A stretch of DNA of 64,000 nt. It comes from an uncultured Pelagibacteraceae bacterium (GTDB lineage: Bacteria > Pseudomonadota > Alphaproteobacteria > Pelagibacterales > Pelagibacteraceae). The DNA lies in contig CACIHQ010000002.1 of assembly GCA_902586495.1 (NCBI GenBank), positions 40,001 through 104,000 of the forward strand, given 5' to 3'. Of this stretch, positions 1 through 64,000 are shown piece after piece (the first letter of the stretch is position 1; each line of letters begins with the position of its first letter). Position numbers and translations under genes: made by a program. The notes beneath the pieces were generated by a model. It was given only the letters and a program-made list of their open reading frames with translations, was not told where the DNA came from and made no database searches.

Positions 1-23
1 AAAATTAGATAACTAAGTGTTTC

Positions 24-99
24 TGGTGGAGGATAGCGGGATCGAACCGCTGACCTCCTGAATGCAAATCAGGCGCTCTCCCAGCTGAGCTAATCCCCC
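24..99 (-). tRNA. tRNA-Ala (TGC)
   Basis: Reverse complement GGGGGATTAGCTCAGCTGGGAGAGCGCCTGATTTGCATTCAGGAGGTCAGCGGTTCGATCCCGCTATCCTCCACCA folds as a cloverleaf; anticodon TGC; CCA encoded. Confidence 0.95.
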
Positions 100-111
100 A
101 AGATATTAATT

Positions 112-188
112 TGGTGGGCCGAGAAAGACTCGAACTTTCGACCCCACCCTTATCAAGGGTGTGCTCTAACCAACTGAGCTACCGGCCC
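112..188 (-). tRNA. tRNA-Ile (GAT)
   Basis: Cloverleaf with 7-bp acceptor GGGCCGG/TCGGCCC, anticodon GAT in CTTGATAAG, encoded CCA; lies between 16S and tRNA-Ala as in bacterial rRNA spacers. Confidence 0.95.
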
Positions 189-208
189 CCATGCAAGAGA
201 AACACTAA

Positions 209-1873
<1,665 letters not shown>

Positions 1874-2099
1874 TATTTACTTTTTTAAACAGCTAATTGA
1901 GATTTTAAAAGCTCAATAAACCCAAAAAAAACATCTTTATAAGTGGTTTTTTTTGAGGAAGCTGTTGCTTATAGGCTAAAATTTGGGGAAATCAAGCATT
2001 TAACAGTAAAAAATTGAAAAAAAAGCCTTATTTTTCAAGCTTTTTTTTGATATTTTGAATATTATTTAACTGCTAATTGTACAATCAAAAAATTGCTAA

Positions 2100-3392
2100 A
2101 TGTTAAACAGATTTAAAAAAAAATTAAGTAATAATACAGAAATCATTGCTTTAGGATTATTAATAATTACAACAGTGTTATCAACAACTTATTATAATTT
2201 TAATAAGCAGAAAATCTTTAAAAGTTACAAAAATATAATTAACAATATTTATTTTAAAAAAACAGTTAATAACATATTTGAAAATCTTGAGCCAAAATTT
2301 AAGACTGTATCCCACAAAATTAATGAGGGAGAAACTTTTGATAAAATTTTAAAAGATTACAATATAAAAGAAGAAGAAATTTTGATTGTAAAAAAAAAAT
2401 TATCAAAAAAAATTAATCTCAATAAATTAAATACAAATCAAAAAATACAATTTACAATAAATCAATCTAGCAATCAGTTAAAGGAATTTATTTTTCAAAT
2501 TTCTAATGCAGAAAAGATATTGCTTACAAAAAATAGAGAGAAAAATGATTTCAATAAAGAAATTATTCTTACAAAACTTAATAAAGAAATTATATATAGA
2601 GAAAACATAATTTTAAATAGTCTTTATAACTCAGCCTCTAAAAAAAAAGTGCCAATCAATACAATTATAGAATTTGCTCGTATCTATGGTTTTGAGGTTG
2701 ATTTCCAAAGAGATATAAGAAAACGTGACAGTTTTCAAATAATGTATGAGGTATTCAAAAATGATGATAAAAAAATAATAGAGACTGGAGAAATTCTTTT
2801 TGCTAATTTAAAATTAAGTGGAAAAGATAAACCACTATATTTTTTCAACTCCAAAAATAGTAAAGGCCATTATGATAAAAATGGAAAAAGTAGTCAAAAA
2901 GCACTGATGAAAACTCCTATCAATGGGGCAAGACTATCCTCTCCATTTGGTATGAGAAAGCATCCAATTGATGGATTTAATAAGATGCATCGTGGGACTG
3001 ATTTTGCTGCACCTATGGGAACTCCGATAATGGCATCTGGTAACGGTATTGTAAAGAAAGCTGGGTGGTGTGGTGGAGGTGGAAATTGTGTAGTGATTAA
3101 ACATAACTCGACTTATCAAACAGTTTATGCACACATGTCAAAATTTGCTAGTGGAATAAGAAGTGGAGTAAGAGTAAAACAAGGTCAGACAATTGGATAT
3201 GTTGGCTCAACCGGTAAGTCAACTGGTCCACATCTCCATTACGAGGTTATTGTGAATGGAAAAAAAATAAATTCTCAAACTCTTAAACTACCATCAGGAA
3301 AAATACTTAAAGGCAAAGAAAGAAAGCTTTTTGAGACAGCTAAAATAAAATTAGATGTTTTGAAATCAGAAAAAATTATTGGATTAAATTAA
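2100..3392 (+). CDS. M23-family metallopeptidase (murein endopeptidase), membrane-anchored
   Basis: N-terminal TM segment; C-terminal HRGTDFAAPMGTPI and GPHLHYEV zinc-peptidase motifs. Confidence 0.9.
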   Translation: MLNRFKKKLSNNTEIIALGLLIITTVLSTTYYNFNKQKIFKSYKNIINNIYFKKTVNNIFENLEPKFKTVSHKINEGETFDKILKDYNIKEEEILIVKKKLSKKINLNKLNTNQKIQFTINQSSNQLKEFIFQISNAEKILLTKNREKNDFNKEIILTKLNKEIIYRENIILNSLYNSASKKKVPINTIIEFARIYGFEVDFQRDIRKRDSFQIMYEVFKNDDKKIIETGEILFANLKLSGKDKPLYFFNSKNSKGHYDKNGKSSQKALMKTPINGARLSSPFGMRKHPIDGFNKMHRGTDFAAPMGTPIMASGNGIVKKAGWCGGGGNCVVIKHNSTYQTVYAHMSKFASGIRSGVRVKQGQTIGYVGSTGKSTGPHLHYEVIVNGKKINSQTLKLPSGKILKGKERKLFETAKIKLDVLKSEKIIGLN

Positions 3393-3799
3393 CTTACTTT
3401 AGTCTCAATCTTATCATTAGCTAGGTTTTTATCTTGAGAAAAATTTCTATTATTATCATCATTTTTTGACAAACTTTGTTCAGAATCTTTAGATGATTTA
3501 TTATCTAATTGTTTTTTTTGAATTTCTCGCTCACTAAGCACCCTTGTAAAATGATCTGCATGTTGAAAGTAATTTTCTGATAAAATTTTATCACCAGTTG
3601 ATAATGCCTCTCTTGCTAAATTATTATATTTTTCAATTAACTTAGAGGCGTTATGATTATTTCTTCCAGACAACTTCCTTTGAAAAGTGTCATTATTAGG
3701 AAAATTGTTGTATTTGTTTCTGTCATTACTAACTTTAAAATTTCTATCGGTTCTTCTAAAGCTGTTTCTTCTAGTATTATTATTTCTGAAAGTTACCAT
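3389..3799 (-). CDS. DUF4167-domain protein
   Basis: Asn/Arg-rich N-terminus plus LARDA-like segment (NNLAREALSTGDKILSENYFQHADHFTRVL); next to prmC-prfA as in other alphaproteobacteria. Confidence 0.75.
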   Translation of the reverse strand: MVTFRNNNTRRNSFRRTDRNFKVSNDRNKYNNFPNNDTFQRKLSGRNNHNASKLIEKYNNLAREALSTGDKILSENYFQHADHFTRVLSEREIQKKQLDNKSSKDSEQSLSKNDDNNRNFSQDKNLANDKIETKVS

Positions 3800-3803
3800 A
3801 ATC

Positions 3804-4646
3804 TCAATTTTTAGTGCTTATTATACACCTGTTATTTTTGGCTAAATCTTTAATAACGTCTTTAATATAATATCCATTTTTTATTAAAATTTTTTTTACT
3901 TTATCTGTTTGATCAAAAGCTATCTCGAGAATTAATATGCCACCTTTTTTTAAAAGCTTAGACGAATTATAAACGACTTTTTTTAAAATAAGCAATCCAT
4001 CTTCGCCACCATCTAATGCCGATATTGGCTCGTAATCATAAACATCTTTCTCCAAATATTTTAATTTTAATTTATTAATATATGGAGGATTAGATATTAT
4101 TAAATCATATTTGCCATAATTGAAATTGTCAACATCTGATTTGTACAGCTTAACTCTATCGTTTAAACCGAGTTTTTTGATATTCAACTTACAATTATTC
4201 AAAGTTTTCTTGCAAATATCAATCCCAGTGCCATAAAAACCTTTCCGCTCTTTTAAGATCGATAATAAAATACATCCTGAACCAACCCCAATATCTAATA
4301 TTTTCAGACTTGACTTATTTTTTGTCAATTTTAAAGATTGTTCAACAACGGTCTCTGTATCTGGCCTTGGTATTAGGACATCTTCAGTGATATCAAACTC
4401 ATATTTCCAAAACTCTTTTTTACCAATTAGATAAGCAATTGGTTTTCTTTTTGATCGTTCTTTAATTAAATTATTGAAAAGTTCAATTTGCTTAATTGAT
4501 AAATTAGTATGAAAATTCGAAATTATATCTATACGATTTTTATTAAAAACTTTTGACATTAAAATTTCACTGTCAAGCATATGAGACTTAATCCCATTTT
4601 CTTTTAATGTGTTACTCCCTTTCTTTGTAGCCTCTAAAATATTCAT
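3804..4646 (-). CDS. prmC: Release factor glutamine methyltransferase
   Basis: SAM motif DIGVGSGCILLSIL and NPPY motif; adjacent to prfA. Confidence 0.92.
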   Translation of the reverse strand: MNILEATKKGSNTLKENGIKSHMLDSEILMSKVFNKNRIDIISNFHTNLSIKQIELFNNLIKERSKRKPIAYLIGKKEFWKYEFDITEDVLIPRPDTETVVEQSLKLTKNKSSLKILDIGVGSGCILLSILKERKGFYGTGIDICKKTLNNCKLNIKKLGLNDRVKLYKSDVDNFNYGKYDLIISNPPYINKLKLKYLEKDVYDYEPISALDGGEDGLLILKKVVYNSSKLLKKGGILILEIAFDQTDKVKKILIKNGYYIKDVIKDLAKNNRCIISTKN

Positions 4647-4655
4647 AAATTCTCC

Positions 4656-5726
4656 TTAAAGGTTACTCAAACTTTCTTCTTGAGCTTTAAGTGATAAAGA
4701 CTCGATCATTTCATCAAAGGCCTCTCCTTCTAAAAATTCCTCAAGTTTATGCAAAGTCAAATTGATTCTATGGTCTGTAACTCTTCCTTGAGGGAAGTTA
4801 TAAGTCCTTATTCTTTCAGACCTATCACCTGTTCCAATTTTGCTTTTTCTTTCTTTTGATCTTTCTTGATCAATTCTAGATCTCTCTAATTCGTACAATC
4901 TTGCTCTTAAAATTTTTAAGCCCTTAGCTTTATTTTTATGTTGAGATTTTTCATCTTGCTGAGAAACAGAAATTCCACTAGGTATATGTGTAATTCTTAC
5001 TGCACTATCTGTTGTATTTACAGATTGTCCTCCAGGTCCCCCGGCTCTAAAAACATCAATACGTAAATCAGACTCATTTATTTTTAAATCAACTTCTTCA
5101 GCCTCTGGCAACACAGCTACGGTAGCTGCTGAGGTATGCACTCTTCCTTGAGTTTCTGTATCAGGTACTCTCTGAACTCTATGAACTCCGCTTTCGTATT
5201 TAAGAGTGGAATAAATATTAATTCCTTTTATAGTTGCAATAACTTCTTTTAATCCTCCTGCTTCACTTTTTGAAATCGATATTATCTCTAAAAACCATTT
5301 CTTTTTATTGCTTACTTTTTCATACATTTTAAAAAGATCAGATGCAAATAAACTAGCTTCTAAACCTCCTGTACCTGCCCTTATTTCTATAATTGCATTT
5401 TTTTTGTCAGCCTCGTCCTTAGGTATCAAAAATAATTTTAGTTTCTTCTCATTTCTTTCGTGTTGAATTGATAGCTCTTTAAGTTCAATTTCAGCCATTT
5501 TTAGTAACTCTGAGTCAGAATTTTGATCCTTCAAAATTTTTTCTAGTTCATCTTTATCTTTTCTGAAAGATAAATATTTTTTTGCATCATCAACTATTTC
5601 ATTTAAATCAGAATACTCTTTTGATTTTTCTGCAAAAAATTTTTTATCCATATCTTTTGAGGACAATTCTTTCTCTAAATTAGAGTGCTTACTTATCAAA
5701 TCTTTGATGGTTTTATCAGGAATCAT
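4656..5726 (-). CDS. prfA: Peptide chain release factor 1
   Basis: [13 protein letters not shown] motif and RF1 PxT-region; likely start MIPDKTIK at 5726 rather than 5783, which would overlap ispG. Confidence 0.93.
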
Positions 5727-5730
5727 TTTA

Positions 5731-6825
5731 TCAATTCTCAAGTTCAGAAGCTTTTTTTTCAACTTCAGATACGACTTTTTCAATCATATTACTTGTCAGA
5801 ACTTTTTCCGATTGTATTCCAGATAAATAAAGCATATTGCTACCTTTGTTGCCACCAGTTATACCAACATCCGTATACGCAGCTTCTCCAGGGCCATTAA
5901 CCACACAGCCAATTATAGAGAGTGTTATCGGTTTAGTAATATGTGCAAGCCTTTTTTCTAAAATTTTTACTGTTTCAATGACTTGAAAACCTTGTCTTGC
6001 ACATGATGGACAAGAAATGATTTTTACTCCTCTTTCCCTTAAATTTAGTGATTTTAGTATTTCATTTCCAATTCTGACCTCTTTGACTGGATCATCAGAT
6101 AACGATATTCTAATTGTATCCCCAATTCCCTCTAAAAGTAATGTACCCAACCCAATAGATGATTTTATGCTTCCGCTAACAAAACTTCCCGCTTCAGTTA
6201 TCCCTAAATGTAAAGGGTAATCTATTTTCTTTGAAAGTTGGCGATAAGCCATAATGGATAAGAATAAATCTGAAGATTTTACACTTACCTTTATATTATG
6301 AAAATTTTCGTCCTCTAAAATTTTTATATTTCTTAAAGCACTTTCAACTAATGCCTCAGGACAAGGTTCTCTAAATTTTTCTAAAATATCTTTTTCTAAA
6401 GAGCCAGCATTAACACCTACTCTTATAGAGCAGTTGTTTTGAGAAGCCGCTCTTACTACCTCTTTAATTCTACTTACATTTCCAATATTTCCAGGATTTA
6501 TTCTTAAACAGCTAGCTCCGTTTTCAGCAGCTTCTATTGCTCGTTTGAAATGAAAATGAATATCTGCAACTATAGGAATGTCTACATGATTTACAATCTC
6601 TTTAAGTGCTTTTGTTGATGCTTCGTCTGGACAAGAGACCCTTACAATGTCAGCACCCTCACTGTGAATATCATTTATTTGATTAATCGTAGCTTTTATA
6701 TCTGTGGTCAAAGTATTTGTCATTGACTGAACTGAAATAGGATTATTTCCACCTACTTTTACTTTACCTACATTTATTTCTCTAGTTTTTCTTCTTTTAA
6801 TATCTCTAAAAGGTCTTATGCTCAT
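5731..6825 (-). CDS. ispG: (E)-4-hydroxy-3-methylbut-2-enyl-diphosphate synthase
   Basis: [19 protein letters not shown] and [10 protein letters not shown] motifs. Confidence 0.95.
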
Positions 6826-6827
6826 TT

Positions 6828-8042
6828 TTAACTATCTAATTTAAATTCTCTATGTAAAGCAATAAGCGCTTTATTTGTATTTTTTTTATCAATCAAGACT
6901 GAAATTTTTATCTCAGATGTTGAAATTACTTGAATATTAATTTTTTTATTTGCAAGAGCCTGAAACATTCTGAATGTTACTCCTGGTGTTGTTATCATTC
7001 CAACTCCTATAATTGAAATTTTGGAAACATTTTTTTTTAATAGCAATTTTCTAAATTTTATATTTTTGTTAGACCCAATTATTTTCTTTGTTTTATTTAA
7101 ATCATAAGATTTAATAGTAAAAGTTAAATCTGTTTCTTTTCCATTTGCCGAAATATTTTGAACAACCATATCAACATTTATTAAATTTTCTGACAAAGGC
7201 TTAAAAATTTTTGCTGCAATACCTGGTTTGTCTTTAACACCAACCAAAGAAACCTTGGCATCATTTTGGGTCGATGAAATACCTGCAATAATCTTGTTAT
7301 TAATAATATTTTTTCTTTTTGTAATTAATGTGCCAGTCCCTTTTTTAAATGAAGATTTAACCTCGATATTGATTCTATTTAAACGTGCGTCTTGAATTGA
7401 AACTGGTTGCATTACTTTTGCACCAAGAGATGCCATTTCTAACATTTCTTCATAAGAAATTACTTTTATCTTTTTTGCCTTTCTTAATTTATTTGGATCA
7501 GTTGTATAGACTCCCTCAACATCAGTATAGATTATACATCTCTCAGCCTTAAAAAATTTTGCGAATGCTATCGCACTTGCATCTGACCCACCTCTACCTA
7601 TTGTGGTAATTCTATTATTTATATTAATTCCTTGAAAACCAGTAACTACAGGAATACCTCCCTTTTTAAGATAATCTAAAATTTTTTTTCTAAAGATTGA
7701 AACAATTTTCGAATTCTTGTGATCACCAATTGTAATGATTGGTATTTGCCAGGATAGCCAAGATCGAGATTTTACTCCCAAATGCGACAATCTAGCTGCA
7801 ATTAAAGAGCAAGCTACCTGTTCTCCGCTTGAAACAAGGACATCATACTCTGATGGTGAAAAGTTATTGCTTAAATCTTTAGATGTTCTTATCAATTTAT
7901 TAGTAACTCCACTCATTGCTGAAGATACCACAATAATTTTATATTTTTTTTTATGATATGAATTTATGATCTTAGCAACATTTTTTATTCTTTTTATGCT
8001 ACCTACAGAAGTTCCTCCAAATTTTAAAACTACAATTTTCAT
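6828..8042 (-). CDS. lysC: Aspartate kinase
   Basis: KFGGTSVG N-terminus, GRGGSD motif, two C-terminal ACT regions. Confidence 0.93.
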
Positions 8043-8100
8043 GAATTAATCTTTAAATTAAAATATTGATTAAATGCATCTTGAATATAAATTAACTTAA

Positions 8101-8829
8101 ATGGAAACTAACACAATAAACAAAAAAGAAATAGAAAAATTTTCTAAAATCGCTGAAGAATGGTGGGATCCGAATGGTCAATTTAAACCTTTACATAATT
8201 TTAATCCAATAAGAATTTCTTATATCAAAGAAAATATTATTAAAACTTTCGGCCTTAGGAGTGAAGACAAAATCCTATCTGGGATTAAAATTTTAGATAT
8301 TGGTTGTGGAGGTGGATTATTATCTGAGCCAATGTCAAGACTTGGAGCTGAAGTTTATGGAATTGACGCGTCAAAAAAAAATATTGAAGTTGCAAAAATT
8401 CACGCAAAAAAAAGTGGTTTAAATATTAAATATTTTTGTTCATCTCCTGAAAAATTCAAAAAAAATTTTAAATTTGACGTAATACTTAATATGGAAATTA
8501 TTGAACATGTTGAAGACGTAATTCTTTTTTTAGAATCATGCTCAAAATTGTTAAAAAAAGATGGCATTATGTTTATTGCAACCTTAAATAAAACTCTAAA
8601 ATCTTATATATTTGCGATAATTGGAGCAGAGTACATTTTAAAATGGCTTCCAATAGGAACTCATGAATGGGAAAAATTTATTAAACCAGAGGAATTAATT
8701 GAGATATCCAAAAAATTTAATTTGAATTTAAGCGATTTACAAGGAGTTAAATTTAATCTGATCAAAAACAATTGGAATTTAAGTTCAGACAAGTCAGTAA
8801 ACTATATAGCAAAATTTATCAAAAAATAA
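8101..8829 (+). CDS. ubiG: Ubiquinone biosynthesis O-methyltransferase
   Basis: EEWWDPNGQFKPLHNFNPIR and DIGCGGGLLSEPMSRLGA motifs. Confidence 0.94.
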   Translation: METNTINKKEIEKFSKIAEEWWDPNGQFKPLHNFNPIRISYIKENIIKTFGLRSEDKILSGIKILDIGCGGGLLSEPMSRLGAEVYGIDASKKNIEVAKIHAKKSGLNIKYFCSSPEKFKKNFKFDVILNMEIIEHVEDVILFLESCSKLLKKDGIMFIATLNKTLKSYIFAIIGAEYILKWLPIGTHEWEKFIKPEELIEISKKFNLNLSDLQGVKFNLIKNNWNLSSDKSVNYIAKFIKK

Positions 8830-8835
8830 TTCAAA

Positions 8836-9264
8836 TTAATTATTTTTATCTTCGATCCAGGGTATAATTTCAGTTTCAATTCCCTCATCTTTTAAATCCT
8901 TAATTTCTTCTTTTGACGCAGTTCCATATATACCTTTCGTATTTTTTTTACTTTTATAGTGGATCGACCTTGCCTCGTAGGCAAAATTGTTGCCAACATA
9001 TTTAAAGTTATTTTTAATAAATCTTTGATACTCCCTGATTTTTTCATTAATCTTTTTATATTTATTGTTTTTAATACTTACATTCTCTTTCCAATTTTTT
9101 TTTAGTAGTTTTGGTGCCATAAGTGTTTTTTCAATCGTTATTGATCCACAATTATGACAATTCAAATAATTTTTTTTTTTTAATTTTTCATATTCTTGAG
9201 AAGACGCAAACCAACTATCAAACGATAATTTACATTTTTTACATTTTAATTTGTACTTAATCAT
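8836..9264 (-). CDS. DUF1178 family protein
   Basis: MIKYKLKCKKCKLSFDSWFASSQEYEKL N-terminus typical of DUF1178. Confidence 0.8.
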   Translation of the reverse strand: MIKYKLKCKKCKLSFDSWFASSQEYEKLKKKNYLNCHNCGSITIEKTLMAPKLLKKNWKENVSIKNNKYKKINEKIREYQRFIKNNFKYVGNNFAYEARSIHYKSKKNTKGIYGTASKEEIKDLKDEGIETEIIPWIEDKNN

Positions 9265-9303
9265 AAATGATATTTAATAATTCAATTATATATTTCAATA
9301 TAA

Positions 9304-10605
9304 TTAACTTCTATAATCTGAGTTAATTTCAATATATTTTTTTGTCAGATCCATTGTATAGGTAGTAAATTTTTTTGATCCAATTGAAATATTTATGTTA
9401 ATTTCTATGTTGTCGTTTTTCATGTAATTTGCAACTTCAGATTCATCATAGTTTATACTCAATTTTCCGTTATTTATAATGGATAACTCTCCAAATTTTA
9501 TAGATAATTTTTCTAAGTTTATCAAAACATTCGATTTTCCAATCGCCATAACTATCCTTCCCCAATTTGGATCTTGTCCAGCTATAGCAGTTTTCACTAA
9601 TGGTGAATTAGCCACAGAAAAACCTATCTTTTTTGCATCAGTTTCATTTTTACAATTCTCTACATTTATAGTTATAAATTTAGAGGCACCCTCTCCATCA
9701 GAAACCACCCTTTTTGCTAAATTTAATAAAACTTTTTTTAATGCTTCTTCAAAATCTCTGATTTTTTTATCATTAAAATTTTTAATTCTAGTATGTTTAA
9801 CTTTACCAGTAGAGAAAATACTTACCATGTCATTGGTGCTGGTGTCTCCATCACAACTTATTGCATTGAAAGTTGTTGAAATATTTTTCTTAAGAAGCTT
9901 TTTTAAAATTTCATTAGATATATCTGCATCTGTAAAAATATAAGCCAGAGTAGTCGCCATATTTGGCTGTATCATACCAGATCCTTTTGCAATTCCGAAA
10001 ATCTTAACGGAAGATCCACCAATTTTACAATTTTCCATTGACATTTTTGGTTGAGTGTCTGTCGTCATAATTCCCAAGGCTGCTTTCATCCAAATATACT
10101 TGTTCTGGGTATATTTAATGTTATTTACTAGAACTGATATTTTATTTCTTATTTTCTCCTCTGGAAATACTTCTCCAATAGTACCGGTGCAACCAAAAAT
10201 TATCTCCTTGGCTTTGATTTTTTTTGGATCATCCTCGTCCTCTTTCTGTTTCTCAGTCAATTCCTCAGAAATTTGATCTGCTATTTTTTCTAAACTCTTA
10301 TATCCTTGTTTACCAGTAAAACAGTTTGCATTTCTTGCATTTACCAATAGTGAATATATCTTTTTTGAATTCTGATTTAAGTTCCACTTAATATTCTCAG
10401 AAACTATTTTTGATTGGGTATAAACAGAGGCATAGTTCGCCCCTTCTCTAAAATAAAACATTACAAGGTCATCTCTGAAATCCTTATAAAGATTAGCACA
10501 TACACTAGAAATGGAAACACCGTCAATATGGTCCAAATCCTGATACTCTAACATTCTCTTATTTTTTGATTTAGATAATAAAAAATTAGGTAAATTTATG
10601 CCCAT
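9304..10605 (-). CDS. argJ: Bifunctional glutamate N-acetyltransferase / ornithine acetyltransferase
   Basis: SCDGDTSTNDM, GQDPNWGRI and DGEGASKF motifs. Confidence 0.93.
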   Translation of the reverse strand: MGINLPNFLLSKSKNKRMLEYQDLDHIDGVSISSVCANLYKDFRDDLVMFYFREGANYASVYTQSKIVSENIKWNLNQNSKKIYSLLVNARNANCFTGKQGYKSLEKIADQISEELTEKQKEDEDDPKKIKAKEIIFGCTGTIGEVFPEEKIRNKISVLVNNIKYTQNKYIWMKAALGIMTTDTQPKMSMENCKIGGSSVKIFGIAKGSGMIQPNMATTLAYIFTDADISNEILKKLLKKNISTTFNAISCDGDTSTNDMVSIFSTGKVKHTRIKNFNDKKIRDFEEALKKVLLNLAKRVVSDGEGASKFITINVENCKNETDAKKIGFSVANSPLVKTAIAGQDPNWGRIVMAIGKSNVLINLEKLSIKFGELSIINNGKLSINYDESEVANYMKNDNIEININISIGSKKFTTYTMDLTKKYIEINSDYRS

Positions 10606-10670
10606 AGTATTTAAAATATTTATTTATTAATTATATTAAAGGATATAAGTAAATAATAAATCAAAAATTA

Positions 10671-13217
10671 ATGTTTAACCCTTTAAATCTTTTCTCAAAA
10701 TTTATCAAATCAAGTAACCAAAAAGAGCTAGATAGGTTGCAAAAAATAGTCCAAAAAATAAATTCTCTAGAGGAGGTTACTAAAAAACTTAAAGATAATG
10801 AATTTCCAGAAAAAACTAATGAATTTAAAGAAAAATTAAAAAATGGCATCAATTTAAATGAATTATTACCTGAGGCTTTTGCGCTAGTTAGGGAAGCGTC
10901 AAATAGAACTAGAAATGAAAGGCACTTTGATGTTCAAATAATTGGAGGAATAGTATTGCATGAAATGAAAATTGCAGAAATGCGCACTGGGGAAGGAAAG
11001 ACGTTAACAATAACTTTAGCTGCTTATTTAAATGCTCTTAATGAAAAAGGAGTTCATATAGTTACTGTAAATGATTATTTGGCAAAAAGAGACTGCTTAG
11101 AAATGGGAAAAATTTACAATTTTTTGGGTATATCTTCAGGTTTCATTAATAATCATCAAGACGATGCAGAAAGAAAAAAAAATTATAACTGCGATATAAC
11201 TTATGCAACTAATAGTGAATTAGGTTTTGATTACCTAAGAGATAATATGAAATATTCTAGAGAGGAAATGGTTCAAAGGGATCATTTTTTTTCTATAGTA
11301 GACGAGATCGACTCATGCTTAATAGATGAAGCCAGAACTCCATTAATTATTTCTGGAGCCGCTGAGAATAAAACTGACAAATATCTTGCAGTAGATAAAT
11401 TGGTTAAGAGATTGGATAAAACTGATTATGAGATTGATGAGAAAGATAAAAATATCTTATTGACAAATGATGGAATAAATAATGTTGAAAAAATTTTTTC
11501 TGATACGGGAATATTAAAAAACAACAATTTTTACGATCCAGAAAATTTAAATTTAGTTCATCACGTGAATCAAGCTTTAAGAGCAAATCATTTATTCGAA
11601 AAAGGGAGAGACTATATTGTTAAAGATAACTCTTTAAAAATTATTGATGAACTAACTGGAAGAATTTTAGAGGGGAGACGCTTTGGCGATGGATTACATC
11701 AAGCGCTCGAAGCCAAAGAGAAAATTGAAATTCAAGCAGAAAACCAAACATTAGCTTCAATAACATATCAAAATTATTTTAAACTTTATAAAAAAATTTC
11801 TGGATGTACTGGTACTGCATTGACAGAGTCAGAGGAATTCTTTGAAATTTACAATTTACCAGTAGTTGTTATTCCAACAAATAAAAAAATGATAAGAAAA
11901 GATTTTAATGATCAAATTTTTAGAACTGAAAAAGAAAAAAATAATGCTATAATTAAAATGATCAAGAACCGTAACAAAGTTGGACAGCCACTATTGGTAT
12001 TCACATCTAGCGTCAATAAATCTGAAATTTACTCAAAATTATTAAATAAAGAGGGAATAAAACATGTTGTTTTAAATGCAAAAAATCATGAGAATGAGGC
12101 TGAAATTATCTCAAATGCTGGCCAAAAAGGATCTGTAATTATAACAACTAGTATTTCCGGCAGGGGGGTTGATATTCAGTTGGGAGGCAAAAAAAATAAC
12201 AATAATGAGGAGAGATACATTGAAAATAAAAAAGAAATAAAAGAGTTGGGTGGTTTATTTGTAATTGGAACTGAACGAATGGAGTCGCGTAGGGTAGATA
12301 ATCAAGCAAGAGGTAGGTCAGGGCGTCAAGGCGATGAGGGAAATTCAATTTTTTATGTAAGTTTGGAAGATGATTTAATGCGAATTTTTGGATCCGAGTC
12401 TATGAATAGCATGCTTGAAAAATTGGGTTTAAAGGATGGTGAGAGTATCGATCATCCATGGATCAATAAAGCTTTAGAGAGAGCACAACAAAAAGTAGAG
12501 GCAAGAAACTTTGATATAAGAAAAACTCTTATTAAGTTTGACAACGTTTTAAATGACCAAAGACAAGTAATTTTTTCTCAAAGAAAAGAGGCGATGAATA
12601 GTGAAAAAATATTTGATTATTCTAATAATTTTTTAAATGAAATTAAAAAAGATTTAATTAATTTTAAGATCCAAAAAATTACAAATCCAAAAAGCTCTTA
12701 TTTTGAAAGTCAAATCAAAACTTTAATGGGTAAAAACTTTGATGAAAATGATTTAGCGGATTTATTGAAAAAAAAAGATGAGGAATTAATGAAATTAGTT
12801 TCAGACAAATTTGAAAAATCCAGAGAAGAAAGAATTAAACTTTTAGGGTTTGGTCAATCTAAAGAGGTTGAAAAAAGAATTTTTCTACAATCTATAGATA
12901 TTAATTGGAAATCTCATATTCAATATTTAGAGCAACTGCGTCAAGTAATTGGATTAAGATCTTATGGACAAAGAGATCCTCTTGTAGAATACAAAAAAGA
13001 AGCTTTTTCTTTGTTTGAAGATTTATTAAAAAAACTTAAACAAGATTATATAAATGTGCTAATGAATTTAAAATTTGTTGAGACACCTAATAAAGAATTA
13101 GATAGAGACTTGGGTGAGGAAAAATCAATAAAAGAAATTAATAGAAAAATAAAAAGAAATGAAGCCTGTCCTTGTGGCTCTGGAAAAAAATATAAAAAAT
13201 GTTGCGGTAAATTATAA
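10671..13217 (+). CDS. secA: Preprotein translocase ATPase SecA
   Basis: MRTGEGKT, VDEIDSCLIDEARTPLIISG, C-terminal CPCGSGKKYKKCCG zinc motif. Confidence 0.97.
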   Translation: MFNPLNLFSKFIKSSNQKELDRLQKIVQKINSLEEVTKKLKDNEFPEKTNEFKEKLKNGINLNELLPEAFALVREASNRTRNERHFDVQIIGGIVLHEMKIAEMRTGEGKTLTITLAAYLNALNEKGVHIVTVNDYLAKRDCLEMGKIYNFLGISSGFINNHQDDAERKKNYNCDITYATNSELGFDYLRDNMKYSREEMVQRDHFFSIVDEIDSCLIDEARTPLIISGAAENKTDKYLAVDKLVKRLDKTDYEIDEKDKNILLTNDGINNVEKIFSDTGILKNNNFYDPENLNLVHHVNQALRANHLFEKGRDYIVKDNSLKIIDELTGRILEGRRFGDGLHQALEAKEKIEIQAENQTLASITYQNYFKLYKKISGCTGTALTESEEFFEIYNLPVVVIPTNKKMIRKDFNDQIFRTEKEKNNAIIKMIKNRNKVGQPLLVFTSSVNKSEIYSKLLNKEGIKHVVLNAKNHENEAEIISNAGQKGSVIITTSISGRGVDIQLGGKKNNNNEERYIENKKEIKELGGLFVIGTERMESRRVDNQARGRSGRQGDEGNSIFYVSLEDDLMRIFGSESMNSMLEKLGLKDGESIDHPWINKALERAQQKVEARNFDIRKTLIKFDNVLNDQRQVIFSQRKEAMNSEKIFDYSNNFLNEIKKDLINFKIQKITNPKSSYFESQIKTLMGKNFDENDLADLLKKKDEELMKLVSDKFEKSREERIKLLGFGQSKEVEKRIFLQSIDINWKSHIQYLEQLRQVIGLRSYGQRDPLVEYKKEAFSLFEDLLKKLKQDYINVLMNLKFVETPNKELDRDLGEEKSIKEINRKIKRNEACPCGSGKKYKKCCGKL

Positions 13218-14300
13218 AATAATTAATAACAAAATCAAAATGAGAACGGCCAAAGATGGCAGTATTATTTTTTTTGAATGTAAGATTTTGATTATATCAA
13301 TTTGTGACGCTTTTAAAGAACCTGTGTCAGCTGTATTTGCAAATCCTTTATTTCTTCCTATGTTAAGAAATTTATTTTTTCTATTGTTAAAGATTTCTTC
13401 TCCAGACATTGATTGGAAATTACTTAAACTTTTCATCAAAGATGTTCTAACATTTAATAGAATTTGATCCTTATCTCTATGTGCGCCACCAGGTGGTTCC
13501 ATAATAATTTCGTCAATTACATTAAGCTCTAATAAATCTTTCGCTGAAAGCTTCATTGCTTTAGCGGCATCAAGCATTTTTTTTGGATCTCTCCATAGAA
13601 TCGTTGCACATCCCTCTGGAGAAATAACAGAATAAATAGCATTTTCTAACATTAAAACTCTGCTTGAGGAGGCTAAAGCTATAGCTCCCCCAGAGCCACC
13701 CTCTCCAATAATTATCGCTATTGTTGGAATTTTTAAATTCATGCAACATTCTATTGATTTTGCAATTGCTTCCGCCTGACCCCGTTCCTCAGCACCCACT
13801 CCTGGATAAGCACCAGGTGTATCTATAAATAAAACTATTGGGATTTGAAATCTGTCAGCCAACTCCATCAAACGGATAGTTTTTCTGTAACCCTCAGGTC
13901 TCATCATTCCAAAATTTCTCTCAATTCTACTGTCTAAATCATCTCCTTTTTCTTGGCCAATTACTAAAATTGATTGGTTGTTAAATTTTGCAAAACCTGC
14001 AATAACTGATTTATCTTCACCATAATACCTATCACCCGATAGTGATATGAATTCATCAAATAAATTATCAATGAAGAATTTTGATTTTGGTCTATCTTCG
14101 TGCCTTGCAACCATAGTAGTTTGCCAAGGATCAAGGTTTGAATAAATTGATTTTAGTTTATTGTTTATCTCATCTTGAGTTTCAGAAATTTTTTGAGTGT
14201 CTACCTCAGAAATGCCGCTCTGATTGTAGGGGTCTTTAAGCTTTTCAAGCTCTTCATCCAATTCTTTAATTTCTTTCTCAAAATTTAGGTAATTTTTCAT
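13212..14300 (-). CDS. accA: Acetyl-CoA carboxylase carboxyltransferase subunit alpha, with C-terminal TM extension
   Basis: IDTPGAYPGVGAEERGQAEAIA and GEGGSGGAIALA; extra hydrophobic C-terminus IILPSLAVLILILLLIIL. Confidence 0.93.
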   Translation of the reverse strand: MKNYLNFEKEIKELDEELEKLKDPYNQSGISEVDTQKISETQDEINNKLKSIYSNLDPWQTTMVARHEDRPKSKFFIDNLFDEFISLSGDRYYGEDKSVIAGFAKFNNQSILVIGQEKGDDLDSRIERNFGMMRPEGYRKTIRLMELADRFQIPIVLFIDTPGAYPGVGAEERGQAEAIAKSIECCMNLKIPTIAIIIGEGGSGGAIALASSSRVLMLENAIYSVISPEGCATILWRDPKKMLDAAKAMKLSAKDLLELNVIDEIIMEPPGGAHRDKDQILLNVRTSLMKSLSNFQSMSGEEIFNNRKNKFLNIGRNKGFANTADTGSLKASQIDIIKILHSKKIILPSLAVLILILLLIIL

Positions 14301-14367
14301 AGTTGATTAATAATGATTACTTAATTAGCAAAAAAGGCAATAAAATGATATTGAATTAAACATGTAT

Positions 14368-14396
14368 TTGTTATTAAATGGTATATTCTTTATAAA
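14368..14396 (+). promoter_or_regulatory. Predicted sigma70 promoter for the glcB riboswitch transcript
   Basis: TTGTTA (14368-14373), 17-nt spacer, TATAAA (14391-14396), just upstream of the riboswitch. Confidence 0.5.
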
Positions 14397-14410
14397 GAAT
14401 AAAGTTTTAC

Positions 14411-14556
14411 TATCGGGAGAGACTATCTTTTAGCGCCGAAGGAGCAACCACCCCGGAAACTCTCAGGCAAAAGGACCGATCGAAGCATAACACTCTGGAA
14501 AGAGATTGATTTCCGCCGAAGGAGCAAAACTCTCAGGCAAAAATACAGATGGGGTA
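14411..14556 (+). promoter_or_regulatory. Tandem glycine riboswitch upstream of malate synthase
   Basis: Two aptamer cores: GCGCCGAAGGAGCAACCACCCCGGAAACTCTCAGGCAAAAGGACCG and TTCCGCCGAAGGAGCAAAACTCTCAGGCAAAAATACAGATGGGG. Confidence 0.93.
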
Positions 14557-14570
14557 TATAATTAAGTGCT

Positions 14571-16745
14571 ATGCAAGAAAAATACATTAAAATTAATAAC
14601 CTACAAGTATCTGAAAGACTATCAAACTTTGTAAATGACGAATTATTGAAAAATACAAATGTATCTCCTGAAAATTTTTGGCTGGGTCTTAAAAAAACTC
14701 TTGACGAGCTTGCACCGAAAAATAGAGAATTAATTAAGTTTAGAGAAGATTTGCAAAAGAAAATAGATGATTGGCATATCAAAAATAGAGGTAAAGAATT
14801 TAATTTAGTTGAGTATAAAAAATTTTTATTAGAAATTGATTATTTAAAAAATGAAGGGCCTGATTTTAAAATAGAAACTAAAAATGTAGATGAAGAAATT
14901 GCAAATGTAGCTGGACCACAGTTAGTAGTACCCATAATGAATGCGAGGTATGCTTTAAATGCTGCGAATGCAAGATGGATGAGTTTATATGATAGTCTTT
15001 ATGGTACAGATGTAATTGAACAGTCTGAAGATAGTGTATCTGAAAGGTATGACCCACTAAGAGGTGAAATGGTTATAAAATATGGTAGAGATTTTTTAGA
15101 CAAGCACTTCCCATTAGCTGGATTGAGTTGGAGTCAAATTACAAGTTTGGCTGTAAAATATGGTAAATTAAAAGTTTTAAAAGGTGCTGATATTTTTGAT
15201 TTGAAAGATGAAAATAAATTTATTGGGCACAGAGGTGAAAGAGATAACCCATCTGCAATTATTTTAAAAAATAATAATTTACATATTGAAATTCTTAAAG
15301 ACTCTAGAGCTTTTGCTGCTCAACAAGATCATGCAGGAATTAGTGATATAATACTAGAGTCTGCAGTTTCCACAATTTGTGATAATGAGGATAGTGTAGC
15401 AGCAGTTGACTCGGAAGATAAAATTATTTGTTATCGAAATTGGTTAGGCCTTATGAAAGGTGATCTAAAATCAAAATTTGAAAAAGAGGGTAAATTATTT
15501 GAGAGAAAGCTAAATCCACACAGAAGTTATATTTCAAAAGATGGAAAAGGTTTAAAGTTGCATGGTAGAAGCCTTTTACTTATAAGAAATGTTGGTCATT
15601 TAATGACTAATCCCTCAATTTTATTAAGTGATGGAAGTGAAATACCTGAGGGAATAATGGATGCTTTTATAACAACAGCGGCTGCACTACATGATATTAA
15701 AAAAAAAACTAATTCAAGAACTGGCTCTGTTTATATAGTGAAGCCTAAAATGCATGGACCGGAAGAAACAGCGTTTACAGATTTAATTTTTTCTAAAGTT
15801 GAGGAAGTTCTAAATTTACCTAAGTATACTTGTAAGATTGGTATTATGGATGAGGAAAGAAGAACATCTGCAAATTTAAAAGAGTGTGTTAGAAGTCTTA
15901 AAAATAGAGTTTTTTTCATAAACACTGGTTTCTTAGATAGAACTGGTGATGAAATGCATACATCAATGGAAGCCGGCCCTATGATTAAAAAAGGTGATAT
16001 GAAATCATCTAAATGGATCAATGCTTATGAAAACAATAATGTCGATATTGGTTTAAAATGTGGATTTTCAGGAAAAGCACAAATTGGGAAAGGAATGTGG
16101 GCGATGCCAGATAAAATGAAAGATATGATGGATCAAAAAAAAGGGCACCTAAAAGCAGGAGCAAACTGCGCATGGGTTCCATCTCCAACAGCAGCTGCTT
16201 TACACGCTTTGCATTATCACGAAATAAATATTTTTAATGAACAAAAAAAATTAATGCATAGAGAGCCAGCTAAAATTGATGACCTCTTAACAATCCCAAC
16301 AGCAGACCGGCCTAATTGGTCTGTAGAAGATATAAATAAAGAAATTTCCAATTCTGCACAAACTTTATTAGGCTATGTTGTAAGATGGGTAGATCAAGGT
16401 GTGGGTTGTTCTAAAGTACCTGATATCAACAATATAGGTTTGATGGAAGATAGAGCAACTCTTAGAATTTCATCTCAGCATATAGCCAACTGGATCCATC
16501 ATGGAATTACAACAAAAATACAAGTAACTGAAATAATGAAAGAGATGGCGAAAATAGTTGATGAACAAAATAAAAATGATCCATTATATATTAAAATGAG
16601 CGGTGATTATGAAAACTCTATAGCATTTCAAACCGCTTGTGATCTTGTGTTTAAAGGTAAAGAACAACCTTCAGGTTATACCGAACCATTACTTCATTTA
16701 AACAGATTAAAAAAAAAATCTAATCTGAGTTCGAAATCAAATTAG
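14571..16745 (+). CDS. glcB: Malate synthase G
   Basis: LSWSQITSLA..., VKPKMHGPEETAFT and GIMDEERRTSANL motifs; about 724 aa. Confidence 0.95.
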   Translation: MQEKYIKINNLQVSERLSNFVNDELLKNTNVSPENFWLGLKKTLDELAPKNRELIKFREDLQKKIDDWHIKNRGKEFNLVEYKKFLLEIDYLKNEGPDFKIETKNVDEEIANVAGPQLVVPIMNARYALNAANARWMSLYDSLYGTDVIEQSEDSVSERYDPLRGEMVIKYGRDFLDKHFPLAGLSWSQITSLAVKYGKLKVLKGADIFDLKDENKFIGHRGERDNPSAIILKNNNLHIEILKDSRAFAAQQDHAGISDIILESAVSTICDNEDSVAAVDSEDKIICYRNWLGLMKGDLKSKFEKEGKLFERKLNPHRSYISKDGKGLKLHGRSLLLIRNVGHLMTNPSILLSDGSEIPEGIMDAFITTAAALHDIKKKTNSRTGSVYIVKPKMHGPEETAFTDLIFSKVEEVLNLPKYTCKIGIMDEERRTSANLKECVRSLKNRVFFINTGFLDRTGDEMHTSMEAGPMIKKGDMKSSKWINAYENNNVDIGLKCGFSGKAQIGKGMWAMPDKMKDMMDQKKGHLKAGANCAWVPSPTAAALHALHYHEINIFNEQKKLMHREPAKIDDLLTIPTADRPNWSVEDINKEISNSAQTLLGYVVRWVDQGVGCSKVPDINNIGLMEDRATLRISSQHIANWIHHGITTKIQVTEIMKEMAKIVDEQNKNDPLYIKMSGDYENSIAFQTACDLVFKGKEQPSGYTEPLLHLNRLKKKSNLSSKSN

Positions 16746-17337
16746 ATCGATTTTTAAAAGCAGAAATTAAAGTCCCATCATCTAGATTTTCTATCTCACC
16801 ACCAACTGGTAAGCCTTGGGCAAGTTTAGTAATTTTTACTTTGTAATTTTTTAAACTTTCTTGAATATAGTAGGCAGTCGTTTGGCCTTCTATTGTTGCA
16901 CTAGTGGCTAAAATTACCTCATAAATCTTTTCTTTTTTGACTCTTTCTACTAAAGAGTCAATTAATAAATCTCCTTTTCTATTCCCTGCAGATGATATTG
17001 TGCCACCAAGGATGTGAAAATATCCTTGGTATATATTAGAGCTCTCAATGGACCATTGATCCGCTATATTTTCAACCACACAAATTTTATCGTATTTTTT
17101 GTCTAAAATTTTACAATTTTCATAATCACACTCTATTAAAATTGATTTTAGAGCCCCACAAATTTTACATCTAGAAATATTTTTATAAACATCTGTTAAT
17201 GATTTTGCTAGAGGCTTTACTAGTTCGTCTTTATTATTTATTAATTTTAAAAGAATTCTCTTTGCTGATTTTGGTCCCAAACCAGGTAATTTTGATATTA
17301 GTTTAATTAACTGATCTATCTCATTACCATTTTGCAT
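16720..17337 (-). CDS. recR: Recombination mediator protein RecR
   Basis: LPGLGPKSAKRI helix-hairpin-helix, CxxC zinc motif, GGTISSAGN Toprim region. Confidence 0.93.
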   Translation of the reverse strand: MQNGNEIDQLIKLISKLPGLGPKSAKRILLKLINNKDELVKPLAKSLTDVYKNISRCKICGALKSILIECDYENCKILDKKYDKICVVENIADQWSIESSNIYQGYFHILGGTISSAGNRKGDLLIDSLVERVKKEKIYEVILATSATIEGQTTAYYIQESLKNYKVKITKLAQGLPVGGEIENLDDGTLISAFKNRSNLISNSD

Positions 17338-17340
17338 ATT

Positions 17341-17664
17341 CTATAAAGGCCATTTAAATCCAGGAATCCCAAACCCACCCGTTGCTTTTGAAATTTCCTC
17401 AGTTGTTTTTGATTTAAGCTGAGATTTAGCACTATTATGAGCTGCAACAATCAAATCCTCAATTATGCTTTTATCTTCTTTCATAATTTCATTAGATAGC
17501 TCTATTAATTGCATTTCACCATCTCCATCCAAAGTTATCTTTACAGAATTTGATCCTGAAATTCCTATAACTCTAATTTCTTTAATCTTTTGTTGGCTTT
17601 CCTTCATCTTTGCTTCAAGCTCTTTAGCTTTGTCTAATATTTTACTAAAGTCAGTCATCATCAA
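17341..17664 (-). CDS. YbaB/EbfC nucleoid-associated protein
   Basis: Size, sequence pattern (FSKILDKAKELEAKMKESQ...) and position between dnaX and recR. Confidence 0.88.
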   Translation of the reverse strand: MMMTDFSKILDKAKELEAKMKESQQKIKEIRVIGISGSNSVKITLDGDGEMQLIELSNEIMKEDKSIIEDLIVAAHNSAKSQLKSKTTEEISKATGGFGIPGFKWPL

Positions 17665-19303
17665 CTCCGTTTTTGTTTGAATTTACGTCTATTAGTTCGG
17701 CATCAGGAAATCTTTCCAACACACTTTTAAATATTTCTGAGTTTTTCATTTCATCAATCAATATTTTCTTAACATTTTTTTGTTTATCATTTATTGAAAT
17801 TTGTCCTTTTAATTTACTAAATGTGATAATCCATCGTTCGTCAGTCCATTCAAAAAGTTTTGATGATAGATTTTTTACAAAATCTTTATCTAAACTTTCA
17901 TTAAAAGATATTTCAATTCTATTTTTTTCAAATTTTACAAGATTAACATTTCTTTCTAATTCATATTTTAGTTTAATTTCCTTTTTTTTTGAACATACTT
18001 CAATTAAGTTCTCAAAAGTATTTATATTAATTTTATTTTCTGCCTTGATTTCTGTTTGAACTTCTGGTTTATTTTTATCTTCTTGTGCAATATTCTTTAT
18101 TTGATTAATTGTTTTAGATCTTAACTCGCTTTCTGTATTCTTGACTAGACTTTCACTTTTTGTATGAACTTCAATTTTTTCAACTTTATTTTTAAATTTT
18201 GCGGAATTTAAATACATTAATCTTATTAGGATCATTTCAATTGAGAAGTGTGGATTAGAAACTATATCTAATTCATCAAGTGAAGAGATAACAAATTGCC
18301 AAAATAATATTAATATCTCTGGGTCTATTTTATTAGTTAAACTTTTAATTTTAAGAAATTCCTCATCGTTCAGAGAAAAATTTGTGCTTTCTAAAGTTAA
18401 CGAATTAATATTTTTAAAATAATAAAGTATTTCTAAGAAATCATTAATAAAAACTTTTGGTTCAACACCTTGATCATAAATTTTTCTATAAGTACTTATT
18501 ACTTTTGTTTCCTCACCTTTTAAGATTAGCTCAAACAAGTAAATTAATTGAGATTTATCAAAATATCCAAAAATTCTCTGTGCTGAATTTAAATCTATTT
18601 CTTTTTCCCCATCCAAGCTTAATAAAGCTCTATCTAACAAAGACAAAGCATCTCTAACAGAGCCTTCTGAAATTTTGACTATAAGTTTTAAAGCATCGTC
18701 TGTTATTTTTCCATTTTCTTTATCTTTAATTTTTTTAATATATTCAAATAATTCAGATGAATTAATTCTAGACAAATCAAATCTTTGGCATCTAGAAACT
18801 ACAGTAACTGGAATTTTTTTTATTTCTGTTGTTGCAAAAATAAATTTTAAATACTCTGGTGGCTCTTCTAAGGTTTTTAACAAGGCATTAAATGCTTGTT
18901 TACTCAACATGTGGACTTCATCAACTATAAAAATTTTATATTTTGCGGATGTTGGTCCATATCTGGAAAATTCAATTAAATCTCTTACATCATCTACACC
19001 TGTTTTGCTTGCTGCATCCATTTCAAGAACATCAATATGACTTGAGTTCGTTATCGCATCACAATTATCACATTTTATTTTACATTTATTTTCTATTCCA
19101 TTTAAACAATTCAACGTCTTTGCAACAATTCTTGCTGTTGTAGTTTTTCCAATCCCTCTTATTCCAGTGAACAAGTATGCATTTGGTATTTTGTTAGCTT
19201 TAATTGAGTTTATAATAGTTTCAACAAGAACCTTTTGACCAATCAGATCGTCAAAAGTTTGGGGTCTGTATTTTAGTGCTAATACTTTTGATTTACTATT
19301 CAT
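17651..19303 (-). CDS. dnaX: DNA polymerase III subunit gamma/tau
   Basis: LALKYRPQTFDDLIGQ, GIRGIGKTTTARI and VDEVHMLSKQAFNALLKTLEEPP. Confidence 0.95.
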   Translation of the reverse strand: MNSKSKVLALKYRPQTFDDLIGQKVLVETIINSIKANKIPNAYLFTGIRGIGKTTTARIVAKTLNCLNGIENKCKIKCDNCDAITNSSHIDVLEMDAASKTGVDDVRDLIEFSRYGPTSAKYKIFIVDEVHMLSKQAFNALLKTLEEPPEYLKFIFATTEIKKIPVTVVSRCQRFDLSRINSSELFEYIKKIKDKENGKITDDALKLIVKISEGSVRDALSLLDRALLSLDGEKEIDLNSAQRIFGYFDKSQLIYLFELILKGEETKVISTYRKIYDQGVEPKVFINDFLEILYYFKNINSLTLESTNFSLNDEEFLKIKSLTNKIDPEILILFWQFVISSLDELDIVSNPHFSIEMILIRLMYLNSAKFKNKVEKIEVHTKSESLVKNTESELRSKTINQIKNIAQEDKNKPEVQTEIKAENKININTFENLIEVCSKKKEIKLKYELERNVNLVKFEKNRIEISFNESLDKDFVKNLSSKLFEWTDERWIITFSKLKGQISINDKQKNVKKILIDEMKNSEIFKSVLERFPDAELIDVNSNKNGVDDD

Positions 19304-19314
19304 AAATTTTATAA

Positions 19315-19398
19315 GGAGACTAGAACCTGAATAACTGTCTCTACGACTGCTTCCGTTAAGATCTGGTCGGTTTCAAGCGGCATCCACCTCTAGCCTCC
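19315..19398 (-). ncRNA. ffs: Signal recognition particle RNA (small bacterial, 4.5S type)
   Basis: Reverse complement closes by GGAGGCTAG/CTAGTCTCC and contains the apical region GACCAGATCTTAACGGAAGCAGTC; located upstream of dnaX. Confidence 0.78.
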
Positions 19399-19447
19399 GA
19401 ATATATTATAGCAGTAATGTTTTCTAAACCACAAGAAATAATAAGAA

Positions 19448-20281
19448 TTACTTTTCTCGTATTTTGTCAGCCTCAAAGACACCTAGAACGTGAAAATCTT
19501 GACAATGCAAACCTAATTCCTCTAATGATTTTTTAACTTTTGCATCCTCTATATGTCCATCAAGATCACATAAAAAAAAATAAGAATCGAAGGAATTTTT
19601 TTCAGGATAACTTTGTAGTTTGGTTAAATTTACACCATTGATAGCAAAACCACCTAATGATTGATACAAGGCTGCAGGTTTGCTTTTTAATTTGAATAAA
19701 AAAGATGTAATATATTTCTTATTACCATATTCTGGTTGAAAGATATTTTTACCCATAATTAAAAACCTAGTAAGATTTCCTTCTTCATTTTCAATATTTT
19801 TTTTTATTATTTCTAATCCATAAGTTTCTGCACTTAAGGTAGATGCTATTGCCGCATTTTTACTATCTTTAATTCTAGATATCATTTCTGCTGATCCAGC
19901 AGTATCTGCTCTAACGTGTTCTATTAGATTATTTGATTTTATAAAATTTGAACATTGAGAAAGGGCTTGCGAGTGAGAGTAAACATTTTTTATGTCAGAA
20001 ATTTTTGTACCAGGGATTACTAACAAATTATGTTCAATTTTTTGAAAATATTCTGAATAAATATTTAATCGATATTTAAAAACCAAATATTCAATTCCTA
20101 TATTTCCAGTAATTCTGTTAGACTCTGGTATAATTATTTTGGAGGATGAGTCCTCAGATGCTTTTAAAAAACATTCATCAAAAGTCTTACATGGTATTAT
20201 CTTAGATTTTGGGGCAATGGATAAAGCTGCTAGATGTGAATATGCACCAAATGTGCCTTGAAAATAAATTTTTTCCATCAC
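19448..20281 (-). CDS. pheA: Prephenate dehydratase
   Basis: FQGTFGAYSHLAA N-terminus, TRFLIMG motif, ACT-domain ESFP-equivalent LQSYPEKNSFDSYFFLCDLDGH. Confidence 0.9.
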   Translation of the reverse strand: MMEKIYFQGTFGAYSHLAALSIAPKSKIIPCKTFDECFLKASEDSSSKIIIPESNRITGNIGIEYLVFKYRLNIYSEYFQKIEHNLLVIPGTKISDIKNVYSHSQALSQCSNFIKSNNLIEHVRADTAGSAEMISRIKDSKNAAIASTLSAETYGLEIIKKNIENEEGNLTRFLIMGKNIFQPEYGNKKYITSFLFKLKSKPAALYQSLGGFAINGVNLTKLQSYPEKNSFDSYFFLCDLDGHIEDAKVKKSLEELGLHCQDFHVLGVFEADKIREK

Positions 20282-21012
20282 GATTTATATTCCATAATTT
20301 TTTTAATAGCTACAAAATCCTCTTTTGTATCTACTCCAATTGAATGTGATCTGGCAAGAGCAACATTTATTTTAATTTTGTTTTCTAAAGCTCTCAATTG
20401 TTCTAACTTATACTTAATCTCTTTGGGAGACTGTTTGTATGACACAAAATCTTTAAGGGTTCCTATTTCATAACAGTAAACACCTACATGATGATATGTA
20501 TTTAAATCCTTTTTTAAGGTTTTTCTTTTGAAGTAAATTGCCTCTGGAAAGTTTTTCTGATTCAATTCCTCTTTTGTTTTAACTTTAACCACATTTTGAT
20601 TATCATAAAGTTTTTTATCCAAAATTTTTGAAGCTAAAGTACCAATTTTGGAATTTGTATTTATCATAAGTTGATTTAGACTCCTAATATCATCAACATC
20701 AATTAAAGGCTCATCCCCTTGAAGATTCATTACTAAATCAATATTTGAAATCTCGATTTTTTGTAAGGCCTCATAAATTCTATCTGTTCCTGTATTATTT
20801 TTGCTGCTAGTTAGAACTGCCTGACCACCATTTTTTTTAACATCATCAACAATTTCTTGATTTTCAGTTGCAACTAATACATCTCCAATTTTTGCTTTTT
20901 CAGCCTTCTTAAATACGTGAGAAATGATTGATAAACCATTAATTTTTAGAAGAGGTTTTCCAGGCAACCTACTGGCAGCTAGTCTCGAAGGTATTATAAT
21001 AAGTGTTTTCAT
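20278..21012 (-). CDS. kdsB: 3-deoxy-manno-octulosonate cytidylyltransferase
   Basis: IIPSRLAASRLPGKPLL and NLQGDEPLID. Confidence 0.94.
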   Translation of the reverse strand: MKTLIIIPSRLAASRLPGKPLLKINGLSIISHVFKKAEKAKIGDVLVATENQEIVDDVKKNGGQAVLTSSKNNTGTDRIYEALQKIEISNIDLVMNLQGDEPLIDVDDIRSLNQLMINTNSKIGTLASKILDKKLYDNQNVVKVKTKEELNQKNFPEAIYFKRKTLKKDLNTYHHVGVYCYEIGTLKDFVSYKQSPKEIKYKLEQLRALENKIKINVALARSHSIGVDTKEDFVAIKKIMEYKS

Positions 21013-21121
21013 ACGTCATTGCTATTTGTTAATACACTAGAAGCAGAGGCAATAATATACATCAAATATATAAGCAATTTTTAATTTATAATGTTATACG
21101 TTCAAAATAAATTTTTATAAA

Positions 21122-21664
21122 ATGGATTCTTTTGAAATAAACAAAATAGTAGCTGCAATTTTACTTGTGGCTCTTCTTTTAATAGGTATAGGCAAATTAT
21201 CTAGCATTATTTTTTATGTTGAGAAACCTAAAACTCCAGGATACGCAGTTAATATTGAGCAGCCAGTTACTGCACAGTTAAAAACTGAGAGTGAGACACT
21301 AGAGCAAAAAATAGATATCGCAGCTTTAATGGCTATAGGAGATATTGCAACTGGAGAAAAAGTTTTTAAAAAATGTGCAGCTTGTCATTCGATCGTAAAA
21401 GGTGGAAAAAATAATATTGGGCCCGCACTTTACAATGTTGTTGGCAGAAAAGTTGGTGTTGTTAATGATTACAAATATTCCAAAGCATTGGCTGGATATG
21501 GAAAGGAATGGACTATTGAGGAATTAAATGGGTATTTGATCAAGCCTGCCAAATGGATTAAAGGAACCAAAATGGCATTTGCAGGATTGAGAAAAGAGAA
21601 AGATAGGGCTTCAGTAATTAAGTACTTGAATAAAAATTCAGACAACCCATTACCTCTACCTTAG
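21122..21664 (+). CDS. Membrane-anchored class I c-type cytochrome
   Basis: N-terminal TM; KCAACHS heme motif; distal Met region (WIKGTKMAFAGLR). Confidence 0.9.
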   Translation: MDSFEINKIVAAILLVALLLIGIGKLSSIIFYVEKPKTPGYAVNIEQPVTAQLKTESETLEQKIDIAALMAIGDIATGEKVFKKCAACHSIVKGGKNNIGPALYNVVGRKVGVVNDYKYSKALAGYGKEWTIEELNGYLIKPAKWIKGTKMAFAGLRKEKDRASVIKYLNKNSDNPLPLP

Positions 21665-22585
21665 TTTTCCAAAGCAATAAAGTAAGATAGATTTTTGAAC
21701 ATGTACTCTGTTAAGAGCTTGTATCCACACTTTTGATTGTTTACTAGAAAATACTTTTTCATCAACTTCATCTCCTCTCGGCAAGCAGTGGAGAAAAATA
21801 CAATCTTTTTTTGCATAACGCATCAGCTTTTTATCAATCTTAAAATTTTTAAAAGTTTTTAACTTTTTTGTTTTATTTACTTTGTCATTGATAGATATAA
21901 CTTTATCAGAAAATAAAACATCTGCGTTAAAAATAGCTTTTCTAGGACTTGAATAAATATCTATCTTGTTATTATTTTTGTTTATATAGTCCATAATATT
22001 TTTATTTGGTTTATATTTTTTAGGACAACCAATCTTTAATTTAAATAAAAATTTAATTGAAGCTGCAATTAAAGAATTTAAAACATTATTACAATCCCCT
22101 ATCCATGCAATATTTAATTTGTGTATAGGCTTCTTCTTTATCTCTTCTACCGTAAAGATATCTGACAAAATCTGAGTTGGGTGAGATGAAGGGCTTAACC
22201 CATTAATTATTGGAATTGATAAATGTTTTTTGAATTCCTCTAATTTTTTATCACTATTAGTTCTCAACATAAAAGCATTACCGAAATTGGATAATATCTT
22301 GGCTGTATCCTCTATACTTTCACCACCTTTTGAGAAATGAAGCTCATTAGGTCTTAGTGTTAAAGCACTTCCTCCGAGCTGTCTTATAGCAAGATAAAAA
22401 CTTAGTCTTGTCCTCAAACTTAATTTCTCAAACATTTGAATTAATAATTTTCCTTTAAGAGGAGCATCTTTATCCACGTCAAGATGACTTAGTTTTTTTC
22501 TTAAATTTTTTCTTTTTTGTGCATCATTAATAATTTTTCTAAGATCTTTGGTCGGAATATCTTTTAAATTTATAAAATGTTTCAT
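21656..22585 (-). CDS. argF: Ornithine carbamoyltransferase
   Basis: FEKLSLRTRLSFY (carbamoyl-phosphate motif variant) and HCLPRGDEV; start MKHFINLKD. Confidence 0.9.
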   Translation of the reverse strand: MKHFINLKDIPTKDLRKIINDAQKRKNLRKKLSHLDVDKDAPLKGKLLIQMFEKLSLRTRLSFYLAIRQLGGSALTLRPNELHFSKGGESIEDTAKILSNFGNAFMLRTNSDKKLEEFKKHLSIPIINGLSPSSHPTQILSDIFTVEEIKKKPIHKLNIAWIGDCNNVLNSLIAASIKFLFKLKIGCPKKYKPNKNIMDYINKNNNKIDIYSSPRKAIFNADVLFSDKVISINDKVNKTKKLKTFKNFKIDKKLMRYAKKDCIFLHCLPRGDEVDEKVFSSKQSKVWIQALNRVHVQKSILLYCFGKLR

Positions 22586-22586
22586 T

Positions 22587-23753
22587 TTAGCTAATTTTTG
22601 AACATACAGCATCAATGATTTTTAATGCTTGATTGATTTCTTTTTTTTTAACATTTAGTGGGGGTAGAATACGAACAACATTTTCGGCTGCTCGTATGGT
22701 TAGTAATCTATTGTCCATTAATTTTTTGATAAACTTTGACTGATCTGTGTAAAGTTGAACTCCAATTAATAAACCTTTACCTCTTATTTCTTTAATAATC
22801 TTTGGATATTTTTTTTTTAAAAGATTTAAATTTAAAAAGAAATATTTTGACAATTTCTTTACATTATTTAAGAATTTTTTACTTGAAACTACATTTATTA
22901 CTGAATTCCCAACTGCCATTGCTAAAGGATTCCCACCAAAAGTTGAACCATGAGTGCCTGGTGTCATTCCAGATGCTACTTTTTTATTCATTAAAACTGC
23001 ACCAATAGGAAATCCACCACCTATTCCTTTAGCTATAGGAACGATATCCGGTTTTATTTTTGAGCTCTCAAAAGCCAGAAAATCTGCTGATCTTGAAATT
23101 CCTGTTTGAACTTCATCCACAATTAATAAAATTTTTTTTTTTGTACATAATTTTCTTAATCCTTTCAGACACCAATCAGGGACCACTTTAATTCCTCCTT
23201 CTCCCATAATTGGTTCGATCATTATCGCTGCAGTATTTTTTGTTATATTTTTTTTCAAAGATTTGTGATTTCCAAAAATAAAATGATCGAATCCAGCAAC
23301 TTTAGGTCCAAAACCTTCTACCATTTTTTTTGATCCACTTGCAAAAATTGCTGCAATAGTTCTTCCATGAAAAGAATTTTTTACACACAAAATTCTGTTT
23401 TTATGAGGTTTTCCAATTGAATAAAAATATCTTCTTGCAACTTTAATAGATGCCTCAGTGGCCTCCGCGCCACTATTTTGGAAAATTACATAATCAGCAA
23501 AAGTTTTTTGACATAATTTTTTTGCTAACTTTTCACCCTCAGGAATTTTAAATGCATTAGAAATATGCCAAAGTTTTTTAGATTGATTTTGTATTGTTTT
23601 GACTAGCTTGGGATGCGCGTGACCTAAACAATTTACAGCTATCCCTTGAACGAAATCTAAATATTTCACTCCTTTAGAGGTGTAAAGATAGCTTCCTTTA
23701 CCTTTTGTAAAAGAAATTTTTTTTCTATTATAATTTTTTGCTAAATAGCTCAT
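22587..23753 (-). CDS. argD: Acetylornithine/succinyldiaminopimelate aminotransferase
   Basis: VDEVQTGISRSADFLAFE and PIAKGIGGGFPIGA PLP-lysine motif. Confidence 0.93.
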   Translation of the reverse strand: MSYLAKNYNRKKISFTKGKGSYLYTSKGVKYLDFVQGIAVNCLGHAHPKLVKTIQNQSKKLWHISNAFKIPEGEKLAKKLCQKTFADYVIFQNSGAEATEASIKVARRYFYSIGKPHKNRILCVKNSFHGRTIAAIFASGSKKMVEGFGPKVAGFDHFIFGNHKSLKKNITKNTAAIMIEPIMGEGGIKVVPDWCLKGLRKLCTKKKILLIVDEVQTGISRSADFLAFESSKIKPDIVPIAKGIGGGFPIGAVLMNKKVASGMTPGTHGSTFGGNPLAMAVGNSVINVVSSKKFLNNVKKLSKYFFLNLNLLKKKYPKIIKEIRGKGLLIGVQLYTDQSKFIKKLMDNRLLTIRAAENVVRILPPLNVKKKEINQALKIIDAVCSKIS

Positions 23754-23923
23754 TTAAATATTGTTTGTATAAACAAAAAAATTAAATACAAGTTGGGATT
23801 GAATATTATTCTAAATAATTCTATTCAAATAATGTTGATAACTATAAATAATATATTGTTAATTAGCATTTTTTAACAGTATATTGTGTTTAAATGTTTT
23901 CTAAATACATTATATAGTAAATT

Positions 23924-24424
23924 ATGAGCTGGACTGAAGAAAAAGTCAATAAATTGAAAGAGCTTTGGGGTAAAGGAAATACTGCAAGCCAAATAGCTGA
24001 AATAATAGGTGGAATTACTCGAAATGCTGTAATTGGAAAAGCTCACAGACTTAATCTTTCTGCTAAAATTAAAATAAAGACGAGAGCAGCTTCGTCAAAC
24101 GAAACTTATAATGCTTCTATAGAGCAAAAAAATAACAAAATTAAGAGAGGACGAAGAAGCAAATTCAAATCGTTGATTATTGAAAAAGATTTTGAACCTG
24201 AAAATCCAAAACAATTAGAGGAACTCAATGAAGATTCTTGTAAATGGCCAATTGGTCATCCAGATGAGAAAAGTTTTTATTTTTGTGGAAGAACTTCATT
24301 AAAAGATTTTTCATATTGTAAACTTCATTTGCTCTATGCTTATCAACCAAAAGGTAAAAAAGAGGATGTTGTCGATAAAGGGGAAATACCTGAATTTATT
24401 GGGAAGAAAATTAAATCTGCTTGA
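23924..24424 (+). CDS. gcrA: GcrA cell cycle regulator family protein
   Basis: MSWTEEKVNKLKELWGKGNTASQIAEIIGGITRNAVIGKAHRLNL N-terminus and C-terminal CKWPIGHPDEKSFYFCGR. Confidence 0.93.
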   Translation: MSWTEEKVNKLKELWGKGNTASQIAEIIGGITRNAVIGKAHRLNLSAKIKIKTRAASSNETYNASIEQKNNKIKRGRRSKFKSLIIEKDFEPENPKQLEELNEDSCKWPIGHPDEKSFYFCGRTSLKDFSYCKLHLLYAYQPKGKKEDVVDKGEIPEFIGKKIKSA

Positions 24425-24430
24425 GTGAAT

Positions 24431-25387
24431 TTAGTTTAAATTATCTTTTTTTTTAGAATACTCACCCCCTTCTGTCCACATATAAGAATATTTTTTAACC
24501 TCATCACTGAAAATTCTTTTTGCAGGCAAACCAATATCGAAATTTGTTTTATATTTACCAGATACAATATTATCATATTTAAGTAGCCTTAATTGATCAA
24601 CTGTCAGTAAGGGGTTTGGTAATAATTGAAAAAATTTAGCCGTTAGCATTGCTAAAGGATGAGGGAAAGGAAGCAAAAGCCTTTTTTTATTGATCAATTT
24701 CAACAGAGTAACTAAAATTTCTCTGAATGAAAGTATCTGAGGACCTACACATTCAATAATATTTGAATTTACTTTTTTTGAGATTGCAAAATTGATTACA
24801 TCAGTTAAATCGGAGCAATGAATAGGAGTAAATTTTGTTTCACCATTATAATAAAGAGGGAAAACTGGTAACCTACTTAATAGTGTCATTAAATTGCAGC
24901 TGAAATTATCAGAAGATGAATAAACTATTGATGGCCTCAAGACTGTTGTGTGAGGAAATATCTTTAAAGCATTTTGTTCACCTTCTAATTTACTTTTTGC
25001 ATATTCAGAATCAACTGCCTCATTAATACCTAATGCAGAAAGATGAATAAAATGTTTTAATTTGTATTCTTTACAAAGTTTTGCGAGTAAAGATGGAAAA
25101 ATTGAATGAATGTTCTTAAAAGAATTACCATTTTTTTTTTCATATAAAATACCAATTAAATTTATACAAACATCAGTGTTTTCGAAAAGTTTTCTTATCT
25201 TATCCTCTTCAAAAATACTACACTCCTTTATTTGAATATAACCCGCATTACCCTGGGTTTTTACTAAATGGCCTTTTTGGTGTATATTCCTAGTCACCAC
25301 AGTTACGGTATAGTTATTTTTTGTTAACTTCCTGATGAGATGAGTACCAATCTGTCCTGTACCTCCCCATATCAAAATTTTTTTCAT
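24431..25387 (-). CDS. Complex I NDUFA9-like NAD(P)-binding protein
   Basis: GGTGQIGTHLIRKL Rossmann motif and NDUFA9-type pattern; start likely MKKILIWG at 25387. Confidence 0.82.
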   Translation of the reverse strand: MKKILIWGGTGQIGTHLIRKLTKNNYTVTVVTRNIHQKGHLVKTQGNAGYIQIKECSIFEEDKIRKLFENTDVCINLIGILYEKKNGNSFKNIHSIFPSLLAKLCKEYKLKHFIHLSALGINEAVDSEYAKSKLEGEQNALKIFPHTTVLRPSIVYSSSDNFSCNLMTLLSRLPVFPLYYNGETKFTPIHCSDLTDVINFAISKKVNSNIIECVGPQILSFREILVTLLKLINKKRLLLPFPHPLAMLTAKFFQLLPNPLLTVDQLRLLKYDNIVSGKYKTNFDIGLPAKRIFSDEVKKYSYMWTEGGEYSKKKDNLN

Positions 25388-25442
25388 AATAGCAATCAAA
25401 AAATAGACATTATTATTTAGTCTTATATATATATAAATATAT

Positions 25443-26060
25443 ATGAGTAATATCAAAGTCTTTGAAAATGATTTACCTGAAGATTTAGATTTATCAAATG
25501 AAAAATTAATTGGTCTTGATAATGAAGCATTAGGTTTGGTTCTTGGGAGAGACCCACTGACTCTTGTTCAATTAGGGCTTGAGTCAAAAAATTTTTATTT
25601 AATCAAACTTAACAGGGAAACTTATCACGCACCCAATCTAGTAAAGGCTTTGTCTAACGCAAATACTCAATTTATTATGCATTATGCTAGACAGGATCTG
25701 TTATGGTTAAAATATCATTTAAGGGTCCAACCAAAAAATATCTTTTGCACAAAAGTTGCATCAAAAATAGCTAGAACAGCAAGTTCGTACCATGGTTACA
25801 AAGACTTGGTTAAAGAGTTTTGTGGAAGAGATATTTCTAAAAAAGAGCAACAAAGTGACTGGGGTGATCCAAATCTTTCTGAAAAACAAATTAAGTATGC
25901 AGCCTCAGACACTGAACATCTCTTTGAAATTAGAAATAAGTTGATTAAAATGTTAGAAAGGGAAAAAAGAATAGATCTATTTAAAAAGTCTATGGGAGTA
26001 ATACCTATCTTAGTTGATATGGAAATAGCTGGTTATAAATTATCGACTTTTGAACACTAA
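25443..26060 (+). CDS. Ribonuclease D-like 3'-5' exonuclease
   Basis: DEDD-type pattern (HYARQDLLWLKYHL, YAASDTEHLFEIR); short RNase D form. Confidence 0.82.
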   Translation: MSNIKVFENDLPEDLDLSNEKLIGLDNEALGLVLGRDPLTLVQLGLESKNFYLIKLNRETYHAPNLVKALSNANTQFIMHYARQDLLWLKYHLRVQPKNIFCTKVASKIARTASSYHGYKDLVKEFCGRDISKKEQQSDWGDPNLSEKQIKYAASDTEHLFEIRNKLIKMLEREKRIDLFKKSMGVIPILVDMEIAGYKLSTFEH

Positions 26061-26062
26061 TA

Positions 26063-27028
26063 ATGAAAAAAAATTATATCAAATTTGCCAAGGACGTAAT
26101 TAATTTAGAAATTGCTGGATTAATAAAATTGAAAAAAAGTTTAAATAGTTCTTTTAACAAGGCAGTAAATGAAATAGCTAAATGTAATTCTAAAATAATT
26201 CTTTGTGGTGTTGGTAAGAGTGGATTGATTGCAAATAAAATTGCAGCAACCTTTTCATCGATAGGAACACCCTCTTTTTTTTTATCTGCAAGTAATTCAT
26301 CTCATGGAGATCTCGGTAGCATTACTAAAAAAGATATTTTAATTTTGATCAGTTATTCTGGTGAAACTAACGAATTAAAGAATATAATTCAGTATGCCAA
26401 TAGAAATAAAATTTTATTAATTGGAATTGTTTCAAAAAAAGATTCAACATTGTATAAGGCTTCAGATATTAAATTATTAACGCCTAAAGTTAAAGAGTCA
26501 GGAGGAATAATTCCTACTTCAAGCACAACAGTTCAATTGGCTCTAGGAGATGCATTGGCAATTTCGTTAATGAAACAAAAAAAATTCAATAAATTTGATT
26601 TTAAGAAATTACATCCAGCAGGAGCATTGGGGGCAAAATTAAAAACTGTTGAGGATATAATGCTAACTGGGAAAAGAATACCTTTTGTAAATGAAAATTT
26701 AAAAATGAAAAATGCTTTAAAGATATTAAGTGACAAAAAACTTGGTATTTTGATTGTTCTCAACAAGAAAAAAAAGACTACTGGAATTATAACTGATGGC
26801 CAAATAAGACGTTTTAATCAGAAAAAACGAAATTTACTGTCTACAAGTGTTAATGAAGTGATGACTAAGAACCCAATAACTATTGAAAAAAGTGCCTTAG
26901 CTGCAAAGGCATTATCTTTAATGAATAACAAAAAAATAACATCTTTATGCGTTTTTGACAAAAAAGATAAAAAGAAAACAATTGGAGTTCTTCACGTTCA
27001 CACAATATTGCAATCAAATATATCTTAA
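26063..27028 (+). CDS. kdsD: Arabinose-5-phosphate isomerase (KpsF/GutQ family)
   Basis: GVGKSGLIANKIAATFSSIGTPSFFL and SGETNEL SIS domain plus two CBS repeats. Confidence 0.92.
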   Translation: MKKNYIKFAKDVINLEIAGLIKLKKSLNSSFNKAVNEIAKCNSKIILCGVGKSGLIANKIAATFSSIGTPSFFLSASNSSHGDLGSITKKDILILISYSGETNELKNIIQYANRNKILLIGIVSKKDSTLYKASDIKLLTPKVKESGGIIPTSSTTVQLALGDALAISLMKQKKFNKFDFKKLHPAGALGAKLKTVEDIMLTGKRIPFVNENLKMKNALKILSDKKLGILIVLNKKKKTTGIITDGQIRRFNQKKRNLLSTSVNEVMTKNPITIEKSALAAKALSLMNNKKITSLCVFDKKDKKKTIGVLHVHTILQSNIS

Positions 27029-27619
27029 ATGAATAAAGGTTTAATAATTAAAGTTTTGATAGGCCTTTTTATTATATTTTTTATATTTTTTTTTTATTTG
27101 AAATTTACAAAAGAAGAAAAAAAAGTGTCTATTGAAGAACAGCTTGTTGTTGAAAATTTAGACTCAACTACAAATATTATAAACGATGTAAATTATTCAT
27201 CAAAAGATGCAAAAGGTAATGAATATATATTGTATGCTTCTCAAGGACAAATAGACATAAATAATAGTAAGATAATTTTCCTCACTAAGGTAAAGGCAAG
27301 CGTAAATATGTTTGATGGAGAAAAAATCAAAATTAAATCGGACTATGGAAAATATAATATTGACAACAATGATACTATTTTTTCAAAAAATGTATCCATT
27401 AACTATAGGGTTAATGAAATTAATAGCGATTATGTTGATTTTTCTTTAATTAGAAATTCATTGATAATTTCAAAAAATGTTGTTTATTCAAATCAAAAAA
27501 ATATTCTAAAAGCAGATGTGGTTGAAATTGATATAATGTCAAAAAACACTAAAATATTTATGTATGATGAAAAAAAAAAAGTTAAAATAAAATCAATAAA
27601 TATTTATGGCAATAATTAA
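27029..27619 (+). CDS. lptC: LPS export ABC transporter periplasmic protein LptC
   Basis: Single N-terminal TM and LptC-like beta pattern (SKDAKGNEYILYASQGQID); between kdsD and lptB. Confidence 0.7.
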   Translation: MNKGLIIKVLIGLFIIFFIFFFYLKFTKEEKKVSIEEQLVVENLDSTTNIINDVNYSSKDAKGNEYILYASQGQIDINNSKIIFLTKVKASVNMFDGEKIKIKSDYGKYNIDNNDTIFSKNVSINYRVNEINSDYVDFSLIRNSLIISKNVVYSNQKNILKADVVEIDIMSKNTKIFMYDEKKKVKIKSINIYGNN

Positions 27620-28382
27620 AAAATTTCGAATAAAATCATTTAAAAATATAAATACAATAATAGAATTTAAGAATGTTTCATTGGCATACGGAAATAGGCT
27701 TATTCTAGACAACATAAGCTTTGGTATAAACGAGGGGCAAATTTTTGGGATGCTGGGTCCCAATGGAGTTGGTAAATCAACTATCTTCAATCTTATAACA
27801 GGATTAATCACACCGAAATACGGCAAGATATTTATTAATGGACATGATGCCACAAATTTTCCAATTTACTTAAGAACAAAGAAATTCAAAGTTGGTTATG
27901 TTCCGCAATATGGTGGTTATTTTAGTGATTTGTCATTGAATGATAATTTAAAAGCGATAAGTGAAATAGCAATTGAGGATAAAAATTTGAGAACTGAGAG
28001 AATAAATTATGTTACATCAAAGTTTGAATTAGATAATTTAAAGGAAATAAAGGCCAAACATCTTTCAGGCGGCCAAAAAAGAAAATTAGTTCTAGCGTTA
28101 GCCTTGTTAAGTGAACCAAGGGTTTTACTTCTAGATGAACCATTCGCAGCTCTCGACGTTCTTACTATTAAAATGCTTCAAGAAATAATTGTAAGTTTAC
28201 AACAAGAAAATCGTATTTCAATTTGCATTTGTGACCATCAAGCAAGAGATCTTCTTGCATGTGTTGATGTGGCGATGATCTTGAGTAATTGCAAAATTAT
28301 AGCGCAAGATACACCATCAAATTTAGTGAAAAATATAAATGCTCAAAATGCATATTTTGGTGATAGTTTCAAAATAAACTAG
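27606..28382 (+). CDS. lptB: LPS export ABC transporter ATP-binding protein LptB
   Basis: GPNGVGKST Walker A, LSGGQKRK signature, VLLLDEPFAALD Walker B. Confidence 0.9.
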   Translation: MAIIKKFRIKSFKNINTIIEFKNVSLAYGNRLILDNISFGINEGQIFGMLGPNGVGKSTIFNLITGLITPKYGKIFINGHDATNFPIYLRTKKFKVGYVPQYGGYFSDLSLNDNLKAISEIAIEDKNLRTERINYVTSKFELDNLKEIKAKHLSGGQKRKLVLALALLSEPRVLLLDEPFAALDVLTIKMLQEIIVSLQQENRISICICDHQARDLLACVDVAMILSNCKIIAQDTPSNLVKNINAQNAYFGDSFKIN

Positions 28383-28387
28383 TCAAA

Positions 28388-29710
28388 ATGGCTAATGAAA
28401 TAATAATAAAAAAAAAAATTAATAATTTTAAAAAAAAAATTTTTGTTAGTGGTGATAAAAGTATTAGTATTAGGTGGGTTTTATTTGCATCAATAGCTTC
28501 AGGTATTTCTAAGGCAAGGAATTTATTAATATCTGAAGATGTATTAGCAGCAATTGAAATCATAAAAAAATTTGGGATAAAAGTTATTAGAAGAAAAAAT
28601 TTTTTTGTTATTTTTGGAAAAGGTATAAATGGTTATAACTACAAAAAAAATATTGTTATAAATGCAAAGAACTCAGCAACCTTAGGAAGACTGATCCTTG
28701 GGTTGCTAATTAACTCAACTGAAACCATTAAATTAATCGGAGATAAAAGTTTATCGAAAAGAGATTTTAAAAGAGTCGCATCTCCTTTATCAAAATTTGG
28801 GGCAAAGTTTAAATTAAAAAATGATTATGGTTTGCCACTCACAATTAAGGGCTCAAAAAATATTAATCCAATTAAGTATAATGAGACAAGAGGATCCGCT
28901 CAATGTAAAAGTTCAGTAATACTTGGTGCAATAAGAGCCAATGGAACTACTCACATAAAAGCAAAAAAAAGTCGTGATCATACAGAAAAAATAATGGAAG
29001 ATCTGAATTTACCAATTCAAGTCACAAATAAAAAAAAATTTGATCTTATAAAGATTAAAAAGATTAAGAAGATAAAAAATTTTAACTACAATATTCCGTC
29101 TGATATAAGCTCAAGTGCTTTTTTTATTGTACTTACAGCTCTGTCTAAAGAATCTGAACTTGTTATTAAAAATGTAAATATAAATCCTTCCAGAGTTGGT
29201 ATTATTACTATTCTTAAAAAAATGGGAGTAAAAATATTTTTTCAAAATAAAAGAATTTATAAAGGTGAGAAAATTGCAGATATCAAAATTAAAAGTTCCA
29301 AATTTATTAAACCAATTAATTGCCCATCTAAATTGAATACAAGTGCGATAGATGAATTCCTAGTCATTTTTTTAGTGGCTGCTAAAGCAAATGGAATTTC
29401 TTATTTTAAAGGTTTAGCTGAATTAAATAAAAAAGAAAGCCCAAGACTTAAATGGGGTTCAGTAATTTTAAATAAAATGGGTATTAAAAATATAATTACA
29501 AATAATTCTATTAAAATTTTTGGTAATCCAAATTTTGAAATTAGAAAGAAAATAGTTATAAAGAATTATTTAAAAGACCACAGAGTATTTATGACAAGTG
29601 TAGTGGCGGCGCTTTCTTTTGGTGGCTTTTGGACTATTCATGACAGTCAGTCTATAAAAACCTCATTTCCAAATTTTTTAAAGATTATTAATAATTTAAA
29701 AAAGAAATGA
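28388..29710 (+). CDS. aroA: 3-phosphoshikimate 1-carboxyvinyltransferase (class II-like EPSPS)
   Basis: SGDKSISIRW, NSATLGRL, SAQCKSSVILG, RDHTEKI, IDEF...KKESPRL; position upstream of cmk. Confidence 0.88.
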   Translation: MANEIIIKKKINNFKKKIFVSGDKSISIRWVLFASIASGISKARNLLISEDVLAAIEIIKKFGIKVIRRKNFFVIFGKGINGYNYKKNIVINAKNSATLGRLILGLLINSTETIKLIGDKSLSKRDFKRVASPLSKFGAKFKLKNDYGLPLTIKGSKNINPIKYNETRGSAQCKSSVILGAIRANGTTHIKAKKSRDHTEKIMEDLNLPIQVTNKKKFDLIKIKKIKKIKNFNYNIPSDISSSAFFIVLTALSKESELVIKNVNINPSRVGIITILKKMGVKIFFQNKRIYKGEKIADIKIKSSKFIKPINCPSKLNTSAIDEFLVIFLVAAKANGISYFKGLAELNKKESPRLKWGSVILNKMGIKNIITNNSIKIFGNPNFEIRKKIVIKNYLKDHRVFMTSVVAALSFGGFWTIHDSQSIKTSFPNFLKIINNLKKK

Positions 29711-30363
29711 TAAAAAGAAAAAAACTAATTAAGGTTGCCATAGACTCACCAGCAGCAGCTGGTGCAGGTACACTAGCAAAACTTATTTCTAAACATTATA
29801 ATTTGCTACATCTCGATACAGGTCGATGTTACAGATACGTAGCAAACATTAAAATCTCAACACCTTCTAATTATAATTATAAGTATTTAAAAAAAAAAAT
29901 AGGTAATTTAAAAATTACTGACTTAAAAGATAAAAGACTACTATCTGATAAAGTTGCAACTGTTGCATCCATAATAGCTAAAGATAAAAAAATCAGAAAG
30001 TTGGTTCATTCTTTTCAGAAAAATTGTGCCGATAATCCACCATCAAGGTACAATGGATCATGTCTAGATGGTCGAGACATCACATACAAAATAATGCCTA
30101 ATGCAGAATTTAAATTCTTTATAACAGCCAATGTTAAAACTAGAGCATATAGGAGATATAGGGAGTTAAAACAGATAAAAAAAAAAATTTCATTCGATGA
30201 AATTCTAAAAAGCATTAAAAAACGTGATAAAAACGACTATTCCAGAAAACTTTCACCGTTAAAGAAAACAAAAGATTCAGTATTGATTAACACCACAAAT
30301 TTATCTAAAAGAGCGTGTTTTTTAAAAATTAAAAAAATTATAGATAGAAAAATTAAATATTAA
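29707..30363 (+). CDS. cmk: Cytidylate kinase
   Basis: IDSPAAAGAGTLAKLISKHYNLLHLDTGRCYR and CLDGRDI; between aroA and rpsA. Confidence 0.9.
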   Translation: MIKRKKLIKVAIDSPAAAGAGTLAKLISKHYNLLHLDTGRCYRYVANIKISTPSNYNYKYLKKKIGNLKITDLKDKRLLSDKVATVASIIAKDKKIRKLVHSFQKNCADNPPSRYNGSCLDGRDITYKIMPNAEFKFFITANVKTRAYRRYRELKQIKKKISFDEILKSIKKRDKNDYSRKLSPLKKTKDSVLINTTNLSKRACFLKIKKIIDRKIKY

Positions 30364-32087
30364 TGGAAATTTATAAAGACCTTAGCAATCCTGACAATCA
30401 ACAATTTGAAGAGCTACTTAACAGTCAATTATCAAAAATTAATATTGAAGAAGGAAAAATAATCGAAGGAAAAATTAACAAGATCACTGAAAAGTATGTG
30501 TTCTTGCATGTTGATGGCCTTAAATCTGAACCTGTTTTAGATATTAATGAACTCAAAACTATGGGATTAGGTGAAAAAATTAAAATAGGAGAAAAAATTT
30601 CAGTCTTGTTAGAAAAATTAGAAGACAAAATGGGTGAAGTGGTTGTTTCTGCTAGTAAAGCTCAAAAAATTAAAGGATGGGATAAATTAGTTGAAGCATA
30701 TGAAAAGAAAGAACCAATTATGGGAAAAATTACATCAAAATGTAAAGGAGGTTGTATTGTTGAACACATAGAAACAGGTTCTCTTATGTTCTTACCGGGT
30801 TCACAGATAAGTGACAAACCTCTCAAAGATATTAGTCATCTGATGAATGAACCACAAAAATTTGCATTAATCAAATTAGACAAAATTAGAGGTAATGCTT
30901 GTGTATCTAGAAGAGAAATAATTTCATCTTTTAAAAAAGAAGATAAAGCAAAAATAATAGAGAAATATAAGGTTGGTGACATTATAAAAGGTGCAGAGGT
31001 AAAAGGCTATAGTACATTTGGTTGTTTCTTCAACGTAAATAACGAACTTGATGTTTTAGTTCATTTACAGGAAATCTCTTACTCTAGGGTAAACCATCCA
31101 GATGAAGTTTTTACAATAGGAGAGAAGCACGACTTAAAAGTAATATCGGTTGATAAAGAGAAACTTCAAGTGGGATGTTCGGTTAAACAAATGTCTCCAG
31201 ATCCTTTTGAGCACATTGAAAATTATGAGCTTAATAAGGTTTACAAAGCCAAAGTTACTAAAATTATGGACTTCGGTGCGTTCTGTGAATTAGAGCCAGG
31301 TTTAACAACATTATTACATTCAAGCGAGCTAAGCTGGACAAAAAAAAATTTATCTGCAAAAAAAATGTTCAAGATTGGTGATGAAATCGATTGTGTAATT
31401 ACTGAAATAGATAAAGATAAGAGGAGAGTCGCGATTTCTCATAGATTGACTTTAGAAAATCCATTTGAAATATTTAACAAAAAATATCCCATTGGAACTA
31501 TTGTTAATGGTGAGGTCATTAATAAAAATGAATACTCTTTATTCGTAAAAATCGATGATATCAACGTAGACGCTTTTTTACATTGTAACGATCTTACATA
31601 TCTAAATAATGGAGAAGAAGAATTAACAAAATATAAAAAAGGAGATAAAATAACAGTTAAAGTATTAGAGATAAAAGTTGAAGAGCAGAAAATAAGGGTT
31701 GGATACAAACAAACACAAAAAGATCCTTTAGATTGGTTTAGTGATAAAAAAAAAAATCAAACTATTACAGTCAAAATTATTTCAACAGATAACAAGGGAC
31801 TTACTGTACGACCTGAAGGATGTGAGATGGATTTCGTGATTAAAAAATCTCAAATAGCAATCAATTCAGGGGATGCAAGACCATCAAGATTCACTGGTGG
31901 AGAAAAAATAGACTGTGCAATTTCTGAACTTGATTTAGAAAAGCGTAAAATTTCTTTAAGTATGAAACTTTTGGAAGAAATAGAAAAAAAAGAAGCTCTT
32001 GAAAAATACGGAGCTGAGGGATCAGGAAAAAACCTTCCTTTTTCGTCTTTGTCAGAGGACTTAAAGAAAAAAGATAAAGAAAAATAA
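30363..32087 (+). CDS. rpsA: 30S ribosomal protein S1
   Basis: Multiple S1 repeats (e.g. KVTKIMDFGAFCELEPGLTTLLHSSELSW). Confidence 0.96.
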   Translation: MEIYKDLSNPDNQQFEELLNSQLSKINIEEGKIIEGKINKITEKYVFLHVDGLKSEPVLDINELKTMGLGEKIKIGEKISVLLEKLEDKMGEVVVSASKAQKIKGWDKLVEAYEKKEPIMGKITSKCKGGCIVEHIETGSLMFLPGSQISDKPLKDISHLMNEPQKFALIKLDKIRGNACVSRREIISSFKKEDKAKIIEKYKVGDIIKGAEVKGYSTFGCFFNVNNELDVLVHLQEISYSRVNHPDEVFTIGEKHDLKVISVDKEKLQVGCSVKQMSPDPFEHIENYELNKVYKAKVTKIMDFGAFCELEPGLTTLLHSSELSWTKKNLSAKKMFKIGDEIDCVITEIDKDKRRVAISHRLTLENPFEIFNKKYPIGTIVNGEVINKNEYSLFVKIDDINVDAFLHCNDLTYLNNGEEELTKYKKGDKITVKVLEIKVEEQKIRVGYKQTQKDPLDWFSDKKKNQTITVKIISTDNKGLTVRPEGCEMDFVIKKSQIAINSGDARPSRFTGGEKIDCAISELDLEKRKISLSMKLLEEIEKKEALEKYGAEGSGKNLPFSSLSEDLKKKDKEK

Positions 32088-32117
32088 TTAAACTAATTAA
32101 AAAAAAGAAGTGCAAAA

Positions 32118-32408
32118 TTGGTTGTTAAGTCAAAACTTTTAAAACAAATTTCCACCAGCTTTCCGAATTTTCAAAAAAAGGACATTGAAAAAGTAACTAA
32201 TATAATATTGGAGGAGATGAAAAAGTCTCTTAAAAGAGGTGAAAGAGTAGAAATTAGAGGTTGGGGATCTTTAAGTGTTCGTAATCAAAAATCATCTATA
32301 AGACGAAATCCAAGAACAGGAGATAAAGTTGCAGTTCCAGCCAAAAAAGTAATTTATTGGAAAATGAGTAAAGAAATGTTTAAAAAGATTAATAATGACA
32401 AAAAGTAA
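32118..32408 (+). CDS. ihfB: Integration host factor subunit beta
   Basis: VVKSKLLKQIS...RGERVEIRGWGSLSVRNQKSSIRRNPRTGDKVAVPAKKVIYWK HU/IHF family; TTG start; after rpsA. Confidence 0.92.
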   Translation: MVVKSKLLKQISTSFPNFQKKDIEKVTNIILEEMKKSLKRGERVEIRGWGSLSVRNQKSSIRRNPRTGDKVAVPAKKVIYWKMSKEMFKKINNDKK

Positions 32409-33069
32409 AATATTTGTAGCTTGCGATACCACTAAAATAGGTAAAGTTAAAAAAATAATAAGAGATACTCAAAATAAGAAGTTAAAGATTGGATACAAGT
32501 TCGGTTTGGAGTTTTTGAATTCAAAAAATGGAAGGCTTTTTTTATCTAAATTAAAACATAAAATAACTTTTGCAGATTTGAAACTGCACGATATTCCAAA
32601 TACATGTGCATCTACAATTAGAGCGATTAAAGATTTAAAAGTTAACTATCTTACAATTCATATAAGCTCAGGCTTAAATGCCCTTAAAGCAGCAAAAAAA
32701 GTATCAGGCAAAACAAAATTAATTGGTGTAACAATCCTTACATCATTGGATAATAAAGCTTTAAAAGAAATTGGATTTAACAAAGACGTCAGAGAATTAG
32801 TCTTGCATCAAGCAAAATTGGCTAATAAAGCAAAATTAGATGCAATTGTTTGTAGCGCACAAGAAGTGAAAATAGTTAAGAAACAGTTTAAAAAAGAGAT
32901 AATTACTCCAGGAATAAGATTTATATCAAAAAAGAGTGATCAAAAAAGAGTTTTGACACCTAGGCAAGCCTATATAAATGGAGCTGATTGGTTAGTTATA
33001 GGTAGGGATTTAACAAAAGGTAATATTAAAAAAAATACACGGTCACTAATTAACCACTTGTACCAATGA
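32395..33069 (+). CDS. pyrF: Orotidine 5'-phosphate decarboxylase
   Basis: DLKLHDIPNT catalytic motif, IGYKFGLEF, TPGIR. Confidence 0.93.
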   Translation: MTKSKIFVACDTTKIGKVKKIIRDTQNKKLKIGYKFGLEFLNSKNGRLFLSKLKHKITFADLKLHDIPNTCASTIRAIKDLKVNYLTIHISSGLNALKAAKKVSGKTKLIGVTILTSLDNKALKEIGFNKDVRELVLHQAKLANKAKLDAIVCSAQEVKIVKKQFKKEIITPGIRFISKKSDQKRVLTPRQAYINGADWLVIGRDLTKGNIKKNTRSLINHLYQ

Positions 33070-33683
33070 TCAAAGGGTTAAAAATTTGTGGGGTCTCAGA
33101 TCCTAAAACTCTTAATTATATTTTAAATCATCCTCACCCTCCAAAATTTATAGGTTTCATTACTAATTATGAAAAAAGTAGAAGATTTGTTGAATATGAA
33201 AAATTAAAAAAATTAGTTAATATTGAGAAAAAAAATATAAAATTTACATCTGTTCTCGTAAATCCAAATGATGAAATTTTGGAAAAGATAAAAAATTTAA
33301 ATTTTGATTATTATCAACTTTATGATGTGAGTCCTGAGAGAACAAAAGAAATAAAATTTAAATATAAAATTAAGATAATTACAGCTATTACCATTTCAAA
33401 TAAAGACGATGTAATTAAATATAAAGATTACTCAAGTATTTCAGATATAATTCTATTTGACTCAAAAGGTTATCATAGGTCAGAAAGTTTTGATCATAAT
33501 TTACTAAATGATGTGTCTAAAGAGCTAAATAAAATGATTGCAGGAAATATTCAAATTAACGATATTCCTAGTTTTAAGAACAAAGATTTTATAATTGATC
33601 TAAGTGGAGCATTAGAAGATGAAAATGGAAAAAAAGATATTAATAGAATTAATAAATTGTTAAATTTATCCTCAAAAATATGA
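33066..33683 (+). CDS. trpF: Phosphoribosylanthranilate isomerase-like protein (divergent)
   Basis: KICGVSDP N-terminus, IILFD, FIIDLSGALEDENGKKD; position pyrF-trpF-trpB; several canonical motifs degenerate. Confidence 0.72.
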   Translation: MIKGLKICGVSDPKTLNYILNHPHPPKFIGFITNYEKSRRFVEYEKLKKLVNIEKKNIKFTSVLVNPNDEILEKIKNLNFDYYQLYDVSPERTKEIKFKYKIKIITAITISNKDDVIKYKDYSSISDIILFDSKGYHRSESFDHNLLNDVSKELNKMIAGNIQINDIPSFKNKDFIIDLSGALEDENGKKDINRINKLLNLSSKI

Positions 33684-34915
33684 AACTTAAAAAAGGAATA
33701 CCATTAATTGATCAAGGAAACAGATTTGGTTTTTGGGGAGGTAAATTTGGAGGAAATTTTGTTCCTGAAACACTAAAGAAGCCAATCGAAGATTTAGAAA
33801 TTCTTTTCAATAAATTAAAAAAAGATAAAAAATTTATTGCAGAAAGAGATAGGTATTTTAAAAACTGGATTGGAACACCAACTCGGTTTATTAAATTAGA
33901 AAATTTAACACAACATATTGGAGGAGCTCAAATTTGGTCAAAGGTTGTGTCAGATGCAAATGGTGGTGCACACAAAATTTATAATGCTACAGTTCATTGT
34001 TTGCTGGCAAAACGATCTGGAAAAAAAATTATATGTGGAGACACTGGCGCTGGATATGCAGGTAAAATGTTAAGTATGGCAGCTAAAAAGTTTGGTTTAA
34101 AATGTAAAATTTTTATGGGGGCAAAAGATATTGAAAGACAACAGCCAAACGTGAAAGCTATTAAAAAAAATGGAGCTGAAGTTATACCTGTTTATTCAGG
34201 AAGCCAAACGCTAGTTGATGCTGTTTCAGAATGCATGCGTTTCTGGGTAGCCAATTGTGACACTACAGCCATGTGTGTTGGTAGTACTGTAGGTCCAGCT
34301 GTTTTTGTTCGTATTTGTGGGTGGAGTACAAGTCAAATATCTAGAGAATTGAAAGTACAATTAATTGAAGAGTTTGGTTCTATTCCAAAAAAACTTAAAC
34401 TTTATAACTGTGTAGGCGGTGGCAGCTCAAGCTTTGGTTTTTGGAATGAATTTATGGATTATGATAAAAAACAATGTGAGTTTATTGGAGTTGAAGCTGG
34501 TGGGCCAGCTAAAAGCAAAAGACATGCAGCACCACTAACTTATGGTTCAAAAATCGGAATACTGCATGGAGCAGCTCAATATGTAAACCAAAATTCAGAA
34601 GGACAAATAGAAGAGACGGAATCGATTTCTGCAGGACTTGATTATCCAGGAATTTCTCCACTTCATTGTTTTCTTAAGGACACTAAAAGAGCAAGATATA
34701 CAGCTGCAAGTGATGAAGAAGCCTTAAATGCTTATAGGCTTGTGACTAGATATGAAAAATTAAGACCGTCTTTGGAACCCAGCCATGCTTTCTCTGTTGC
34801 AATTAAAGAGGCAAAAAAAATGAGTAAGAATACAATTGTTGTAGTTAACAGTTGTGGAGATGCTTACAAAGATAAGAAAATATTAGTGAAAAGACTTGGA
34901 AAAAAATATGTCTAA
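33680..34915 (+). CDS. trpB: Tryptophan synthase beta chain-like PLP enzyme (divergent)
   Basis: FVPETL, HKIYNA (PLP Lys), MGAKDIERQQPNV, CVGGGSS, GVEAGG, SISAGLDYPGISPLH, LEPSHA; position trpF-trpB-trpA. Confidence 0.82.
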   Translation: MKLKKGIPLIDQGNRFGFWGGKFGGNFVPETLKKPIEDLEILFNKLKKDKKFIAERDRYFKNWIGTPTRFIKLENLTQHIGGAQIWSKVVSDANGGAHKIYNATVHCLLAKRSGKKIICGDTGAGYAGKMLSMAAKKFGLKCKIFMGAKDIERQQPNVKAIKKNGAEVIPVYSGSQTLVDAVSECMRFWVANCDTTAMCVGSTVGPAVFVRICGWSTSQISRELKVQLIEEFGSIPKKLKLYNCVGGGSSSFGFWNEFMDYDKKQCEFIGVEAGGPAKSKRHAAPLTYGSKIGILHGAAQYVNQNSEGQIEETESISAGLDYPGISPLHCFLKDTKRARYTAASDEEALNAYRLVTRYEKLRPSLEPSHAFSVAIKEAKKMSKNTIVVVNSCGDAYKDKKILVKRLGKKYV

Positions 34916-35708
34916 TTCAATAGATCTAGCTTTTCAAAAAGCAAAAAAAGAAAATAGACCTGCTCTTTTAACATATACTGTAGCAGGTGATAGTTCTAAA
35001 AATCAATCTTTAATAATACTAAATGCTATATCAAAATATGCGGATATCTTAGAGCTAGGAGTTCCACACAACACACCAGTTGCAGATGGAAGCCAAATAC
35101 AAACTAGCGCTTATAGAGCAATAAAAAATGGAATTAAAATGGAAGATATTTTTTGGATAGTTAAAAAATATAACAAAAATAAAAATTCAAAACCTATAAT
35201 TCTTATGGGTTACTACAACATGATATTTCAATATGGGGAAAGAAAATTTTTAGAAAAATGTAAAAAGGTTGGGGTAAGTGGTTTGATCGTAGTCGATTTA
35301 CCTTGGCCAGAAAATAAATCTTTTACAAAAAAATGTAAAAAAAAATCAATTTACCTTATTCAACTTTTGTCACCTACCACTTCAAAAGAAAGACTTAATA
35401 AAATAATTAAAGACTCACATGCTATGAATTATTTCATATCAATGCTATCTACTACAGGTGGTAAATTAAAAGTCTCTTCTAGAAAAATTATGTCAAATTA
35501 CCTCAAAATTAAAAAAATAAATCCAAAAAAAAATGTTGTAATCGGTTTTGGAATTACGGAAAAATCAATAGAATCTCTAAAAAAAGCAGATGGATTGGTG
35601 GTAGGAAGTGCAATTTGTAAAGAAATTTCAGTTTCAATTCAAAAAAGACAAAATCCTGTCACAAATGTTGCTAATTTAGTTAAAAAGCTTAAAAATAAAA
35701 TTTTATGA
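34896..35708 (+). CDS. trpA: Tryptophan synthase alpha chain-like protein (divergent)
   Basis: LELGVPHNTPVADGSQIQ, VVIGFGI, DGLVVGSAI; follows trpB. Confidence 0.82.
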   Translation: MEKNMSNSIDLAFQKAKKENRPALLTYTVAGDSSKNQSLIILNAISKYADILELGVPHNTPVADGSQIQTSAYRAIKNGIKMEDIFWIVKKYNKNKNSKPIILMGYYNMIFQYGERKFLEKCKKVGVSGLIVVDLPWPENKSFTKKCKKKSIYLIQLLSPTTSKERLNKIIKDSHAMNYFISMLSTTGGKLKVSSRKIMSNYLKIKKINPKKNVVIGFGITEKSIESLKKADGLVVGSAICKEISVSIQKRQNPVTNVANLVKKLKNKIL

Positions 35709-36640
35709 ATTGGATTACAAAAATAATTAAAGCTGGAGAGAAAATTAAATCTGCTCTTCATAAGAGAGCGACTAAAGAAGATATAGCAAATAGTGATTGG
35801 ACTTCATGTTGCAAAGGTCCTATCTTAAAAAAAGATCTTCAAAAGAACTTATGGGTGTGTCCTGAACCTGAGTGCAACAAACATCATAGAATAACACCTA
35901 AACAGAGATTTGATATTCTTTTTGGTGAGAAAAATTATGAAATTTTTAAAACACCAATTCCAAAAGATGATCCTTTGAACTGGACCGACTCAAAGTCTTA
36001 TAAAGATAGATTAAAAAGTGCAAGAAAAAAAACAGGTATGAATTGTGGAATGATGGTTGTTTGCGGAACAATTAATGATATTAAGATTACAGCTGTTGCA
36101 TCTGACTTTGATTTTTTAGGGGCCTCAATGGCTGCTGCCGAAGGAGAAGCTTTTCTATACGGTATTCAACATGCAATTGAAAATAAAACACCTTTTTTAT
36201 GCGTCAGTGCTGGAGGTGGAATGAGAATGATGGAGAGTTTAATTTCCTTATCCCAAATGACCAGAACCACTCTAGCAATTAATGAATTAAAGAAAAATAA
36301 TCTTCCGTATATAGTTTGTATTACTGATCCAACCGCAGGAGGTATTACAGCATCCTATGCCATGCTAGGAGATATACATATAGCAGAACCAGGTGCTTTA
36401 ATTGCGTTTGCCGGTGCACGAGTAATTCAAGGTACGGTTAAAGAAGAACTGCCCGAAGGTTTTCAGAAAAGCGAATATCTCGAAAAAACTGGTTTTGTAG
36501 ACTTGATTGTCGAAAGAAAAGATCTTTCTGAAAAAATTGGAACTTTATTATCAATATTGTTAAAGAAAAATTCTGTTATAAATTCTGAAGAATATGAAAC
36601 TTCAGAAGATAGTCAGTCGCTTACAAAAGCTGCATCCTAA
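35705..36640 (+). CDS. accD: Acetyl-CoA carboxylase carboxyltransferase subunit beta
   Basis: Zinc-finger region (CCKGPILKKDLQKNLWVCPEPECNKHHR), SAGGGMRMMESLISLSQMTRT. Confidence 0.95.
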   Translation: MNWITKIIKAGEKIKSALHKRATKEDIANSDWTSCCKGPILKKDLQKNLWVCPEPECNKHHRITPKQRFDILFGEKNYEIFKTPIPKDDPLNWTDSKSYKDRLKSARKKTGMNCGMMVVCGTINDIKITAVASDFDFLGASMAAAEGEAFLYGIQHAIENKTPFLCVSAGGGMRMMESLISLSQMTRTTLAINELKKNNLPYIVCITDPTAGGITASYAMLGDIHIAEPGALIAFAGARVIQGTVKEELPEGFQKSEYLEKTGFVDLIVERKDLSEKIGTLLSILLKKNSVINSEEYETSEDSQSLTKAAS

Positions 36641-37862
36641 AGAAATCGACCTTAGTCTCGATCGTATAAAAAATCTTTGCGAAAAATTAGGAAATCCACA
36701 AGATGAAATAAAATGTATACAAGTATGTGGAACTAATGGGAAAGGAAGTACAATTTCTTTTTTAAGATCTATACTTAGAGAAGCAAATATTAAATGTAAT
36801 GTTTACACTTCTCCTCATTTAAAGAGTATTAACGAGAGATTTGTCTATAATGATGAAATGATTAATGATAATGATCTGTCAGATTTATTATCCAAAGTTG
36901 AAGAGGTAAACAATAATCAACCTTTAACATATTTCGAAGCTCTCACAGCTGCATTTTTTTATGGATGCAAAAAGTATAAGGAAAATCTTGTGATTGCAGA
37001 ATTTGGCCTATTTGGAAGAGGAGATGCTGTTAATATTTTAAAAAAAAATCTTTGTAATATAGTTACCTCTTGTAGCGAGGATCATTTAGACTGGTTGCCA
37101 GAAAATGATAGAACTATTGAAAGAATAATTTTTGAAAAAACTTCCTCTTTGCTAAATTCAAACATAGTAGTTGCTAAACAAAATTCTAATGAAATTGTAG
37201 AATGTATTAAAAAAAATATATCTGATAATAGTGCAAATAAATATTTCTTTAATGAAAATTACAATTTTGTTTTAAAGAAAAATAATTTCTTTTATTATGA
37301 GGATAAATATGGTGGTTTAAAAATTCCAAAACCCAACTTAAATGGACAATTTCAACTTGAGAATGCTGCTACAGCAATTGCAACATTAAGAATTTTAGAG
37401 GATATAAAAATTAAGGACCAAAACATAATAGATGGAGTTCAAAAAGCATCCAATATTGCTAGACTTGAGGAAATTAAATCTGGTAAACTTAAGAGCTTAG
37501 TAAAAAATAATAGACTGTTTCTTGACTCTTCACATAATCCTGGTGGAGCAAAAGTTCTTAATGAATTTCTTCAAACTTTAGATTGTAACAAACATGTTAT
37601 TATAGGAATGATGGCTAATAAAAATCACGAAGAATATATTAGTTATTTTAAAAATATTTCATCTTTAACAACAGTTGATATACCAAATCAACCCAATGCA
37701 ATAAGTGGAAAAGAATTAAAAGAAAAATTTAAGGATATACCTAATGTTATTTATAAAGAGAGTATTCAAAAAGCCATTCAATCAATAAACTTAAAAGAGA
37801 ATGATTTACTTTTAATTACTGGTTCATTTTACTTAAGTGGTGAATTTTTAAATATTAATTAA
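36594..37862 (+). CDS. folC: Folylpolyglutamate/dihydrofolate synthase
   Basis: VCGTNGKGSTISFLRSIL, YTSPHL, FLDSSHNPGGAK. Confidence 0.93.
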   Translation: MKLQKIVSRLQKLHPKEIDLSLDRIKNLCEKLGNPQDEIKCIQVCGTNGKGSTISFLRSILREANIKCNVYTSPHLKSINERFVYNDEMINDNDLSDLLSKVEEVNNNQPLTYFEALTAAFFYGCKKYKENLVIAEFGLFGRGDAVNILKKNLCNIVTSCSEDHLDWLPENDRTIERIIFEKTSSLLNSNIVVAKQNSNEIVECIKKNISDNSANKYFFNENYNFVLKKNNFFYYEDKYGGLKIPKPNLNGQFQLENAATAIATLRILEDIKIKDQNIIDGVQKASNIARLEEIKSGKLKSLVKNNRLFLDSSHNPGGAKVLNEFLQTLDCNKHVIIGMMANKNHEEYISYFKNISSLTTVDIPNQPNAISGKELKEKFKDIPNVIYKESIQKAIQSINLKENDLLLITGSFYLSGEFLNIN

Positions 37863-38176
37863 ATATTTTTTTCCAAAAATTCTTTCATATCGCTTTCTGG
37901 AACCCCACCAACTTTTCTATCAACTTCTATACCTTTTTTATAAATTATAACAGTCGGGACACCTCTTATTCCAGCAGCACTTCCTGTATTTATGCCTCCA
38001 TCTTCAATATCAGCATAATAAAAACCAGCTTTATCTTTATACTCAACTGCTAACTTATCCATTATTGGTTTCAATGTCTTACAAGGACCACACCAAGCTG
38101 CTGAAAATTGAATTACAGACACATCCTCACTTTTAATTTTACTTTCAAAATCTTCATCTTTAAAATCTGTAAGCAT
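37859..38176 (-). CDS. trxA: Thioredoxin
   Basis: AAWCGPCKTLKPIM active site. Confidence 0.95.
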   Translation of the reverse strand: MLTDFKDEDFESKIKSEDVSVIQFSAAWCGPCKTLKPIMDKLAVEYKDKAGFYYADIEDGGINTGSAAGIRGVPTVIIYKKGIEVDRKVGGVPESDMKEFLEKNI

Positions 38177-38210
38177 AATAGGGGTTTATTAATAATAATA
38201 ATAAAGTCAA

Positions 38211-39674
38211 CTATGTAAATTCATACTTTTTTTCAATTGACATAATAAATTCGTTAATTTCATCTAATTTTTTTAACTCAACTTCATCATCTCTGTTGTC
38301 TGCTTGATTTCTAAGTGTATCTATTTCTGTATATGCCATTCCTATTGTCTGCCATTTCTCTTTATTTTTGCTTAATATTCTTCTAGCTATTTCACTTTTA
38401 ATATTTTTATATAAATCTGGTGGTAAAATTTGTGGAGCTTCTTGATAAATAATTTTTTGTCCAAACCAACTACATCTTTTGTCTTCAAATTTATCCAACA
38501 TTCTTAATTTATCTTCCCATGATGAGCTATGCCATGTTTTAAATAAAGCTGTATCTTTATTTGGAATAAATTTCTCATACAAAGTATCTTCAGGTAATAA
38601 ATCTTCTTGAGTTTTAGTTTGTTCTTTTTCTTCCTCTATCTCTCTATAGATTGTCTGGATATTTTGACAAAACTTTTCACTTTCTCTTACCATTTTTGCT
38701 CTTTTTTGAATTACTTCTAGACCAAGTTTTGTGTAAGGATTTCCTTTGGGATATTTATATTTCAATGCACACTGTTTATCTAAAAATACAGGAGCTTTAT
38801 TGATTTTACATACTCGAATTATTTTTGGAGAAGTTTTACTTAAAACAGATCTTAATTCATTAATTTTCAGATTTAATAGAGGCTCAGGATCATTTCTTAA
38901 ATCATAGACAAACCTGTCGTTTGATTTTTTATGAAAAAGATGACAATTATGGTCTGGGTGCATGTTACCTACAAGATAAGGAAAATCTTTTCCTTGAATA
39001 ATTTCATTTATTGTAAATATTTCGTCTTTTTTCAGATGAGTTTCACAACCAGATTTCGTTGCTGTTATTAAAAATTTTTCCCAATTTTCATTATGTTTGC
39101 TTTTTATAATTCTAAGGATTTTACAACTTGTATATGCATCATGAAAACCGGTATGTTGTTGTGTGGTATCAAATCCTTGGGCTGTTGCAAGTGACTCTAA
39201 ACCAAATGAAGGGTTACCCTTTTCTGTTAATCCTGTTTTTAAAGTATCAGGTTTTAAGAGTTGGGCAGCTCTAGCTATGTGTATACCGTCATGTTCACTA
39301 TTGGGTGCAGAATGAGTAATGTAGGGATAACGATTTCCTTTAAAAAAATTGTGCTGAGTCATGAATCTATCAAAATTTGTATTATTCCAACCTATAAACA
39401 TGCATGGTCCAGCTTTTATAAAGAAATTTTCTAGCGCTCCTAAAAAATCATAATGAGAATAATTACCCTTTGTTAGTAGATCAATGCTTGTTGAGTTAAC
39501 AAGTAATGCTTTCGCACTTGGGACTTCTCCCTCTGGCATTCTACCTCTAATATTCAATTTCCCAATTTCTTTTAGATTTTTATCAACTACAACTGCCCCA
39601 ACTTCAATTATAGATCCCCAACTAGTGCTATTTGTCGTTTCATAATCGTATATTACTATTTTATCCATTGTCAT
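38211..39674 (-). CDS. Exodeoxyribonuclease I (SbcB)-like DEDDh exonuclease
   Basis: IYDYETTNSTSWGSIIEVGAVVVD ExoI motif, FIGWNNTNFDRFMTQHNFFK, GFHDAYTSCKILRII ExoIII motif. Confidence 0.85.
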   Translation of the reverse strand: MTMDKIVIYDYETTNSTSWGSIIEVGAVVVDKNLKEIGKLNIRGRMPEGEVPSAKALLVNSTSIDLLTKGNYSHYDFLGALENFFIKAGPCMFIGWNNTNFDRFMTQHNFFKGNRYPYITHSAPNSEHDGIHIARAAQLLKPDTLKTGLTEKGNPSFGLESLATAQGFDTTQQHTGFHDAYTSCKILRIIKSKHNENWEKFLITATKSGCETHLKKDEIFTINEIIQGKDFPYLVGNMHPDHNCHLFHKKSNDRFVYDLRNDPEPLLNLKINELRSVLSKTSPKIIRVCKINKAPVFLDKQCALKYKYPKGNPYTKLGLEVIQKRAKMVRESEKFCQNIQTIYREIEEEKEQTKTQEDLLPEDTLYEKFIPNKDTALFKTWHSSSWEDKLRMLDKFEDKRCSWFGQKIIYQEAPQILPPDLYKNIKSEIARRILSKNKEKWQTIGMAYTEIDTLRNQADNRDDEVELKKLDEINEFIMSIEKKYEFT

Positions 39675-39686
39675 TTATATAAGTAC

Positions 39687-40373
39687 TTAATTTAAATTTG
39701 AAAGCTCATGAAATTTTTTTAATCTTCCTAAAAATAAATTTTGATATGTAATCAATTCAGGGCCTTTAATCTTAAATTCTTGAAATAAATTATCTACAGT
39801 GCAAACTAAAATCACACAAGCATCGATATGCGAGTTATACACAATATTATGTGCAAGAGAATAAGCTGCGGTCTGCAATAACCAAGAGTCTATATATTCA
39901 AATTTTTTAGGTTTATTACTTTGTTTAAAATCAATTATTGTCTCTTTACCTTCATAAACTCCCACACAATCTGCCGTACCAGCATATTTTTCTGGATAAT
40001 AAAGAGTACATTCAGTTCCCCAAATTTCTTCTAATCTGTTTGTTAATCCTTTATCAATTATCTCCTTAGCCATATTCTTGTATTGCTCATTATCCTCAAA
40101 AAAACTTAAATTTTCTCTGCCTAAAAGATAAGACTCCAGATAGTTGTGCATTTGAGAACCCCTGCTACTTGCTGCTTTTGTTATCGCTTCAGCTTCTTTT
40201 TGACCTGTTCTTTCACGCCAATTAGCAAGAGCTGCTTTATCTTCCTCTGATTTTGTTGCATCAAGTATTGAAGTAACACTAGGTAATTTTTTTTCTCCTA
40301 ACAAGTATCTTCTAATTCCATCTACAGTTGCTCTAGAAGATGTCGGATAATCGTATTTTTTATTCCATTTCAT
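39687..40373 (-). CDS. PD-(D/E)XK exonuclease, MGME1/phage-exonuclease-like
   Basis: LPSVTSIL, SRGSQMHNYLE, YAGTADCVGVYEGKETIIDFKQSNKP, LQTAAYSLA. Confidence 0.78.
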   Translation of the reverse strand: MKWNKKYDYPTSSRATVDGIRRYLLGEKKLPSVTSILDATKSEEDKAALANWRERTGQKEAEAITKAASSRGSQMHNYLESYLLGRENLSFFEDNEQYKNMAKEIIDKGLTNRLEEIWGTECTLYYPEKYAGTADCVGVYEGKETIIDFKQSNKPKKFEYIDSWLLQTAAYSLAHNIVYNSHIDACVILVCTVDNLFQEFKIKGPELITYQNLFLGRLKKFHELSNLN

Positions 40374-40425
40374 GATGAATCAGGAGGTATCTTGTACTAT
40401 TAAGTTTAATAATTATCTACAAATT

Positions 40426-41004
40426 ATGGCAAAAAACAAAAGTTCAATAAAAATCAACAATTATGATGATTTAGTTAAAGAATTAAAAAACTGGGATGTT
40501 TCCCCACAAGAAACGTGGGATCTTGTTTTCAACATGAAACTTGGGATAGATAAGCGAACTATATGGAAATTACAAAGATATTACCATTATGCGATTAAAA
40601 GATTATTTGTTTTTACAGATATAAGCAAACAAAATGATAATAACCCTAAAATAAAACAACTAAAGGGAGAACAACACTTTGCAGAAATAAAAAAATTAAT
40701 GCCAAAAAGAGTTGATACTATTAAAGAATTGGTTAGCTCAGATTTTTATCAACTTTTTTTTAAGTTTAATAATAAAAAAAGAAAATTTGACTCGAGATTA
40801 GAAGTAAAAAATCTTGAAAAACTATTAGCCGACAAACGAGAGGATAAATATTTTACCGCTCAATATATGGATCTTATAGCAGAGTCAGAAAGTCGATGGT
40901 CACAAAAGAAAGGTAAATCTATGCTAAATGAAGAGGGGAATTTGAAAGAGGAATTCTCTTTTGATAGGCCAGGTTTTAGAACTCTTCTTAGATATCTTCG
41001 TTGA
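40426..41004 (+). CDS. Hypothetical protein
   Basis: ORF open from 40372; start MAKNKSS at 40426 looks plausible; no family recognised. Confidence 0.6.
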   Translation: MAKNKSSIKINNYDDLVKELKNWDVSPQETWDLVFNMKLGIDKRTIWKLQRYYHYAIKRLFVFTDISKQNDNNPKIKQLKGEQHFAEIKKLMPKRVDTIKELVSSDFYQLFFKFNNKKRKFDSRLEVKNLEKLLADKREDKYFTAQYMDLIAESESRWSQKKGKSMLNEEGNLKEEFSFDRPGFRTLLRYLR

Positions 41005-41010
41005 AGTCTC

Positions 41011-41033
41011 AACGAATTAATTATTAATTCGTT
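41011..41033. promoter_or_regulatory. Perfect 23-bp palindrome, operator-like, with an extra half-site at 41042-41053
   Basis: AACGAATTAAT-T-ATTAATTCGTT followed by AACGAATTAATT. Confidence 0.55.
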
Positions 41034-41096
41034 ATGATTAAAACGAATTAATTTGAACTAGAAAAAAAAATAACAATGTTTATTTCTTAATCAAGC

Positions 41097-41363
41097 ATGA
41101 AGGAAATAAAACTTTTACCTTTCTATAGAAAAGAGGATAAAAAATCCTATTTTTCTGAATATTTCCTATCATCAATCAATTTTAATGGCATGACTGAGAA
41201 GCTAATTAAGGAACGCCCTGGCATGCCATTAAGAGTTGCTAAAGCTGTAACTCTAGCAACTGTATGTGCATTACATGCTGATCTTGTTATCGAAGAGTGT
41301 AAAAAAGAGGATCGATTCGAAGATATTATAGATGAGGATGTTTCGTATGAAGAAAATCAATAA
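41097..41363 (+). CDS. Hypothetical protein, paralogue of the next ORF
   Basis: MPLRVAKAVTLATVCALHADLVIEE matches LSAKVAHAIALALVYTTYVELVLDE in the neighbour. Confidence 0.65.
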   Translation: MKEIKLLPFYRKEDKKSYFSEYFLSSINFNGMTEKLIKERPGMPLRVAKAVTLATVCALHADLVIEECKKEDRFEDIIDEDVSYEENQ

Positions 41364-41366
41364 ATT

Positions 41367-41642
41367 GTGACAAAAATAGTTAAATTCCCAAAAGATAAAA
41401 TTGAGTACTCAGATAGGTTCTTTAGGAAAGTTGATCCAAAGGCAGTTACTCATTGTATCAGGATGTCTAATCCTAAATTATCAGCTAAAGTTGCTCATGC
41501 TATTGCTTTAGCGTTAGTTTACACAACCTATGTAGAACTAGTTTTAGATGAGGAAAAAATTCCTCAAGATATAGTTGATAAAGTAAGAAATAACGATTTT
41601 CAGTCGTTTATTGATAATAGTCATGATAAAATGTTAAATTAA
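41367..41642 (+). CDS. Hypothetical protein, paralogue of the previous ORF
   Basis: See previous ORF; 3-nt gaps on both sides indicate operon membership; GTG start. Confidence 0.65.
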   Translation: MTKIVKFPKDKIEYSDRFFRKVDPKAVTHCIRMSNPKLSAKVAHAIALALVYTTYVELVLDEEKIPQDIVDKVRNNDFQSFIDNSHDKMLN

Positions 41643-41645
41643 ATT

Positions 41646-42815
41646 ATGGAAGCAATTTTAGGAGTAATAGTAGGTTTTGTAGCATTTGGCATTGTTTGGT
41701 TTTTTCTATTGAAACCAAAAAAAGATGAAGTGCCAACGGATGAATTAAAAATTAAGGAAGAGGAACTTAAAAAATCTCAAATTGATTTAGCTAGAAGAGA
41801 AGAAGAAATAAAAGCTGCTGTAGAAGCTAAACAAAACTTAACTAATCAACTTGAGGAAAAAAAGAGTGAAGTAAAAGATCTTTATGAAAAGGTTGATGAA
41901 ATTACCAAAGGAGTAACTGAATATAAGTCCATATCAGAAAAAGCAATTAATAAACATGATGAAGCGATAGCGCGTCATACGAATTGGTGGGAAAAACTAA
42001 CAACTAACATCACTTATCAAGGAAAATTTAATCAAGAAATTTTGGAAAATCTTTTAACAAGTGCAAATCTCGTTAAAGATAGAGATTTTTTCCCTCAAAA
42101 AAAACAAACAACTTATGACATTGATGACAATAAAGATAAGGATGTGATTCCAGATATGCTTTTAAAATTTCCAGAAAGAAATTACATAGTAGATGCCAAA
42201 GTGTCTTTAACCCATTGGACAAAATATATTAATGAAAAAGATGAGAATAAAAAAAAGCAGTATCTAAAAGATCATCTAGCCTCAGTCAGAAATCACTTAT
42301 TTGGACCAAAAGGTTTGGTTAAGAAAAATTATAATAAACTATATGGAATAAAATCTTTACAATCTGTTATTGTTTTTTTTCCAGCAACAAACTTATATTC
42401 CATAACACTTGATGCAGACAAAACACTTCAAACTGAAGCTTTAAAAGCAAACTTTATTTTGTCATCCCCTACTGATCTACTCAACATGATTAAAGTTTTT
42501 GAACAGATTAAAAGTGAGAAGAAACAAATTGAAAATATTAGTAAGATTATAACGTCAGCCAGTAAAATCTTTGATAAATATTCTGACGTTAAAACTGCTA
42601 TCAAGGGAGCACTACAATCATATAAAACTCATGCAAACCAACTACAAAATATTGTTACAAAATCTTGGGGGTCTCAAGGACTAGAAAAACAAATTAAAAA
42701 ACTTGAGGACGAGCATGGAGTGATGCCTGGTAAACAGATACCGGAAATTCCACCAGAGCAATCAAATATAGCTGATGTAGCAGACCCTGAGGAAGAAAAG
42801 GACAAGTTAAATTAA
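41646..42815 (+). CDS. rmuC: RmuC-family DNA recombination protein
   Basis: N-terminal TM plus coiled coil, then WWEKLTTNITYQGKFNQEILENLL, IPDMLLKFPERNYIVDAKVSLTHW (RmuC nuclease-like core). Confidence 0.88.
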   Translation: MEAILGVIVGFVAFGIVWFFLLKPKKDEVPTDELKIKEEELKKSQIDLARREEEIKAAVEAKQNLTNQLEEKKSEVKDLYEKVDEITKGVTEYKSISEKAINKHDEAIARHTNWWEKLTTNITYQGKFNQEILENLLTSANLVKDRDFFPQKKQTTYDIDDNKDKDVIPDMLLKFPERNYIVDAKVSLTHWTKYINEKDENKKKQYLKDHLASVRNHLFGPKGLVKKNYNKLYGIKSLQSVIVFFPATNLYSITLDADKTLQTEALKANFILSSPTDLLNMIKVFEQIKSEKKQIENISKIITSASKIFDKYSDVKTAIKGALQSYKTHANQLQNIVTKSWGSQGLEKQIKKLEDEHGVMPGKQIPEIPPEQSNIADVADPEEEKDKLN

Positions 42816-42843
42816 TTAGATATTTCCTTATCAACAACCACTA

Positions 42844-43410
42844 ATGAAAATAATAAATCATACAATTAAAAGAAATAATAGAGATATAATTCTTGAATTA
42901 ATGACTTTTGAAAAAAAGGATTTAAAGACTTTCAAATCAACCTTTCAGAAATACAAAAGCCTAAATAAAATATTGATAGAAAAACTTAAGGGGACGAGAA
43001 TAATGAACTTTCCTGATGCTCTTTCAGAGTCAGTTTTTTGTTATGCTATGAATTGTGGGAAATTACTTGGTGCAAAAAATTCATCGGGCTATAGCACATC
43101 TTTTGATGCGTATGATCATAAGAGAGAAAAAAGGATACAAATAAAATGCTCTGCCTCATCTGGACCGACTAGTTTTGGACCTAGGTCTGAATACGATGAA
43201 ATTTATTTTGTAGATTTTAAAAGTGAAGGCAAGATTGATGGCGCTTATAAGATATATAAACTTGAAAATGATGACATTGACAGTGTTAAGGTAAATAAAA
43301 ATCAAAGCTTAGTAGATCAACAAAAACTTGATAGACGACCAAGATTTGAAATTAGAAGCGCATTAGTATTAAAAAAGGAACTTAAACCAATATTTGTTGG
43401 AAAACTATAA
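42844..43410 (+). CDS. Putative type II restriction endonuclease, Bsp6I-like
   Basis: SFDAYDHKREKRIQIKCSASSGPTSFGPRSEYDEIYFVDF resembles a PD-(D/E)XK core; convergent with a C5 methyltransferase. Confidence 0.7.
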   Translation: MKIINHTIKRNNRDIILELMTFEKKDLKTFKSTFQKYKSLNKILIEKLKGTRIMNFPDALSESVFCYAMNCGKLLGAKNSSGYSTSFDAYDHKREKRIQIKCSASSGPTSFGPRSEYDEIYFVDFKSEGKIDGAYKIYKLENDDIDSVKVNKNQSLVDQQKLDRRPRFEIRSALVLKKELKPIFVGKL

Positions 43411-43418
43411 ATAAAAAA

Positions 43419-44399
43419 TTAAACTATAGATTTTAAAATTATCTTCGCAATTTTATTTACTAGGTCAACTGTGACGGCATTTCCAGCTTGTTTATATCTT
43501 TGACTTTGACCTACATCATCAGGGAACTTATATGATTTTGGAAAACCCTGAAAGTTTAGACATTCTCTTGGAGTTAATTTTCTAATACCAACATCATCTA
43601 AAATTAAAGGAACGTTATGACCTCCTGTTCCCATATTGGCTGTTAAAGTTGGGCATTCATTACTTTTATTTTTTCTGACATACACCCTTCTCCATTGATA
43701 AACTGTATCTTTTGACGTAATACTTTTTTTAAGATCTTTGTACATGTAAGCATCTTGCTTGTAATAAAATCTTTCATGCACATCCCCCTTTTCTAGAAAT
43801 TCTCTAAAATTCTTTTTTTTCTTACTCTTTGAAAGAGGTAGTTGTTCACTAAATTTTTTACTACAGGATGGTTTACTACTAAACTCCCAATCAGCCTCAT
43901 CTTTAAAGCATATAATAAATGTTCTTTCCCTGTTTTGAGGAATATCAGTGTGAACTGATGTATTGAATATATTCCAAAATACTGAATAACCCAATTCTCT
44001 TAAAGAATTAACAATTACTTTTGCTGTTTTACCTTTATCGTGACCTGTTAAATTTTTTACATTTTCTAACATTAATACTTTTGGTTTTGTTTTAAGATTC
44101 TCAATTGCTCGGCAAATTTGAAAAAAAAGATTACCTCTTTCATCCTTAAATCCTTTTCTATATCCAGCAACTGAAAATGCTTGGCAGGGAAATCCACCTA
44201 CCAAAACATCAACAGGTTTAATCTTTTTAAAATTAATATCTGTGATACTTTCACTATAAAGTTTGTGATTTAAATTATTTCTAAAAGTCTTATTACAATT
44301 TTCATCAAATTCATTAGACCATAGAATCTTAAATCCAGCCTTTTCGAAGCCTAGCTCGATACCACCTATACCTGAAAATAAACCACCAACTGTTACCAT
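43419..44399 (-). CDS. DNA (cytosine-5-)-methyltransferase
   Basis: Motif I FSGIGGIELGFEKAGF, IV GGFPCQAFSVAG, VI ENVKN, VIII QNRERT, IX RKLTPRECLNFQGFP, X QAGNAVTV. Confidence 0.95.
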   Translation of the reverse strand: MVTVGGLFSGIGGIELGFEKAGFKILWSNEFDENCNKTFRNNLNHKLYSESITDINFKKIKPVDVLVGGFPCQAFSVAGYRKGFKDERGNLFFQICRAIENLKTKPKVLMLENVKNLTGHDKGKTAKVIVNSLRELGYSVFWNIFNTSVHTDIPQNRERTFIICFKDEADWEFSSKPSCSKKFSEQLPLSKSKKKKNFREFLEKGDVHERFYYKQDAYMYKDLKKSITSKDTVYQWRRVYVRKNKSNECPTLTANMGTGGHNVPLILDDVGIRKLTPRECLNFQGFPKSYKFPDDVGQSQRYKQAGNAVTVDLVNKIAKIILKSIV

Positions 44400-44446
44400 T
44401 TTTACTATTTATAAATTAATTATTTGAATGTATATAATTTATTATC

Positions 44447-44899
44447 ATGAGAGATTACATTGATACAGACTATTTAATATTAGTTTCTTCAGATGGAAAG
44501 AAAACTGGACTTGAAATTTTTAATGACCGTATAGAAAAAAATAAATGGCCTATTTACGATAAAACACCACAATTATTAAATGTAAAAGTTGGTAAAAATG
44601 TTATTTTTTATATTGCTGGATCTGGCGAAAAAAAACAAAATTTTATAGCAACTGCAAAGATAAAGAAAAAAACTTATGCACAGAAAAGTGTTAGAGACCC
44701 AAATCAAGAATTTAGAAAAGTTTTATTTTATATTGAATTTGAAAACTTAACATTTTTTAACAAATCAATTCACATTAGAGATCATATTGAAAACCTTGAC
44801 TTCATCAAGAATAAGGAAAAGTATGGTTTATATTTCCAAGGTGGAATTTGTAAAATTGATGAAAAAGCCCATAATTATATTGTTAGTTGCTCAAATTGA
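44447..44899 (+). CDS. EVE/PUA-like domain protein
   Basis: DYLILVSSDGKKTG...W.IYDKTPQLLNVKVGKNVIFYIAGSGEKKQNFIATAKI...YGLYFQGGICKI pattern. Confidence 0.6.
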   Translation: MRDYIDTDYLILVSSDGKKTGLEIFNDRIEKNKWPIYDKTPQLLNVKVGKNVIFYIAGSGEKKQNFIATAKIKKKTYAQKSVRDPNQEFRKVLFYIEFENLTFFNKSIHIRDHIENLDFIKNKEKYGLYFQGGICKIDEKAHNYIVSCSN

Positions 44900-44904
44900 T
44901 AACT

Positions 44905-45042
44905 ATGTCTATTGAGACAATTATTTTTTTTAAAGTTCTTTTGACCGTATCTCTTATAATTTTTTTATACTCAATTATTAGAAATTTAGACATCATAAAG
45001 ATTATTCTAATTTATTTTAAAGACAAATTACTTGGTAAGTAA
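44905..45042 (+). CDS. Putative 45-aa membrane microprotein
   Basis: ORF MSIETIIFFKVLLTVSLIIFLYSIIRNLDIIKIILIYFKDKLLGK; one hydrophobic helix; 5 nt after the EVE gene; below the ORF-track cutoff. Confidence 0.4.
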   Translation: MSIETIIFFKVLLTVSLIIFLYSIIRNLDIIKIILIYFKDKLLGK

Positions 45043-45741
45043 TCTTATTAAACTTTTTAATCCCTTTTTCTTCTTACTTTTCTTTGAGCTAAATATACAA
45101 GCTTGAGACTTTAATATTTCTCCATCATTTAAGATTCTAAGATTGTTTTGTTTAAGTGTAGCTCCTGAGCTTGTGATATCAGATATAAGTTGCGCAGTAT
45201 TCATTGCACACATCAATTCAGTACTGCCAAGTGACTTAACAATGGTAAAGTTGGTAACACCTCTTGAATAAAGAAACTTTCGGGTGAGATTTACGTACTT
45301 CGATCCAATTTTTAACAATGACTTATTACTTTTTTTGTAATCCTCTGCAACCTCATCAAGATCTAAAGTGGTAAATAAGTCGATAAATTCGTTTGGACAA
45401 GCAAGAACTAACGTTGCAAAACCAAAATTAAGCTTTTTTTCCAATTTTATATTTTTTTGAATATTGATCTCAGACTCTTTCAAGAGATCTAATCCACTAA
45501 TCCCAATATCTAAATTACCAATAGATAATTGATCTAAAATTTCTCTTGCATGCATAAATGAAACTGAAATATTAGGCCTTCCTTTGATTTTACCTATTAA
45601 TTCTCTTTTGCCTCTTTCAAAAAAAATTTTAAGCTTCTTTTTCTTTAATACTTTTTCTGAGTCCTCTTTAAGTCTTCCCTTAGATACAATTCCTATCTTA
45701 ATTTTTTCTTTATTCATAAACCCCAAGATTGATTGCAGCAC
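45028..45741 (-). CDS. hisG: ATP phosphoribosyltransferase catalytic subunit (short form)
   Basis: KIGIVSKGRLKEDS, DIGISGLDLL, LISDITSSGATLKQN; paired with hisZ. Confidence 0.92.
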   Translation of the reverse strand: MLQSILGFMNKEKIKIGIVSKGRLKEDSEKVLKKKKLKIFFERGKRELIGKIKGRPNISVSFMHAREILDQLSIGNLDIGISGLDLLKESEINIQKNIKLEKKLNFGFATLVLACPNEFIDLFTTLDLDEVAEDYKKSNKSLLKIGSKYVNLTRKFLYSRGVTNFTIVKSLGSTELMCAMNTAQLISDITSSGATLKQNNLRILNDGEILKSQACIFSSKKSKKKKGLKSLIRLLTK

Positions 45742-46771
45742 CTACAGCAGGAATATTTTTTAAACCAAGATTTTTTTGTGCCATATTATTATAACGACCT
45801 CCTGCAATATAAGTCTTTGTTTTATTTCTTAGTTTTATATCTATTGAAAAATTGAATGAGTCATAATACTCAACTTCTTTACCTCGACCATTGCTGGCTG
45901 AAAACTCATACTTAAAATTTTTTTGACTAAAATTAGTAATTGGGAAAAAATCTTTACTAACAAATATACTCAAATTATATTTTTTGAAAAATCTATTTAG
46001 TTGATCTGGTGCATCTTTTAAAGATGTTTTAATTTTAAGAAACTCTTTAATTATTCTTGCACTGTACTTTCCTGTTTTTGTTGTTCTTGGATTAATTACT
46101 TTATTTTCATATCTGGAAAGTATTTCTTTATACGATCTTCCTGCAATCATCCTGCTTTGGCTGTCCTTTTTCATTTTAAGATAAATTTTATGATCAGCAG
46201 AAACTACAAAAGGATCGATATCTAGATTGCTTTCTAATCTTTTTAAGAGTTCTGAAAAATATTTCTCATTCCAGTAAAATTTGATAAGACGATTTTGCCA
46301 TCGAGGTACGACTGGAAGTTTTCTAATTAAAAGTTCAAATAATTTAAAATTTCCAATTTTTATTGTTGCCTTTTTAAATCCCGAGGTTTTTAACATTTTT
46401 ATCGATGTATCAATAATTTCCTTGTCATCTTTATTTTCATCCTTAGATGAAAAAATCTCTATTCCTATTTGATCAATAACTGTCTTTTTATTATTATATG
46501 ATTTTCTAAAAGCGTTGCCTGAGTAAAAAATTTTTTCTCTTTTATCGACATCTTTTTTCGCATAATGCAAAATAGCCGAAAGACTTAGATCGGGATTTAG
46601 TGCAAATTCTTTACCTTTAGAATTATTAAAAGAAAACAAATATTTTCTAAAATTTTCACCTGATCTTTGAAGAATATGACTGGTCTCTATTACAGGAGGC
46701 AATTCAATAAACTTAAATCCTCTGGACTTAATAGTTTTAAGGATTTTGTTAGATAAATTTTTTGATCTCAT
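45710..46771 (-). CDS. hisZ: ATP phosphoribosyltransferase regulatory subunit
   Basis: HisRS-like paralogue (FALNPDLSLSAILHYA, YIAGGRYNNM) between hisG and hisS. Confidence 0.88.
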   Translation of the reverse strand: MRSKNLSNKILKTIKSRGFKFIELPPVIETSHILQRSGENFRKYLFSFNNSKGKEFALNPDLSLSAILHYAKKDVDKREKIFYSGNAFRKSYNNKKTVIDQIGIEIFSSKDENKDDKEIIDTSIKMLKTSGFKKATIKIGNFKLFELLIRKLPVVPRWQNRLIKFYWNEKYFSELLKRLESNLDIDPFVVSADHKIYLKMKKDSQSRMIAGRSYKEILSRYENKVINPRTTKTGKYSARIIKEFLKIKTSLKDAPDQLNRFFKKYNLSIFVSKDFFPITNFSQKNFKYEFSASNGRGKEVEYYDSFNFSIDIKLRNKTKTYIAGGRYNNMAQKNLGLKNIPAVGAAINLGVYE

Positions 46772-48146
46772 TTATTAAATTTTCTTTTGGAAACGATTTT
46801 TGATTATTTTCACCTTTAACACCGAGTAAATTTTTTAATGTTACTTTGTTTTCTTTAAACTCATTTTCTCCACAAATTACAGCAACTGGGCACCCTCTTT
46901 TATTTGCATAGGTCAGCTGCTTACCAAGATTTTTTTTACTATCTAGAAATATTTCCGAATTAATATTATTTTTTCTTAAATTATCTAAAATTTCATAATA
47001 ATCTTTTAAATATTTTTCATCCATCACACATACAATTACTGGTTTTTGTTCATCAATTTCTACCTGATCTAATTGCATCATTGCAAATAACAATCTATCA
47101 ACACCAATACTTATGCCGGTACCAGGAATATCCAGACCTTTAAATCTAGAAATCAATTTATTGTATTGTCCACCTGAACAAATACTTCCTATATCGACTT
47201 CTTTGCCTTTATTATTTTTTGCTTTAAAATTTAAATTAGTTTCAACACAAAAACCGTCGTAATAATCAAGACCTCTAACAATTTTAAAATTAGTTTTGAC
47301 TTGATCAAAATAAGACCCAAAACTTAAAATTTTAAAAAATTCCTCTAGTTCTTTAATTCCCTCTTGTGTAAGAGGGTTTTTAAAATTTTGTTTTAATTCC
47401 TTTAAATCCTTAATTTTTAAAAAATCTAAAATTTTGGATGCTTGATCATTACTTAAATCAGCTCCTTTTGTAATAGCTCCACTTTTATCTTTTCTCTCTT
47501 TTTTTAATAATTCTTCTACTCCCTTTAATCCAAAGTCAGGTTTATCTAATTTATCGATCGCTCTCATTACTTTAATCTTTTTATTTCCTGGGATTTTAAG
47601 ATCCTCAATTAAACCTTGAACAATTTTTCTATTACTAACATTGATAGTAAACTGATCTTTATTTAAACCACATTCAATTAAAGTACTTGCAACAAGACTG
47701 CACAATTCGGCATTTGCTTGAGCTGAATTAACACTACCTACAATATCACAATCTGCCTGTGTAAATTCTCTAAAACGGGCATTGCCAGACTTTTCATTTC
47801 TGAATACATTTTGAATAGCGTATCTTTTATATATTGATGGAAGTTCTTGATTATTTTGTGCAACAAATCTGGCTAATGGACTAGAGAGATCATATCTCAA
47901 AGTAATATTTTTTTCACCATCATTAAAAGAGAAAACATCAGACATAGGATTACTATCATCCTCTGCAAGAAAGGAACCAATATTTTCTGCAATTTCAAAT
48001 GACGGAGTCTCTAGTGGATCAAATCCATATTTTATAAAATTCTTCTCAATAACCTTTAAAAGTTTTTTTTTGAGAAATAATTTTTTATTCCATCTATCTT
48101 CGAATCCTGATGGTAAACCAGGAATTAATTTATTATCTTTGTTCAT
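46749..48146 (-). CDS. hisS: Histidyl-tRNA synthetase
   Basis: LPSGFEDRW, TLRYDLSSPLARFVA, FRNEKSGNARFREFTQADCDIVG, ICSGGQYNKLI; start MNKDNKLIPG at 48146. Confidence 0.94.
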   Translation of the reverse strand: MNKDNKLIPGLPSGFEDRWNKKLFLKKKLLKVIEKNFIKYGFDPLETPSFEIAENIGSFLAEDDSNPMSDVFSFNDGEKNITLRYDLSSPLARFVAQNNQELPSIYKRYAIQNVFRNEKSGNARFREFTQADCDIVGSVNSAQANAELCSLVASTLIECGLNKDQFTINVSNRKIVQGLIEDLKIPGNKKIKVMRAIDKLDKPDFGLKGVEELLKKERKDKSGAITKGADLSNDQASKILDFLKIKDLKELKQNFKNPLTQEGIKELEEFFKILSFGSYFDQVKTNFKIVRGLDYYDGFCVETNLNFKAKNNKGKEVDIGSICSGGQYNKLISRFKGLDIPGTGISIGVDRLLFAMMQLDQVEIDEQKPVIVCVMDEKYLKDYYEILDNLRKNNINSEIFLDSKKNLGKQLTYANKRGCPVAVICGENEFKENKVTLKNLLGVKGENNQKSFPKENLINEIKKFI

Positions 48147-48150
48147 TTTT

Positions 48151-48225
48151 TGGTACCCGGGCTGAGAGTCGAACTCAAACTTAAAGTTCCACAAACTTCC
48201 GTGCTAACCATTACACCACCCGGGC
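48151..48225 (-). tRNA. tRNA-His (GTG)
   Basis: GCCCGGGTGGTGTAATGGTTAGCACGGAAGTTTGTGGAACTTTAAGTTTGAGTTCGACTCTCAGCCCGGGTACCA; anticodon loop TTGTGGA. Confidence 0.92.
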
Positions 48226-48287
48226 TTATCCTTTTTGTTTTTATCTTATTTTGTGTGGATTTAAAATTATAATTAAGTAGTAAAATG

Positions 48288-48395
48288 CTAGCTTTGGCCA
48301 GCATGAATATGAGTATGCACAACTATTTCGTTTCCTTTAAGAGACATTCTTAAAGTAGCGTAGTTAGTCCATTTAATTAACTCATATTTTTTCAT
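48288..48395 (-). CDS. Putative 35-aa microprotein with C-terminal HTHIH
   Basis: ORF MKKYELIKWTNYATLRMSLKGNEIVVHTHIHAGQS; below the ORF-track cutoff. Confidence 0.35.
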   Translation of the reverse strand: MKKYELIKWTNYATLRMSLKGNEIVVHTHIHAGQS

Positions 48396-48433
48396 TAAAT
48401 GCTTTTTAGACAAATAATTTTATAATGCAACCT

Positions 48434-48478
48434 TAAAAAAAAAGGACGTAAATTCTTATTTAAAGAAAAACGTCCTTT
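48434..48478 (-). terminator. Rho-independent terminator downstream of the cold-shock gene
   Basis: Minus strand AAAGGACGT...ACGTCCTTT, 9-bp perfect stem followed by a T-tract. Confidence 0.8.
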
Positions 48479-48493
48479 ATATAAATTTAATGA

Positions 48494-48706
48494 TTAATCT
48501 AATTTTTTTAGATTTACTGCTGAAGGACCTTTTGGTCCATCCTCTAGGGTAAATTCTATTTTATCACCTTCATTCAAAAATCGCATTCCAGCTGCTTTTA
48601 CTGCTGATGCATGAACAAAAGCATCTTTTTCTTTGTCATCTCTTTCGATAAAACCATAACCTTTTTTACCGTTAAACCACTTTACTTTACCTTGTATTGT
48701 ACTCAT
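48494..48706 (-). CDS. Cold-shock protein
   Basis: [19 protein letters not shown]...[12 protein letters not shown] motifs. Confidence 0.95.
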
Positions 48707-48786
48707 CTTATTTCTTAGTCCTTTTGTTAATTATTATATTTAGAAATTAATTTGTTTTGGGGTAATTTCAAGATGAAATCTTGTGG

Positions 48787-48861
48787 TGGTGGCTGAGGAA
48801 GGATTCGCACCTCCGACACAAGCCTTTTCAGGGCTCTGCTCTACTCCTGAGCTACTCAGCC
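48787..48861 (-). tRNA. tRNA-Phe (GAA)
   Basis: GGCTGAGTAGCTCAGGAGTAGAGCAGAGCCCTGAAAAGGCTTGTGTCGGAGGTGCGAATCCTTCCTCAGCCACCA; anticodon loop CTGAAAA. Confidence 0.94.
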
Positions 48862-48867
48862 TTAAAA

Positions 48868-49083
48868 TTATCCTCTAAAGATTATTCTACCTTTAGTGAG
48901 ATCATAAGGTGTCATTTCAACTGTAACATTATCACCTTGCAAAACTCTGATTCTGTTTTTTCTTAATTTCCCAGCAGTGTGAGCTGTAACAGTATGACCA
49001 TTTTCTAGCTGTACTCTAAACATTGCATTAGGTAATAAATCTGTAACTTTACCTTTGAATTCAAGTAGATCTTGTTTTGACAA
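48868..49083 (-). CDS. infA: Translation initiation factor IF-1
   Basis: [55 protein letters not shown]. Confidence 0.97.
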
Positions 49084-49089
49084 ATTTAT

Positions 49090-50376
49090 TTACTCCTTGT
49101 TTTTAATTCTTTTTATGATGGATTGAGCATGACCTTTTAACCCCTCATAGTTTGCAAGAGTTATAACTGATGGCCCAAGACTTTCAATCCCCTTTTTTGA
49201 TATGTTTATATAAGAAATTCTTTTAAAAAATTCATTTACACTTATCCCACTTGAATATTTCGCAGAACCATTTGTCGGTAATATATGGTTTGAACCAACA
49301 TTATAATCTGTCATTGCCATAACAGCATATTTTCCAAGACATATTGATCCAGAATTTTTAATTTTTGAAACAACCGATTTATAATTCTTAATATTAAGCT
49401 CTAGATGCTCAGGCGCAATTTTATTTACAATATCAATTATTTTATTATCCTTAGATACATACATTAAAATTCCATTACTCTTTAAACTTTTTCTTGCAAC
49501 AGATCCTCTTGGAATACTTTTTAATTGCTTTGCAATTTCTATCTGAACTTTATTAATCAAATTTTTATCTTTTGAAATTAAAATACATTGCGCTAGAGGA
49601 TCATGTTCTGCTTGGCCTATTAAATCACTAGCTATCCATTCAGGATTTGAATATCTATCACAAACAATCGTTATTTCAGATGGTCCTGCTGTCATACCTT
49701 CAATTCCTACATCTCCGAAAACCTCTTTCTTTGCAGCTGCAACATATGAATTTCCTGGTCCAACAATTTTATCAACTTTTTTAATTTTTTTTGTACCATA
49801 GGAAACTGCAGCAATTGCTGATGGACCCCCTATAGAGTAAATCTCTTTTATCCTGCACTTTTTTGCTGCATATAATACTGCAGGGTTTTGATTACCTTTA
49901 TAGCCAGGATTAATCATTACAACTCTCTTAACACCTGCAACCATAGCTGGAATAGCGTTCATCAAAACACTTGAGGGGTAAGATGCGGTTGAACCAGGTA
50001 CATAAATAGCCACTGAGTCTATTGGTAAAAATTTATACTCGAGTTTATTTTTAAATTTATCTGTGTATGAAATATTTTTGAATTTTTGGAGAGAATGGAA
50101 CTTATAAATTCTGTTATATGCTATATCAATTGCTTTCCTAACTTTGGGATCTAAAGACATAATTGATTTGTTAATTTGTTTTGGACTTGGAACAATTTTA
50201 TTATTTTTATTAAATTTTTTTTCGTATTTAATTAGAGCCTTATCACCATTACTTTTTACATCATTAATTATTTTAGTTACTGATATTTTATTAGATATTA
50301 TTTTTTTCCTTCTTTTATAAATTAAGCTATCTAGAGTTTTGTCAAAGTTTCTGTTTTTGCTAATTAATACTTTCAT
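49090..50376 (-). CDS. hisD: Histidinol dehydrogenase
   Basis: YVPGSTASYPSSVLMNAIPA, GPGNSYVAAAKKEVFG, GPSEI, LPTNGSAKYSSGISV. Confidence 0.95.
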   Translation of the reverse strand: MKVLISKNRNFDKTLDSLIYKRRKKIISNKISVTKIINDVKSNGDKALIKYEKKFNKNNKIVPSPKQINKSIMSLDPKVRKAIDIAYNRIYKFHSLQKFKNISYTDKFKNKLEYKFLPIDSVAIYVPGSTASYPSSVLMNAIPAMVAGVKRVVMINPGYKGNQNPAVLYAAKKCRIKEIYSIGGPSAIAAVSYGTKKIKKVDKIVGPGNSYVAAAKKEVFGDVGIEGMTAGPSEITIVCDRYSNPEWIASDLIGQAEHDPLAQCILISKDKNLINKVQIEIAKQLKSIPRGSVARKSLKSNGILMYVSKDNKIIDIVNKIAPEHLELNIKNYKSVVSKIKNSGSICLGKYAVMAMTDYNVGSNHILPTNGSAKYSSGISVNEFFKRISYINISKKGIESLGPSVITLANYEGLKGHAQSIIKRIKNKE

Positions 50377-50387
50377 AACTATCTAAT

Positions 50388-50771
50388 TTAATTCTGATCC
50401 TCAAGTCGTGCCTCTATAGTCTCTGTGGTCAAAACAATATGAGAATTATTATTAAAAATAAGATTTATTTCATAATCATCTTTATTTTTCAAATAATCAA
50501 TTCCAATTAATTCTAAGACTAAATCTTTATTTAATTGATTAATATTTTTTGATCTTACTTTATCTACAAAATCAAACCTGCAGATACTATTGATTTTCTC
50601 GTGATCTTGACCAGTTTCAATTGCTGTTCTTTCGATAGATAGTAAAAAAACCTTACTTGAGGAAAGATATTTGATATCAGCTATTTTTACTTTTGCCCCT
50701 GAACTGCATGCAGAAATCATTTGTAAACCTTCCTGATCGTTTGCAATTATTTTTGCTAGATACTTGTTCAT
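50388..50771 (-). CDS. DUF2948 family protein
   Basis: Located between hisD and murA as in other alphaproteobacteria; size and pattern consistent. Confidence 0.65.
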   Translation of the reverse strand: MNKYLAKIIANDQEGLQMISACSSGAKVKIADIKYLSSSKVFLLSIERTAIETGQDHEKINSICRFDFVDKVRSKNINQLNKDLVLELIGIDYLKNKDDYEINLIFNNNSHIVLTTETIEARLEDQN

Positions 50772-52030
50772 TTTTTAACTCTTTTAATTTTAACACCAAT
50801 TCTTTTCAGTTTTCCCTCTAAATTTTCATATCCCCTATCTAAATGGTAAATTCTATTAATAGAGGATTTACCGTCTGAAATCATTGCCGCTAAAACAAGT
50901 GCTACTGATGCTCTTAAATCACTAGACATTAACTCTGCACCAATAAATTTTGTATTTCCCTCAATTAAAGCTTTATTCTTTTTAATTTGAATATTTGCAC
51001 CAAGTCTTTGAAGTTCTCCAACATGAAGAAATCTATTTTCAAAAATATTTTCAGTAATTGAACTCTTTCCGTTTGCTCTACACATTAAAACCATTAATTG
51101 TGATTGCATGTCAGTCGCTATACCAGGCCATTCTTTTGTTTTTATATTTTTAATAGGTTTGATCTTTTTAGGTCCGGTTATTACAATCTTATTGACGTCA
51201 ATTTTTATTCTTGCTCCAACTTTTTTTAATAACTCAAGCTCCTTTTTTATGACATTTGGGTTAAAATTTTTAATCTCAAGATTACCTTTGGTGAGAGTTG
51301 CAGCTACACAAAAAGTACCAGCTTCAATTCTATCGGCCATAACAGTATATTCAGTTTGATTTAATTTGTCCGTGCCTAAAATTTTACATGTTCTTCCAAA
51401 CCATTTAATTTTTGCACCACCTGAATTCAAAAAATTTGTTAGATCTTTTATCTCAGGTTCTATAGCACAATTTTTCAAAACTGTTTTACCTTTTGCTAAA
51501 CATGCTGCTATAATTAAATTTTCTGTTGCACCAACACTTATTTTAGGAAATTTTATTATATTACCCTTAAGTCTTCCATTAGTTTTGGCTAAAATGTACC
51601 CATCTTTAATTTTATAGCTCATACCTAATTTTTTTAACGCTGAAAGATGATAATTTATTGGTCTAGCTCCTATCAAACATCCCCCGGGTAAAGAAGTTTT
51701 AGATTTATAAAATTTTGAAATTAATGGGCCTAAAACTAAAATCGATCCTCTCATCGTCTTAACAAGGGAGTAACTCGCGTAAGTTCTCATTTTCTTTTTG
51801 TTAATAATTTTTACAGTTTTTTTATCTTTGGATATAATAATTCTTGAACCAAGAGATTTTAATAAGCTTAGCATAGTCTTTATATCTTTTACTCTTGGTA
51901 AATTTTTTATAATTACTGGCTTATCAAATAGTAGAGTTGCAGCCAGAATCGGAAGGGATGCATTTTTGGATCCTGAAATTGAGACTTTACCCTTGAGTTT
52001 ACAAGGACCATTAATCAGAAATTTATCCAT
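50768..52030 (-). CDS. murA: UDP-N-acetylglucosamine 1-carboxyvinyltransferase
   Basis: GSKNASLPILAATLL, LPGGCLIGARPINYHL, TDMQSQLMVL. Confidence 0.95.
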   Translation of the reverse strand: MDKFLINGPCKLKGKVSISGSKNASLPILAATLLFDKPVIIKNLPRVKDIKTMLSLLKSLGSRIIISKDKKTVKIINKKKMRTYASYSLVKTMRGSILVLGPLISKFYKSKTSLPGGCLIGARPINYHLSALKKLGMSYKIKDGYILAKTNGRLKGNIIKFPKISVGATENLIIAACLAKGKTVLKNCAIEPEIKDLTNFLNSGGAKIKWFGRTCKILGTDKLNQTEYTVMADRIEAGTFCVAATLTKGNLEIKNFNPNVIKKELELLKKVGARIKIDVNKIVITGPKKIKPIKNIKTKEWPGIATDMQSQLMVLMCRANGKSSITENIFENRFLHVGELQRLGANIQIKKNKALIEGNTKFIGAELMSSDLRASVALVLAAMISDGKSSINRIYHLDRGYENLEGKLKRIGVKIKRVKK

Positions 52031-52033
52031 AAA

Positions 52034-52594
52034 TTACTTTTTTATTTTAGCAACTTGAATAGTGGTTTGTCCCTGATATTTGCCATTTTTTGATTTATAA
52101 GTCGTTTCTGGTTGTGTGTCAGATTTAAAAAATAAAAATTGAGCTATCCCCTCATTTGAATAAATTTTTGCAGGGTTAGGTGTTGTGTTGCTTAACTCAA
52201 TAACAATATTACCTTCAAACTCATTTTCAATAGGAGTAACATTACATATTATTCCTGTTCGGGCATATGTACTTTTACCAACACAAATACAAAGCACATC
52301 TTTTGGTATTCTAAAATATTCTATGGTTTTTGCTAAAACAAAGGAATTAGGTGGAATAATACAATAAGGTCCTTTTCTCTCTATAAAGTTATCGTCAGAA
52401 AAGTTTTTTGGATCAACTAAAGAGCTATTTACATTTGTGAATATCCTATATTCATCTGATATTCTTACATCATACCCCATGCTACTTAGTCCATAAGATA
52501 TTTTTCCTTCAGATACTTGATGATCTAAAAATGGCTCAATCATATCATGCTCTTCACACATTTTTTTAATCCAAGTATCCGGCTGTATAGACAT
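52034..52594 (-). CDS. dcd: dCTP deaminase
   Basis: [47 protein letters not shown]. Confidence 0.93.
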
Positions 52595-52695
52595 TATTTT
52601 GATTTCTTTTTATTTTTTTTTTGAAAAATTTTTCTCTTTTTTAAATTCTTTTTAAGCGCCAGACTTAAGCGCTCATCTTTATTTTTTGTAATCAT
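52594..52695 (-). CDS. Putative 33-aa basic microprotein in the dcd operon
   Basis: [33 protein letters not shown]; start overlaps upstream ORF stop (ATGA), stop overlaps dcd start (TAATG). Confidence 0.6.
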
Positions 52696-52892
52696 TCTTT
52701 ATTAGGATTTGTGAGGAAATCTAAAGTTATTGGTTTTGATGTATCTAAAACTTTGTCTTTATTATCGTCTTTTTTAGGTCCTTCCTTCGCTAATCTTTTT
52801 GCTTTTTTTTCAGCAAGCTTTTTTTCTCTTTTAGCTTGCTTTTCCATAAGCTTAGCGCTTTTTGTTGATTTATAATCGTAATGAATTCCCAT
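52692..52892 (-). CDS. Small Lys-rich hypothetical protein
   Basis: 66-aa ORF coupled to the 33-aa ORF and dcd. Confidence 0.65.
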   Translation of the reverse strand: MGIHYDYKSTKSAKLMEKQAKREKKLAEKKAKRLAKEGPKKDDNKDKVLDTSKPITLDFLTNPNKE

Positions 52893-52992
52893 AAAATTTC
52901 CTTGGTAAGATATAAATCATATTATTCAAAAAATTAAGGCAATAATTTGAAAAAAATGCTTTATTATCAATGTAATTAGAATTGATTTAACT

Positions 52993-53066
52993 GCTCCTAT
53001 AGTTAAATGGTATAACGTGTCCATGGTAAGGATAAATTTCAAGTTCGATTCTTGGTGGGAGCACCA
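52993..53066 (+). tRNA. tRNA-Thr (GGT)
   Basis: Acceptor GCTCCTA/TGGGAGC, anticodon stem-loop TGTCC-ATGGTAA-GGATA, encoded CCA. Confidence 0.85.
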
Positions 53067-53789
53067 TTAATTTTTATAAAATAACTTTCTTAAAAAAATC
53101 GTAATTAAAACTAAGCTTAAGAAAGCTAAAATTGGAATATATATTTCAGGTGAAAAAATTATTTCTGTAATTTTGGGTAATTCTGAATTTTGATCTATTA
53201 TTTTTTCTAAGCCACTACCTATAGAAACTACTAAGAAACTTTGTGGAACAATACCTATAAAAGACGCAAAGAAAAAATTTCTTGTTTTTACATTAAAAAT
53301 TGTGGGCAAGATACAACTAAGCTGCCAAGGTATGCCTCCAATAAATCTATAAATTAACAAATAATAGAATTCAGATTTTTTAAATTTGTTCTCAAGATTT
53401 TCATACTTGCTTAAAAATTTTTCTCTGATCAGATCTTTAAGAAAATAATTTCCAAATTCATAAAGAAATGTTGCACCTACACTTAAGCCTATTACAACAA
53501 TAGCAGTCCCTATCCACTTCCCAAATAAAAATCCTCCAAGCAAAGCGATAGGTGAACCAAATCCTAAAAATGGAAATACCCACAATATTGTGAAAACTAA
53601 AAAAATTAAAGAAATTAAAAATAAATTAGAATTTTTGAGTTTTTGAAAATAAATTTTATTATCTTTAATAAAATCATAAGAAGTTATCTCTTGAATACTA
53701 AACTTTGAAAAAAAAATTAATAAGAAAACAGTTATTAAAGTTAAATAACATAAACCTATGATTATTTTAGTTTTTTTAGCTTTTTCCAT
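53067..53789 (-). CDS. TVP38/TMEM64 (VTT/DedA-like) family membrane protein
   Basis: Multiple TM helices, GSPIALLGGFLFGKWIGT, YRFIGGIPWQLSCILPTIFNV. Confidence 0.82.
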   Translation of the reverse strand: MEKAKKTKIIIGLCYLTLITVFLLIFFSKFSIQEITSYDFIKDNKIYFQKLKNSNLFLISLIFLVFTILWVFPFLGFGSPIALLGGFLFGKWIGTAIVVIGLSVGATFLYEFGNYFLKDLIREKFLSKYENLENKFKKSEFYYLLIYRFIGGIPWQLSCILPTIFNVKTRNFFFASFIGIVPQSFLVVSIGSGLEKIIDQNSELPKITEIIFSPEIYIPILAFLSLVLITIFLRKLFYKN

Positions 53790-53880
53790 TATTGTTCATC
53801 GTATTCATAAATCTTATATTTGCTATTTATATATTTAATTATTATAAAGATTGAAATTTTTTATATATTTAACTAGATTT

Positions 53881-54042
53881 ATGAAAAGAACCTATCAACC
53901 CTCTCGCGTAAAAAGAAGTCGAACACATGGTTTTCGTTCCAAAATGAAAACCAAAGGTGGAAGAAAACTTTTGAAAAGAAGGAGAGCTAGAGGCAGAAAG
54001 AATTTAACAGTATCTTCTACTGTAAAAAGAAAAAGAAAATAA
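53881..54042 (+). CDS. rpmH: 50S ribosomal protein L34
   Basis: [42 protein letters not shown]; start at 53881. Confidence 0.95.
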
Positions 54043-54051
54043 GTTAATTCA

Positions 54052-54393
54052 ATGAAAAGCAAAATAGTTGCTCTTTCAAAAAACGAAGAATTTAAATCAC
54101 TACTAAAAAAGAAAAAAATATCTAATAAATTTGTTACTATTTTTTTCGGCCATTTAGTTAAAAAAAATAATAAGAAATTAAATATTTCATTTGTGACAAA
54201 AAAAAAATTAGGAAATGCTGTGAATAGAAATAAAATAAAGAGAAGATTAAGAAATATTATGGATGATGCGGACAAAAAGATATCCTTGAAATATGATTAT
54301 TCATATCTTGTTATTGCTAAGCCAACTATGTTACATAATGATTTTGAAATAATAAAAAATACCTTATTTAAGGATTTTGAGAAAATTAAATAA
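54052..54393 (+). CDS. rnpA: Ribonuclease P protein component
   Basis: [16 protein letters not shown] motif. Confidence 0.93.
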
Positions 54394-54629
54394 TGAAAAT
54401 TTTAACTAAAACGTTAATACAAGTTATCAAGGGATATAAATTTCTTATAAGCCCCTTGCTTGGTAATAATTGTAGATATTATCCAAGTTGCTCAGATTAC
54501 AGTATTGAAGCACTGAGAACTTTTGGTTTTTTCAAAGGTTTATACATGATTATTAAAAGAGTTTTATCATGCCATCCTTTTAAAGAAGGTGGAATTGATC
54601 CAGTAAAAAAAGAAATGGAAAAAAAATAA
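54393..54629 (+). CDS. yidD: Membrane protein insertion efficiency factor YidD
   Basis: [30 protein letters not shown]. Confidence 0.95.
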
Positions 54630-56308
54630 TGGACTCCAAGAATGTAATTGCTGCTATTGCGCTATCTTCTGCGGTTATTGTTTTGTGGTCTTTATTTTTT
54701 ATACCAGAACAGCAGACTATAAATCAAGATCTTGTAGAAAAAAAAAAAATTGAAAAAAATACAGACACCCCATCATTAGATCAAAAAGAGAAGGTAATCG
54801 CATTATCAAGAGATGACGCATTAATTCAAAATAAGAGAATAAAATTTGAAAATGACAATATTATTGGATCGATATCGTTAAAGGGTGCAACAATAGATGA
54901 CTTAACCTTTAAAAACTACAAAGTAAATTTGAATGAGGAAAAAAAAGTAACCTTGTTAGGACCAAGAAACATTACGGAAGGATATCTTATTGAGAGTGGC
55001 TTTGTGACATCTGATAAAAATGTTGAAATTCCGAACTCAAATACAATTTGGTCATTTGATGGTAATGATAAATTGACTGTAAAATCTCCTATTAGACTTT
55101 ACTGGATGAGCGAACAAGGTTTAAGATTTGAAAAGGAAATTTCTATAGATGATAAATATCTTTTTACAATAAAACAAAAAATAATTAATCAAAGTGATAA
55201 AAAATATGACTTTTATTCTTATGGTCAGATAATAAGAAATGAAATTCCAGATATTATTGATTTTTTAATACTTCACGAAGGTTTAATCGCAACCTTAGAT
55301 GACGAATTATTTGAGGAAGATTATGATGATATTCAAGAAAAAAAGTTTTCTAAAATAGCCAAAAAAGGTTGGTTGGGTATAAGTGATAAATATTGGATCA
55401 CATCATTAATTCCCCCAAAAGATAAAGAATTTAAAACAACATTTGATTATAAAAATAAATTTAGAGCAAACTTTATAGCCACAGAACCATTAAATTTAAA
55501 TGAAAATAACTTTGTAGAGGAAGAATTAAAAGTGATTGTTGCAGCTAAAAGAGTAGACGTGATTGATGGTTATGCGGAGTCATTAAATATAGAAAAATTC
55601 GATCTTGTAATAGACTGGGGTTTTTTATACTTTATAACAAAACCTCTTTTTTATAGTATAGATTATTTTTTCAAACTACTTGGAAATTATGGTTTAGCAA
55701 TTATCGCAATAACTATTTGCATCAGACTTGCTTTTTTTCCACTAGCAAACTTCTCATTTAGAAGCATGGCTAAAATGAAAGCTCTACAGCCAGAAATGGT
55801 TCGACTAAAGGAACTTCATAAAGATGATAAAATGAAACTGCAACAATCAATGATGGCATTGTACAAGAAAGAAAAAGTTAATCCAATGTCTGGATGTTTG
55901 CCAATTCTTGTCCAAATTCCAGTTTTTTTTGCTTTATATAAAGTTCTGTTCGTAACAATTGAAATGAGACAAATGCCATTCTATGGGTGGATCCATGATT
56001 TAAGTGAGAGAGATCCTACAAGTATATTTAATATTTTTGGTTTATTACCTTATGATGTTCCAAGTTTCTTGGTTATTGGAGCCTGGCCAGTAGCAATGGG
56101 GGTTTCGATGTGGGTACAACAAAAATTAAATCCTGCACCTACTGATCCAATGCAGGCTAAAATTTTTGCTTTCTTCCCACTTTTCTTAACTGTAATACTA
56201 GCACCATTCCCAAGTGGGTTAGTTATTTACTGGACTGTTAATAATATTTTAACAATGGCTCAGCAAGTATTTATTATGAGAAGAACAACAGTCAAAACGA
56301 CAACCTAA
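54629..56308 (+). CDS. yidC: Membrane protein insertase YidC
   Basis: RSMAKMKALQPEMVRLKELHKDDKMKLQQSMMALYKKEKVNPMSGCLPILVQIPVFFALYKVL. Confidence 0.97.
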   Translation: MDSKNVIAAIALSSAVIVLWSLFFIPEQQTINQDLVEKKKIEKNTDTPSLDQKEKVIALSRDDALIQNKRIKFENDNIIGSISLKGATIDDLTFKNYKVNLNEEKKVTLLGPRNITEGYLIESGFVTSDKNVEIPNSNTIWSFDGNDKLTVKSPIRLYWMSEQGLRFEKEISIDDKYLFTIKQKIINQSDKKYDFYSYGQIIRNEIPDIIDFLILHEGLIATLDDELFEEDYDDIQEKKFSKIAKKGWLGISDKYWITSLIPPKDKEFKTTFDYKNKFRANFIATEPLNLNENNFVEEELKVIVAAKRVDVIDGYAESLNIEKFDLVIDWGFLYFITKPLFYSIDYFFKLLGNYGLAIIAITICIRLAFFPLANFSFRSMAKMKALQPEMVRLKELHKDDKMKLQQSMMALYKKEKVNPMSGCLPILVQIPVFFALYKVLFVTIEMRQMPFYGWIHDLSERDPTSIFNIFGLLPYDVPSFLVIGAWPVAMGVSMWVQQKLNPAPTDPMQAKIFAFFPLFLTVILAPFPSGLVIYWTVNNILTMAQQVFIMRRTTVKTTT

Positions 56309-56330
56309 ATTTTTAATTAAAAATAAGTCA

Positions 56331-57179
56331 ATGAACTTAAAAGAAATACTTCCTGAAAATGGACCCCCAATAAACGAGGTTAATAAATATATAGAAAAAT
56401 ATAAAAATGACTTGATAGTCATTAAATATGGAGGAAATGTTTTAATTGATAGAAATATTTTTGATAATTTTATTACTGATTTAAGTATTTTAAATAAATT
56501 AGGTCTTTCAGTGATTGTTGTTCATGGTGGAGGTCCACGAATTAAGAGAGAATTAGATAAATCTAATATACAATCAAAATTTATAAGAGGGCTAAGAGTT
56601 ACTAATGAAAAAATTATAAAAATTGTTGAGTCGGTCTTAATAGATTTTAACAATGATATTGTAAGCTCTTTGGACAAAAAAAATACAGAAGCAGTTTCAA
56701 TCCATACTAAAAAAGATAATATTATTGAGGTCGTACCAGAGGCAAAAGAACTGGGGTTTGTTGGTCTACCAAATAGGATTAATAATGATATTTTATTAGA
56801 TATAATTCAACAAAATAAAATACCGATTATTTCACCATTAGGCTTAGATAAAAAGAATCAAACACATAATATTAATGGTGATACTGCAGCAATGGCTATA
56901 GCCAAATCTGTTAAATCAAGAAGATTACTATTGATGACAAATGTTGATGGTGTTTTGAATAAAGAAAAAAAACTTATAGATGAGATATCTTCATCTGAGA
57001 TTATAGAAATGATAAAAAATGAGACAATTACAGAAGGAATGATACCTAAAATAAATGCTTGTCTAGATGCTGTTAATAATGGAGTTACAGCAGCTGGTAT
57101 AATTAATGGTACGAAACAACACTCTTGTTTGTGGGAAATTTTCTCAGACAAGGGATCGGGTACATTAATCAGAAAATGA
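56331..57179 (+). CDS. argB: Acetylglutamate kinase
   Basis: VIKYGGNVL, VVHGGGPRI, NINGDTAAMAIAKS. Confidence 0.94.
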   Translation: MNLKEILPENGPPINEVNKYIEKYKNDLIVIKYGGNVLIDRNIFDNFITDLSILNKLGLSVIVVHGGGPRIKRELDKSNIQSKFIRGLRVTNEKIIKIVESVLIDFNNDIVSSLDKKNTEAVSIHTKKDNIIEVVPEAKELGFVGLPNRINNDILLDIIQQNKIPIISPLGLDKKNQTHNINGDTAAMAIAKSVKSRRLLLMTNVDGVLNKEKKLIDEISSSEIIEMIKNETITEGMIPKINACLDAVNNGVTAAGIINGTKQHSCLWEIFSDKGSGTLIRK

Positions 57180-57865
57180 ATTTAAAAGAAAAAAAATATC
57201 TGCTACTTGATCTTGATGGTGTTTGTTATGGTAAGCATAACAACTATTCGTTAGAGCGTGTATTTGGTCAGGTTTCAAAGAGAATGACTCAATTTATATC
57301 TGAAAAACTTAATATTGATAAAGATAAAGCTAAAGAACTACAAACTAATTACTTCTATAAATATAATACATCATTAAGGGGATTAATGGTTCATGATGGA
57401 ATATCGCCAGATGAATTTTTGTCTTATGTTCATGAAATTGATTTATCATTTATGAAAGAAGATAAAATTATGAGAAACGAACTTCAACAATTAGATATGG
57501 AAAAATTCATCTTTACTAATGGAAGTGCTGATCATGCTGCTAATATCTTAACTCACCTAGGTGTGTATGATTTATTTGGAAGAGAGAAGGTTTTTGACAT
57601 TAAAGATGCTGGTTATGTGCCTAAACCAGAGGCAGAAACTTTCGACTTAATGATCAAAAAATTTGGTATAAATCCAAAAGAGACTATTTACATTGAGGAT
57701 ATAGCTAAAAATTTAAGTATAGGTCATGAACGAGGATGTACAACTGTTTGGTTAATTAATGATGAGCATTTTGGAAAAATGGATGCAGATAAAGATTTTA
57801 TTTCACACAAAATTGAAAATCTGTCTTTATTTCTAAAAGAAATAAGGTTATTAAAAAGTAATTAA
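57176..57865 (+). CDS. HAD-family pyrimidine 5'-nucleotidase-like hydrolase
   Basis: [33 protein letters not shown] overlap with argB. Confidence 0.85.
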
Positions 57866-57867
57866 TC

Positions 57868-58695
57868 ATGTCTTTAGAAAAAATTATCAATGACGCTTGG
57901 GAAAATAAGGATCAGGTGAATCCTAATTCGGACCAGTCTTTAAAGGATGCTATAAATCAAGTAATTGCAAATTTGGATAGTGGTAAATCGAGAGTTGCTG
58001 AGAAAATAAATGGAGAATGGGTAACTCATCAGCACCTTAAGAAAGCTATAATGTTAAGTTTTAGGATATACCCAATGGAAAATTTAAATGGCCCATATAG
58101 TAGTTGGTATGATAAATCACATTTATTAAAAGGTAAAACTGCAGGATGGACCAAAGCTGATCATGAAAAAGCAGGTTTTAGAATGGTTCCGAACTCACCA
58201 GTAAGAAAAGGTTCATTTGTAGGAAAAAACGCTGTTCTTATGCCATGCTATGTAAACATTGGAGCATATATTGACGAAGGAACGATGATAGATACTTTTG
58301 CAAGAGCTGGTAGTTGTTGTCAGATTGGTAAGAATTGCCATATTTCTGCAGGTTCGGGTGTTGGTGGAGTTCTAGAGCCCGCGCAAGCTTTACCAACAAT
58401 CATAGAAGATAATGTATTTCTTGGAGCGATGTCAGAGGTAGTTGAAGGCGTAATTGTTGGAGAAGGTTCAGTTTTAAGTATGGGTATGTATATTGGTCAA
58501 TCAACTAAAATAGTTGAAAGGAAAACTGGGAAAATTACTTATGGTAAAATACCACCTTATTCAGTTGTAGTTCCAGGCTCGTTGCCTGATAAAAATAATT
58601 CTTCTGCACCCTCCTTGTATTGTGCAGTAATAATTAAACAAGTCGATGAAAAAACAAGATCTAAAACTTCTATTAACGACCTCTTAAGAGACTAA
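57868..58695 (+). CDS. dapD: 2,3,4,5-tetrahydropyridine-2,6-dicarboxylate N-succinyltransferase
   Basis: Hexapeptide-repeat protein with [47 protein letters not shown]. Confidence 0.95.
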
Positions 58696-58697
58696 AA

Positions 58698-59855
58698 ATG
58701 AAAACTTTAAATGAGTTAAAATTAGCTAAAGAGCTAATCAGATTTCCTTCTATCACCCCAGTTGATGCTGGGGTAATGAAATTTTTAGAAAAAAAATTAA
58801 AAAAATTAGGTTTCAAAACAAAAATATTAGAATTTAAAGAAAGAGGATTTCATCCTGTGAAAAACTTGTATGCAAGATTGGGATCTAAGAAACCGAATTT
58901 TATGTTTGCAGGACATGTTGATATTGTCCCTCCAGGAAACATTAAGGATTGGACAGTAAATCCATTTAAACCATCTATCAAAAAAGGCCATTTAATTGGG
59001 AGAGGTGCAAATGATATGAAAAGCTCTGTTGCAGCTTTTGTATCTGCTGTAAGCACTTTTTTATCAAAAAATAGAAAATTCAACGGATCAATAAGTTTAC
59101 TTATTACAGGAGATGAAGAAGGTGATGCAGTAAATGGCACCAAAAAAGTTGTAGATTATTTAAAAAAAAGGAAAGAGAAAATTAACTTTTGTCTTGTTGG
59201 TGAACCAACAAATCCAAATAAATTAGGTGAAATGATAAAGATTGGACGTAGGGGTAGTTTAACTGGTAAATTAAATATTTTTGGTCAGCAAGGCCATGTT
59301 GCATATCCTCATAGAGCTAATAATCCCTCAACTATAATTGTAAAAATTTTAAAAGAATTAAAAGATATTAAATTTGATAGAGGATCAAAAAACTTCCAAC
59401 CTACAAACTTAGAGGTTACAAAAATAAATATAAATAATAACGCTGATAATGTTATCCCGGCTATGGCTGAGGCAACATTTAATATAAGGTTTAATAATAA
59501 ACATTCGTCAAATTCTATTAAAAATAGACTTAATAAAATTTTTAAAAAAATAACCAAGAAAAATAAATCAAAATTTAAAATTGATTATAGAGTTTCAGGT
59601 GAGGCATTTCTAACAAAGCCAAATGAAACAACGCGCATGATACAAAATATCATAAAAAAAGTGACCAAAATTAAACCAAAGCTATCTACTACAGGTGGAA
59701 CCTCAGATTTAAGATTCATAAGAAAAATATCACCTGGATTAGAATTTGGGCTTGTTGGAAAAACAATGCATAAAGTTGATGAAGCCGTATCTTTAAAAGA
59801 TTTGAAAAATCTTAAGAAAATTTATGAAAACATTTTAATAAATTATTTTAAATGA
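58698..59855 (+). CDS. dapE: Succinyl-diaminopimelate desuccinylase
   Basis: FAGHVDIVPPG, GRGANDMKSSVAAFV, TGDEEGDAVNGT. Confidence 0.95.
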   Translation: MKTLNELKLAKELIRFPSITPVDAGVMKFLEKKLKKLGFKTKILEFKERGFHPVKNLYARLGSKKPNFMFAGHVDIVPPGNIKDWTVNPFKPSIKKGHLIGRGANDMKSSVAAFVSAVSTFLSKNRKFNGSISLLITGDEEGDAVNGTKKVVDYLKKRKEKINFCLVGEPTNPNKLGEMIKIGRRGSLTGKLNIFGQQGHVAYPHRANNPSTIIVKILKELKDIKFDRGSKNFQPTNLEVTKININNNADNVIPAMAEATFNIRFNNKHSSNSIKNRLNKIFKKITKKNKSKFKIDYRVSGEAFLTKPNETTRMIQNIIKKVTKIKPKLSTTGGTSDLRFIRKISPGLEFGLVGKTMHKVDEAVSLKDLKNLKKIYENILINYFK

Positions 59856-60775
59856 AAACAGCAATCATAAATTCTGACTCCTATGAGAAACATAACACTG
59901 GCGATGGTCATCCTGAACAGCCTAAAAGAGTAGTTGCTATAAAAGAAGAGTTAAAAAAAAGAAAAGACCTAATCTGGGATAAGCCAGATAATGTTCCTGA
60001 TGATATATTGTCTATGACACATTCAAAAGACTATATAAATAATTTAAAAGATTCTTTTCCTCAAAAAGGCCTTAAGTTTCTAGATGGCGATACTGTTGTA
60101 TCACCCGAAAGTAAAAAAGCAGTTTTTGATGCTGCTGGTTCAACAATAAGAGCAATTGATGGAATAGAGAGTAGTCAATTTAAAAATGCATTCTGTTTGG
60201 CTAGACCACCTGGGCACCATGCTGAAAAAAATAAAGCTATGGGATTTTGTTGTATATCAAACGCGGGAATAGCAACAAACTATTTAGTGTCAAAATATAA
60301 ATACAAAAAAATTGCCTGTGTAGATTTTGACGTGCACTGGGGTAATGGAAATTATGATGTCATGCGTAATAATAAAAATTCATTATATATTTCTACGCAC
60401 CAACATCCTTTTTATCCTGGGGGTGGAACAGATAAAGATAAAGGAGACTTTAATAATTCATTGAATATCCCTTTGCCCGCTGGGACTAACTCCGAAGAAT
60501 ACTTTAATGCATTTGATAGGGTGTTAGAAAGATTAGTTCAATATAAACCAGATTTTCTCATATTTTCAGCAGGCTTTGATGCACATAAAGATGATCCATT
60601 AGCTCAATTTCAACTTAGTTCAAAAGATTTTTATGAAATTACTAGAAGAACATTAGCGGCTACTAACAGGTTTACCGCAGGTAAAGTTGTTTCTATACTT
60701 GAAGGTGGATATGATTTAAATGCTTTAGCAGAAAGCGCCAACGAACATGTTAATGCATTGGTAGAATTCAATTGA
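59852..60775 (+). CDS. Histone deacetylase/AcuC/AphA-family deacetylase
   Basis: RPPGHHAEKNKAMGFCCISNAGIA, ACVDFDVHWGNGNYDVM, SAGFDAHKDDPLA, EGGYD. Confidence 0.93.
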   Translation: MKTAIINSDSYEKHNTGDGHPEQPKRVVAIKEELKKRKDLIWDKPDNVPDDILSMTHSKDYINNLKDSFPQKGLKFLDGDTVVSPESKKAVFDAAGSTIRAIDGIESSQFKNAFCLARPPGHHAEKNKAMGFCCISNAGIATNYLVSKYKYKKIACVDFDVHWGNGNYDVMRNNKNSLYISTHQHPFYPGGGTDKDKGDFNNSLNIPLPAGTNSEEYFNAFDRVLERLVQYKPDFLIFSAGFDAHKDDPLAQFQLSSKDFYEITRRTLAATNRFTAGKVVSILEGGYDLNALAESANEHVNALVEFN

Positions 60776-60805
60776 TAAATATCTAGCCCATCATAAATCA
60801 ACTTC

Positions 60806-61291
60806 ATGAAATTATACAAAATAAGAAAATCAAAAATTGATAATAAAGGTCGTGGACTTTATGCTACCAAAAATATTAAAGAAGGTACAAAAATTATTAA
60901 TTACTTAGGAAAAATAATTACAAATAAAGAAGTTGAAGAGTCAGATAAATATGACAATAAAAAACCTATTTATCTATTTACTATAAATAAAAAATATACC
61001 TTAGATGGTGATTTCTCATTTAATGTTGCTGGATTGGTAAATCATAGTTGTGATGCGAATGCACGTTATGATGGTAAAGGTTTAAAAATTTGGATAACAG
61101 CTGATAGAGATATTAAAAAGGGCGAAGAGATAACTTGTGATTATGGTTTTAGTTTTGATAAAGAAGATTACAAGCAATTTCCTTGTAAATGTAAATCAAA
61201 AAATTGTTGTGGTTTTATAATTCGTGAGGAAAGTAGATGGCGAATACACCGTAAATTTGCAATGAGTAATAAAAAAAAAATTAATAAATAA
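60806..61291 (+). CDS. SET-domain protein-lysine methyltransferase with post-SET Cys motif
   Basis: KGRGLYATKNIKEG, LVNHSCDANARY, KKGEEITCDYGF, CKCKSKNCCGFI. Confidence 0.9.
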   Translation: MKLYKIRKSKIDNKGRGLYATKNIKEGTKIINYLGKIITNKEVEESDKYDNKKPIYLFTINKKYTLDGDFSFNVAGLVNHSCDANARYDGKGLKIWITADRDIKKGEEITCDYGFSFDKEDYKQFPCKCKSKNCCGFIIREESRWRIHRKFAMSNKKKINK

Positions 61292-62021
61292 CTCTCGTTA
61301 AATAAAGACCTTGAGGTGGTGCAGGTGGAGCACATAATTCTCTTTTTTTAGACTGCATTACACTTACAAATCTTTTTAATGTCCATTTTTCTTCCCCAAC
61401 ATATTTTAAACAACCAACCATAGACCGAACTTGTTGTTGTAAGAAAGATTGAGATCTGAATTCTATTTCAATCTTATTTTTTGTAGATCTAATTTTTACA
61501 GATTTCATAGTCTTTATTGGACTTTTAGCCCTACAACTCGATTTTCTAAAAGTACTGAAATCTTTAGTACCAATCAATTTTCTTGCAGCACCTTTCATCA
61601 ATTTTAAATCAAGATCTTTTATAATATGCCAGCCTCTATTTTTATCTAAAACTGGTCCACTAATCCGATTAATAATCACATAATTATAAACTCTCATTTT
61701 AGCTGAAAATCTAGCATGAAAATTATTACCTCTTTTTGTAATTTTAAGTATTGCTATTCCATCTTTATTTAAAAAATGATTGATTGATTTTAAAAACCTA
61801 TCAATTTTGATAATCTTATTTTTACAATCAAAATGTGCTGACTGTTCTTTAGCATGTACACCAACATCTAATCTTCCAGCCCCATATATTATGATTTTTT
61901 CTTTTAAAAGTTTTGAAATTTTCTCTTGTAATAACCCCTGGACAGTTTTTCCTTTTTTTTGAATTTGCCACCCCCTAAAATTAGTGCCCTCATATTCAAT
62001 TAATATTTGATACCTAAACAT
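61281..62021 (-). CDS. truA: tRNA pseudouridine synthase A
   Basis: IEYEGTNFRGWQIQ, GAGRLDVGVHA. Confidence 0.95.
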   Translation of the reverse strand: MFRYQILIEYEGTNFRGWQIQKKGKTVQGLLQEKISKLLKEKIIIYGAGRLDVGVHAKEQSAHFDCKNKIIKIDRFLKSINHFLNKDGIAILKITKRGNNFHARFSAKMRVYNYVIINRISGPVLDKNRGWHIIKDLDLKLMKGAARKLIGTKDFSTFRKSSCRAKSPIKTMKSVKIRSTKNKIEIEFRSQSFLQQQVRSMVGCLKYVGEEKWTLKRFVSVMQSKKRELCAPPAPPQGLYLTRVIY

Positions 62022-62946
62022 TTGATAACTTTGAGCCCTTTTTGATTTGAGAGCCCAACATGAATTCGCTAATTTTTTGTGGTCTTTTTCCTTGTCTTTG
62101 AATTTCGAGAATCTTAATAGATTGGTTTTTTTTACATGCTACTTCAAGCTGATTTGAAATTATTTCTCCAACTTGTCCTATGCCATTACCAATTTTGGCT
62201 TTCAAAATTTTATATCTCTCACCATTAAAACTAAAAGAAGCACCTGGGGAGGGAAATAATCCATTTATTTTTCCAATTATTTTAGAAGCATCCTCGTCCC
62301 AATCGATCCGTGACTCCTCCTTATCAATTTTTTTTGCATAAGTAGCTTTTGAATGATCCTGATCAATAAACTTCGCCTTATCTTTCAGTATATCATCCAC
62401 ATTATCTAAAATTTTTTCAGCGGCTAAAGCGGATAGTTTTTCTGAAATTTCTTGAGCATTTTGGTTTTGATCTATTTTGATTTTATAAATATTACTAACT
62501 GGTCCACTATCCAATTCTTTTTTGATCTTCATAATACTTATGCCCGTTTCAGGATCTAAATTCATAATTGATCTCTGGATTGGCGCTGCGCCTCGCCAAC
62601 TAGGAAGAATTGAAGCGTGAATATTTACAAAACCTTTTTTAGTTAAGTTTAAAAAATTTTCGGGAATTATTTGTCCATATGCACACACTATTGCAAGATC
62701 GGCATTTAATTCTTTTAAAAATTCATACTCCTCATGGTTATCTTTAAGTGTCTTGGGTGTTCTATAATTTATATTTAAAGTTTCAGAGATGCCCTGAATT
62801 GGACTTTTGTTAATTTTTTGCCCTCTATGAGATTTTTGCGGTGGTTGAGTAAAAACAACAGAAATACTATAACCATTTTGATATAGAGATTTTAAGATAG
62901 GAACACAAAATATTGGTGTACCCATAAAGATAATCTTATTTGCCAT
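62014..62946 (-). CDS. fmt: Methionyl-tRNA formyltransferase
   Basis: IFMGTPIFCVPIL, VNIHASILPSWRGAAPIQRSI. Confidence 0.95.
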   Translation of the reverse strand: MANKIIFMGTPIFCVPILKSLYQNGYSISVVFTQPPQKSHRGQKINKSPIQGISETLNINYRTPKTLKDNHEEYEFLKELNADLAIVCAYGQIIPENFLNLTKKGFVNIHASILPSWRGAAPIQRSIMNLDPETGISIMKIKKELDSGPVSNIYKIKIDQNQNAQEISEKLSALAAEKILDNVDDILKDKAKFIDQDHSKATYAKKIDKEESRIDWDEDASKIIGKINGLFPSPGASFSFNGERYKILKAKIGNGIGQVGEIISNQLEVACKKNQSIKILEIQRQGKRPQKISEFMLGSQIKKGSKLSNV

Positions 62947-62948
62947 CT

Positions 62949-63473
62949 TTAAACTACTACTCTGTCTGGATTTTTTTTATTTTTTGAAATTTTTTTTATA
63001 ATAAAGTCTTTTTTTAATTTAGATAAATGATCAATGATCAATTTCCCATCTAAATGATTAATTTCATGTTGGACACAAGTTGATAAAAGTCCATCACATT
63101 TAAGATTTTTTTTTGAGCCTTTTTCATCAACGTACTCAACTTCACATATTTTTGGTCTTTCAATTTCAATAAATGTTTCTGGTATGGAGAGACATCCCTC
63201 CTCATAAACTGACAATTCATTACTAAAGTTTCTGATTACTGGATTAATTAATGCAATTGGACTCTTTTCTTCATCTTTATTTGAGACGTCAATGACTAAA
63301 ACTCTCTTAAGTATTCCAACTTGAACCGCTGCAAGACCAATCCCATTAGAATCGTACATTGTCTCAAATAAATCTATTATTAATTTTTTTTCATTAATTC
63401 CAACTTTTTCTATTGGTTCAGAAACTTTTTTTAATATTTCATCTGGTACAGTAATAATTTCTTTAATACTCAT
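62949..63473 (-). CDS. def: Peptide deformylase
   Basis: GIGLAAVQVG, EEGCLSIP, QHEINHLDG. Confidence 0.96.
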   Translation of the reverse strand: MSIKEIITVPDEILKKVSEPIEKVGINEKKLIIDLFETMYDSNGIGLAAVQVGILKRVLVIDVSNKDEEKSPIALINPVIRNFSNELSVYEEGCLSIPETFIEIERPKICEVEYVDEKGSKKNLKCDGLLSTCVQHEINHLDGKLIIDHLSKLKKDFIIKKISKNKKNPDRVVV

Positions 63474-63496
63474 CAGTTAAATAATTAAACTAATTT

Positions 63497-64000
63497 TTAT
63501 ACTTTTAAAGGAAGAACTTTGAATAAAATTTTATTTCTTATAGAATCTATGTTTAACTGGTTTAAAGCGCTAATAATAAAATAAATTGTATCTTCATCCA
63601 TTCTATCAAGTCTATCCTGTCCGATAACTTCAACTATTCTTAATAAAGCAGCGCCAGATTCATTATTGTTAATCATTACTTGTATATCTGTTGGAATTTC
63701 GTTTTCGTTTATGACGTACAAATCATCAAATTTATCAGAAATTTTAATACCATCTGCTTTGAGAGATTCTAAAAATATAATATCCTTTTTGGAAAAAGAA
63801 TATTTTTTATTTTTTTTAATTTTTTTGAGAAAATTATTAACATCTTTCTCTATTTTTGATTTTGCATAATCCCCATTAAAATAATTGATTAGTTTTGATT
63901 GGTGCATAATTTCATTGTTGTATTTTATTTCATCTGGAGAATTGTTATCTAAATCAATATTTGTGTAATAAAAACTTGTTAAATGGCCTGGAATTTCCTG
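63497..64000 (-). CDS. C-terminal part of a larger hypothetical protein, truncated by the window edge
   Basis: Frame stays open upstream of the M at 63907 to base 64000 (QEIPGHLTSFYYTNIDLDNNSPDEIKYNNEI-MHQSK...). Confidence 0.7.
   Translation of the reverse strand, partial: QEIPGHLTSFYYTNIDLDNNSPDEIKYNNEIMHQSKLINYFNGDYAKSKIEKDVNNFLKKIKKNKKYSFSKKDIIFLESLKADGIKISDKFDDLYVINENEIPTDIQVMINNNESGAALLRIVEVIGQDRLDRMDEDTIYFIISALNQLNIDSIRNKILFKVLPLKV

Follow-up and report, generated by a model that had tools for sequence, protein, structure and literature searches.

Tryptophan synthase is the textbook model for catalysis, channelling and allostery, and that model is based mainly on one enzyme type. The trpB gene at the canonical locus of an uncultured Pelagibacteraceae bacterium departs from this type at several functional positions, which raises the question of whether its product is still a tryptophan synthase, an enzyme with another reaction, or the remnant of one. 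We analyzed the gene within a 64,000-nucleotide stretch of contig CACIHQ010000002.1 (GCA_902586495.1, positions 40,001 to 104,000), here called the window, and compared the locus across genomes of the SAR11 order. The trpB-trpA pair of the window very probably encodes a genuine tryptophan synthase with a rebuilt beta site and a changed alpha-beta coupling, inherited and exchanged as a cassette.

The gene was described in the first-pass annotation as an intact frame coupled to its neighbors and not a simple pseudogene, and our inspection bore this out. The 411-residue ORF is intact and overlaps trpF and trpA by 4-8 bp each, with the trpA start overlapping the trpB stop (Table 1). Window TrpB, whose sequence type we call A, falls below the curated TIGR00263 cut-off (373.9 vs 392.45 bits), and the type-A orthologue in genome G192 lies above it with 403.5 bits. 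Against TIGR01415 (TrpB2) it reaches 94.1 bits, under the cut-off of 518.85. The closest solved structure in a PDB comparison is the reconstructed ancestral LBCA TrpB (5ey5), and identity with the nearest named relatives, single-cell genomes of uncultured Pelagibacteraceae, is up to 97%. The predicted structure has a mean pLDDT of 42.7 from a shallow alignment, and no conclusion was drawn from it. The search for a canonical trpB that the annotation had proposed was run on the window's assembly, which holds the type-A TrpB only; in this profile search the next match was another PLP enzyme at 27 bits. TrpF (33066-33683) is divergent too, with 100.9 bits vs a cut-off of 216. Its glycine-rich GG(N/T/S)G before FDW reads GYHRSESFDH and its AGGL reads AGNI, changes common to most trpF sequences of one SAR11 family (f1) and not to those of another (f2).

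Table 1. Genes and residue positions at the trp locus of the window
Feature	Position	Strand	Score or remark
pyrF, upstream flank	32395..33069	+	TIGR01740 121.9 bits
trpF, phosphoribosylanthranilate isomerase, left edge of exchanged cassette	33066..33683	+	PF00697 77 bits
trpB type A, tryptophan synthase beta subunit, 411 aa	33680..34915	+	TIGR00263 373.9 bits
PLP lysine, beta Lys87	33974..33976	+	invariant in all types
GDTGAGYAG: Glu109Asp, Gln114Tyr, His115Ala	34037..34063	+	
beta167 Val (canonical Lys), partner of alpha56	34214..34216	+	
beta Asp305, intact	34640..34642	+	alignment with E. coli TrpB
Arg of KRARY, aligns with E. coli Asp323 rather than Asp305	34694..34696	+	
beta377 Cys, normal for Alphaproteobacteria	34853..34855	+	25/25 class sample
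beta379 Asp (canonical TrpB Arg)	34859..34861	+	
trpA, tryptophan synthase alpha subunit, 266 aa	34908..35708	+	TIGR00262 209.6 bits, cut-off 102.35
alpha loop 2: Glu49, Asp60 kept; alpha56 Thr (canonical TrpA Asp)	35052..35087	+	
accD, right edge of exchanged cassette	35705..36640	+	TIGR00515 284.6 bits

With beta residues numbered by alignment with E. coli TrpB, the reported departure from standard TrpB is real but differs in its details. Type A lacks the canonical catalytic Glu109 and Gln114-His115 and has Asp109, Tyr114, and Ala115 instead, as the annotation had read from GDTGAGYAG (34037-34063), and the retained PLP lysine (HK), DIERQ, and CVGGGSS were found again on recheck of the ORF. 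Three further changes are Arg148Ala, Lys167Val, and Arg379Asp. The claimed replacement of Asp305 by Arg does not hold. E. coli SAGLDFPSVGP corresponds to SAGLDYPGISP in the window with the aspartate kept, and the Arg of KRARY had been misassigned from E. coli position 323. The Cys at position 377 is present as claimed, but it is not unusual: all 25 of the other alphaproteobacterial TrpBs sampled carry it, as do the two canonical TrpBs of the SAR11 order. Arg141 and Asp305, the closing salt-bridge pair, are kept in 96/96 f1 and 25/25 f2 type-A sequences. The PLP lysine, the GGGS phosphate cup, and Glu350 are invariant across all types of the locus. TrpA of the window retains Glu49, Asp60, Tyr175, Thr183, and the phosphate-binding residues including the glycines.

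In the studied enzyme, the Glu109 carboxylate interacts with indole N1, Gln114 of the closed form contacts both Asn145 and Arg148, and His115 and Phe306 form the walls of the indole pocket (PMC9512447). Since the decisive feature in eudicot TSB was taken to be a carboxylate where Glu109 stands (PMC12727527), Asp109 is compatible with activity. We found no publication on E109D of tryptophan synthase in the literature searched. We infer catalytic activity and the roles of individual positions. The predicted reaction is indole-3-glycerol phosphate (IGP) plus serine to L-tryptophan. PLP chemistry would be retained via Lys87, Glu350, GGGS, and the TGAG carboxylate loop, and the indole-activating carboxylate would come from Asp109, where canonical TrpB has Glu109. 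Tyr114, Ala148, and Ala115 would jointly replace both the contact between Gln114 and Arg148 and the pocket wall formed by His115.

The unusual residues are strongly conserved. Asp109 occurs in 129/129 sequences of type A and two related types (A2 and B) and is invariant in the 121 type-A sequences, which also have Tyr114 (118/121) and Asp379 (119/121); the 121 genomes are drawn from both families, f1 and f2. The dN/dS of trpB against near relatives is 0.03-0.10. Between f1 and f2, TrpB is 67% identical, and pyrF, trpF, and accD are mostly 27-40% identical. Because the residues are near-fixed in 121 type-A genomes and dN/dS is this low, the enzyme is under constraint, neither decaying nor a sequencing error. 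A pseudogene or sequencing error was rejected on the same grounds, the motif being near-fixed in more than 120 genomes, and the counts for Asp109 and Tyr114 argue against the resequencing error that the annotation had considered. Relaxed constraint, also suggested there, would mean decay in a genome-reduced lineage that imports tryptophan. SAR11 genomes are indeed reduced, and several proteins of the window score under their family cut-offs. However, the dN/dS values and the near-fixation in two families refute relaxed constraint, TrpB is better conserved between families than its flanks, and the tryptophan pathway is retained (trpC/trpD), so we regard decay as extremely improbable.

G192 (1,308,759 bp), which we take to be the genome of strain HTCC1062, has type A as its only TrpB1. 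The artificial seawater in which HTCC1062 is grown is supplemented solely with vitamins, pyruvate, glycine, and methionine (PMC13198564), and Kagan et al. (2008, PMC2395257) reported one trpB in P. ubique, placed in a distinct cluster and concluded to be necessarily functional. The annotation had raised the case of such a TrpB being the only one in SAR11, and SAR11 genomes do carry it as their only TrpB1. All near-complete genomes checked (14/14) have both trpC and trpD; this set covers types A, A2, B, C, D, and canonical as well as genomes whose locus falls in an assembly gap. The type-E genome G086 (87% complete) has the two genes too. The window's assembly (79.5% complete) is without trpC and trpD, which we take as missing contigs. 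As far as the gene context goes, a working tryptophan synthase would be the simplest reading.

A changed substrate or reaction, the other proposal of the annotation, finds no support in these observations. It would have type A use another nucleophile or amino-acid donor to make a different product, and in its favor the replaced Glu109, Gln114, and His115 each belong to the indole or substrate pocket. Engineered TrpBs acquire tyrosine-synthase activity when Glu105 (T. maritima numbering) is altered, as cited in two papers (PMC12727527, PMC12909874), but those engineered enzymes have Gly, Ala, or Ser, whereas Asp retains the carboxylate. Type A is the sole TrpB of a strain grown without tryptophan, trpC/trpD are intact (14/14), and the IGP-site residues of TrpA are kept (Glu49, Asp60, Thr183, and the phosphate-binding glycines), which makes a changed reaction very improbable. 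Type A and the eudicot TSB-like pseudoenzyme (PMC12727527) are both altered at the site corresponding to T. maritima Glu105, the indole-activating glutamate, and by this likeness an inactive beta subunit might merely activate alpha to release indole. TSB-like, however, drops the carboxylate for Ala, Ser, or Pro, has Glu instead of Asp305, and accompanies a true, working TSB as its paralogue (PMC12727527), whereas type A has Asp109 and Asp305 and is the only copy. We therefore consider a pseudoenzyme scarcely credible and retain a functional tryptophan synthase as the best explanation.

The slot between trpF and accD holds six sequence types plus the canonical one across SAR11-order genomes: A (~121 genomes), A2 (7), B (1), C (6), D (5), E (3), and canonical (2). 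Type A is the usual SAR11 enzyme. TrpB identity among A, C, D, and canonical is 27-46%, and in the TrpB tree the divergent types form at least three deep lineages, namely A+A2+B, C+E, and D, all of them fully or almost fully supported; type C of f1 pairs with type E of f2. A single clade for the TrpBs of f1 was rejected (p-AU 2e-10). A single clade for all SAR11-order TrpBs was not rejected (p-AU 0.157), so the types may all have arisen within the order, and deep tree positions are uncertain because of long stems. Outside SAR11, samples of 289-299 genomes contained no close relative of types A, C, or D, only ordinary TrpBs with best identities of 46% to A, 51% to C, and 39% to D. A viral source of type A was rejected, as none was found encoded in the viral collection; a type-C query of the phage collection gave only ordinary TrpBs of <46% identity among the matches listed.

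Some genomes depart from this pattern. Three without TrpB (G162, G174, and G195; 94-96% complete, trpC/trpD kept) lack trpA and accD too, so this is probably an assembly gap at the variable locus, and loss of TrpB was rejected. A stop codon lies inside trpB or near its start in two relatives, G070:C14:3311-4459 and L053 (G060), either real or an assembly error. About a dozen SAR11 genomes have an unlinked second TrpB-like gene with ~140-150 bits to TIGR00263, probably TrpB2 (for example, L064, L065, and L066 in G066, G081, and G023; G066 also has a type-D trpBA). TrpB2 (TIGR01415) is likewise a PLP beta-subunit homologue, which a minority of SAR11 genomes carry in addition, whereas window TrpB is linked to trpA and grouped with TrpB1. 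Outside SAR11, two small alphaproteobacterial genomes of 1.4 Mb (G232 and G459) have two TrpB matches each.

Comparison of close genomes locates the type switches exactly. Genomes G009 (type A) and G017 (type D), of the same genus, align at 86% DNA identity until trpB has just begun; the alignment resumes at 93% with the final base of trpA and continues into accD, and trpBA between these flanks shows no DNA match. For G067 (D) and G158 (C), the sequence leading up to trpB is 91% identical. The breakpoints thus fall at gene junctions. The trpF tree separates f1 from f2 and tracks family rather than trpB type, with trpB types scattered within it (the 5 type-D genomes require 5 changes) and scattered as well on the accD tree. 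The TrpA type by nearest neighbor equals the TrpB type in 166/167 cases, the exception being the single type-B genome. The matched types and junction breakpoints indicate that trpBA moves as a unit. It is very probably one co-adapted two-gene cassette, repeatedly replaced in place by deeply divergent versions; homologous recombination within trpF and accD on either side would be the simplest mechanism. The non-rejected all-SAR11 clade would allow the deep types to have arisen by fast divergence inside the order, without cassette transfer. However, types differ between same-genus genomes with 86-93% identical flanks and breakpoints at gene junctions, and one f1 clade is rejected, which makes this history highly improbable. 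Within the genus, the loci compared also fall into several identity classes (pyrF 37-85%, accD 42-97%), so the whole neighborhood seems to recombine often.

The exchanged subunits differ in a coupled manner. Positions alpha56 and beta167 are charged or uncharged on both sides together in 167/167 pairs, with no mixed pair. The canonical, C, and E types have an alpha56 acid with beta167 Lys or Arg (36 pairs), and A, A2, B, and D are uncharged on both sides (131 pairs). Two independent double losses of this salt bridge are placed on the tree, and non-charged partners would replace it in the window enzyme. Gln114 and Arg148 change jointly in A, A2, and D, but this fails in B (Met114, Arg148) and E (Ala114, Lys148). 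Alpha Asp60, kept in the window (35085-35087), is Glu in types B (L008) and C (L009), a catalytic-residue change parallel to those of TrpB.

The window enzyme shares with TrpB1 (TIGR00263; Salmonella/E. coli, P. furiosus, and LBCA 5ey5) the fold family, the PLP lysine, GGGS, Glu350, Asp305/Arg141, and the operon with trpF and trpA, and it is ~41% identical to canonical alphaproteobacterial TrpB. It differs in Asp109, Tyr114, Ala115, Ala148, Val167, and Asp379 and in its score under the curated cut-off. The original finding is therefore real but mis-framed: it points to a tryptophan synthase that has been rebuilt and re-coupled rather than to lost function, and this enzyme is one of several that SAR11 exchanges in place. 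Kagan et al. (2008, PMC2395257) had already described SAR11 TrpB as distinct and, in P. ubique, as single-copy; the accessible portion of that paper is without residue analysis, other locus types, or cassette exchange. The literature searched gave no earlier account of the residue logic, the multiple trpBA types, or the cassette exchange.

The ocean's commonest bacteria mostly use versions of the enzyme without residues deemed essential in the textbook model. To judge from the sequences, the same gene slot may hold several independent working solutions from nature. The strict alpha56-beta167 pairing marks a part of the inter-subunit signal that must change as a unit, and the exact two-gene exchange is a clear case of a streamlined genome having a core metabolic complex replaced by its orthologs. 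As a tentative idea, which we think unlikely on balance, SAR11 trpBA might be a multi-version locus held diverse by selection, its co-adapted alpha-beta cassettes, unlike one another in active site and inter-subunit signaling, being traded between lineages for their differing kinetics, regulation, or inhibitor sensitivity, beyond drift.
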